Assembly: GCA_015295905.1 (NCBI GenBank)
Contig: DVEB01000192.1
Coordinates: 1 to 41,255, forward strand
Origin: Synechococcales cyanobacterium M55_K2018_004
Lineage (GTDB): Bacteria > Cyanobacteriota > Cyanobacteriia > Elainellales > Elainellaceae
Direction of reading: 5' to 3'
DNA: 41,255 nt
The stretch's first letter is position 1. Each line of letters starts with the position of its first letter. Of this stretch, positions 1-41,255 are shown in pieces. The notes beneath the pieces are model-generated. The model ran no database searches and was not told the origin of the DNA. It was given only the letters and a program-made list of their open reading frames with translations. The position numbers and the translations under genes are program-made.

Positions 1-100
1 TTTTGGGGCACCGCGCCGGGCGCGGTGCCCCAAAACCCTTGCTATTCCGTGCGCGTCGCGCACGGAATAGCAAGGGTTTCAGCTTATCCCGAATTCACGT
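1..100 (+). repeat. Family A palindromic element, copy A1 (left end cut by window)
   Basis: The window opens inside this copy. Hairpin 1 (1-35) pairs TTTTGGGGCACCGCGCC with its complement. Hairpin 2 (36-76) pairs CCCTTGCTATTCCGTGCGCG with a perfect complement across a single T. The right end is GAATTCACGT (91-100), the conserved terminus of the family. The other terminus, ACGTCAGTTC, lies outside the window. No protein is encoded. Confidence 0.85.
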
Positions 101-416
101 TAGTTACTCTCTATCATTCTGATTCCACCGGTAAAAATCAAGCGCTGTCACCGTTGTGGCATTGCTAATTGAATCTGTAGTTTTGGGACGAGCAGTACAC
201 TCTGCCCCTCTCATCCCAAAAATTAGATTTGGATGCAGCGATGTCACGTTTGTTACTAACTTCATGTTTGTTTAAGGTATAAAAAGCAGGAATGCAGGAC
301 CGAATCACTGCGATCGCGGTTTCTGAAAGCGAAAGGCTAAGCTGGGATCAACAGGAAGCAAATTGATTATGCCTACCTTTATGTCAACCTGATTGATGTC
401 AACCTGATTCAAACCT
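101..416. other. Intergenic region upstream of the oxygenase gene
   Basis: No convincing gene is seen in these 316 bases. The stretch has one HIP1 octamer (310-317). A direct duplication of ATGTCAACCTGATT (381-394 and 396-409) ends a few bases before the start codon. No clear ribosome binding site or sigma-70 promoter could be assigned. Confidence 0.5.
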
Positions 417-1424
417 ATGCAAAACACGATTCAGACCTCTGTCAAAAATGATGTCCAGGTGATTGACTGTCGGGGGTTTGATGAGGCCACGATGCATTTA
501 TTCCTTGCCCCTGGGCCAAACCCTTACCGCGATACAGAAGAATTTTTGTTTGACTGTGAAATGCGAGCCGATGAAATGCCTCGTTTTGTGCGGCGGGCGT
601 TGCTCGAGTTTCAGGTGCATTCCAACGCCGAGGGTATTTTGTTACTCAAGGGGTTACCTATTGATCCCGGCCTCTACTATGTGCCGACACCTGCCGATGC
701 ATCGCGATCGCCCGAAAAGCGAACCTACGTCAGTGAACGCTGCCTCGCTATGGTGGGGAGCCGCCTAGGACACCTCGTGTCCTACCTGCAAGAAAAAAAC
801 GGCGACCTATTCCAAAACTTGGCTCCAGTGCGGGAAAACGAAACCGTTCAGGTGTCTAGCAGTTCTAAGGTGCGCCTCCAGTTCCACCGGGAGACTGTCT
901 TTCACCCCTACCCACCCGATTTTCTGTTGCTGTTTTGCCTGCGCCCCGACCACGATCGCGTTGCTGAAACCACCTACGCCAGCATCGCCCGCGCCCTGCC
1001 CCTGCTTTCCGAGGAACACCAAAACCTACTCTTCCAACCGCTCTACCGCACTGGAATTGATTATTCGTTCGGCAGTCCTCAGTCTGGCAAACTGAGCGAT
1101 CGCGTCCTACCCGTCCTCTACGGTCGGCGCAATGACCCCTTCCTTAACTATGATGAAGACCTGATGGAGGCCACCACGCCAGAGGCTACCGCAGCGTTGA
1201 ACGCCTTACAGGAGGCGATCGCCCAGGTGTATCGCGGAGTCAAGCTCGACACAGGCGACCTCCTCTGCATCGACAACCGCCGCACGGTTCACGGTCGGTC
1301 TTCCTTCGTGCCCCGCTACGATGGGCGCGATCGCTGGCTGCAACGCTCCTTTGTTGTGCGAGATCTCGGCCTTTCCGCCGTCGATCGGCTCCCTGGCGAA
1401 CGTATCATTCGCACCCAGTTTTAA
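417..1424 (+). CDS. Fe(II)/2-oxoglutarate-dependent oxygenase, clavaminate synthase/AsnO-like (TauD superfamily)
   Basis: The 335-residue product resembles the amino-acid hydroxylase branch of the TauD superfamily, which includes asparagine oxygenase AsnO, arginine hydroxylase VioC and clavaminate synthase. The metal triad is visible: H157 and E159 in FHRET, and H292 in RRTVHGRSSF. R306, in the downstream DRWLQR segment, is the likely 2-oxoglutarate-binding arginine, 14 residues after the distal histidine. The length fits the family. There is no signal peptide, so it should be cytosolic. Members of this branch usually hydroxylate a free amino acid or a carrier-bound one, but the substrate cannot be read from the sequence. 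No peptide synthetase or other biosynthetic gene lies nearby, so it seems to stand alone. The ATG at 417 is the first good start and has no strong Shine-Dalgarno sequence. Confidence 0.85.
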   Translation: MQNTIQTSVKNDVQVIDCRGFDEATMHLFLAPGPNPYRDTEEFLFDCEMRADEMPRFVRRALLEFQVHSNAEGILLLKGLPIDPGLYYVPTPADASRSPEKRTYVSERCLAMVGSRLGHLVSYLQEKNGDLFQNLAPVRENETVQVSSSSKVRLQFHRETVFHPYPPDFLLLFCLRPDHDRVAETTYASIARALPLLSEEHQNLLFQPLYRTGIDYSFGSPQSGKLSDRVLPVLYGRRNDPFLNYDEDLMEATTPEATAALNALQEAIAQVYRGVKLDTGDLLCIDNRRTVHGRSSFVPRYDGRDRWLQRSFVVRDLGLSAVDRLPGERIIRTQF

Positions 1425-1583
1425 TGAGACGCCTATCTCCCTGTGTCCTCATAAGGTTGGCTAGGGTTGTGCCAGTGAATTACCAGTGGTTTGCGGAATT
1501 GAAACGATGCGACCGTGTAGCTACTGACGGTGCGATAACTCAAGAGGGCGATCGCACAGCAAGCCCCCTCGCCCTCTAACTTC

Positions 1584-1646
1584 ACGTCAGTTCTGGGAGG
1601 GTTTTGGGGCACCGCGCCCGGCGCGGTGCCCCAAAACCCTCTTAAC
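1584..1646 (+). repeat. Family A element, single-hairpin copy A2
   Basis: This starts with the family terminus ACGTCAGTTCTGG. It carries only hairpin 1, extended to about 20 paired bases (1598-1640, AGGGTTTTGGGGCACC against its complement). It ends CTCTTAACCAG, the mirror image of the CTGGTTAAGAG seen beside the left terminus of other copies. Hairpin 2 and the GAATTCACGT end are missing. It lies 160 bases after the oxygenase stop codon and could act as a terminator, although no T-run follows. Confidence 0.75.
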
Positions 1647-1700
1647 CAGCGGGATCTTGTACGACGTGACGGTCTCTCATCAGTATGAGAACCGCTACAC

Positions 1701-1810
1701 ATCTGTCTGTATATCTGTCTGTCAGGTAGCAGTTTGTTGGGGTTAAAACGTTTGCACTGCGCCCGTTTGACACCACAACCAACTGACTCAAGACTCGACG
1801 GAGTCGGTAT
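1701..1810 (+). repeat. Family C element, degenerate copy C1
   Basis: The right half ends GACGGAGTCGGTAT, identical to copy C3. The left half (CTGTCTGTCAGGTAGCAG then TTTGTTG) matches the left half of the family with substitutions. The central hairpin is decayed: TGTTGGGGTTAAAACG on the left no longer pairs well with CGTTTGACACCACAACC on the right. The left end contains a duplicated ATCTGTCTGT. Confidence 0.6.
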
Positions 1811-1863
1811 TACTGACTCAACTTGGACGCAACCTATCCAACATATTTACTGATGAAACGCTT

Positions 1864-2286
1864 ATGAAACGCTTAGCCTTGCTGACCATACTGGGTGCGA
1901 TCGCCCAGACAATTACTCCAGGGGTAACGCTGGCCCAAACTCCCCTCCCCCGAGCCAATGCCAACGGCGACTACCTACAGCGTACCAGCCACCCAACCTG
2001 GGTTGTGGTTGACCCTGACCCCAATGGGCTAAACTGCCGCTGGTCACGCCAGATGCCCGTTGAGTGGTATTCCCCCTCTGCCCAACTGCCTCGCATGGAT
2101 GTGGTCAATTGGCCAGTGGTGCGACAGTTCCGCTCTGGCACTCTGCTACGGGCCAACACAACGCCTGCTGGATTCGCAACCATGGCGGATACCAGAGGAC
2201 TTCCCTGGTTGAAGGTGAGCATTGGTCCCAATGACCAGATCTGCCTAGTGCGAGCAAATCGTCGGTTTATTCGTCCTGTTCAGTAG
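1864..2286 (+). CDS. Small secreted protein of unknown function
   Basis: This 140-residue protein starts with a typical signal peptide: MKR, a hydrophobic stretch, then TLA-QT, suggesting cleavage near residue 24. It should therefore be exported. The mature part of about 116 residues has several tryptophans and two cysteines (in NGLNCRW and DQICLV) that could form a disulphide. The pattern RSGTLLRANTTPAGF followed by LPWLKVSIGPNDQICLVRANRRFIRPV suggests a small beta-barrel such as a bacterial SH3-like domain, but this is inference. ATGAAACGCTT is directly duplicated at 1853-1874. Only the second ATG is in frame, which fixes the start. No partner gene is evident; the next gene runs in the opposite direction. 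Confidence 0.7.
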   Translation: MKRLALLTILGAIAQTITPGVTLAQTPLPRANANGDYLQRTSHPTWVVVDPDPNGLNCRWSRQMPVEWYSPSAQLPRMDVVNWPVVRQFRSGTLLRANTTPAGFATMADTRGLPWLKVSIGPNDQICLVRANRRFIRPVQ

Positions 2287-2309
2287 CAAACGTCAGTCAC
2301 CCGCTGCAC

Positions 2310-3701
2310 CTATCTACCCGCTACGCCATCATTGCGGGCGGCTCGCTGTACTGCGGCAGAAACTGCTGTGACGACGCGCTCATCGAAGACAGATGGAATA
2401 ATGTGTTCACTGTCGAGGTCGGTTGCGTTGACTAGAGAAGCGATCGCCCCCGCCGCCTCCAAAAACATACTGGTAGTCATCCGCGAGGCGCGACAATCCA
2501 AAGCGCCTCGAAAGATGCCTGGAAACGCCAGCACATTGTTGATCTGGTTGGGGTAATCGCTACGCCCGGTGGCCATGACTGCCACATCGTCTGCCACCAA
2601 TTCGGGTTGAATTTCGGGGATGGGGTTTGCCATCGCAAACACGATCGGATCTTTGGCCATGGTTCGCACCATCTCAGGGGTCAGCACCCCCGGGACACTC
2701 ACCCCCAGAAAGATATCCGATCCTACCATGGCCTCTGCCAGGGTGCCACTCTGCTCGACGGCAAATTCCTGCTTCTGCTCTGTCAGGTCAGTGCGTTGAT
2801 GACTGAGAATTCCCTTCGAGTCGCACAGAACGATGCTACGGGCACCTGCTTTCCGCAGTAACCGGGCGATCGCCACCCCCGCTGCCCCCGCTCCGTTGAT
2901 CACAATTCGCACATCGCCCATGTCTTTCTTCACCAACTTCAAGGCATTGTAAAGGGCTGCAAGGCTGACAATCGCCGTGCCGTGCTGGTCGTCGTGAAAG
3001 ACGGGGATGTCTAGTTCCTGCTGCAACCGTTGCTCGATCTCAAAGCACCGAGGAGCGCTGATGTCCTCCAGGTTTACCCCCCCAAAAACAGGCGCAATGT
3101 TTTTCACTGTCTCGACAATGGCATCTGTTGCTTGGGTTGCCAGACAAATCGGGAAGGCATCAATGCCAGCAAACTCTCTAAATAACATCGCCTTCCCTTC
3201 CATCACCGGTAAGGCTCCCGCTGGCCCCAGGTTGCCTAGCCCTAAGACCGCGCTGCCATCGGTGACGATCGCCACCGTATTGCTCTTGATTGTCAGGTCG
3301 TAGACAAGGTTTGGGTTTTCGGCGATCGCCGTACAAATCCGCCCCACCCCTGGGGTATAGGCCATTGCCAAGTCACCTTGGTTTTTCAACGGAATTTTGC
3401 TCTGGATTGCGATCTTGCCGCCCTTGTGCAGGTTAAAGGTGCGGTCAGAGACACTGAGCACCTTAATCTCATCAAGCTGCTTAATGGCCTCCACGATCTC
3501 GCCAGCGTGTTCGCTGCTGGAGGCATCAATCGTCAGGTCACGCACCAAGGTTTTCAGAGTCTGTTCAATCAGGTCAATCTGCCCTAGGCTCCCCCCGGCG
3601 TTGGCAATCGCCTGTGTCACGTGGGCAAGCATTCCAGCTTGATTGGGAAGTTGCACGCGCACGGTCAGACTGTAGCTGGGGTTGGGAGTCAGATGAACCA
3701 T
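2310..3701 (-). CDS. NAD(P)-dependent malic enzyme with N-terminal ACT domain
   Basis: This enzyme converts malate to pyruvate and CO2 with reduction of NAD(P), linking C4 acids to central carbon metabolism in the cytosol. Residues 9-85 look like an ACT regulatory domain (SLTVRVQLPNQAGMLAHVTQAI). The catalytic part follows, with the malic enzyme core AMAYTPGVGRIC, IVTDGSAVLGLGNLGP and PVFHDDQHGTAIV. The dinucleotide-binding motif is GAGAAGVAIARLL. The 463-residue length fits the short bacterial malic enzymes that carry an ACT domain. A GAGG sequence lies just upstream of the ATG. The ACT domain suggests allosteric control by a small molecule, possibly an amino acid. The gene is monocistronic here; its end faces the secreted-protein gene 23 bases away. 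Confidence 0.93.
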   Translation of the reverse strand: MVHLTPNPSYSLTVRVQLPNQAGMLAHVTQAIANAGGSLGQIDLIEQTLKTLVRDLTIDASSSEHAGEIVEAIKQLDEIKVLSVSDRTFNLHKGGKIAIQSKIPLKNQGDLAMAYTPGVGRICTAIAENPNLVYDLTIKSNTVAIVTDGSAVLGLGNLGPAGALPVMEGKAMLFREFAGIDAFPICLATQATDAIVETVKNIAPVFGGVNLEDISAPRCFEIEQRLQQELDIPVFHDDQHGTAIVSLAALYNALKLVKKDMGDVRIVINGAGAAGVAIARLLRKAGARSIVLCDSKGILSHQRTDLTEQKQEFAVEQSGTLAEAMVGSDIFLGVSVPGVLTPEMVRTMAKDPIVFAMANPIPEIQPELVADDVAVMATGRSDYPNQINNVLAFPGIFRGALDCRASRMTTSMFLEAAGAIASLVNATDLDSEHIIPSVFDERVVTAVSAAVQRAARNDGVAGR

Positions 3702-3969
3702 CAGTACCTCGTTTACGGTTTACAGAAAGGAATTGGTTGCGAGTAGTTGGCGATCGCGCCTTTGGGATGCGATTGCTCTTGCGATTAAGTACCCATGAGT
3801 TAAGTACCTATTCCCTACTAGGGGAGTACCCACAGGGAGTTTTATTTTATCGCTCCTGGATACCTACATTTGCCAAAGTCAGCACTCCCTGAAAACAAAC
3901 CCCCACGTTGTCCCAGCCACAGCATTGAACCCCTCAATGACCACTCGGCTCAGGAGGTGGTACTCCCGA

Positions 3970-4086
3970 ACGTGACTTGGAGATACGCTGAAGCCCTTGA
4001 TGTTCTGGGCGCGACGCGCATAGAACATCAAGGGTGTTGGGGCACTGTACACGGTGCCCCAACACCTACTTAACCGGAACTGACAT
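3970..4086 (-). repeat. Family A element, full copy A3 with 6-bp flanking repeat
   Basis: Termini are ACGTGACTTGG and CCGGAACTGACAT. The flanking hexamer TCCCGA occurs immediately outside both ends (3964-3969 and 4087-4092), which looks like a target-site duplication. Hairpin 2 (3994-4034) pairs CCCTTGATGTTCT with its complement. Hairpin 1 (4033-4066) pairs GGTGTTGGGGCAC with GTGCCCCAACACC. Compared with copy A1, TTTTGGGG has become TGTTGGGG with the matching change in the other arm. Confidence 0.85.
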
Positions 4087-4392
4087 TCCCGACATCTTCC
4101 ACACCTCTGAATCCTAATCAGTCCCTCAGATGCTAGAAAAAATAAACACATTGGCTTAAGCGATATTACTTAGATAGTATTTTTTCGGAATCAATTCAAC
4201 ATTTCTCTCAAGTTGACATTAAGTTGTGAGTGAAAACCGTTGAAATACTGATTTTGATTGAACAAAAGATATTAATTTCGTGGGCGAATATAAAGTCAAG
4301 ATGTCTAGTAGAATTCTCACTTGTCGATCACGAAAGAATAAGCGCAGTATTAAAAAATACCGATTCCTGTTTCAGTAAGGAGAACTGCACTC
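4087..4392. other. Leader region of the PEP-CTERM gene
   Basis: This AT-rich stretch has no convincing gene. A possible sigma-70-type promoter is TTGGCT (4151-4156) and TAGTAT (4175-4180) with an 18-base spacer, which would leave a leader of about 200 bases. A good ribosome binding site, AAGGAG, lies just upstream of the ATG at 4393. Confidence 0.35.
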
Positions 4393-5268
4393 ATGAACCG
4401 CAGCACACGTTGGGGATTAACGGTTGCACAGGTAAGCCTGATTGCGTTGGGGCTGATGTCCTTAACCACAACCGAAGCACTGGCAAAAGCAAACTCGAAT
4501 AAACCAACCACCCCATCCAACACTTCTAACGGTTCCAAGGGAGCAAATAGCTCTAATGGTTCCAGTGAGTCTAACAGCTCAAGTGCATCTACCGCATCCA
4601 CCACTTCTAACGGTTCCAGTAGTTCTAATAGTGCCAATAGTTCTAATAGTTCCAACAGCTCTGAACCAAAGCCGCAACCCCTCACGCTTACCTCAACCCA
4701 GGCAGACTTATTGGTCAAGACTGCTTGCAGCAGTGCGACTGTGACTGCGGGTGGGGTAGGCTATACCGCTTGTCGGGGTGCATTTGAAGGCAACGATACG
4801 GGAGCAGGGAACCCGCTGCTGACACTGCTTAACGGAGGACTGTTTGCAGCAGAGGCCGGCAGTGGCACCTGGACGCAGCTTGGCAAGTCCGATAGTGGGC
4901 AGTTCAAGGCGGACGAAGGTTCCACCAGTGGCAACTGGAGTCTGTTGACCGGACAAAAGCTGAGTGGCACCTTTGTCCTCAGTCTGAAGGCCAGCACCTA
5001 CTACAGTGCTTATCTGTTCACCAACTTAAGCGATATTACCGGTGGCTTCTTCGAGACGATCGGTGTTTCTACCAACAAGAAGGGCATGGCGCAGGGACTC
5101 TCTCACGCATCCCTGTTCTATTTAGAGGGCAGCGCCCCCTCCGTGAATCCCAATCCCCCGACCAATCCTCAGGCTGTGCCTGAACCCATGACGCTGATGG
5201 GCACTGGTTTGGCGGCGGTGTTTGGCTACCGCCTCAAGCGTAAGCGTGATCAAAAGGACGGCAAGTAA
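4393..5268 (+). CDS. PEP-CTERM sorting domain protein with Ser/Asn-rich linker
   Basis: The 291-residue product has a signal peptide ending near ALA (29-31), then a low-complexity Ser/Asn segment (about 34-92) built from repeats like SNGS and SNSS. A globular domain follows (about 95-255). The end carries a PEP-CTERM signal: VPEP at 262-265, a hydrophobic segment and the basic tail RLKRKR. In this family the signal is recognised by an exosortase and the protein is released or anchored at the surface, often together with exopolysaccharide. The globular part (TQADLLVKTACSSATV and later ASTYYSAYLFTN) resembles other cyanobacterial PEP-CTERM proteins of unknown function. AAGGAG upstream supports the start. 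No exosortase gene is in the window. The terminator at 5487-5530 probably ends this transcript. Confidence 0.9.
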   Translation: MNRSTRWGLTVAQVSLIALGLMSLTTTEALAKANSNKPTTPSNTSNGSKGANSSNGSSESNSSSASTASTTSNGSSSSNSANSSNSSNSSEPKPQPLTLTSTQADLLVKTACSSATVTAGGVGYTACRGAFEGNDTGAGNPLLTLLNGGLFAAEAGSGTWTQLGKSDSGQFKADEGSTSGNWSLLTGQKLSGTFVLSLKASTYYSAYLFTNLSDITGGFFETIGVSTNKKGMAQGLSHASLFYLEGSAPSVNPNPPTNPQAVPEPMTLMGTGLAAVFGYRLKRKRDQKDGK

Positions 5269-5293
5269 GCGTCCAACTTGTAGTTCTATAGCG

Positions 5294-5361
5294 GTGTGCG
5301 GCTTCCGTTAAGGATAAAACCCGATGCTGTAGGGCGTGCTGCGCCTCACAGTATCGGGTTG
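5294..5361. repeat. Hairpin segment inserted at the end of B1, flanked by ATAGCG
   Basis: A 68-base segment lies between two copies of ATAGCG (5288-5293 and 5362-5367), as if it had inserted into the left end of element B1 and duplicated six bases. It carries an inverted repeat: AACCCGATGCTGT against ACAGTATCGGGTT (5317-5360). I see no second copy in the window and no terminal inverted repeats, so insertion is an inference. Confidence 0.45.
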
Positions 5362-5464
5362 ATAGCGCTACACGCCTAGGTGAGGACAACGTATTTTGTG
5401 GGAAACCCTGCGCAACGGGGTTTCCCACAAAACGCTTGTGACATCATGAGTGCGTAGCGCCATA
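5362..5464 (+). repeat. Family B palindromic element, copy B1
   Basis: It starts ATAGCGCTACACGCCTAGG and ends TGCGTAGCGCCATA. Its terminal inverted repeats are TATAGCGCTAC and, read on the other strand, TATGGCGCTAC. The central hairpin pairs TTTTGTGGGAAACCC with GGGTTTCCCACAAAA. It lies between the PEP-CTERM gene and its likely terminator. Confidence 0.8.
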
Positions 5465-5486
5465 CCTGATGAGCTTCGTCGCACTG

Positions 5487-5530
5487 AAGGCAGTGGAACC
5501 CCCCTTGACGGAAAATCCACTGCCTTTTTT
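5487..5530 (+). terminator. Rho-independent terminator
   Basis: AAGGCAGTGGA (5487-5497) pairs perfectly with TCCACTGCCTT (5516-5526), and the T-run continues to 5530. This is the clearest intrinsic terminator in the window. It probably ends the PEP-CTERM transcript. Its presence argues against starting the next gene at 5469, because the hairpin would then lie inside the coding sequence. Confidence 0.8.
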
Positions 5531-5639
5531 GCGCGATAGTCCATCAGGAACCTTTTATCCTGAAGGGGATAGGAACGATATTCAACACGATGCGATCGCT
5601 CAACTGCTTGATCTACCAACTACTGCGGGGGGTGTGCCG

Positions 5640-6623
5640 ATGACGCCCAAATATTCCCTGGTCATCCCCATTTATAACGAAGAGGAAACGATTCCTGAGC
5701 TTTATCGGCGTCTCTGTAGCGTGATGGAGTGCCTAGATGGAGCGACCGAGGTGGTGATGGTCAACGATGGCAGCCGCGATCGCTCCCTAGAACTGCTCCG
5801 CAAACTCAACCAAGACGATCCCCGCATCTGTTACCTCAGCCTTGCCCGCAACTTTGGACATCAAATTGCAGTCACCGCCGGGTTAAATTTTGCCCAGGGG
5901 CAGGCGGTTGTGGTTCTGGATGCAGACCTACAAGACCCCCCTGAACTGATCCCGGCCATGGTCGAACGCTGGCAGGCGGGGTATCAGGTCGTCTACGCAC
6001 AACGGACTCACCGCCGTCAGGAAAACTGGTTCAAACGAGTGACTGCCTATGCGTTCTATCGCATTTTGCAGCGGCTCGCCGATGTTGAGATTCCCACCGA
6101 TACGGGCGACTTTTGTCTGATGGATCGGCAGGTCGTTGAGGTGCTAAACGCTATGCCCGAACGCAACCGTTATGTGCGCGGGTTGCGTGCCTGGGTTGGG
6201 TTTCGCCAAACGGTGGTGCAGTTCCAACGAGATCCCCGCTTTGCTGGTGAAGTGAAGTATACCTTCCGTAAATCCTTTGCACTAGCCATTAATGGCCTGG
6301 TGTCCTTCTCGAAAGTGCCGTTGCGGCTGGCCACCTACGTGGGACTGATGGCGGCGGCGATCGCCCTCCTGATGTCTGCCCTAGTGCTTTACTGGCGGTT
6401 ATTTGAACCCAACTCGCCCGTCACTGGCTTTGCCACTATCGCCGTTGCTATCTTCTTCATGGGAGCGGTGCAACTCATCTGTATCGGCATTTTAGGAGAA
6501 TACATTGGTCGCATCTACGAAGAAGTCAAAGGGCGACCGCTCTATACCCTGGCAGAGGTGGGTGGGTTTATCCAGACTGAAACCATGACCCGACCTGCTG
6601 CAAATCCACATTGCCGCCAGTGA
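5640..6623 (+). CDS. Family 2 glycosyltransferase, GtrB/DPM-like (polyprenyl-phosphate sugar transferase)
   Basis: The product belongs to the GT2 branch that transfers glucose or mannose from a nucleotide sugar to undecaprenyl phosphate at the inner membrane. It has the GT-A fold start [21 protein letters not shown], the metal-binding [11 protein letters not shown] and the family segment [11 protein letters not shown]. Two C-terminal membrane helices follow ([19 protein letters not shown] and [20 protein letters not shown]). The structurally characterised Synechocystis GtrB (Sll0501) is of this type. I chose ATG 5640 (327 residues) because the family begins here. The longer frame from 5469 would include a terminator hairpin and starts right after element B1. 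The last 56 bases overlap the end of the convergent dehydratase gene. The sugar and final acceptor are unknown. Confidence 0.88.
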
Positions 6624-7563
6624 TCAGAACTCCAACGCGTGCACCTTGACAGTCTAGCAGGCCCTCCAACAGCGCCGTTGCCGCCAGAGCACCTGTAGGT
6701 TCCACCACCAGTTTCATCCGTTCCCACAGGAAGTGGAGCGATCGCACGATCGCCTCATCCGAAACGGCCAACATGCCCTGGACATAGTGCAGCACTAAGG
6801 GGAAGGTCAGTGAACCGAGGGAAGGCGTGCGGGCACCATCGGCGATTGTGTTGGGGTTGTGGACGGTTTGTAGCGTTTTGGTCTGAAAAGAACGAGTAGC
6901 GTCGTCTGCCGTGGCTGGTTCCACACCAATCACCTGGCATCTGGGGGAAAGTGCATGAGCGGCAATCGCACACCCCGATAGCAACCCCCCGCCGCCACAG
7001 CACACCAGCAGATAGTCGAGATCGCCCACGGTTTCTAGCAGTTCCTTCGCGGCGGTGCCCTGCCCTGCAATCACCCGTGCATCGTTGTAGGGCGGGATCA
7101 CCACTCCCCCATGCTCCACAGCCAGTTGCTGGGCCAAGGCTTCGCGAGTCATTTCCTGCCGGTCGTAAAGCACGACCTCAGCTCCATACCCCTTGGTGGC
7201 CAACTGCTTCACAGCGGGTGCGTCCTGCGGCATGATGACGGTTGTGCGGATGCCCAGAATCTGCCCAGCCAGAGCGATCGCCTGGGCGTGGTTGCCAGAA
7301 GAGTAGGTGAGGACTCCCTGTTGTCGTTGCTCTGGCGACAGTTGGGCCAGCGCATTGTAGGCTCCCCGAAACTTAAAGGAGCCAGTCCGCTGGAAATTTT
7401 CGCACTTAAAGAAGACCCGCGCTCCAGTCTGCTGGTCTACTGTGCGAGAGGTGACCACAGGAGTCAGATTGGCGACCCCATGCAGGCGAGCGGCGGCAGC
7501 AGCAACATCTGCATAGGTAACGGGTAGTACCGCAGAGTTGAGTAAGGTCGCAGGGGTATCCAT
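6568..7563 (-). CDS. Serine/threonine dehydratase or serine racemase-like PLP enzyme (fold type II)
   Basis: This is a 331-residue PLP enzyme. The Schiff-base lysine is K64 in [10 protein letters not shown], the substrate loop is SSGNHAQA (88-95), and the phosphate-binding loop is the glycine tetrad G190-G193 (CGGGGLLSG). The pattern E-x3-A-x-D in GVEPATADD matches the divalent-metal site of serine racemase and threo-3-hydroxyaspartate ammonia-lyase. There is no C-terminal ACT-like regulatory domain, so it is not a biosynthetic IlvA. It probably deaminates or racemises serine, threonine or hydroxyaspartate in the cytosol. It follows the DUF1499 gene by 14 bases and likely forms one transcript with it. 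Its tail overlaps the glycosyltransferase gene by 56 bases on the opposite strand. Confidence 0.88.
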
Positions 7564-7577
7564 TGCAATAGCGGAGC

Positions 7578-8120
7578 CTAATCTTCTAATGCACGAAAGG
7601 CGGCACGAATGGCCTCAACCCGTTTACGGTTAACCCCTAGGTCAGACGCTCCCAAGCGTGAGGCCGAGCGGACATGGATGACGCCAGCAGCTTCATCCAG
7701 GAAAAACTCGACATCATCCACAAAGCCCATGAATGGGCTGGTAAATTCGGCATAGAGATAGTGATTGTCTGCATTGAGGATTTCAGCCCGCTCCATGCTG
7801 TGAATCACTGCCTTGAGGTTGGCGATCGCCTGGTCAGGGTCAGAGGAGAAACGCAAAGGTGCAATGGCATGTTCCTTGTCGGCCGCATCGGTTTGACTGT
7901 TCACACAATTCGGTGTGCTAGGACAGGCCAACAGTTTGCCGTCCTTCACCCCCAAATTTGTGGGGCGAGTCCCTGCAAACGAAAAGAGCGACTTCCCTTT
8001 AGCCATCAATATTGGGGGAAAAGCAGTGAAGGACTGAGCAGAAACAGGTGTAGGCTTGCCAGCCCACAGGCTGAGAACAAGCACACCGCTAAGCAGCAAA
8101 GCAAATCCGGCTCGAAACAT
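7578..8120 (-). CDS. DUF1499 family secreted protein
   Basis: The 180-residue product has an N-terminal signal sequence (MFRAGFALLLSGVLVLSLWAG, cleavage likely after VSA near residue 28). The DUF1499 features follow: LLACPSTPNCVNSQ with two cysteines, SDPDQAIANLKAVI, a central beta-rich region (YLYAEFTSPFMGFVDDVEFFLDE) and the C-terminal RSASRLGASDLGVNRKRVEAI. The biochemical role of this family is not known; members are common in cyanobacteria and chloroplasts. It is the first gene of a likely two-gene unit with the dehydratase. Its upstream region is occupied by B2 and an A remnant. Confidence 0.88.
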   Translation of the reverse strand: MFRAGFALLLSGVLVLSLWAGKPTPVSAQSFTAFPPILMAKGKSLFSFAGTRPTNLGVKDGKLLACPSTPNCVNSQTDAADKEHAIAPLRFSSDPDQAIANLKAVIHSMERAEILNADNHYLYAEFTSPFMGFVDDVEFFLDEAAGVIHVRSASRLGASDLGVNRKRVEAIRAAFRALED

Positions 8121-8171
8121 GGTGAGGGTTGGAAGCAGTTTGCTAGAAACGCCACCCCTAATATTAGGGTG

Positions 8172-8263
8172 CTATGCGCTCATGATGTCAAAAGTGTTGT
8201 GTGGGAAACCCCGCTGCGCGTTTCCCACACAATGCGTTGTCCCAACCTAGGCGTGTAACGCTA
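8172..8263 (-). repeat. Family B element, copy B2 (reverse orientation)
   Basis: Read on the minus strand it has the family order: TAGCGTTACACGCCTAGG, a hairpin, then CATGAGCGCATAG. The hairpin pairs TTGTGTGGGAAAC with GTTTCCCACACAA. Compared with B1 (TTTTGTGGG with CCCACAAAA), a T:A pair has become G:C in both arms. Confidence 0.75.
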
Positions 8264-8264
8264 A

Positions 8265-8330
8265 ACGTCAGTTCTGGTTCAGCGGATTTTGGGGCACTGT
8301 GCAACGCCCCACAGCCTCCTATGAATGCGA
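8265..8330 (+). repeat. Family A element, remnant A4
   Basis: It starts with the terminus ACGTCAGTTCTGGTT, one base after B2. A decayed hairpin 1 follows (TTTTGGGGCACTG, then CGCCCCACAG). Hairpin 2 and the other terminus are absent. The 3' boundary is approximate. Confidence 0.6.
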
Positions 8331-8405
8331 ACCCGCAGCCTATCTCCATTCTAAAAATTAGAGCGACAGATGTTATAAGACTTGTAGAGAGTTCAGTCAT
8401 TGCCG

Positions 8406-9080
8406 ATGGTAGGGGTCTACAAGTTAGAAATCGCCGAGAGTGTGGATGAACTGAAACAGTTGATGAAAGGTCAGAAAACTGCCTCAGCCAAAGAACGCAT
8501 CCAGCTATTGTACTTACTGAAAACTCGGCAAGCGCAAACCGTGAAACAGGCTGCCACCCTGCTGGGTCGTCATCGCGCTACGCTGCAGGAATGGCTGCGG
8601 GAGTACCGTCAGGGTGGGTTGGATCAACTGTTAGCTCATAAAGTCCGTTCGGGTCGTCCTCGCGCCATTCCTGCCTGGGCAGAAACTGCTCTTGAGAAAC
8701 GCTTACAAGAGCCACAAGGCTTTGCCAGCTATCAAGACATTTGCGACTGGTTGGCCAACCAATTGGGAATTCAGGCCAACTACAAAACTGTCCATAAACT
8801 GGTGCACTACCGCTTGCAAGCATCACCGAAAGTGTCTCGTCCAATGAGTGTGGAACAGTCCAGTGAGCAAGGAGTAGTAGATAAGCAGCCTAGCAGTCAA
8901 CCTAACACTACGTGAATTCGGGATAAGCTGAAGCCCTTGCTATTCGCGGTGACCCAAAACTTTCTTAACCAGTTTTAACCAGAACTGCCGTTAACAATGA
9001 TGCCGCCACAGTCTCCTGAACTGAATTCCATTCAGCTGATGGGGCAGTGTCTCAAGCAACTGACGTTACCTCGGTGCTGA
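8406..9080 (+). pseudogene. IS630-family transposase remnant, interrupted by element A5
   Basis: The first part (8406-8915) encodes the N-terminal DNA-binding half of an IS630-type transposase: helix-turn-helix segments KQAATLLGRHRATLQEWLREYR and LLAHKVRSGRPRAIPAWAE, then a winged-helix-like part through YKTVHKLVHYRLQASPKVSRP. The frame then drifts into non-family sequence and stops. After element A5, 8997-9080 encodes MPPQSPELNSIQLMGQCLKQL, the family's C-terminal motif (usually PPYSPELNPIE...W..LK), where the last catalytic acid lies. The DDE domain between them is deleted, so the gene cannot make an active enzyme. The start is the ATG at 8406. No clear terminal inverted repeats of the original insertion sequence were found. 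Confidence 0.75.
8910..8991 (-). repeat. Family A element, short copy A5 inside the transposase remnant
   Basis: Termini are ACGTGAATTCGGG and CCAGAACTGCCGT. The interior is shortened: only half of each hairpin remains (CCCTTGCTATTC, then CGCGGTGACCCAAAA). TTTTAACCAG is partly duplicated near the right end. The flanks TAACACT (8903-8909) and TAACAAT (8992-8998) agree at six of seven bases, which fits a target-site duplication. Confidence 0.7.
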
Positions 9081-9126
9081 GCAGAGGCCCGCTTCATACT
9101 CCCCATCACTCACGTTCGACGCTGGA

Positions 9127-9187
9127 CCAATCTCATTGGATGCGCTGGGATACGCGCGCTTGGAGCGCGCTTCCTAGCGCTGATTGG
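9127..9187. repeat. Isolated GC-rich hairpin
   Basis: GCGCTGGGATACGCGCGCT (9142-9160) pairs imperfectly with AGCGCGCTTCCTAGCGC (9164-9180). CCAATC and GATTGG close the outside (9127-9132, 9182-9187). It has the look of the other palindromic elements but no second copy was found in the window. Confidence 0.5.
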
Positions 9188-9217
9188 TTTCAGCGTCTAA
9201 ATTCCGATCACTACGTC

Positions 9218-9323
9218 ATACCGACTCCGTTAGTTATTGAGTCGATTTGTCGTGGTGTGAAACGTGCGCTGCGCGAATGTTTCACACCACGACAAACTGC
9301 TACTTTACAGACGGATTCTGTAT
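9218..9323 (-). repeat. Family C palindromic element, full copy C2
   Basis: Terminal inverted repeats are ATACCGACTCCGT and, on the other strand, ATACAGAATCCGT (11 of 13 identical). The hairpin (9246-9296) pairs TTTGTCGTGGTGTGAAAC with GTTTCACACCACGACAAA perfectly, with a GC-rich loop region. At 106 bases this is the reference copy for the family in this window. Confidence 0.8.
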
Positions 9324-9461
9324 CACTAGGGGAAATTACAAATTCCCGCAAACTTTACGATCCGAAACATCCAGATTAAGAGAAGATTAAAACTTGGTGG
9401 AGTTTCAGTTTAGTCTGCATCTGCCGGATAACGATCCTTGCGCTTCTTTTTGCTTGTCTTA

Positions 9462-9692
9462 ATGGATATTGGTGATGTGGTTCGCTTGCGTCAGCCTTTC
9501 TGCCCAGAAAGAGAACGGTCTGAGTCCTACCAATTTGGAGTTGTGGTTGGTTTCGCTTACCAAGAGGAGGAAGAGACCCCCACTGGTGTCGTCGTTTACC
9601 TCTACAACCCAGAGTCAGGCAGCCGTTACACAGATGCCTGGGGAGACCAAGGGCTGTTCACCTTCCAGTTCGACGAATTAGATTTGCCGTAG
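9462..9692 (+). CDS. Small conserved-looking protein of unknown function
   Basis: The ATG at 9462 gives a 76-residue acidic protein beginning MDIGDVVRLRQPF. An upstream TTG at 9438 is less likely. It contains FGVVVGFAYQEEEE, TGVVVYLYNPESGSRYTDAWGD and FTFQFDELDLP, which suggests a small all-beta domain resembling SH3-like or KOW-type barrels. I do not recognise a named family. Coding character is good: no frame-breaking, and the gene uses neighbour-like codons. It faces the next gene, with their ends 11 bases apart. There is no signal peptide or membrane segment. Confidence 0.6.
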   Translation: MDIGDVVRLRQPFCPERERSESYQFGVVVGFAYQEEEETPTGVVVYLYNPESGSRYTDAWGDQGLFTFQFDELDLP

Positions 9693-9703
9693 TCTTGAAC
9701 GCC

Positions 9704-10198
9704 TCAAGCGCTAAAACTCAACTCTCCCAAAGTCAACTGCCCATCAAAGCTGTAGAAGCGAACGCGACGAATATTGGCTGCATTCAACCGGAGAGCAAGA
9801 TTGGGCGGGAGGCCAGCCTCAGAACCTGCCAGGTTTGCCCCTCTGCTTTCAGTCTGGGCAATCGGTTGATCGTTGCCATCAAATGCCGCCATGACCGCCC
9901 GATGAGAACTGGTCACCCGTCCAGTGACAGAGCGCACTGGTTTGGCAAAGTGGGCCTCAATGCATCCTGGCTTAGGCGCGGCCATCAACACCATTTCACC
10001 TTGATGGGGGGGAAACGCCGGGTTCGATGGGACGAGAGCGATCGCATTTTTGAATGTCACCCCAACCTGTTGAAACTGGCTTTCCACGATTTCAAAAGGT
10101 CTGAGGTGTTCTAGGGCCAAGCGGACGGTGGCTGGTTCGGGGGGGGCGATCGCCACCGCTTCAGGGGCCGATTCCTGCACCTCAAAGTCAATCGCCAT
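9704..10198 (-). CDS. Hypothetical beta-sandwich protein
   Basis: Starting at ATG 10198 (MAIDFEVQES) the product has 164 residues. An ATG at 10255 or a TTG at 10288 would extend it. The body (FEIVESQFQQVGVTFKNA, FPPHQGEMVL, then FAKPVRSVTGRVTS and MAAFDGNDQPI) follows a pattern I associate with the beta-sandwich domains of many PEP-CTERM proteins: a GVxFxNA strand, a PPHSG-like turn, a strand beginning FxxPV, then an AFDxxxxxI strand and a final SFDG...LGELSF strand. Here there is neither a signal peptide nor a PEP-CTERM tail, so it may be cytosolic or a domain relative only. The function is unknown. Confidence 0.6.
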   Translation of the reverse strand: MAIDFEVQESAPEAVAIAPPEPATVRLALEHLRPFEIVESQFQQVGVTFKNAIALVPSNPAFPPHQGEMVLMAAPKPGCIEAHFAKPVRSVTGRVTSSHRAVMAAFDGNDQPIAQTESRGANLAGSEAGLPPNLALRLNAANIRRVRFYSFDGQLTLGELSFSA

Positions 10199-10834
10199 GA
10201 GCGGATGAGCATAGTCCGGCAGAGAGTCACCCCAGCATCCTTGAGCTTCCTTCATACACTTCCACCTCACTCTGAACTTCATCACCAACGCGTTACCAGC
10301 GGCAATCCGTTAATCAGTCATGCTAGGAAGTAAAAACAAACCCACAACTTATGGAACGTTTTATGGCATCAATCGTTTCCCAAAGCAGTAACCTCTGGAA
10401 CAACTGTCCCAGCTTGTATCCTTCAACCCCGCGAGGCCAGCATCAAAACCCTAGTGTCCGGACGATTGATAGCCGTTTGTCTGTGACCCTACTGGTCTGT
10501 AAACCTAACTGTGAACCTGAATCCGTAACACGCCATCGATCGCATTGACATCGCCTAGCCCTCATCCCGTGACCCTGAGCCACCGTGGATAAAGTGGTTG
10601 ATGCCCACCCCGTCAACGTGCCTCCCACACCAGAAAATCAGTTACCGCGCCAGAGTAGGCCATACATTCGCGGTGACCCACTTGGCTGACCAGGGTACTT
10701 CACAAAACTTTTTGGTGCCCGCAGTATACTTCACGTTCTCTTCAAAATTCAAGCCGGGCCCGAACCCATTTGCCATTTGAGTTTGGGTTGCGATGCGTGC
10801 TCTGCCAGCATCAGGCTGATGTGCGGTCCACGCT
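10199..10834. other. Intergenic stretch without a supported gene
   Basis: Apart from possible longer starts of the hypothetical protein gene (to 10288), no reading frame here looks like a real protein. TTCGCGGTGACCCA (10670-10683) resembles half of a family A hairpin and may be a relic. No tRNA or terminator was recognised. Confidence 0.4.
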
Positions 10835-11764
10835 TCAGAACCCTTTGCAGGCCAGCATTTCTAGGGCAGGAGTGCGATCGCCCGTACAGGAGATGCGGCG
10901 TGGTCCCTCTAGCAACTGAATTGAAAATCCCAATCGTTCGTATAGCTCTAAAATCCGATCAGTGGCTTGGTTGGAAGCCACCACCGGGCCAGGGTGCAGC
11001 GCCAGCCATTCTGCTAGACGCACTTGGTCTTCCCAACGAAAATCGTCTGCGCTGTACTTGGTGAACTCCACGTCGTAGGGGGGGTCGGCATAGATAAAAT
11101 CGTTGGGATGCAGTTGCAAATGGCAAAAATCGGCGGCGATAAATGACCAGGGGCGCAATACAGGCGCATAGCTGGAGAAATCGCGCGTGTAATTAATCAC
11201 TTTGTAACGACCAAACGGGACGTTAAACATTCCTTTACGGTTGAACCGACAGAGACCATTAAAGCCCGTGCGATTCAGGTAGTAGAAGATCTGGGCAGCC
11301 TCAATCGTCTGATGCTGCCCATTGAGGGTCAAATGGTTGAAGCGATCGCGCAGTTCGTAGTAGCGACTGGCTTCATTGGCCATCTCCAGATCCACGATCA
11401 ACCCCCGCTGCAACCACTGACACAGGTTAATGACATGGATGTTCTGGTCACACAGCAGGGCTTGCTGAGGCAATAACCCCAACGTTACCGACATACTGCC
11501 GACAAACGGTTCCACCAGTCGGCGATCGCAATAGGGCTGCCACAATTCACGCAATTTTGGCACCAACCAGCGCTTCCCCCCGGCCCATTTCAGCACGGGT
11601 TTGAGCAGGGGATAGGGGGAAGGCAGGGGCACCACTTTCTTGCCTGCGCTGCTCTCCGCCAGCAGATCGGTAGAATGGCTAGCAGGATCCGTCTGTCGTC
11701 GCGAGTGAGACGACGAGGTTCCCTTTACAATAGGTGAAGTAACAATGGGTGACGTAAGACTCAA
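10835..11764 (-). CDS. dam: Dam-type DNA adenine methyltransferase (predicted GATC)
   Basis: The 309-residue product is a D12-class N6-adenine methyltransferase. Visible motifs are KWAGGK (59-64), the SAM-binding EPFVGS (85-90), the Dam-specific block YYLNRTGFNGLCRFNRKGMF (161-180) followed by NVPFGRY, and the catalytic DPPY (227-230). These match Dam and the solitary cyanobacterial methylases that modify GATC. The second glycine of the usual FxGxG is M91 here. The first 50 residues are a low-complexity Ser/Pro-rich extension, so the true start could lie further in. No restriction enzyme gene is adjacent, so it is probably an orphan methylase. GATC is the core of HIP1 (GCGATCGC), so a host of HIP1 sites would be substrates. 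Confidence 0.9.
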   Translation of the reverse strand: MSLTSPIVTSPIVKGTSSSHSRRQTDPASHSTDLLAESSAGKKVVPLPSPYPLLKPVLKWAGGKRWLVPKLRELWQPYCDRRLVEPFVGSMSVTLGLLPQQALLCDQNIHVINLCQWLQRGLIVDLEMANEASRYYELRDRFNHLTLNGQHQTIEAAQIFYYLNRTGFNGLCRFNRKGMFNVPFGRYKVINYTRDFSSYAPVLRPWSFIAADFCHLQLHPNDFIYADPPYDVEFTKYSADDFRWEDQVRLAEWLALHPGPVVASNQATDRILELYERLGFSIQLLEGPRRISCTGDRTPALEMLACKGF

Positions 11765-12049
11765 GGGATGAACTGAGGGGCGGTGGGCTGGACAGGCTGT
11801 GTGAGTGAATATCAGACGTTGAGGTCAGTCATCGCGAGCAGTCATTGCCAGTCAATCCAGGCAAGCGCAGGGGGAGCAGCAGTTAGGGATGTTGGCAGGG
11901 ATGTTGGAGCAAATGGTTCAGCAGGGGTGTGAGCCAAGGGCTGCTCCAGCAGAAGATTGGGGTGGCTAGATCGTTTGATCTACCACTAAAGTACTTACAC
12001 TCTACTACCTCGGTCTCAAAAAATACAAAAAAATTGTGAGAGGAAACCG

Positions 12050-12256
12050 ATGCAAGACTTTTTCAACAATGTTTCACGCTATCCGCGCTATCTCATCACC
12101 TTTACCCTAGGTGTGCTCTACACGCTGGTGTCTCCCTTGCTGCCCCTGTTTCAGCGCCCCACCACTGCGATCGCCACTAGCCTATTGTTACTCTCTGGCC
12201 TTGCTTTCATTGCCTTTACCCTGCGGGCCATGCTGGGTTTAAACGCGGCAATGTAG
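12050..12256 (+). CDS. DUF751/Ycf33-like small membrane protein
   Basis: The 68-residue product begins [22 protein letters not shown] and has two hydrophobic helices (about 14-33 and 40-60), with QRPTTAIAT between them. This is the pattern of DUF751, related to plastid Ycf33, a family of unknown function found in cyanobacteria and algae. A clear ribosome binding site (GAGAGGAAACCG) precedes the ATG. It lies 50 bases upstream of rbfA in the same direction, and I recall this order from other cyanobacteria. It probably sits in the plasma or thylakoid membrane. Confidence 0.85.
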
Positions 12257-12306
12257 GGGCATCGACGCACATCACAAGATTGGGACTGGTGATTGGGGGA
12301 AGTTTT

Positions 12307-12795
12307 ATGGCAACCGATAGACGGGTCGCCCGTGTGGCTGAACTGATCAAGCGGGAAGTTGGTCAGATGCTCATCTCCGACATTAAAGACGACCGGGTGG
12401 GGGTGGGCATGGTCAGCGTCACCGAGGTAGATGTGTCAGGCGACTTGCAGCACGCCAAAATTTTTGTCAGCATCTATGGCACCGATGCGGCCCGCGCCGC
12501 CACGATGGAGGGGCTGAAGTCTGCCACAGGCTATGTCCGCAGTGCCTTGGGCCAGCGCATTCGGCTGCGCCGTACGCCGGAAGTCATCTTTGTCGAAGAC
12601 CGGTCTATTGAGCGAGGAACGCAAGTCCTGTCGTTGCTCAATCGTTTGGAGGCAGAGCGCAAAGCCTCTGGTCGGGACGTCCTGACCGAGATGGACGTGC
12701 CCCAGGCCAATGCCAAGACTACTCTGGATGATGAGTGGGACGAGGATGATGAGTGGGACGATGCATCAGACGACGACCTGGAGGATAATCTCTGA
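12307..12795 (+). CDS. rbfA: Ribosome-binding factor A
   Basis: RbfA binds the 30S subunit and helps 16S rRNA maturation, especially in the cold. The 162-residue product starts [22 protein letters not shown] and contains the KH-like core [54 protein letters not shown] and [12 protein letters not shown]. The acidic C-terminus ([17 protein letters not shown]) is a tail outside the core domain. I chose ATG 12307, preceded by GGGGGAAG, over the frame's earlier GTG. It sits in a rightward set with DUF751 and the hexosaminidase gene 55 bases downstream. Confidence 0.93.
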
Positions 12796-12850
12796 CGGGC
12801 GATCGCAAACTCAGGCACAATAGCCCCTAGAGCGATTTTGGTCTTTGCTG

Positions 12851-14467
12851 ATGTCCCTGCTGCCCCACTGGTCGTCCCTCTCGCTGCCTCAACAAGTGGC
12901 TCAGTTGCTTGTCGTCCGCGCCTCTGGTCACCTGTTCGACCAGCAAATTCAGTACCCGGCTTGGGAGCCTACAGCAGCCACCCTGCGGCACTGGATACAA
13001 GACTTGGGCGTGGGTGGGGTGATTCTCCTGGGCGGTAGCGCTGCCGAGCTTGCCCTGCGGACGCAGCAGTTGCAGCAGTGGGCCAGGATTCCTCTGCTGC
13101 TGGCCGCCGATATCGAAGAGGGGGTGGGCCAACGCTTCGCCGGTGCCACTGAGTTTCCCCCCCCAATGGCGTTAGGCGAAATTGCCAAGACCAATGAGGA
13201 GTGGGCGATCGCCCTGGCAGCAGCGATGGGTGCAACCACGGCCCAGGAGGCTCTAGCAATCGGCCTGAACTGGATCCTGGCTCCCACCTGCGATGTGAAC
13301 AATAACCCGGCAAACCCGGTGATCAATGTGCGGGCCTTTGGTGAAACCCCAGCCCAGGTCAGCCCGTTGGTGACCGCCTTCATCCAAGGAGTCCATCGTT
13401 TTCCTGCCCTCACCTGTGCCAAGCATTTTCCAGGGCATGGCGACACCACCACCGATTCGCACCTAGACCTCCCCCTGATCCCACACGCATGGCAACGGTT
13501 GCGTCAGGTGGAACTGCCCCCCTTCCAGGCAGCGATCGCCGCTGGCGTCGATGCGGTCATGAGTGCCCACCTGCTGATCCCAGCGTTAGATGAGCAGTTC
13601 CCGGCCACCCTCTCGCACCGTATCCTGACGGAGGAACTGCGAGCAAACCTGGGCTTCTCTGGCCTAGTGGTGACGGATGCGTTGGTGATGGGGGCGATCG
13701 CCAACCGCTACGGGGCAAACGAAGCGCCAGTGATGGCCGTGGAAGCGGGAGCCGATATTTTGATGATGCCGATTGACCCGCCAGGAGCGATTCAGGCACT
13801 GTGCGATGCTGTGGAGTCGGGCCGGATTGGACGCGATCGCCTCCATGCCTCGTTACAGCGCATCTGGCAGGCGAAGCAAAAAGTCTGGGCCAGTGTGTCG
13901 GGAGACGCCACCCACGCCTGGGAAAATCTACCAGCACCGCCAATCCAGCTAGAGCAGATCGCCCAGCCTGCTGCGATCGCCACCTCACAGCAGATCGTGC
14001 AGGCGGCGATGCGGGTGCACCGGCTCACCCCGTCCCGCTTCACACCGCGATCGCCTGCTCGCAACCTGATCCTTCTGGATGACGCGCTCAACTGTGATGT
14101 ACTGCCCCCAACGGCGGCAGCGGTTGCCCTACCCCAACAGTGGGGATACACGCTCCAGGTGATCGACCGTCACACGCCTCTCGTCCCCCTGCCTGTCCCT
14201 GGGGAAGGGCAGCCGACCCTGTTGCAGCTTTTCATTCGAGGCAACCCGTTTCGTGGCAGTGCGGGCCTGAGTCAAACGGCGAAGGACTGGTTTACCGCCT
14301 TAGTAACATCCCAACAGCTGCAGGCTCTTGTGGTCTACGGCAGTCCCTACATCCTGGAGGCACTGCTGCCGGAGTTGCCCGCTGATGTCCCCTATGTCTT
14401 TAGCTACGGACAGATGCCCCAGGCGCAGGCAATTGCGCTCAAAACCCTACTGGGATCTGCGGGCTAA
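12851..14467 (+). CDS. Glycoside hydrolase family 3, beta-N-acetylhexosaminidase (NagZ-like)
   Basis: The 538-residue product has the family 3 TIM-barrel with the NagZ signature CAKHFPGHGDTTTDSHLDLP, including the conserved His/Asp pair of the catalytic loop. Other hallmarks are VGGVILLGGS, ADIEEGVGQRF, GLNWILAPTCDVNNNPANPVI and GLVVTDALVMGAI, whose Asp is the likely nucleophile. NagZ enzymes remove GlcNAc from cell-wall muropeptides during peptidoglycan recycling. A C-terminal region of about 170 residues extends beyond the simple NagZ barrel, as in many cyanobacterial members. There is no signal peptide, so it is probably cytosolic. I chose ATG 12851 over an upstream TTG. It probably belongs to the rbfA transcript. 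Confidence 0.9.
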   Translation: MSLLPHWSSLSLPQQVAQLLVVRASGHLFDQQIQYPAWEPTAATLRHWIQDLGVGGVILLGGSAAELALRTQQLQQWARIPLLLAADIEEGVGQRFAGATEFPPPMALGEIAKTNEEWAIALAAAMGATTAQEALAIGLNWILAPTCDVNNNPANPVINVRAFGETPAQVSPLVTAFIQGVHRFPALTCAKHFPGHGDTTTDSHLDLPLIPHAWQRLRQVELPPFQAAIAAGVDAVMSAHLLIPALDEQFPATLSHRILTEELRANLGFSGLVVTDALVMGAIANRYGANEAPVMAVEAGADILMMPIDPPGAIQALCDAVESGRIGRDRLHASLQRIWQAKQKVWASVSGDATHAWENLPAPPIQLEQIAQPAAIATSQQIVQAAMRVHRLTPSRFTPRSPARNLILLDDALNCDVLPPTAAAVALPQQWGYTLQVIDRHTPLVPLPVPGEGQPTLLQLFIRGNPFRGSAGLSQTAKDWFTALVTSQQLQALVVYGSPYILEALLPELPADVPYVFSYGQMPQAQAIALKTLLGSAG

Positions 14468-14553
14468 CCCAGGGTGATGCGGTTATAGAGGGAAAGACAG
14501 AATACTGGAATCGAAAAGGTAAAGCAAACCAGCAGAAAGGGTTCGAGTTCCAT
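14464..14553 (-). CDS. Possible 29-residue single-helix membrane protein
   Basis: An ATG at 14553 opens a short frame beginning MELEPFLLVCFTFSIPVFC and ending NRITLG. The size and single hydrophobic helix recall small subunits of cyanobacterial photosynthetic complexes, but it matches none that I can name. Its stop overlaps the stop of the hexosaminidase gene on the other strand. No good ribosome binding site is visible, so this is a weak call. Confidence 0.25.
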   Translation of the reverse strand: MELEPFLLVCFTFSIPVFCLSLYNRITLG

Positions 14554-14744
14554 GGCCAGGCGAGGGAAGGCACTAACGAACAGGACACGAATGGGATGAT
14601 TGTGCCCGCAATTTCTCGCTCGCTCAAACCGTAAAATTGCGGAAATTCTTCCCGCCAAACTAGCCCAAACTGTAGGCAGACAGCACCTGGGCGAAGAGCC
14701 ATCCATTAGGATAGATAGAGTCGAGTGTCTGTCCCCCTTTGCGA

Positions 14745-17492
14745 ATGTCTGTGCCCCCTGTGTCTGCCGACTCGAACCCACTGGGCGACCTGCCAGAACG
14801 GCTGGTCAAACACACCGTCCGCTACGCTGATCATCGGTCGGTGAACCGGGATCAGCTCACCCCCATGATGCGGCACTACGCTGAACTGAAAGACCAGTAT
14901 CCCCACGCCTTGTTGCTCTACCGAGTGGGCGATTTCTTTGAGACGTTTTTCCAAGATGCGATCGCTGTGGCCCGCGAATTGGAACTGGTGCTGACCAGTA
15001 AGGATGCGGGCAAAGAAATCGGGCGCGTCCCTTTGGCGGGCATCCCCCACCACGCCCTCGACCGCTACTGCGCCATGCTGGTGGAAAAAGGCTATGCTGT
15101 GGCCGTCTGCGACCAGTTGGAAGATGCCTCAGAAGTGCAGGGACGACTGGTGCAGCGGGATGTTACTCGTGTCATTACCCCCGGCACTGTCTTAGAAGAG
15201 GGGATGTTGCAGGCCCGCCGCAACAACTACTTGGCAGCGGTGGTGATTGCCGGGGCGCACTGGGGGCTGGCGATCGCCGATATCTCGACTGGCGAATTCC
15301 TCACCACTCAGTCCAGCGGGTTGGAGCAGCTAACGCAAGAGCTATTGCGGCTCCACCCCTCGGAGGTGCTGGTTCCCACCAACGCGCCTGACTTGGTGGG
15401 GCTGTTGCGCCCGGGGCAGCACTCTGACCAATTGCCAGAGTGTTTGCCACCGCAGTTCTGCTACACGCTGCGGTCGCAACAGCCCTTTACCCAGGCCGAG
15501 GCACGGCAGCGGTTGCTGCAACGGTTTCGCGTGCGATCGCTGGAGGGCATGGGCTGCGAACACCTGCCTCTGGCGGTACGGGCAGCGGGTGGGTTGCTGG
15601 AATACCTGGAAGAAACCTCGGAGCGCAACGTTGGGCTGGGGCAGGCCGAAGGCAAGGCTGCTGAGGCTAAGACGGCGCTCCAGCGCATTCCCCTGCAAAC
15701 GCTCTGCACCTACACCCTAAGTGAGTACTTGGTGATCGACCACCAGACCCGCCGCAACCTAGAGATTACCCAGACGTCGCGGGATGGCACCTTCCACGGT
15801 TCGCTGCTGTGGGCGCTCGACAAAACGGTGACGGCCATGGGCGGACGGGCATTGCGCCGCTGGTTACTACAACCCTTGCTAGATATTGCTGCGATTGAAG
15901 CCCGCCAGCAGAGTGTGCAGGAACTGGTGGAACAGGGTGCCCTGCGCCAGCACCTTCAGCAAATGCTGAAGCAAATCTACGACTTGGAGCGGCTGACGGG
16001 CCGGGCCGGGTCGGGCACCGCCAATGGCCGCGACTTGGTGGCCCTAGCTGACTCCCTAGAGAAACTGCCAGATCTGGCACGGTTGCTAGCTCAGGCGCGA
16101 TCGCCCTACCTAACTGCGCTGCAAGCCCCCCAACCAGAACTGGAGCAACTGGGGCAAAAGCTACACGCTCACTTGGTAGACCAGCCGCCGCTTTACCTGA
16201 CGGAGGGTAACCTGATCCGCGATGGGGTGAATCCTCGCTTGGATGAACTACGTCGGCAACTGGCTGACGATGAACAGTGGATTGCCCGCCTCGAGGCCGA
16301 AGAACGTCAGCGGACGGGCATTCCCAACTTGAAGGTGGGCTACAACAAAGCCTTTGGCTACTACATCAGCGTTTCCCGCAGCAAGTCGAACGACAAGCCT
16401 GTGCCAGAGGGCTACACGCGCAAACAGACCCTCACCAATGAGGAACGCTACATTACCAGCGACCTGAAGGACAAGGAAAACGCGATCCACATGGCGCGTG
16501 AGGCGATTCACAAACTGGAGTATGAGATTTTTCTGGCGCTGCGGGCAGAGGTGGCCCAGTATGCTGAACCCATCCGGGCCGTGGCGGGGGCGATTGCCGC
16601 TGTCGATGTGCTCTGCTCCTTTGCAGAAACGGCGGTCTACCAGAACTATTGCTGTCCCCAGTTGGTGCCTGGCCGGGAAATCACGATTGAAGCAGGCCGC
16701 CACCCGGTGGTGGAGCAGTCCCTCCCGGCCGGGTTCTTTGTGCCCAACTCGACCCGCCTTGGTTTTCCAACAGGGCTGACTGCCTCACCTGCTCCTGATC
16801 TGATCATCCTGACTGGCCCCAACGCTAGCGGCAAGAGTTGTTATCTCCGGCAGGTGGGGCTAATCCAACTGATGGCTCAGGTGGGCAGCTTTGTGCCTGC
16901 CAAGTCAGCGACGCTGGGGGTGTGCGATCGCATCTTTACCCGAGTCGGCGCGGTAGATGACCTGGCGACGGGGCAGTCTACTTTCATGGTGGAGATGAAC
17001 GAAACGGCCAATATCCTCAACCACGCTACGCCGCGATCGCTGGTGTTGCTAGACGAAATTGGCCGCGGCACAGCTACCTTCGACGGGCTAGCGATCGCCT
17101 GGTCAGTTGCGGAGCATCTGGCCTCTGAAATAGGCGCTCGCACGATCTTTGCTACCCACTACCATGAACTCAACGAATTGGCTTCCATTTTGCCTAACAT
17201 CGCCAACTACCAGGTGGTCGTTAAAGAACTGCCCGATCAGATAATCTTTTTGCATCAGGTGCGACCGGGTGGGGCAGATAAGTCCTACGGCATTGAAGCA
17301 GGTCGCCTAGCGGGGTTGCCACCCGCGGTGATCCAACGGGCCCGTCAAGTGATGGCACAAATTGAAAAGCACTCGCGGATTGCAGTCGGCTTACGCAAGG
17401 GAACAACGTCAGTCCAGGAAACTGCACGCAACGGCAAGACCTATGCCGCCAAGCAGCGTGGCCCAGAAGAACAACTCAATATGTTTGGCTAA
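14745..17492 (+). CDS. mutS: DNA mismatch repair protein MutS
   Basis: MutS recognises mispaired bases and starts mismatch repair. The 915-residue product has the mismatch-binding N-terminus ([28 protein letters not shown], with the Phe-x-Glu wedge preserved as FFETF), connector and lever domains, and a C-terminal ATPase. ATPase motifs are [15 protein letters not shown] (Walker A, near residue 690), [16 protein letters not shown] and ATHYHEL. The length fits MutS1 with a cyanobacterial N-terminal extension. I chose ATG 14745, two codons inside a longer frame that opens with TTG. It starts 277 bases after the hexosaminidase gene, and that spacer has no other clear feature. A Dam-type methylase gene lies about 3 kb upstream. 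Confidence 0.96.
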
Positions 17493-17580
17493 GAGTCCAC
17501 ACCAAGTAGGCCACTTTCTCCCATCTGGTGGAGCGATGATGCAGTGCAATGAGGCCCAACTCCAAATCGAGCCTAGGGCT

Positions 17581-17661
17581 ACGTCAGTTCTGGTTAAGAG
17601 GGGTTTGGGTCACCGCGCCCGGCGCGGTGACCCAAACCCCTTGCTTTTCCTGAATTCACGT
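17581..17661 (+). repeat. Family A element, short copy A6 with perfect 7-bp target duplication
   Basis: It runs from ACGTCAGTTCTGGTTAAG to TGAATTCACGT. TAGGGCT stands directly outside both ends (17574-17580 and 17662-17668), the best target-site duplication in the window. Hairpin 1 pairs GGGGTTTGGGTCACCGCGCC with its complement; relative to A1 a G:C pair has become T:A. Hairpin 2 is deleted, leaving CTTGCTTTTCC. Confidence 0.85.
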
Positions 17662-17765
17662 TAGGGCTGGATGTTTGGCCCTGAATACATGAGGCCCTCT
17701 AGCAGCCGGGGGTAGGGACCATTTACCTCCGCCGTGGAGAGGCCGAGGCCAATGTTGGCTGCGGG

Positions 17766-19097
17766 TCAACGCTGGTTAGGGAACGGTGTGGCGAGGAGAC
17801 GCGACCAAGGCAAGGCTGGGTCGGTGGCTAGGTGCTGGGCAACAGCACGGGCACCTTCTCGGTTCAGGTGACTAGGGTCAGCAAAATAGTGGCTCTGGGT
17901 GGGCCAGCGCTGGCTCAGGTCTTGGAACAAAAAGCCATGTTGGGCAGCCAGTTGTTGCATCTGCTGACGAAATTGTTGCTCAGAGCGGCGACGAAAACTA
18001 TCGGCCAAATGCTCTCGGCTCAGCGGCAGGCTGACAAAAATGAGGGGCAGCCGCTGCTGTTGGGCAAATTGAGCGATTGCCACCGTTGCTTGAGTCTGTA
18101 CACCAGTCAGTTGCCACGGGAAATAATTGCTGTCGTAGCGACCCGGCACCCTGGGAAACTGCTGAAAGTAGGTGGTTGGGTTGTAGCGTGTCACTACCAA
18201 CTGAAACCCTAAGGGGGTGAGGTCAGGCGCAATTTGAGCAGGGGTGGGTTGGCGAACTAGCGCTGGAATGACCAGTGGTGTGATGGAGGAGCGATCGCCC
18301 AATCCTGTTTGGGCCTCAGACCCACGCCCTTCAGCCGGCTCAGATCGACGGCTCTGTTCTGCCGCTGGCCGTGCTGGAGGGCGCCCAACAGAGCGAGGGG
18401 TAGCCCTTGTAGACAGAGTCGATAGATTAGCGTCTGACTGCGGGTCTGGTGACGGCGCTAGGGAACTCAGAAACAAGGGGGCCTGGAGTTGGCGTAACTG
18501 CCGAAATCCCTCCGAAGCGACGATGCCATTGTAGGTAATATCAGGCCGACCACTGTTAAAGGCGCGTGAGCCATCCGCCCAGACAATCACCCGAGGCAAC
18601 TCATTGGGGGAGAGCACCTGCTGCAAGATCAGGTTGACAACCCGCGCTGTTGCCCCATTGATACTGAAGTTATAGGCCCGCACCCCCCGGAAGCCTCGTG
18701 CAGCTAGGGCCTCCTGCAAGACCTGGGGGTCAACCCCTTGGAGGGCACGGGAACTCCCAACGATCAACACATCCGGTGGGCCTTGTTGGGTTAAGTAGTG
18801 TTGGTAGAGCCGGATCTGCTGGTCTAGGCGGCGGCTGTTAAAGCTAGGAAAGGTGTGTACCAGCGGTGTCAGGGCTGAGTCTAAAGGCGTAGATGGTTCG
18901 GGTTCAGGCCGTGAATTGAACGGTTCTGTTGCTTTACCCGACCGGGCCAGCCATTCATTGGCGAGCGCACTCCCGCCTAGCAGCACTGCTGCCAACAGTA
19001 GTCCTCCCAGCCTAGCTTTGTGCCGCAGCGAAACAATCAAGGGGGCCGATTTCATGGCAGAGTTGGCAGAGCCTCGCTGAAAGAACACATTCATCAT
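17766..19097 (-). CDS. DUF1574-like SGNH-fold protein, membrane anchored
   Basis: The 443-residue product has an N-terminal anchor (about 29-47, ARLGGLLLAAVLLGGSALA). An SGNH/GDSL-like domain follows, with the serine motif VLIVGSSRALQGVDP and the late Asp-His motif FADPSHLNREGARAV. YNFSINGATARVV and VIVWADGSRAFNSG are typical of the DUF1574 type of cyanobacterial surface proteins, thought to act on extracytoplasmic polysaccharide. About 90 residues in the middle are a Pro/Arg/Ser-rich insert (PSPDPQSDANLSTLSTRATP onwards), probably disordered. It shares the direction of hetR, which lies 188 bases upstream. After the TGA the frame stays open for 34 more codons (see findings). Confidence 0.75.
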   Translation of the reverse strand: MMNVFFQRGSANSAMKSAPLIVSLRHKARLGGLLLAAVLLGGSALANEWLARSGKATEPFNSRPEPEPSTPLDSALTPLVHTFPSFNSRRLDQQIRLYQHYLTQQGPPDVLIVGSSRALQGVDPQVLQEALAARGFRGVRAYNFSINGATARVVNLILQQVLSPNELPRVIVWADGSRAFNSGRPDITYNGIVASEGFRQLRQLQAPLFLSSLAPSPDPQSDANLSTLSTRATPRSVGRPPARPAAEQSRRSEPAEGRGSEAQTGLGDRSSITPLVIPALVRQPTPAQIAPDLTPLGFQLVVTRYNPTTYFQQFPRVPGRYDSNYFPWQLTGVQTQATVAIAQFAQQQRLPLIFVSLPLSREHLADSFRRRSEQQFRQQMQQLAAQHGFLFQDLSQRWPTQSHYFADPSHLNREGARAVAQHLATDPALPWSRLLATPFPNQR

Positions 19098-19285
19098 TGT
19101 CTCTGATTCCTGGAGGTTTGGGATCTCTCCAGGGACGTCCCGATTAGACTGCCAGCGAACAAATTGCCACTCTCGCTCTGAGCATCACACTGACTGGGCA
19201 AGCCGGGAGCGGCTCAGCTAGGAGCAGTTGTAACCATGAACTTCTACAAAATGAACTGCTACAAACCGTAGGGTGGGGGAGCTCC

Positions 19286-20494
<1,209 letters not shown>

Positions 20495-20538
20495 AACCAC
20501 AGAGACACAGAGATCATGCTCTTTGTGTCTCTGTGGTT
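20495..20538 (-). terminator. Long hairpin downstream of infB, candidate terminator
   Basis: AACCACAGAGACACAGAG (20495-20512) pairs with CTTTGTGTCTCTGTGGTT (20521-20538) over 18 pairs, one a wobble, with an 8-base loop. It lies 43 bases beyond the infB stop and upstream of hetR, so it may separate the two transcripts. There is no T-run. The CCACAGAGACACAGAG motif is a widespread dispersed repeat in bacterial genomes, so a mobile origin is also possible. Confidence 0.55.
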
Positions 20539-20580
20539 CTGTTCGTACCGGCATCTGAGTCGATTCCCTTGCCTCAGAAC

Positions 20581-23500
20581 CTATGCTGACAAGGTGCGCC
20601 GCTTCGTTACTAGGCGGAAGGTTTCAATAATATCACCAACTTCCCAGTCTTTGTAGTTGTCAACACCAATCCCGCACTCGTAACCGGCATTGACTTCCTT
20701 CACGTCATCCTTCACCCGCTTCAGTGAGTCGAGGTTGCCCTCAAAGACAACTTCACCACCTCGGCGGACTCTAATGCGGCAGTTACGCACCGCCTTACCA
20801 GACTGGATGTAGCAGCCTGCAACGGCACCCCGACCCACTTGGAAGACTGCCCGCACCTCGGCCTGACCGAGGGGTTCTTCTACCAGTTCGGGTTCCAGCA
20901 GACCCTCCATCGCGCCCTGCACATCATCCAGCAAGTGGTAGATGACGTTGTAGTCACGCACATCAACCCCAGCTTCATCCGCTGCTTGCCGCGCACCGCT
21001 GGCAAAGGTGGTGTTGAAGCCGATAATCACAGCATTGCTGGCGGCCGCTAGATCCACATCCGTTTCCGTGATCTCTCCAGGAGCCGCCAGCAGCACCCGC
21101 ACCTGCACCTCTTTCTGAGGCAGTTGCTGTAGCGCTGCCAGAATTGCTTCCACAGACCCCTGCACGTCAGCCTTCAGAATTAGGTTGAGTTCCTTCAGGT
21201 CACCCTCCTGAGCTTGAGCCGACAGCGAACTCAAACTCACCCGGCGAGAGGCCATTGCTTGCTGCAGACGAGACAGGCGTTGCTGCTCGGCCCGACTGTG
21301 GGCGATCGCCCGTGCTTCTTTTTCGTCGGTGTAGACCTCAAACTCATCCCCTGCTGCCGGCACGTCACTCAAACCAAGGACTTCCACAGCAAAGGAAGGT
21401 GAAGCCGCCTCAACCCGCTTACCCCGGTCGTCAATCATGGCCCGCACCTTACCCAGGGCAGAGCCAGCTACCAACACATCCCCGACCCGCAGAGTCCCGT
21501 TCTGGATCAGCAGAGTTGCCACAGGGCCACGAGCCTTGTCGAGGTTGGCTTCGATCACGGTGCCCTTGGCAGGACGGTCGGGGTTTGCGTAGAGGTCTTC
21601 CACCTCTGCCACCAGCAGCAACATTTCCAGCAAGGTATCTAGGTTTTCACCCGTCAGCGCACTGACAGGCACCATGATCGTGTCGCCACCCCACTCTTCT
21701 GCCACAAGACCAAACTCAGTCAGCTCTTGTTTCACCCGGTCAGGTTGCGCTTCGGGTTTGTCAATCTTGTTGATAGCAACCACGATGGGCACTCCTGCGG
21801 CCTTCGCATGACTAATGGCCTCAATGGTCTGAGGACGCACCCCGTCATCGGCAGCGACGACCAGAATGGCGATGTCGGTGACCCGTGCCCCCCGTGCTCG
21901 CATGGCAGTAAACGCCTCGTGACCTGGTGTATCCAGAAACACGATTTGTTCTGTTTTGCCGTTGTGTTCTACGTCCACATGGTAAGCACCAATGTGCTGA
22001 GTAATCCCTCCAGCTTCTCCGGCAGCGACCTTCGTCTTGCGAATGGAATCCAGCAACGTCGTTTTGCCATGATCGACGTGGCCCATGATAGTGACGACGG
22101 GTGGACGCCGCTGGAGATTTTCCAGATCGGAGGCATCCAGCATCTCGGTTACTTTCTTAGCTTCGGCCTCGGCGGTGCCAGTCTCGACCAGCACTCCTAG
22201 CTCTTCTGCCACCATGGTCGCCGTGGGCACGTCTAGCACCTGGTTTACCGTCGTCATGATGCCCTTCATGAAGAGAGTGCGGATGATTTCGGTATCGGGC
22301 ACAACCAACATATCCGCCAGTTCAGAAACCGTTAAACCACCCGTCAAGGTAATAATTTCTGGCTTCTCGCGAGTTTCCTGTTCACGGCGATCGCGACGGC
22401 TTTGGCGCGATTCGGTAGAACTAGCTGATTTTTTCTTCTGGGTAGGCGCGGCTGCTACCGGCTTGACCTGTCCTGGACGGCTCTTAGGCTTGGGTGGGCG
22501 AGCCAGAGACAGGCTCACAATTGTGGGGCCGGAGTCTTCACTTGCCGACTCTTCCAGAATTTCCTCCAGATCAATGTCTTCGTCGTCGTCTACCAAATTG
22601 GCACGACGCTTGCCCTTAACCGCGCCTTTGGCGGCCTTGGGGGTCTCTTGCTCTTCTTCCTCGTCCTCCCAGGATTTACCCCGCTTGTTGGTGCGAGGAG
22701 GGGCAGGCCGCTTGAGCTCAGGCACCCCAACCTCAACAACGCCCACTTTGGCCGCAGGGGTACTCTCACCTTCGGTTACTGCGCCTGGTCTAACTGGCTT
22801 CCGCCGGAGTTCGAGAACTGGCTTTGCCCGCAAGACGGGTACTTCTTCCGCCTCAGGAGTGCTGACTACAGCAGACCCCGAAAGCTTGGCAATTGGACGG
22901 GAATTCTCATTTGACCTTGCCTCTGAGGGTTTGACTGGGCGAGCAGGATGGGCTGCCCCCTCCCTTGGAGCGGTCTGGCGATCGCCCTGGCTTTGACCTG
23001 CTTTCTTCAACACTGGCCGATTGGGAGAGGCCGACGGTGTTTCGGCACTCGTTGCCGGACGGGACGCAGGTGCTTTAGTCGGTGCGGGTTTCGCAGGTGG
23101 GCCGACCAAAGCGGGAGCCTCCACCGGTGGTTGGGGGGGAGCGGCTTCACGCTTTGCGGCCACTGCTGGGGCTGGCTCTGGTGCTGTTACCTCAGCGGGA
23201 GCCTCCACTACAGGTGCAGGTTCGCTCGGAGCAGGTTCAACCGGGCTGACTGGCTTGGCCCCACCCTCAGGACTCGTGGTAGGCCGAACTGGGGCAACAG
23301 GACGAGGGGCTGCCGCAGCGGTTGGGGGAGCAACAGGGCGGGGGGGCGATACGGCTGGAGGCGCAGGTTGTGCCGCAGTCGACGGCTGCACCTCTGGCCG
23401 CTTGGGCGGTTCAACGGCCGGACGATTTCTCCGAATTTCAAGGATTTGCTGTTTTTTGACGGGGGGCTGTGTACTGCCCTGTCGGGATTGGGTCATGGAG

Positions 23501-23712
23501 GCAGAGCTTGACGATACTGACTTTCCGGTAGACGAGGACTGGGATTGATATTTTTCAGCGGCGGAGCGAATTCTTGCGGCTTCGGCTTCTGAAATCGTAC
23601 TGCTATGACTTTTGACAGGAATGCTTAGTTGGTCGCAAACTTCCAAAATTTCTCGATTGTCCAAATTCAACTCTTTCGATAACTCGTAAATTCTCACTTT
23701 GCCGTTGTTCAT
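20581..23712 (-). CDS. infB: Translation initiation factor IF-2
   Basis: IF-2 is the GTPase that brings initiator tRNA to the 30S subunit. The 1043-residue product starts [19 protein letters not shown], the usual cyanobacterial IF-2 start. I chose ATG 23712 over a frame extending to 23736. A long Pro/Ala-rich linker follows (about 90-440), then a second IF2-N domain ([20 protein letters not shown]) and the GTPase with [12 protein letters not shown] (G1), DTPGHEAF (G3) and NKIDKPEAQ (G4). Domains II to IV complete the C-terminal half. Length and order are normal for cyanobacteria. The gene follows ylxR, but across an unusually long gap of about 490 bases. Confidence 0.97.
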
Positions 23713-24200
23713 CCACTTCTTACCTCTCCGCGCCAATCAATATCACATAAGCAGGGTCTCGCTCTCTTTACTTTCAAGGACAATAGGAAACCTCAAACCA
23801 GGAAAACGAGGTCGGGAGTCTTCGAGATCGGGGCTAACCCACGCTTACCCTCAGGCGATCGCTCGCCACTCCCTGTTCAAAACAGATCTGAGCTATGTTG
23901 CACAGAATCAAGCTTCTTTTCTAATCTTGCACAAATCTCTACAAAACTGGGGCGAATGCTCCGAAACAAATGTAATTTAACAAAGACCACCGCTGGGCTG
24001 CGTTCACCAACCCAAATCGCAAATCACGGATGTTTTCGCTGTCCCCAGTTGCTCTGATTGTCAAATGCCTACTCTCCATGAGTGAATGCGTTGCTGACCA
24101 GTCACCGTCAGCCCTGACTGAGTATACCGTTTATCGGCAGAAATGATGTCATAGGAGGCGACAGTGGCGAACCGTCAGTGAGTCCTCCTCAGTGAGGCCT
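23713..24200. other. Unusually long ylxR-infB spacer without a gene
   Basis: No reading frame here looks real. It contains one HIP1 octamer near 23857. The end next to ylxR holds the short inverted repeat CCTCCTCAGTGAGG near 24184. It is probably the leader of infB and may hold its own promoter, but none could be assigned. Confidence 0.4.
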
Positions 24201-24515
24201 CTATGAGTCGACACTGGTCGATGCGACCGCCGTAGCTGCGGTTGCTCCGGCAGGAGTCTCCGACTTGCCTGCAGACAATCGCTGATACAGCAGTTGGTAG
24301 ATCTCTGGGGGAACGGGCGCTTTCAGCGATCGCCCTAATCGGTCTCTTTTTTGGGCTGCCTGTAGGCAACTTTCTTGCGGACATAGATAGGCGGAACGCC
24401 CCATGCCCTCATCTAATTGTATCTTCCGTGACGGAAATAGGCGCACAATTCGCCAAAAAGCCGATTTATGATCGATTTTTCGACAAACCACGCAGCGACG
24501 GTAGTTTGGCGGCAT
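24201..24515 (-). CDS. ylxR: YlxR (DUF448) family RNA-binding protein
   Basis: The 104-residue product begins MPPNYRRCVVCRKIDHKSAFWR and keeps the family marks RRCVVCR, FPSRKIQLDEGMGRSAYLCP and ESCLQAAQKRDRLGRSLKA. YlxR proteins usually sit between nusA and infB. In Firmicutes YlxR (RnpM) binds the RNase P RNA. Four cysteines (C8, C11, and those in YLCPQESC) may bind zinc. A Thr/Ala-rich tail of about 25 residues follows the domain. The ATG at 24515 is confirmed by an in-frame stop a few codons upstream. The upstream neighbour is an Hsp70-like gene, not nusA. Confidence 0.93.
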   Translation of the reverse strand: MPPNYRRCVVCRKIDHKSAFWRIVRLFPSRKIQLDEGMGRSAYLCPQESCLQAAQKRDRLGRSLKAPVPPEIYQLLYQRLSAGKSETPAGATAATAVASTSVDS

Positions 24516-24636
24516 AGCAGCAGGGGTTGAACGTCAGTGTTTCGGATGACCATGAATTCGATGCCCCTCGCTTGAGGACGGGTGTGGCAGAGGGCGAAGT
24601 CCTCAACCACAAAAACCCGTCGAACTCGCGTTGGCA

Positions 24637-26241
24637 TTAGCGCAGTTGGGCAACCACGCGATTTTCCAGCAGAGTCTGAGCAGTCAGCAGGTCTTCAACG
24701 GTGATGCGCAACAGCCGTTCCCGATCGACCCAGAATAGTACCTTAATGCGATCGCTACCGGGAAAGCCGGGAGGATTCAGTGAGGCAATGCTGCGAGCGG
24801 AGTCGCTGTCGTTCAGGGGCTTGACCTGGGGAGTGCCACCTCCGACAGGGCGGGTGACGAGGCGATCGCCCTCAAAATAAACCTCAGTGCCACCTGTCTC
24901 TGATCCTAGCTCACCGATCACGAGTTCAATGCTGGGTTGGTTCTCCATCGAAGCACCCAACACCAGTTCCACGGGCTTTTCCATTGGGTAAGGCTGTCCT
25001 TCACGGATGATGGGGTGCCAGCTATGGCGCCGGTTCCGCCGATCCCAAAAGCGAATGCCATAGCTGTGGTAGAGGAAGTCTCTGACTTCGATGCCCTGCC
25101 CCACCTGGAGGGCACCCTGGGCGATCGCTTCAAAGGGGCGTTCGGCCCGTACCTTGTCGGCCGGGAAATACTCCTCTACCCAGGTTTTGACTGCGGGGAT
25201 CTGGGCCGTGCCCCCCACCAATAACACCGCATCGATGTCTTCTAGTTCCACCCCCTGACGGCGCGCCTGTCGGAGCACTTGGCTAAAGGTCTCTGCCAGA
25301 CGGTCAAAAAACTGGTTCTGCTGGAGGATTTCATGGAAGCGATCGCGCGTCAGACTCAACTCATAGCTTTCCAGAGTTGCGTCATCAAAGTAGGCTTCGG
25401 TCGCCTCGGTCGCTTGCGAGAGCCGGATCTTGAGCCGCTCCGCCAGTCGCAGCGTGAGGGGGGAACTGACAAGCCCCTGACGTTCAGCAAAGTAATCGAC
25501 CAACCAGTGGTCAATATCGGCTCCGCCCAAGTTTTGCCCAGCTTTTGCCAGTACCTTTGCCATGGAGGGCTTCTGGGCAGAGTCGGTCAGCGTTCGCTGG
25601 CCAAACTTCAGCAGAAAGCCAAGGGGTTTTGTGCTGGCAGAACTAGGCTTCTCTAACTGGACTAGCGACATATCCAGTGTGCCGCCCCCAAAGTCGATCA
25701 CCAGCAGTCGTTGGGCGGCGTCCAGACCGTAACCCAGTGCCGCTGCCGTTGGCTCGTCCAACATGCGCACTTGGTCAATACTAAGGGACTGACACACCCC
25801 TGACAGCCACAATCGATAGGTCTCAAAACTATCGACGGGGACCGTGAACACGAGGGAACCGACATCAGGATCGCGGGCAACGATCTGCTGAATCACCTGG
25901 GTGAGGAACCATTGCCCCACCTGCTCAAAGGTGATGTTCCGCCCGTCTAATGAGGGCAAGAAGCCCTGAATGTCTACTCCGATCCCGCGTTTGAAGTTGC
26001 GGAAAAACCGGGCATCCTGCGCCAAATCGAGGCCGCGATCGCGCACCTGCTGGCCTGCCACAATTTCTCCTGCGGCTCCATCCTTAACATAGACAAGACT
26101 GGGCACCAGCGGCGGATTCTGCTCCAGCGTCAGAGAAAGACCATCCAGACTGAGGGTCTCTGGCTGTTGCGTGACGGGATTCCAGCGAGTGATAACGGTA
26201 TTACTAGTGCCGAAGTCGATCGCGTAGACGGATTGGGGCAT
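24637..26241 (-). CDS. Hsp70/DnaK-like chaperone, short form
   Basis: The 534-residue product has an Hsp70/actin-type ATPase: phosphate-1 motif AIDFGTSNTVITRW, phosphate-2 LLVIDFGGGTLDMSLV and adenosine motif LLVGGTAQIPAVKTW, with MLDEPTAAALGYGL between them. It is about 100 residues shorter than DnaK, and its substrate-binding half is divergent and lacks the usual DnaK lid and EEVD-type end. It belongs to the extra Hsp70-family proteins found in filamentous cyanobacteria, whose clients are unknown. The stop TAA overlaps an ATG (TAATG) that opens a 74-codon frame running into ylxR; I regard that frame as unsupported. The gene lies 121 bases before ylxR. Confidence 0.88.
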   Translation of the reverse strand: MPQSVYAIDFGTSNTVITRWNPVTQQPETLSLDGLSLTLEQNPPLVPSLVYVKDGAAGEIVAGQQVRDRGLDLAQDARFFRNFKRGIGVDIQGFLPSLDGRNITFEQVGQWFLTQVIQQIVARDPDVGSLVFTVPVDSFETYRLWLSGVCQSLSIDQVRMLDEPTAAALGYGLDAAQRLLVIDFGGGTLDMSLVQLEKPSSASTKPLGFLLKFGQRTLTDSAQKPSMAKVLAKAGQNLGGADIDHWLVDYFAERQGLVSSPLTLRLAERLKIRLSQATEATEAYFDDATLESYELSLTRDRFHEILQQNQFFDRLAETFSQVLRQARRQGVELEDIDAVLLVGGTAQIPAVKTWVEEYFPADKVRAERPFEAIAQGALQVGQGIEVRDFLYHSYGIRFWDRRNRRHSWHPIIREGQPYPMEKPVELVLGASMENQPSIELVIGELGSETGGTEVYFEGDRLVTRPVGGGTPQVKPLNDSDSARSIASLNPPGFPGSDRIKVLFWVDRERLLRITVEDLLTAQTLLENRVVAQLR

Positions 26242-26396
26242 GGAGCAGAGGGTAGATTGGAGTGAGTGAGGTGAGTGGGGTGAGTGGGATAAGCAGAATT
26301 TTTTCTAATGTATCGGAGTTGGGCACTGGGGGGAAACCATCACAGGAAGACCGAGCGAATGTCCTTCACTATGGGCGATTCCTCGCACACTGCCGC

Positions 26397-27446
26397 CTAA
26401 GCGTTTCCCTTGCCCCCCTCCTCCCGATCCAACCACGGCAAAATGCGATCGCAGGCAAATAGCGTCCCGGCAGCTACACAGAGGGGGATCGCCAGTAGGT
26501 TGACCAATGGGAGACTGACGAGGCTCAGGCAGACTAGGGCAAAGGAAGCGCTGGCGGGTAGGCTGCGGATCAGGATTGCCAGCTTTTTACGGAAGCGGGG
26601 GCGACGGCGTTCGACAGCGGCATCGAGGAAGTCCATGCAGACAATGGTGGCCGCTAGGGTAATACCTCCGGCGGTGGAGATCAGTGTTCCTGGACCGAGG
26701 AAGAGCTGGAGCAGCAACAGGGGTAGCCCAATGCCGAAGGTAATCGCCAACTTTTTTAGTTCGTAACCGAGCGATCGCCCAATTTCTCTGGGCAGCCCCA
26801 CGTCCACAATACGGACAGACCCGAGACGGAGGCGCTCAATTTCCTCCGAGAGCTTGCCATACCAGGGGGCACCCAGCAGCACCCCAAATTGCAGAAAAAT
26901 AAAGCCGGTCACCAGCAACAACGTCACCACCAGAACGGAACGGGCCAGCCAGAGTAGGGCGATCGCCCCTGCGTCGGGCAATGCGCTCACCCAGTCCGGC
27001 AGATGGAACTGCCAGGTGGGCAGCCGCAACCAATTAGGCCAGGAAAATTGCCAGGTGGGTAGGTGCCAGCCTGCAGGAAAGTGTAGCCAGGCGGGCAATG
27101 TCCATTGCCACTGGGGGAGATGCCACTCAGCAGGGAGGGTAACCGTCCAGGCAGACCAGTGGAACCAAGCGGGGAGGGTGGGGGCCCAGCGCGAGAGGTC
27201 TGGGATCCAGCGAGACAAATGATTAAACAGGGCATCGATCGCCCAGAGGCCGCCGGCGAGTAACCCAGCATAGACCGTCAGGCCGACCACAACATTGATG
27301 AGGATGGGCACCAGCACATACCGCCGCAGCTTAGGTTGCCGCCAAAACAAGACCAGAGCTTGCAGGGGATAGGTCGCTCCTACCACTAGTCCACTGAGTC
27401 CCCCGATGATGGGGTCAGCAGGTTTCGGATTGGACACCTGTGCCAT
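26397..27446 (-). CDS. EI24/CysZ-like integral membrane protein with tryptophan-rich loop
   Basis: The 349-residue product has the EI24/CysZ layout: GLVVGATYPLQALVLFWRQP, helices around LVPILINVVVGLTVYAGLLAGG, then LLWLARSVLVVTLLLVTGFIFLQFGVLLGAPWYGKLSEEIE and a C-terminal set ending near IPLCVAAGTLFACDRI. Related bacterial proteins are CysZ sulphate permeases, but in cyanobacteria the function is uncertain. Between the first and second membrane regions lies an unusual loop of about 75 residues with 15 tryptophans (see separate entry). I chose ATG 27446, preceded closely by GGAGGGA. The longer frame opens with TTG at 27467. Its start overlaps the end of the upstream hydrolase gene by 32 bases, so translation is probably coupled. 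Confidence 0.8.
   Translation of the reverse strand: MAQVSNPKPADPIIGGLSGLVVGATYPLQALVLFWRQPKLRRYVLVPILINVVVGLTVYAGLLAGGLWAIDALFNHLSRWIPDLSRWAPTLPAWFHWSAWTVTLPAEWHLPQWQWTLPAWLHFPAGWHLPTWQFSWPNWLRLPTWQFHLPDWVSALPDAGAIALLWLARSVLVVTLLLVTGFIFLQFGVLLGAPWYGKLSEEIERLRLGSVRIVDVGLPREIGRSLGYELKKLAITFGIGLPLLLLQLFLGPGTLISTAGGITLAATIVCMDFLDAAVERRRPRFRKKLAILIRSLPASASFALVCLSLVSLPLVNLLAIPLCVAAGTLFACDRILPWLDREEGGKGNA
26991..27209 (-). repeat. Tryptophan-rich degenerate repeat inside the EI24-like gene
   Basis: This stretch encodes about 73 residues with 15 tryptophans in repeating units of roughly 7-13 residues built on LP-x-W, for example LPAWFHWSAW, LPAEWHLPQWQW, LPAWLHFPAGW, LPTWQFSWPNW, LPTWQF and LPDW. 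The DNA is correspondingly repetitive, with recurring CCAGGTGGG and CCAGGCGGG. The unit is degenerate, so it is not a recent tandem expansion. Confidence 0.8.
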
Positions 27447-28359
27447 TCCCTCCGACAACCGTTTCAACCCAGTTCAAAATTTCGCGATTCACCTGTTCCG
27501 GACACTCATCATAGGGACAATGCCCGGCTGGAGACAGTTCCACCAGCTTGAGGTGTTTGTAAGTCCTAGCTAACTCTCGCCCCCAGGCAATTGGGATGAC
27601 GCGATCCTGCTGACCCCACAGCATCAGCACTGGCATATCGAGGTGGCGCAGCAACGCATGAGCACTGGCGGAAAATATGTTCTTTGTGCGTTCCTTCACC
27701 AAACGGCAAAGGACCTTGGCCGCCCCCCGGTCTGCAGTGGGAGTCACAAAACTTTCTACCAGTTCATCGGTGACGAGTTCTGGCTGGGCATAGACCTGCT
27801 TCAAGGCTGCACGAATAAACCCTGGCCTGCGGGCAACATGAAAGATGGGCTTGATGAACAGCGGTGCTGAGAAAAAGGACTCGATTTTTCCGACAAGGGT
27901 CTGGAGAGGTTTGGGCAAGAGTTCCTGACGGGCAGCTGGCAGCGTGACCAGAATCAACCCCCGCACCAGATCGGGATAGGTGACGGCCAGCGTCAGGGCG
28001 ACCAGTGCCCCCAGCGAGTGCCCTACCAGCACAACCGGCTGCCCCACCACCTGCTGGCAAAAATCTCGGATTTGCTCTGCCCAGAGTTTTACCTCGAAGT
28101 CGGCGGAGGCTTTTTCGGAAGCACCAAAGCCCAGCAGATCTACGGCGTAGACAGGATGGTGTTGCCCCAGCACGCTGATGTTGCGATGCCACTGGGTGAG
28201 AGCGGCTCCAAAACCGTGGAGCAGGACGATGGGACAGGAATTGGCAGCGATCGCCTGAGTCGGACGGTGATAGCTATAGCGTACCTGCCATCCTCGCCAG
28301 ACCCAGTCTCGTTGGGCGCCCACCTGCGTTTGGCAGGAAGAAGTCGTTGCAGTTGGCAT
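27415..28359 (-). CDS. Alpha/beta hydrolase
   Basis: The 314-residue product (ATG 28359, MPTATTSS) has the alpha/beta hydrolase fold. The oxyanion-loop motif is VLLHGFGAALTQWHRN, the nucleophile elbow VLVGHSLGALVAL, the acid probably the Asp of WGQQDRVIP, and the histidine lies in SPAGHCPYDECPEQVN. The family includes esterases, epoxide hydrolases and haloperoxidases; substrates cannot be predicted. Cyanobacterial members of this type are often annotated only as hydrolases. A longer frame to 28443 adds 28 residues of no family character. The 3' end overlaps the start of the EI24-like gene, suggesting a two-gene operon. There is no signal peptide, so it should be cytosolic. Confidence 0.9.
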   Translation of the reverse strand: MPTATTSSCQTQVGAQRDWVWRGWQVRYSYHRPTQAIAANSCPIVLLHGFGAALTQWHRNISVLGQHHPVYAVDLLGFGASEKASADFEVKLWAEQIRDFCQQVVGQPVVLVGHSLGALVALTLAVTYPDLVRGLILVTLPAARQELLPKPLQTLVGKIESFFSAPLFIKPIFHVARRPGFIRAALKQVYAQPELVTDELVESFVTPTADRGAAKVLCRLVKERTKNIFSASAHALLRHLDMPVLMLWGQQDRVIPIAWGRELARTYKHLKLVELSPAGHCPYDECPEQVNREILNWVETVVGGNGTGVQSETC

Positions 28360-28573
28360 GATCTGGTGTTGATGTAATGGGTGGAGGCACTGCTGCAACG
28401 AATCTATCACAGGCAACGGGTGGTCGGGGTGGGGCGATCGCAACTTGCCTCACTGCTCGCCATTGCCATCGGGGGGGGACACCACGAGTGCTGGGAAGTA
28501 CCATCTAGAAGTATCGTGGTAGCACGAGGGCATATTAGATTCGATGCATCCCCCCTGCTAATCTCTGCCGCCT

Positions 28574-30643
28574 ATGAGTTTGTGCATCAACCCCAACTGC
28601 CTCCAACCAGACCATCCTGGCAACGATGGTAGCCGCTTTTGCCAGAGCTGCGGCTCTGACTTAGTGTTGCAGGAACGCTATCGGGTGATGCGGCTGCTCA
28701 GTGACAAGAGCGGCTTTGGGCGGGTCTATGAGGCGTACGAGCGCAGCATTCCTAAAATTTTGAAGGTGCTGAAGGAGACCCATAGCAAGACCTCGAAGGC
28801 TGTTTTTTTGTTTAAGCGGGAAGCGTTGGTGTTAAGCCAGCTTAAGCATCCAGGCATCCCAGCGGTGGAGGCAGACGGCTACTTTGAGTTCACCCCCCGG
28901 GGGGCGGAGGAACCACTGCACTGCATCATCATGGAGAAAATAGATGGCCCCAATCTGCGGGAGTGGATGCGACAGCAGGGCAACAACCCCATCAGTGAGA
29001 AGCAGGCAATCAACTGGATGCGGCAGGTGACCGATGTGCTGCACCGGGTTCACCAGAAAAACTTTTTCCACCGCGACATCAAGCCGGAAAACATTATGCT
29101 CCGCTCGAATGGGCAACTGGTGCTGGTGGACTTTGGCGCCGTGCGCGAGATGACCGATACCTATCTGGCCCAGTTGGGTGTGACAGGGGGCGTGACGCGC
29201 ATCAGTTCCGCCGGCTACACCCCACCGGAGCAGGAGAAGGGGCAGGCTGTCCCCCAGTCTGACTTTTATGCCCTGGGCTGGACGTTTGTGTTTCTGCTGA
29301 CCGGGAAGTTGCCGACCGACCCAGAGATATATGACTCTCTGCACAATTCCTACCACTGGCGCAGGTATGCTCCCCAGATTTCCTCTGCCTTTGCTGATTT
29401 CATTGACCGTCTGATTGCCGAGCGAGCTGCCGATCGCCCCCGCACCACCCAGGAAATGCTGGATACTCTAGAAAAACTGGCGATCGCCCCTACTCCTGCC
29501 CCAGCCCTCGGCAGCGCGACTCGCTCCCAACCCGATACCCACTCTCCCCCGCGAGAAACCGTTGTACAGGCTGACACTGCCGTCCAAGCAAGACGAACCA
29601 CGGCTGGTGCAGGCCGTCAATCGCATCGTTGGTTACTGGGGAGCCTGGCCCTCTTAATCCTGGGATTGGCCGGTTACGGAGCCGTGCGCATCTATGGCTG
29701 CTGGTCACAGGGGGACTGCGTGATTTTCACAGGCGATCGCCCTCAGACACTCCTGCCCGCAAAAATCCTGGCAGGGCACACTGGCTTGGTGAATCGTGTG
29801 GCTTTTACCAGCAACGGTCAAACCGTGATAAGCGCTGGGCTAGACAGCACGATTCGCCTGTGGGACGTGGCAACGGGAAACCCGATCCGCACCCTATCGG
29901 GCCACACCGGATTCATCAATGCCTTGACCGTCAGCGATGATGGCAAACTCCTCGCTAGTGGCGGCAGCGACAAGGAGATCAAAATTTGGGACATGGCGAC
30001 GGGGCAACTGCTGCAAACGTTGAAGGGGCATACTCAGCCCATCAATGCCCTGCTGTTTACCCCCGATGGCGTCTTGGTGAGTGGCAGTGCCGATCGCACC
30101 ATTCGCCTCTGGAACCCCACCAGTGGCCAGATGCTGCGCCTACTGGAGGGGCACAAAGGCTTTATCAATACCCTGGCCATCAGCCCCGATGGGCAAACCC
30201 TGGCCAGTGGGGGCACTGATCCTGTGATCATGACCTGGAATTTGCAGACGGGGGAACACCTCCGCAGCTTTGATGGCTTCACGGGGTTTATCAATGCGAT
30301 CGCCTTCACCCACGATGGTATGACCCTGATCGGGGGCGGCACCGATCGCTCCATCCATCTTTGGGATCTCTCGAATGGGACGTTGAAGCAGACCCTCACT
30401 GACCACCTCGGTTTCATCAACAACCTGGCGGTGCGGGGAGATGGCCAGATATTTCTGAGTAGCGATGCGGAAGGGAAACTGGTTGCCTGGGATCTTCAGC
30501 ATGGTAGGGCGATCGCCAGCTTTACAGGCGAGGGTGCCCTCCTAGACCATTTCGCCATCAGTCCAGACTGGCGCACGTTCGCGACCGGACGAGGATTTGA
30601 CGCCGTGCGTTTGTGGGCACTGCCACCCATCCAGCCAAAGTAA
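28574..30643 (+). CDS. Hanks-type Ser/Thr kinase with zinc ribbon, membrane helix and WD40 propeller
   Basis: The 689-residue product combines four parts. Residues 4-26 hold a CINPNC...CQSCG zinc ribbon typical of cyanobacterial kinases. Residues 36-305 are the kinase, with K64 (KILKVLK), E83, HRDIKPEN (166-173), DFG (186-188) and AGYTPPEQ. A Pro/Thr-rich link and a membrane helix (353-372) follow. The C-terminus (398-687) has about seven WD40 repeats with GHT...F...IRLWD signatures, forming a beta-propeller on the other side of the membrane. The kinase domain looks active, with the Lys/Asp/DFG set intact. It may sense an extracytoplasmic partner, but no substrate is known. The gene starts 214 bases from the divergent hydrolase. 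Its stop codon TAA shares its last base with element A7. Confidence 0.93.
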   Translation: MSLCINPNCLQPDHPGNDGSRFCQSCGSDLVLQERYRVMRLLSDKSGFGRVYEAYERSIPKILKVLKETHSKTSKAVFLFKREALVLSQLKHPGIPAVEADGYFEFTPRGAEEPLHCIIMEKIDGPNLREWMRQQGNNPISEKQAINWMRQVTDVLHRVHQKNFFHRDIKPENIMLRSNGQLVLVDFGAVREMTDTYLAQLGVTGGVTRISSAGYTPPEQEKGQAVPQSDFYALGWTFVFLLTGKLPTDPEIYDSLHNSYHWRRYAPQISSAFADFIDRLIAERAADRPRTTQEMLDTLEKLAIAPTPAPALGSATRSQPDTHSPPRETVVQADTAVQARRTTAGAGRQSHRWLLGSLALLILGLAGYGAVRIYGCWSQGDCVIFTGDRPQTLLPAKILAGHTGLVNRVAFTSNGQTVISAGLDSTIRLWDVATGNPIRTLSGHTGFINALTVSDDGKLLASGGSDKEIKIWDMATGQLLQTLKGHTQPINALLFTPDGVLVSGSADRTIRLWNPTSGQMLRLLEGHKGFINTLAISPDGQTLASGGTDPVIMTWNLQTGEHLRSFDGFTGFINAIAFTHDGMTLIGGGTDRSIHLWDLSNGTLKQTLTDHLGFINNLAVRGDGQIFLSSDAEGKLVAWDLQHGRAIASFTGEGALLDHFAISPDWRTFATGRGFDAVRLWALPPIQPK

Positions 30644-30836
30644 CGTCAGTTTTGGTTAAGCGGGTTTTGGGGCACCGCGCCCGGCGCGGTGCCCCAAAAC
30701 CTTCGATGTTCTGGGCGCGTCGCGCCCAGAACATCGAAGGTTTCAGCGTATCCGGAATTCATACAGAATCCGTCTGTAAAGTAGCAGTGTGTCGTGGTGT
30801 AAACCGATTCAATAACCGACGGAGTCGGTATCACGT
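30643..30836 (+). repeat. Family A element, copy A7, interrupted by family C copy C3
   Basis: It starts ACGTCAGTTTTGGTTAAG. Hairpin 1 spans 30663-30701, and hairpin 2 (30700-30740) pairs CCTTCGATGTTCTGGGCGCG with a perfect complement. The right terminus is split: GAATTC ends at 30760 and CACGT follows at 30832-30836, with C3 between. Its first base is the last base of the kinase stop codon. Confidence 0.8.
30761..30831 (+). repeat. Family C element, hairpin-deleted copy C3 nested in A7
   Basis: Both termini are intact: ATACAGAATCCGTCTGTAAAG at the left (first 20 bases used for comparison) and GACGGAGTCGGTAT at the right. The hairpin arms are lost except for TGTCGTGGTGTAAACCG, giving 71 bases instead of 106. 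It lies within the terminal sequence of an A copy. Confidence 0.75.
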
Positions 30837-30952
30837 ATCTCTAGGTTCAGCCATCCCAACAATTTTCTGCAGGTCACGGTTCATTGACACTTTCGGCCGG
30901 TGTAAGTGAAGATCAGAGCAGTATTCGTTAAAGAATGTGAAGGCTGTCTCTC

Positions 30953-31588
30953 ATGGTTGAGTGGGTATCGCTCGAAACGATTCAAGACCTGGCCCATGAG
31001 TATGGCTATTGGACGGTCTTTTTTGGCATCCTGCTGGAGAATACGGGCATCCCCATCCCTGGAGAAACAATCACGGTGGTCGGTGGTTTTCTGGCGGGGA
31101 GTGGGGACTTAGACTATTGGCGGGTTTTAGCGAGCGCCACTGGTGGAGCCATCCTGGGCGATAACTTTGGTTACTGGATTGGGTATTACGGCGGTTGGAC
31201 GCTGCTCACTCGCATTGGTCGGTTGTTCCGGTTACAAGAGACCCAGCTGGTAGAGGTTCGCGATCAGTTCAGCAAAAATGCTGCGAAAGCGGTCTTTTTG
31301 GGCCGCTTTGTCACACTCTTGAGAGTGTTTGCAGGGCCACTAGCAGGGCTGGCACGGATGCCCTATCCCCAGTTTCTGCTCTACAACGCAGGTGGAGCAC
31401 TGGTGTGGGCTAGCCTCATGGTCACCTTGTCCTTTTTTGCAGGACGAGCGGTTTCCCTAGAACAACTCATGAAATGGGTTTCGCAGGCTGGGTTGGTGTT
31501 TCTGGCAGTCGCAGTAGGGGCGATCGCCCTGATGGTTTGGCTTGAACACCGCAGCCGTCTCCCCAAAGCAGTCACTCCTCAGGATTGA
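30953..31588 (+). CDS. DedA family membrane protein
   Basis: The 211-residue product has the DedA (SNARE-associated) pattern: GILLENTGIPIPGETITVVGGF, GDNFGYWIGYYGGWTLL and the hallmark FLGRFVTLLRVFAGPLAGLARMPY. DedA proteins are multi-pass inner-membrane proteins that act as lipid flippases or keep membrane potential and drug tolerance, depending on the member. It should sit in the plasma membrane. Four or five hydrophobic segments are visible. The gene is 116 bases downstream of the A7/C3 composite, with no neighbour in the same operon. Confidence 0.92.
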   Translation: MVEWVSLETIQDLAHEYGYWTVFFGILLENTGIPIPGETITVVGGFLAGSGDLDYWRVLASATGGAILGDNFGYWIGYYGGWTLLTRIGRLFRLQETQLVEVRDQFSKNAAKAVFLGRFVTLLRVFAGPLAGLARMPYPQFLLYNAGGALVWASLMVTLSFFAGRAVSLEQLMKWVSQAGLVFLAVAVGAIALMVWLEHRSRLPKAVTPQD

Positions 31589-31591
31589 CAA

Positions 31592-31714
31592 ACGTGAACT
31601 CCGGATACGCTGAAGCCTTTGACGTTCCAGGCGCGACACGCTTGGAACGTTAAAGGTTTCGGGGCACCGCGCATGGCGCGGTGCCCCGAAATCCTCATTA
31701 ACCAGAACTGACGT
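31592..31714 (-). repeat. Family A element, full copy A8
   Basis: Termini are ACGTGAACTCCGG and CCAGAACTGACGT. Hairpin 2 (31616-31656) pairs CCTTTGACGTTCCAGGCGCG with a near complement. Hairpin 1 pairs TTTCGGGGCACCGCGC with its complement; a T:A pair of A1 has become C:G. It lies 3 bases after the dedA-like stop codon. Confidence 0.85.
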
Positions 31715-31749
31715 TAGCTCAGGAGCGACACACTGCTCCCAAAGTCTCC

Positions 31750-33969
31750 TTAGCCCCGCGTCAGGCTACCGCCGCCAACCTTTCGCACTGCGATCACCGC
31801 AGGCTTGGGTGGGTCATTGGGTCGCTTGGTAGGCCAGTTCGAACCGATGGGAACTTCGCGAGTCTGCATGAAGTCCTGTCCATCAGTGGTCTTCAGCGCA
31901 AAACGGCGGCTCACTTTCTCCATATCCTTGCGGATGCCGTTGATCTCACCAGGGTGCTGGGCCGCCAGGAAAAGGGTTTGCTGGTCTCGGGTGAAGAATG
32001 GGCCGCACATCTCGCATTCCATCGGGCCATAGCCGAACAGGAAGGCTTCTCCCGCATTGGGGCCAGACGTGGGCAGGAACCATATAGAGTTGTTGCCATA
32101 GATGCCGCGCAGATCTGACTGGCTAACGGCGGAACCATCGGCCTTCGTGCGGCTGGCAATTTCGAGGTTGTGCTTCTCGGTAGACATATCAGTCACCATC
32201 CACAGGTTCCCGAAGCGGTCAATCTCCAGGTTATCGGGGTTGGCAAACCCGGCACCGCCCTGGACTGGTTCACCACCCATCGCCATCATTTCCCAGCGGA
32301 AGGTGAGGGCAGCAGGATCGTTACCATCTTCCCGCAGTTTCATGATCCAGCCAAACTCCCAAGCTCCGCCCTGTGGCCCTTTGAAAATAGCCTTGTTGGG
32401 GCTGCCATCACTGCTGCTCGGAGAGCCAGAGGTGAAGGCGATGAATAGGGTGCCATCAGCGGCCACGTCGGTATCTTCGGGGCGAGCTGTACAGGTTGCA
32501 CCTGCGGCATTGGCAGCGAAGTGGGCATCGATCAAAATAGCCCCCTGCTTCTCCACCGGATTGCCAGTGTACAAATCACCTAGAGTTCGGAACTGCTGCT
32601 TAAAGGCTGCCACGGCTGCATCTTCGCGCACCCGTTCAAATCCGCCGTCGGGACGCTTGGGTAGAGGGATCATACCGCCAACGTGCTGGCTGGGCAGTTC
32701 GGGATCGACGGGTGTGCTAGGAGCCAGAGCAATCCAGCGACCTGTGCCATCGGCATTAAACTTAGCGGCATAGAGCATCCCATTTTCCAGCAGACGCGAG
32801 TTTGTCTTAGCCGTCGGGTTCACCACGTTGTCGCGGCTGATGAACTTATAAAGATGTCCACCCCGGCGATCGCATCCTGAATAGACCGCCAACTTCCGGT
32901 TTGGCACAGCCCGAATAGCAACAGCTTCGTGACGGAAACGGCCCAGCCAAGTGTGCTTGGTGCCATAGTCGTTGGGATTGGCCGGATCCACTTCTACCAT
33001 CCAACCATACTTGTTCCCGGCATATCCTAGGGCAGTTCCCAAGCCGTTGATACCGTCCACATCTAGGGAAAAGGGTCTCTTAGAAAGCGGCAGGGAAGTC
33101 CCATCGGCATATACACCTTCGGGTACATAGTCCTGGTAATTTTCTTCAGCACTGAAGACAGTTCCCCAGGGGGAGGTGCCACCAGCGCAGTTGTTGAAGG
33201 TGCCGATAATCTTGTCACCTAGGCGATCCAGGTAACCCTGACCACTGGCTTTACGGAAAACAGCAGTGGCCGGGCCGGTAGACTTCAAGTAGCGCCCATC
33301 TTCCAGACCAGAGATGCCAGTAATGCGGCGATCGCTACGAGAATTGGTGCGCACCCACTGACCATTTGGATTCCTGCGAATTGAGATCACGCCAATGCCC
33401 AGGTCAGTCAGCGCTTCTTTGCAAAGCTGTTGGATTTGAGCTTTGCGCGGGTCACTGTCAGGCAGTGCCATCACATCAATGCCATTCTCTCCAGCAGCTT
33501 CCGCAGCCGCCCGCACTTCTGCAATGGGAAGGGGTTTGCGGATCACCAGTGGATAGGTCTGCAACCAAGTCTTGCCACTAATGTACTCAAAATTAACTGT
33601 CAGGAAACCTTCATTGGGAGCGGTTTCAATAAAGGAGAGGTAGTCATTGTTGTAGCCAAAACGAGAGTCGCCGACGCGATCGCCCCAGGCTGCAATTACG
33701 TCGTAGGTGAAGCCGGGTGGCAGCACCATATCATCAACCACTTGAAACGTGCTGAAAGCCGTCTTCTGCTGTTCAGCACTCAGGCCACTGTTTTCTAGGG
33801 GAATCGGACTTTTCACCGGCGTGAAGCTCAAACCTCTAACCGTCGATGCGTCTGCGGCTTCACCCATAAAGGGCATTGCAAAGCGACCATCTTTGACCAA
33901 GGGACTCAGCGCTAGAGAGCCTGCGGTTGCACCTAGGAATGTAAGAAACTGTCTGCGTTTGAGCGTCAT
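31750..33969 (-). CDS. PhoX-type phosphatase / DUF839 protein, Tat exported
   Basis: The 739-residue product begins MTLKRRQFLTFLG, a twin-arginine signal. The DUF839/PhoX domain follows, with DRVGDSRFGYNNDYLSFI, the metal-site segment FNNCAGGTSPWGTVFSAEENY, YGWMVEVDP and HEAVAIRAV. In the DUF839 family, PhoX enzymes are secreted Ca/Fe-dependent alkaline phosphatases that release phosphate from organic esters, but many relatives are untested, so the activity is inferred. The conserved Cys and Glu in NCAGG...EEN are the kind of residues that hold iron in PhoX. Tat export would place it in the periplasm or outside the cell. Pho-box-like repeats were not recognised in its leader, so phosphate regulation is not shown. 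Confidence 0.85.
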   Translation of the reverse strand: MTLKRRQFLTFLGATAGSLALSPLVKDGRFAMPFMGEAADASTVRGLSFTPVKSPIPLENSGLSAEQQKTAFSTFQVVDDMVLPPGFTYDVIAAWGDRVGDSRFGYNNDYLSFIETAPNEGFLTVNFEYISGKTWLQTYPLVIRKPLPIAEVRAAAEAAGENGIDVMALPDSDPRKAQIQQLCKEALTDLGIGVISIRRNPNGQWVRTNSRSDRRITGISGLEDGRYLKSTGPATAVFRKASGQGYLDRLGDKIIGTFNNCAGGTSPWGTVFSAEENYQDYVPEGVYADGTSLPLSKRPFSLDVDGINGLGTALGYAGNKYGWMVEVDPANPNDYGTKHTWLGRFRHEAVAIRAVPNRKLAVYSGCDRRGGHLYKFISRDNVVNPTAKTNSRLLENGMLYAAKFNADGTGRWIALAPSTPVDPELPSQHVGGMIPLPKRPDGGFERVREDAAVAAFKQQFRTLGDLYTGNPVEKQGAILIDAHFAANAAGATCTARPEDTDVAADGTLFIAFTSGSPSSSDGSPNKAIFKGPQGGAWEFGWIMKLREDGNDPAALTFRWEMMAMGGEPVQGGAGFANPDNLEIDRFGNLWMVTDMSTEKHNLEIASRTKADGSAVSQSDLRGIYGNNSIWFLPTSGPNAGEAFLFGYGPMECEMCGPFFTRDQQTLFLAAQHPGEINGIRKDMEKVSRRFALKTTDGQDFMQTREVPIGSNWPTKRPNDPPKPAVIAVRKVGGGSLTRG

Positions 33970-34771
33970 GATGCGTGTGTTCTCTTTTGCGAAAAAGGAT
34001 CAGCGTTAGCATGGCCCGGCCCATGTCCCCAATACTGGCTAGATTTTCTTCAGTGCAGCCTCGCAAGTCCCAATCGGGTGCATGCAAGCTGCTCTACACC
34101 CATCCAGCAGCAGATCGACAGGGGCACAGGTTTCCCACAAAAACAGAATGTACCGATCGTGGTTTAAGTCAGCGTAATCAGCAGATTAAGGGAATTGGCC
34201 AGACTAGCTGTGACCGATCGCGGCGAACGTGCAGCTGATCGCTAACTTGCCGGTGTTTTGCTTGGTGGCGTCGTCTTAACGGAACGCTCGCCTGCCCAAA
34301 GGGAACAGTCCATCTAGCTTCGATGTAGTTTTGTTACAAATTTGTCAATTCCCTTGAGGTTTCTTGCGTTCTGTTAATCCTTTCCCTGTCAGCCGATTTG
34401 TTCTATAGGATCTAGGAGAAATAGGGTCTGCAAAGCCTCCTATTGGCTCACATCGGCCACTGACTAGGAGACTTCCTAAAGCAAAAGTTAACTTTTGCTG
34501 CTTTTTCTGTGGATTTATTTGTAGTTTCTTATACGGGCGTTAAGATAGGAATATATACTGATTAGCAACGTTTAGCGCACCTCCAAGCCCGCGCAGACCT
34601 GCCTAAGCCTCCGCTACAAGTTCCGTCAACCTGATTAAGATGGGCTGGGCTTGATCGGATTTGACTTCGAGGGAGTTGATTTCACACAGGAATTGCTTCC
34701 AGCATGGCAGGTGAGGGCAGGTTTGTAGGCTTCGATCACTCTATTTTTTGGGTTAAAGAGGAAATAAGAGC
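33970..34771. other. 800-base intergenic region with palindrome and possible B relic
   Basis: No gene is supported. It serves as leader for the divergent phosphatase and aarF-type genes. GGTTTCCCACAAAA (about 34129-34142) matches one arm of the family B hairpin, and CTCTACACCCAT about 30 bases earlier resembles the B left end, so a decayed B copy may lie at about 34090-34145. A possible -10 box, TATACT (34554-34559), faces the aarF-type gene. Confidence 0.4.
34480..34499. promoter_or_regulatory. Perfect 20-bp palindrome
   Basis: AGCAAAAGTTAACTTTTGCT reads the same on both strands. GCTTTTT follows it. With no loop it is more like a dimeric protein-binding site than a terminator. It lies about 55 bases upstream of the possible -10 box of the aarF-type gene. 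Function is inferred only. Confidence 0.4.
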
Positions 34772-36478
34772 GTGAGTCAGCATCCTTTGAGTCGGCTGAA
34801 GCGCTATGATGCAGAAGCCATTGCCCGATACTACCGCTGGCGACCTTGGCAAAGTATCTGGCGCACTCTGGTTATTGTCTGGATGTTTACCGGGTTTTTC
34901 CTGGGGCTGAAGCTAGACGAATGGCGGCAGCAGGAGTCACTCCACAAAAGTCGGCGAGCGGTTCAACTCCGTCGCATTTTGACCCAACTGGGTCCCACCT
35001 TCATTAAGGTGGGGCAAGCGCTCTCCACGCGCCCCGACCTGATCCGTAAAGACTTTCTGGCAGAACTGGTGAAACTGCAAGACCAACTGCCGCCCTTCCC
35101 TAATGCGATCGCCTTTCAGCGCATTGAAACGGAACTCGAGCGTCCCATCCACGAAATCTACGCCGAGATCTCACCCGACCCGATCGCGGCTGCCAGCCTG
35201 GGCCAGGTTTACCGCGCCCGCCTCCACAATGGCGATGAGGTTGCCGTTAAAGTGCAGCGTCCGAACCTGTTGCCGACGCTGACCCTCGACCTTTACCTGA
35301 TGCGCTGGGCGGCTGGGTGGATTGCCCCCTTGCTGCCGCTTAACTTGGGCCATGACCTGACACTGATCGTGGATGAGTTTGGTACCAAACTGTTCGAAGA
35401 AGTAGATTACCTGAACGAAGGCCGCAATGCCGAGAAGTTTGCTGCCAACTTTCAAGATGACCCCACTATCAAGGTCCCCTCGATCTACTGGCGGTTTTCC
35501 AGCCAGCACGTGCTGACGCTAGAGTGGATCAATGGCTTCAAGCTCACAGACACGGAACAGATCAGAGCAGCTGGGCTAGACACCGACAAGTTAATTGAGA
35601 TCGGGGTAACTGCTGGTCTGCGTCAGTTACTTGAATTTGGCCTGTTTCATGCCGACCCCCACCCCGGTAACCTGTTCGCCATGCCCGATGGACGCATGGC
35701 CTACATTGACTTCGGCATGATGGACCAGTTGACCGAAGACACCAAGGAGACGTTGGTGGATTCGGTCGTTCACCTGGTTAACAAGGACTACGATGAACTG
35801 GCGCAGGATTTCGTCAAGCTGGGCTTCCTCAGTCCCAAGACGAATATTCGACCGATTATTCCTGCCCTAGAAGCGGTGTTTGATGATGCGATTGGGCAAA
35901 ACGTTCGTGATTTCAACTTTCAAACCATTACAGATCAGTTTTCAGAACTGGTCTATGAGTATCCGTTCCGAGTCCCTGCTAAGTTTGCACTGATCATCCG
36001 CTCGCTGGTGACTCAGGAGGGACTGGCCCTGACGCTTAATCCAGAATTCAAGATTGTAGAGGTGTCCTTCCCCTACGTGGCGCGTCGCCTCCTGCAAGGA
36101 GAGTCACCAGCCTTGCGTCGCCGTCTGATTGAGGTGCTGTTCAAGGACGGTAAGTTCCAGTGGCAGCGGCTGGAGAACTTAATTGCGATCGCCCGTTCTG
36201 ACCAGCAGTTTGACCTGATCCCCACGGCTCAGATGGGGCTTCAGTTTCTGTTATCAGATGAGGGCCTCTACCTGCGGCGTCAAATTATGCTGGCCTTGAT
36301 TGAGGACGATCGTCTCCACACCGAAGAGGTGCAGCGGCTATGGCACTTGGTGAAGGATGAGATCCAGCCCTCGCGGTTACTGAGTAGTGCTTGGGGGGCG
36401 ATCGCCGATTTCTCTAGAGAACGAGCCGTTTCCCTGTTTCCGGCGATGGCAACCCTACTTGACGCCCCACAGCGCTGA
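34772..36478 (+). CDS. ABC1/AarF/UbiB-family atypical kinase
   Basis: The 568-residue product has the ABC1 kinase-like marks: the KxGQ motif in LGPTFIKVGQALSTRPDLI, the Ala-rich loop AAASLGQVYRARL, the lysine-bearing VAVKVQRPN, FEEVDYLNEGRNAEKF, FHADPHPGNLFAMPDGRMAYIDFGMMD (the catalytic Asp-x2-Pro-Gly-Asn and DFG). A membrane segment is likely near residues 32-46 (TLVIVWMFTGFFLGL). ABC1 proteins have atypical ATPase or kinase activity and support quinone metabolism; cyanobacteria carry several. The start is GTG 34772, preceded by AGAGGAAATAAGAG. A terminator follows the A/B elements downstream. The specific substrate is not known. Confidence 0.93.
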   Translation: MSQHPLSRLKRYDAEAIARYYRWRPWQSIWRTLVIVWMFTGFFLGLKLDEWRQQESLHKSRRAVQLRRILTQLGPTFIKVGQALSTRPDLIRKDFLAELVKLQDQLPPFPNAIAFQRIETELERPIHEIYAEISPDPIAAASLGQVYRARLHNGDEVAVKVQRPNLLPTLTLDLYLMRWAAGWIAPLLPLNLGHDLTLIVDEFGTKLFEEVDYLNEGRNAEKFAANFQDDPTIKVPSIYWRFSSQHVLTLEWINGFKLTDTEQIRAAGLDTDKLIEIGVTAGLRQLLEFGLFHADPHPGNLFAMPDGRMAYIDFGMMDQLTEDTKETLVDSVVHLVNKDYDELAQDFVKLGFLSPKTNIRPIIPALEAVFDDAIGQNVRDFNFQTITDQFSELVYEYPFRVPAKFALIIRSLVTQEGLALTLNPEFKIVEVSFPYVARRLLQGESPALRRRLIEVLFKDGKFQWQRLENLIAIARSDQQFDLIPTAQMGLQFLLSDEGLYLRRQIMLALIEDDRLHTEEVQRLWHLVKDEIQPSRLLSSAWGAIADFSRERAVSLFPAMATLLDAPQR

Positions 36479-36534
36479 GACCTGCTACGACCAGCTACGA
36501 CCAACTTGCGTCAACTGGGCTGCTTTGTGAGTCC

Positions 36535-36638
36535 TATAGCGCTACAGGCATGGGTTAGGACAAAGCGTTTTGTGGGAAGCCTAGCTGCGCGGGGGGCCCT
36601 ACAAAATGTGTTTTACATTACAAGCGCGTAGCGCCATA
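36535..36638 (+). repeat. Family B element, copy B3
   Basis: Left end TATAGCGCTACAGGCATGGG, right end GCGCGTAGCGCCATA. The hairpin is partly decayed: TTTTGTGGGAAGCC faces GGGGGCCCTACAAAA with mismatches. It lies 57 bases after the aarF-type gene and 5 bases before A9. Confidence 0.75.
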
Positions 36639-36643
36639 CTCTA

Positions 36644-36758
36644 ACGTCAGTACGGATTCAGCAGATTTTGGGACACTGCACAGTGTCTCCAAACCCTTGA
36701 TGTTGCCTGCGCGGCGCGCAGGCAACATCAAGGGTTTCAGCTGATCTGGAATTCACCT
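36644..36758 (+). repeat. Family A element, full copy A9
   Basis: It starts ACGTCAGTACGG and ends GGAATTCACCT, with one change in the terminal ACGT. Hairpin 2 pairs CCCTTGATGTTGCCTGCGC with its perfect complement; relative to A1 at least four pairs differ with both partners changed. Hairpin 1 is shorter (TTTTGGGACACTG against CAGTGTCTCCAAA). Confidence 0.8.
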
Positions 36759-36767
36759 TACTTAGGA

Positions 36768-36802
36768 ATTGCTGCTCCCTTGGCAAGCAGCAATAGATTT
36801 TT
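36768..36802 (+). terminator. Intrinsic terminator candidate
   Basis: ATTGCTGCT (36768-36776) pairs with AGCAGCAAT (36786-36794), and ATTTTTC follows. It stands 290 bases after the aarF-type stop, beyond the inserted B3 and A9 elements. Before they inserted it may have been close to the stop codon. Confidence 0.6.
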
Positions 36803-37105
36803 CATAGTAATTTTTATAACTTTCTATCTATCCTTGCTCCTCTACAATAAAAAGTGGAGCGAGTGTAAAGAATAGAGCTAGTCTAAAGAATAGAATCAGC
36901 AGAAGTCACTTGGACAGTGGGTCTGTCGAGTAAGCGATTAGGCTAGGTAAGCAAGTTTGTCTAATAAAAGCGGATTGGTGTTGCAAGCTATCCTGAGATC
37001 AAGACCAGATGCAAGACCCTAGTTGGCAGGATGCCTCAGAACAGTAGGCTCATCTATCCGGATCGTTGACTAAAATCATTGCCTCGATTGAGGAAACGTT
37101 AATTT
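36803..37105. other. AT-rich spacer before the small membrane protein gene
   Basis: No gene is seen. The 11-base sequence TAAAGAATAGA is repeated directly at 36866-36876 and 36884-36894. CCTC-GATT-GAGG just before the start codon at 37106 could fold over the GAGGAAACG that may serve as ribosome binding site. Confidence 0.4.
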
Positions 37106-37291
37106 ATGGAACCTGGCAGTAGAGCCGACGCCCCCTTTGAACCTTATCCCTCCCGAATTGCCGATGTAATTGGCACCCTGATTGCATTGTTGACCCTGGT
37201 GGTTCCAGTTGCAGCGATCGCCTATTTTTCTTCAACTCCAACTCCCTTGCAAGGGCCCACTGTCTATCCTTCCTCTGCACTGCGACACTAG
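37106..37291 (+). CDS. Small single-helix membrane protein of unknown function
   Basis: The 61-residue product has a hydrophilic start (MEPGSRADAPFEPYPSRI), one hydrophobic helix (about 19-41, ADVIGTLIALLTLVVPVAAIA) and a short polar tail. I do not recognise a family. The size, a clean helix and a HIP1 octamer within the helix codons are consistent with a real cyanobacterial gene. GAGGAAACG lies about 7-14 bases upstream of the ATG. It is followed by about 300 bases without a gene and then the pyrophosphatase gene. Confidence 0.5.
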   Translation: MEPGSRADAPFEPYPSRIADVIGTLIALLTLVVPVAAIAYFSSTPTPLQGPTVYPSSALRH

Positions 37292-37593
37292 AAGCTGTCC
37301 CTCATCCCCTAAAATGCTATTCGGGATAGTTGGGTGTTTGTCAGGCGAGTGAGAGCAGTTTCAGGAGTTGTCTAGTTTCTGCGGAGATGGCGTCTTGAAA
37401 CCTCGGCATCTACCTGGATGATGCAGCAAAACTAAGATGTTGAGGGACATGCGTGACACTAGAATCCCCGCGCTGTGCTATGGCTACCACCTAGCGCATC
37501 CTACAGCGGGGACATTGCCTCAGCGCAAATCCCTTAGCTGCTTTCCATCGCCATTCGCCCAATATCCTGGTTCTGTCTTATTGGAGATGTACA
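37292..37593. other. Leader region of the pyrophosphatase gene
   Basis: No gene is supported. CCCCTAAAATGCTATTCGG (37306-37324) repeats the sequence found upstream of hetR at 20390-20408 with two mismatches. A Shine-Dalgarno GGAG lies 8 bases before the GTG at 37594. Confidence 0.4.
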
Positions 37594-38106
37594 GTGGATT
37601 TATCGCGTATTCCGCCTCAACCGAAGCCTGGTATCATCAACGTCCTAATTGAGATTCCAGGCGGTAGCAAGAATAAGTACGAGTTTGACAAAGACATGGG
37701 CGCTTTGGCGCTGGATCGAGTGCTCTATGCATCGGTACAGTATCCCTTTGACTATGGGTTTGTGCCCAATACCTTGGCGGATGATGGTGATCCGTTAGAT
37801 GGATTAGTCATCATGGACCAACCGACCTTCCCTGGTTGTGTGATTGCCGCTCGCCCCATTGGGATGCTGGAAATGATAGACGGGGGCGATCGCGACGAAA
37901 AAATTCTCTGTGTGCCCGACAAGGACCCCCGCTATGCCAATGTCAAATCCTTGGCAGATGTGGCTTCGCATCGATTAGACGAGATCGCCGAATTTTTCCG
38001 CACCTACAAAAATTTGGAGAAAAAAGTCACTGAGATTCTGGGTTGGAAGGATGTTGACCATGTGATGCCGTTGGTCGAGACTTGCATTAAAGCTGCCCAA
38101 AAGTAA
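37594..38106 (+). CDS. ppa: Inorganic pyrophosphatase, soluble family I
   Basis: This enzyme hydrolyses pyrophosphate to phosphate and so pulls biosynthetic reactions forward. The 170-residue product has the family I pattern: [27 protein letters not shown] and [10 protein letters not shown] (63-72), whose aspartates bind the metal ions, then [21 protein letters not shown]. Length matches the hexameric bacterial enzymes (about 170-180). The start is GTG 37594, eight bases after GGAG. Cytosolic. The gene is followed by an inverted repeat at 38127-38183 that may end the transcript. Confidence 0.96.
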
Positions 38107-38126
38107 GAAGGGCTGGTCTTTGTTTA

Positions 38127-38183
38127 GCTCTCCGCAGTGATGGGTGGGCGCACGCCGTGTACCTACATATCATTGCGGAGAGC
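38127..38183 (+). terminator. Inverted repeat after ppa, possible terminator
   Basis: GCTCTCCGCAGTGAT (38127-38141) pairs with ATCATTGCGGAGAGC (38169-38183) over 15 pairs including one wobble, enclosing a 27-base loop with a smaller GC-rich fold. No T-run follows, so it could equally be a single palindromic element. Confidence 0.5.
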
Positions 38184-38327
38184 GACTTGCTTGAGGCATA
38201 ACCTGAGTGTCCTGAAGTTACCTGCAATACCTGAAGAGAGTAAGAGGAATCCCTAAACGCCCTTGCAAGAGCAATGGAGAACCCGCTTCTGCATCTAAAT
38301 TAGAAAATGTGGGAACCCTAGGACTAT

Positions 38328-39296
38328 ATGGGCATCCTTAACCAAACGACTGATTCCTCTGTCACACTTCGCTTCTCAAAACCTCTCATGTCAGGTTCTG
38401 ACCTACCCACTGTTAGTCCTCAAAGCCTTGCAAAATCATCCCTGTCATCCCATCAGCAGCAATTCAGGGTGCAGTTTTGGGGAGTACGGGGAGGCGTACC
38501 TACACCAGGTGTCGAGACGGTTCGATTTGGTGGAAATACTCCCTGTGTGGAAATACAGGTCAGTAATAAGCGCATTATTTTTGATGGCGGGACTGGGCTG
38601 CGGGTTCTAGGAAAACATCTCTGTAAAGAAATGCCCGTAGAAGCTCATCTCTTCTTCACCCACACCCATTGGGATCGAATTCAGGGCTTTCCTTTCTTTG
38701 CGCCAGCCTTTATTGAAGGGAACTGTTTTCATATCTACGGTGCGATGGGGGCGAATGGAGCCTCCATTAAACAACGCCTGTGCGACCAAATGCTTCGCCC
38801 GAATTTCCCCGTCCCCCTGCAAATGATGCGGGCAGATCTGAAGTTTCACGACATCTCACCGGGTTCGGTGATTACCCTCGATGACGTCATGATCGAGACG
38901 GTTTCTCTCAACCGACCCAATGGTGCACTAGGGTATCGAGTGACCTGGAATGGCAATTCAGTGGTCTATGCCACCGATACGGAACACAGCGCCGATCACC
39001 CAGACCAGAGCTTGCTTTACCTAGCAGATCAAGCCAATCTCCTGATCTATGACGTTGCTTGTGTAGACGCAGCCTACTGCGACCTAGGCGGAGCAAGTGA
39101 ACAACATGCTCACCTCTGGCAATCTGCTGTAGAAGTAGCAATTACCGCTCAAGTTGAACAAGTGGTCTTATTTCACCACGACCCCTCTCACGAAGATGAC
39201 TATCTTCACCAAGTTGAGCAACAGATCCAGGCTAAGTATTCCAACGTTTCGCTGGCTCGAGAAGGACTTGTAATGGAAATTTTGCCTCGGCAATAG
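38328..39296 (+). CDS. Metallo-beta-lactamase fold protein
   Basis: The 322-residue product (or 302 from the ATG at 38388) has the MBL fold: QFWGVRGGVPTPG, ETVRFGGNTPCVEI, IIFDGGTGLRVLG, the metal motif THTHWDR (111-117), VYATDTEHS and VVLFHHDPSHEDD. The usual motif is HxHxDH; here H112, H114 and D116 are kept but the last position is R117, so one metal ligand is changed. Related proteins are phosphodiesterase or PQQ-like hydrolases, and in cyanobacteria some fuse to or accompany signalling proteins. The N-terminal 45 residues are Ser-rich and not part of the fold. No operon partner is near. Function is unknown beyond the fold. Confidence 0.88.
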   Translation: MGILNQTTDSSVTLRFSKPLMSGSDLPTVSPQSLAKSSLSSHQQQFRVQFWGVRGGVPTPGVETVRFGGNTPCVEIQVSNKRIIFDGGTGLRVLGKHLCKEMPVEAHLFFTHTHWDRIQGFPFFAPAFIEGNCFHIYGAMGANGASIKQRLCDQMLRPNFPVPLQMMRADLKFHDISPGSVITLDDVMIETVSLNRPNGALGYRVTWNGNSVVYATDTEHSADHPDQSLLYLADQANLLIYDVACVDAAYCDLGGASEQHAHLWQSAVEVAITAQVEQVVLFHHDPSHEDDYLHQVEQQIQAKYSNVSLAREGLVMEILPRQ

Positions 39297-39308
39297 ATAC
39301 TATATTTA

Positions 39309-39430
39309 ACGTGAATTCGGGATAAGCTGAAACTCTTGCTGTTCCGTGCGCGTCGCGCACGGAACAGCAAGAGTTTTGAGTCACCGTGCCGAGCGCGGTG
39401 ACCCAAAACCCTCTTAACCAGAACTGACGT
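39309..39430 (-). repeat. Family A element, full copy A10
   Basis: Termini are ACGTGAATTCGGG and CCAGAACTGACGT. Hairpin 2 pairs ACTCTTGCTGTTCCGTGCG with its complement across a short loop. Hairpin 1 is TTTTGAGTCACC against GGTGACCCAAAA, with one mismatch. TATTTA (39303-39308) and TATTGA (39431-39436) outside the ends match at five of six bases. Confidence 0.85.
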
Positions 39431-39507
39431 TATTGAAGCGATACTCCAGGCTTTGATGAGAGCACACGATGTGAACTGACACAAAATTGTGGAGAGCTAA
39501 TCCTCCT

Positions 39508-39549
39508 CTTTCGAGAGCGCTACACGCACTTTCGAGAGCGCTACACGCA
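39508..39549. repeat. 21-bp tandem duplication at the left end of B4
   Basis: The 21-base unit beginning CTTTCGAGAGCGCTACACGC occurs twice head to tail (39508-39528 and 39529-39549). It includes the left terminus of family B, so the duplication has copied the element's end. Confidence 0.8.
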
Positions 39550-39637
39550 TAGGTTAGGACAAAGCGTTTTGTGGGCAACCCCGCTGCATGGGATTGCCCG
39601 CAAAAAACGGTTTACATCATGAGCGTGTAGCGCCATA
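39536..39637 (+). repeat. Family B element, copy B4
   Basis: Left end AGCGCTACACGCATAGG, right end GAGCGTGTAGCGCCATA. The hairpin is TTTTGTGGGCAACCC against GGGATTGCCCGCAAAA with two imperfect pairs. Relative to B1 an A:T pair has become C:G in both arms. Confidence 0.8.
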
Positions 39638-40352
39638 AGAGTAGATACTCAGGAGAGTAGGAAGCGGATGTTTTCGCTGCGCTCGACTCGCCCAAAACAT
39701 GCCAAAACCAAGAGAGTGAGTATTGCGGTCAGTTTTCCACAGGTATTGCTTTAAGGACGTCATCTGAGGGAGCTTAGGACATCGTCTGAGGGAGCGATCG
39801 CACACTAGAATCAGAGGTCTTTCTTGAGTGACTTGGCTCAGTCCTCATCCGCCTTTCTTTTGGGCTTGAACCGGTCTGAATCTAAAACTATTTAATCAAA
39901 AAAATAGCTTAAAGACATTGCTGAGTGCTTGCGAGCAGGAGGACATCCTCCTCAGTCCACCTTTGGTTCGCTTGGGTTTTATGTGGAGGTGGTGTGCCTT
40001 TCCAGGACAAAATCAAGGCTTTTAGGGGCTTGAAACATCGGTGGACGGGCTTAGACAAGTAGATTCCCTCCGTTTGGGTTGGTGCTTCCAAAGCAATGCT
40101 TTCTGAAGGGGGGTATCTGTCAATCAAGTTACTCCTTCCATGTCTTTAGGAAGGGAGTCATGATCGACTTAATCACAGCTTAGAAAAACTCATAAAAAGA
40201 TTAGGAAACGGCCTAAAAAAATGGAACAAAAATTGTTTTGCAGTGTAGTATGGTTCTACAAGAAGCGCTCGGCTGAAGCGGCGGTATACCTGCAAGTCCC
40301 AGCTGAGTTCGTCCCGAAGGAACATTTAGTTGACTGATTTAGAGCTAAGTTA
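39638..40352. other. Leader region of the cyAbrB gene
   Basis: About 700 bases with one doubtful small frame (39909-40127) and no other gene. It includes a HIP1 octamer near 39795. No promoter could be assigned with confidence for the regulator gene. Confidence 0.4.
39909..40127 (-). CDS. Doubtful 72-residue reading frame
   Basis: A TTG at 40127 opens this frame, 5-6 bases after AAGGAG, a good ribosome binding site. The product is hydrophilic with a basic central part (CFKPLKALILSWKGTPPPHK) and ends RWTEEDVLLLASTQQCL. I recognise no family. The TTG start and isolated position make it uncertain. Confidence 0.25.
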   Translation of the reverse strand: MIDRYPPSESIALEAPTQTEGIYLSKPVHRCFKPLKALILSWKGTPPPHKTQANQRWTEEDVLLLASTQQCL

Positions 40353-40742
40353 ATGAGTAGAAAGAAAAAGATTGAGCCGTTAACCGGCGAGGCATTGCTC
40401 ACAAAGGTGAAGCAACTCGATCACCTGACCAAAGAGCAAAAGGCAAAGGAATGTGGTTACTACACCGTGACCAAAAATGGGGTAGAGCGCGTCAACATGA
40501 TGAAATTTTTGAACGCTTTGCTAGATGCAGAAGGATTTGAACTAGACGGCAAGCAAAGTAGTAATGGACGCGGTGGACGCAGTGCGAGTTATCGAATTAC
40601 GGTACAGTCGAACGGCAACCTTCTGATTGGTTCAGCCTACACCAAGCAAATGAATCTCCAGCCTGGGGATGAGTTTGAGATTTCGCTTGGTCGCAAGCAT
40701 ATTCGACTCAAGCAAATCGACCTTGAAGACTTTGCCGAGTAG
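40353..40742 (+). CDS. cyAbrB transcriptional regulator, cyAbrB2-like
   Basis: The 129-residue product begins MSRKKKIEPLTGEALLTKVKQL, followed by KECGYYTVTKNGVERVNMMKFLNALLDAEG and a C-terminal AbrB-type part (SNGNLLIGSAYTKQMNLQPGDEFEISLGRKHIRLKQ). This layout, with the AbrB-like DNA-binding domain at the C-terminus, is specific to cyanobacteria. The N-terminal KKKKIEPL and GYYTVTKNG resemble the cyAbrB2 group (Synechocystis Sll0822), which regulates nitrogen and carbon genes. cyAbrB1 is the alternative. It acts as a DNA-binding protein in the cytosol. No close operon partner. A strong hairpin at 40790-40848 likely ends the transcript. Confidence 0.93.
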   Translation: MSRKKKIEPLTGEALLTKVKQLDHLTKEQKAKECGYYTVTKNGVERVNMMKFLNALLDAEGFELDGKQSSNGRGGRSASYRITVQSNGNLLIGSAYTKQMNLQPGDEFEISLGRKHIRLKQIDLEDFAE

Positions 40743-40789
40743 TCCCTGCTTTCCTCTCAAGACTCAAAATTTGGTGGTGCTTAATCATG

Positions 40790-40848
40790 GGTACAAATTT
40801 TGGGGGAAGAAGTGCGCGAGGCTCTTCTCTTTCCCCAAAATTTGTGCC
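40790..40848 (+). terminator. Strong hairpin after the cyAbrB gene
   Basis: GGTACAAATTTTGGGG (40790-40805) pairs with CCCCAAAATTTGTGCC (40833-40848) over 16 pairs including one wobble; GAAGAAG and CTTCTC extend it inward. It lies 48 bases after the stop codon. No T-run follows, so termination is inferred. Confidence 0.6.
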
Positions 40849-40896
40849 TCAAATCAGTGACCCCAAAAAATGAAGCCTTCTCCCTATGGCGACTCT

Positions 40897-40985
40897 ATCG
40901 GTGATTGAGTTGATTTGTTGTGATGTAAAACGTGTGTACAGCGCACGTTTTACATCACAACAAACTTCTACTTTTAATTAATTAA
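40897..40985 (-). repeat. Family C element, copy C4 with altered stem
   Basis: The hairpin (40914-40964) pairs TTTGTTGTGATGTAAAACG with CGTTTTACATCACAACAAA perfectly. Compared with C2, three stem pairs have changed from C:G or G:C to T:A or A:T, each in both arms. The outer ends are weakly conserved (ATCGGTGATTGAGT at left, CTTCTACTTTTAA at right). Confidence 0.75.
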
Positions 40986-41079
40986 TAGTCGGGGTTAGTG
41001 CCAGCCTCTTCCCGGCGATTCGTGCCAGCCGCCTCTACCTAGTGTGAGCTTTGCGCGACGACTGACACCTAGCTGGAAC

Positions 41080-41182
41080 TATGGCGCTACGTGCTCATGA
41101 TGTAAACCGGTTTTTGTGGGCAATCCCATGCAGCGGGGTTACCCACAAAAAACGTTGTCTTAGCCTATGCGGGTAGCGCTAC
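41080..41182 (-). repeat. Family B element, copy B5
   Basis: Left end TATGGCGCTACGTGCTCATG, right end ATGCGGGTAGCGCTAC. The hairpin pairs TTTTTGTGGGCAA with TTACCCACAAAAA, with one mismatch. CTGGAACTAT occurs just before and again just after the element (41073-41082 and 41190-41199). Confidence 0.75.
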
Positions 41183-41202
41183 ATCTGATCTGGAACTATT
41201 TA

Positions 41203-41255
41203 ACGTGAATTCGGGATAAGCTGAAACCCTTGCTGTTCCGTGCGCGGCGCGCACG
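41203..41255 (-). repeat. Family A element, copy A11 (right part cut by window)
   Basis: It begins ACGTGAATTCGGG, then CCCTTGCTGTTCCGTGCGCG, and runs off the window inside hairpin 2. The window therefore begins and ends in family A copies. Confidence 0.8.

Follow-up and report, generated by a model that had tools for sequence, protein, structure and literature searches.

A double-hairpin repeat family of a cyanobacterial genome has the features of a MITE and the ends of IS982 insertion sequences

What is the short palindromic sequence that lies between two convergent genes of this genome, and is it mobile? The window, the whole stretch of 41,255 bp analysed here, is contig C179 in its entirety, from a genome of 5.01 Mb assembled in 362 contigs and referred to below as G000. 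The host is cyanobacterial, as a HetR gene lies within the window and the closest matches of its MutS are cyanobacterial and 68–70% identical. An 81-bp sequence lies between mutS (14739–17492, plus strand) and an SGNH/DUF1574 gene (17766–19097, minus strand). It is laid out as TAGGGCT–ACGTCAGTTC...GAATTCACGT–TAGGGCT, with the flanking repeats directly abutting the element, and it belongs to a dispersed family, family A, whose copies in the window are listed in Table 1. An Rfam search of the window gave no match.

Table 1. Positions of family A copies and of the parts of the 81-bp copy within the window.
Feature	Position	Strand	Remarks
Short-form MITE copy of 81 bp that has lost one hairpin	17581..17661	-	between the convergent mutS and SGNH/DUF1574 genes
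Left target-site duplication, TAGGGCT	17574..17580	+	
Right target-site duplication, TAGGGCT	17662..17668	+	
Terminal inverted repeat, ACGTCAGTTCTGGTTAAG end	17581..17598	+	IS982 end carries ACGTCAGTTCGGGTTAAG
Perfect hairpin	17599..17641	.	21-nt arms 17599–17619 / 17621–17641, 1-nt loop
Terminal inverted repeat, ACGTGAATTC end	17652..17661	-	
117-bp copy	3970..4086	+	perfect TCCCGA duplications at 3964–3969 and 4087–4092
82-bp copy	8910..8991	+	TAACACT/TAACAAT, 6/7
Full-length 122-bp copy, both hairpins	39309..39430	+	TATTTA/TATTGA, 5/6
123-bp copy	31592..31714	+	without recognisable duplication; begins 3 bp past a gene's stop codon
115-bp copy	36644..36758	-	without recognisable duplication
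Full-length copy	30643..30764	-	its first base is the last base of the TAA stop in gene 28574–30643
Truncated copy	1584..1640	+	
Copy cut by contig end	41203..41255	+	

The first-pass annotation had proposed that family A copies transpose, on the grounds that they are flanked by 6–7 bp direct repeats. The examples it gave are all present: perfect repeats beside the 81-bp copy (its A6) and the 117-bp copy (A3), and imperfect ones beside the 82-bp copy (A5) and one full-length copy (A10). We examined the flanks of 179 two-ended copies from G000, with element boundaries set at ACGT...ACGT and a null of 2000 shuffles that re-paired real left and right flanks and thereby retained target preference. 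Perfect flanking repeats of 6–9 bp were found at 38 of the 179 copies, against a shuffled mean of 0.69 and a maximum of 4. This strong enrichment is the opposite of the outcome that would have spoken against transposition, and it depended on exact placement of the boundary: shifting it inward by 1 bp left 2 perfect repeats among the 179 copies, and shifts of 2–5 bp left none. All length classes were affected, with perfect duplications at 4 of 18 units in the 46-bp class (0.25 expected from shuffles), 10 of 40 in the 70–90 bp class (0.46) and 23 of 104 in the 112–130 bp class (0.49). About 79% of G000 copies lack a perfect duplication, as expected if the copies are old. The duplicated target has the form TA-N2..4-TA and the duplications form a consistent class, as in a MITE; the claim of flanking repeats therefore holds, but tabulation over the copies of the 1.22-Mb sample extends their length from the proposed 6–7 bp to 6–8 bp.

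Empty sites were sought where family A copies lie inside other repeat families of G000, by joining the flanks minus one duplication and aligning the product to uninterrupted members. No net gap was seen across the junction in 15 of 17 matches for the copy at L152:10041-10160, 24 of 27 for a 46-bp unit (L122:6792-6837), 49 of 59 at L111:4835-4915 and 35 of 40 at L145:12916-13037; the four insertions are independent, whereas matches sharing a host repeat are not. At L125:10519-10633, where the duplication is imperfect and was left untrimmed, 5 or 6 bases have to be taken out at the junction in 49 of 59 matches. In four independent paralogous cases, then, the empty site holds exactly one copy of the target and not two, as predicted for a MITE by the first-pass annotation. 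In the G003/G046 pair, where an orthologous empty site was sought, synteny is present and the intergenic stretch is too diverged to align.

One of the host repeats is a second family of about 102 bp, found in the window at 5363–5464, 8165–8263, 36537–36638, 39537–39637 and 41080–41181; its copies are about 70–84% identical, are numerous across the genome, and have received family A insertions. A third repeat family, a TTTGTCGTGGTGTGAAACGTGCGC-type palindrome (window 1713–1813, 9215–9316, 40890–40974 and 30761–30837), directly abuts or interrupts family A copies, as on the far side of the copy at 30643–30764.

The census covered 1.22 Mb of G000 and its 179 two-ended copies extrapolate to about 730 genome-wide, a figure that is slightly high since the first contigs were picked for strong hits. 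A first look with an 81–95 bp query gave 592–687 candidates in the genome, of which only 30–40 were scored. The family thus comprises several hundred copies. These are mostly 46–144 bp in length, non-coding and dispersed, and are bounded by imperfect terminal inverted repeats (ACSTSARTTCNGGWTAAG at both ends), in agreement with the first-pass description of the ends and with the size, copy number and termini of a MITE. In the full unit of 122 bp, two perfect GC-rich hairpins lie between the terminal repeats. Three length classes recur, of about 122 bp with two hairpins, 77–84 bp, in most cases with one hairpin lost, and 46 bp with both lost, and the shorter two, including the 81-bp window copy, are internal deletions of the 122-bp element. 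Three candidate variants with internal ends, on G000 contigs C218, C246 and C330, proved to be diverged MITE copies. A plasmid collection searched with the 122-bp consensus gave no match. Several contigs of the G000 assembly end within family A copies; that such copies break assemblies is a practical consequence of the family.

We compared the hairpins across 62 aligned 122-bp copies from G000. Inside both hairpins, differences between copies are often matched on the two arms: pair 31–59 is C-G in 42 copies and A-T in 17, pair 33–57 is G-C in 44 and T-A in 13, and pair 73–93 is G-C in 33 and T-A in 19. Cells changed on both sides number 113 in total, a count in which shared ancestry means that cells are not independent events. 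Breaks in hairpin pairs are mostly transitions, as expected of decay, and the outer terminal repeats have almost no matched changes. The arms could match because one is corrected against the other during replication, or because selection favours a perfect hairpin. The hairpins do not seem to be needed for movement, as 46-bp units sit in duplications; three of these units share two substitutions that are found together in only 1 of 104 long copies.

Copies are also placed unevenly with respect to genes. With a simple gene caller, 3 of the 179 copies fell inside genes, and among the 150 that could be classified, 55 lay within 30 bp of a gene 3′ end, where intergenic length predicts about 8, and 7 lay equally close to a 5′ end, against about 9 predicted. 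The most frequent exact offset, seen in 14 copies, is a one-base overlap with the gene end, in which a TAA stop codon is made from the TA of the target and the first A of the element (window example, 30641–30643). The 3′-end pattern may be due partly to the gene caller halting at that TAA and partly to selection against other sites.

Among 36 genomes of the order, G015 and G003, from genera other than that of the window, also contain families with strong matches. Perfect duplications flank 26 of 38 copies in G015 (1.2 in shuffles) and 10 of 13 in G003 (1.0 in shuffles). In G015, dozens of copies at dozens of sites are 97–100% identical over 122 bp, which indicates that the family spread there in a recent burst. 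In G003, 11 of 13 copies are exactly 122 bp long, and the elements keep the layout and length of those in G000 while their arms are largely different yet still complementary. Based on these patterns we tentatively suggest, as one possibility and not the favoured expectation, that the hairpins are not passive cargo: either selection or recurrent copying of one arm onto the other may preserve the complementarity of the arms as the element diverges between genera with its length constant at 122 bp, and the element, landing in TA-rich stop-codon surroundings where its ends complete a TAA, may be a host-tolerated mobile gene-end module (a terminator or mRNA 3′ end) at hundreds of sites.

The family A model weakly matched further elements, comparable in size and likewise with two GC-rich hairpins, in G012, G032, G033 and G034 (L338, L348, L340, L336 and L339) and in G007 (L335 and L347). 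Their ends are of other types, AGTAGATCGCAAAT... in most, and elements that are not related may also have a two-hairpin layout. An element of about 117 bp in G015 (contig C72, L260:127-243) has ends ACCTGAGTTCGACAACGAG... and long near-perfect arms, with only about its first ten bases in common with family A; it is possibly another IS982-type MITE.

A search for end-like sequences led to a contig end in G015 at which an IS982-transposase-like reading frame begins after a MITE terminus. The NCBIfam model NF033520 (transpos_IS982) has several hits in G015, the best scoring 226 bits against a cut-off of 130 and corresponding to a 250-aa open frame that also matches Pfam DDE_Tnp_1_3; a partner with an IS982 family transposase is thus present in that genome. 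An open frame for the IS982 transposase lies on contig C7 of G015. The G015 insertion sequences are 931–988 bp long, and two of them (L253 and L254) carry at their ends both types of MITE terminus, ACGTGAGTTCGGGATAAG and ACGTCAGTTCGGGTTAAG, agreeing with the G015 MITE end consensus at 18/18 and 17/18 positions. IS982 remnants in G016 end in ACGTCAGTTCGGGTTAAG as well, over the same 18 bp, and the last 21 bp of the insertion sequence are identical to at least 7 element ends in G000. MITE ends and the IS982 ends of G015 and G016 therefore agree at 17–18 of 18 bp, as in an IS982-derived element. The few near-complete IS982 copies in G015 have no clear target duplications of their own. IS982 elements generally leave variable target duplications of 3–9 bp, a range within which the 6–8 bp of family A would fall.

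A DNA-level search of G000 with the whole insertion sequence found nothing beyond the terminal repeats, and an IS982 gene or transposase was not found in G000, where the 362-contig assembly may miss repeats, or in G003. An IS982-derived MITE usually shares its genome with such a partner, although this is not strictly part of the definition. The transposase with matching ends for which the first-pass annotation had proposed a search was thus found in sister genera, where IS982 elements have the same 18-bp ends, and not in G000 itself. The sole weak IS982 hit in G000, a 396-aa frame on a 3-kb contig (C360), scored 26.5 bits against the cut-off of 130 and was set aside on its score and appearance; by eye, it looks like an IS5/IS1182-type transposase. 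This small contig (L162/L251, 3003 bp) contains transposase-like and acyltransferase-like frames and may be foreign to the assembly.

How these elements move was weighed against three other accounts. Failure to detect an IS982 gene in G000 or G003, despite the many copies, would fit a true MITE that was moved in G000 by a non-IS982 transposase recognising the same ends. We consider this unlikely, since the ends match sister-genus IS982 elements over 18–21 bp. Moreover, 1.14 Mb of G000 contained no convincing case of ends 0.3–3.5 kb apart that bracket a transposase, nor any such pair with a near-perfect duplication apart from one weak 1-kb pair, which ends on a MITE copy. A much less probable account, to which we give very little weight, is that family A consists of extragenic palindromes that do not transpose, either terminators or REP-like sequences, and owes its spread to recombination or template switching, with flanking repeats arising by coincidence. 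Two perfect GC-rich hairpins and strong clustering behind gene ends would suit such palindromes, but the duplications lie far above shuffled flanks with exact dependence on the boundary, and single-copy empty sites refute it.

Least probable of all, and in our judgement barely worth entertaining, is a REPIN-type element moved as single-stranded hairpins by a RAYT (TnpA-REP) transposase. To our knowledge, REP systems leave no target duplication, and REPINs have neither the terminal inverted repeats of DDE transposons nor target duplications. The 6–8 bp duplications of family A refute this origin, its copies have terminal inverted repeats as well, and 46-bp units that lack hairpins likewise sit within duplications. 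The likeness is one of outline, in that REPINs pair two hairpins in a short mobile unit (PMC3116915), but REP systems have GTAG/CGTC tags (PMC3733652).

We therefore return to the conclusion that family A consists of transposing MITEs, as first proposed, with duplications, exact boundaries and single-copy empty sites, the window copy being a shortened derivative of the 122-bp element. With high confidence, it is a non-autonomous MITE with the ends of a cyanobacterial IS982 subgroup, presumably mobilised by IS982 transposase. The same 18 bp terminate the IS982 elements of G015 and G016, which makes their type of transposase the likely mobiliser; this role is well supported by the ends, and its action in G000 is inferred. 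In the mechanism we propose, the terminal repeats of about 18 bp (ACSTSARTTCNGGWTAAG) would be bound by a DDE transposase of the IS982 family acting in trans, which would cut out or copy the element and insert it at a staggered TA-N2..4-TA target; gap repair would leave the 6–8 bp duplications. The G000 family would have lost its transposase after spreading, and it appears to be orphaned, unless the fragmented assembly lacks the gene. A cyanobacterial IS982-type MITE is now described for which the ends are placed to the base, a target rule and paralogous empty sites are established and the parent family is identified. It forms a large non-autonomous family, several hundred copies strong, and no parent transposase is detectable in its genome. 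As the arms of its hairpin pair evolve together, how such hairpins remain perfect can also be tested directly.

The closest comparison is MITECca01 of the Cardinium endosymbiont of Oedothorax gibbosus, an IS982/ISCca4-derived MITE with 169 copies (PMC9769881). Like family A, it is non-coding, has a high copy number and IS982 ends, and is mostly intergenic or inside other mobile elements. It differs in being about 240 bp long, with traces of its parent insertion sequence and an intact parent in the same genome (PMC9769881), whereas the family A unit is 122 bp, matches the insertion sequence in its terminal repeats only, is present in several hundred copies and has no parent found in G000. The double-hairpin layout is a feature of family A of which the excerpt of PMC9769881 makes no mention for MITECca01. 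High copy number is also a feature of Nezha and of other MITEs known from cyanobacteria (Zhou et al. 2008 and Kaneko et al., as cited in PMC10969869). The same review describes Correia, ERIC and QMITE2 as short, hairpin-forming intergenic elements with up to several hundred copies and size variants, which resemble family A by description and occupy other hosts. Family A has the MITE features tested and IS982 ends and is in this respect a conventional kind of mobile DNA; it is set apart by its size, its two-hairpin layout and the lack of a detectable parent, and its unusual trait is the pair of co-varying hairpins.
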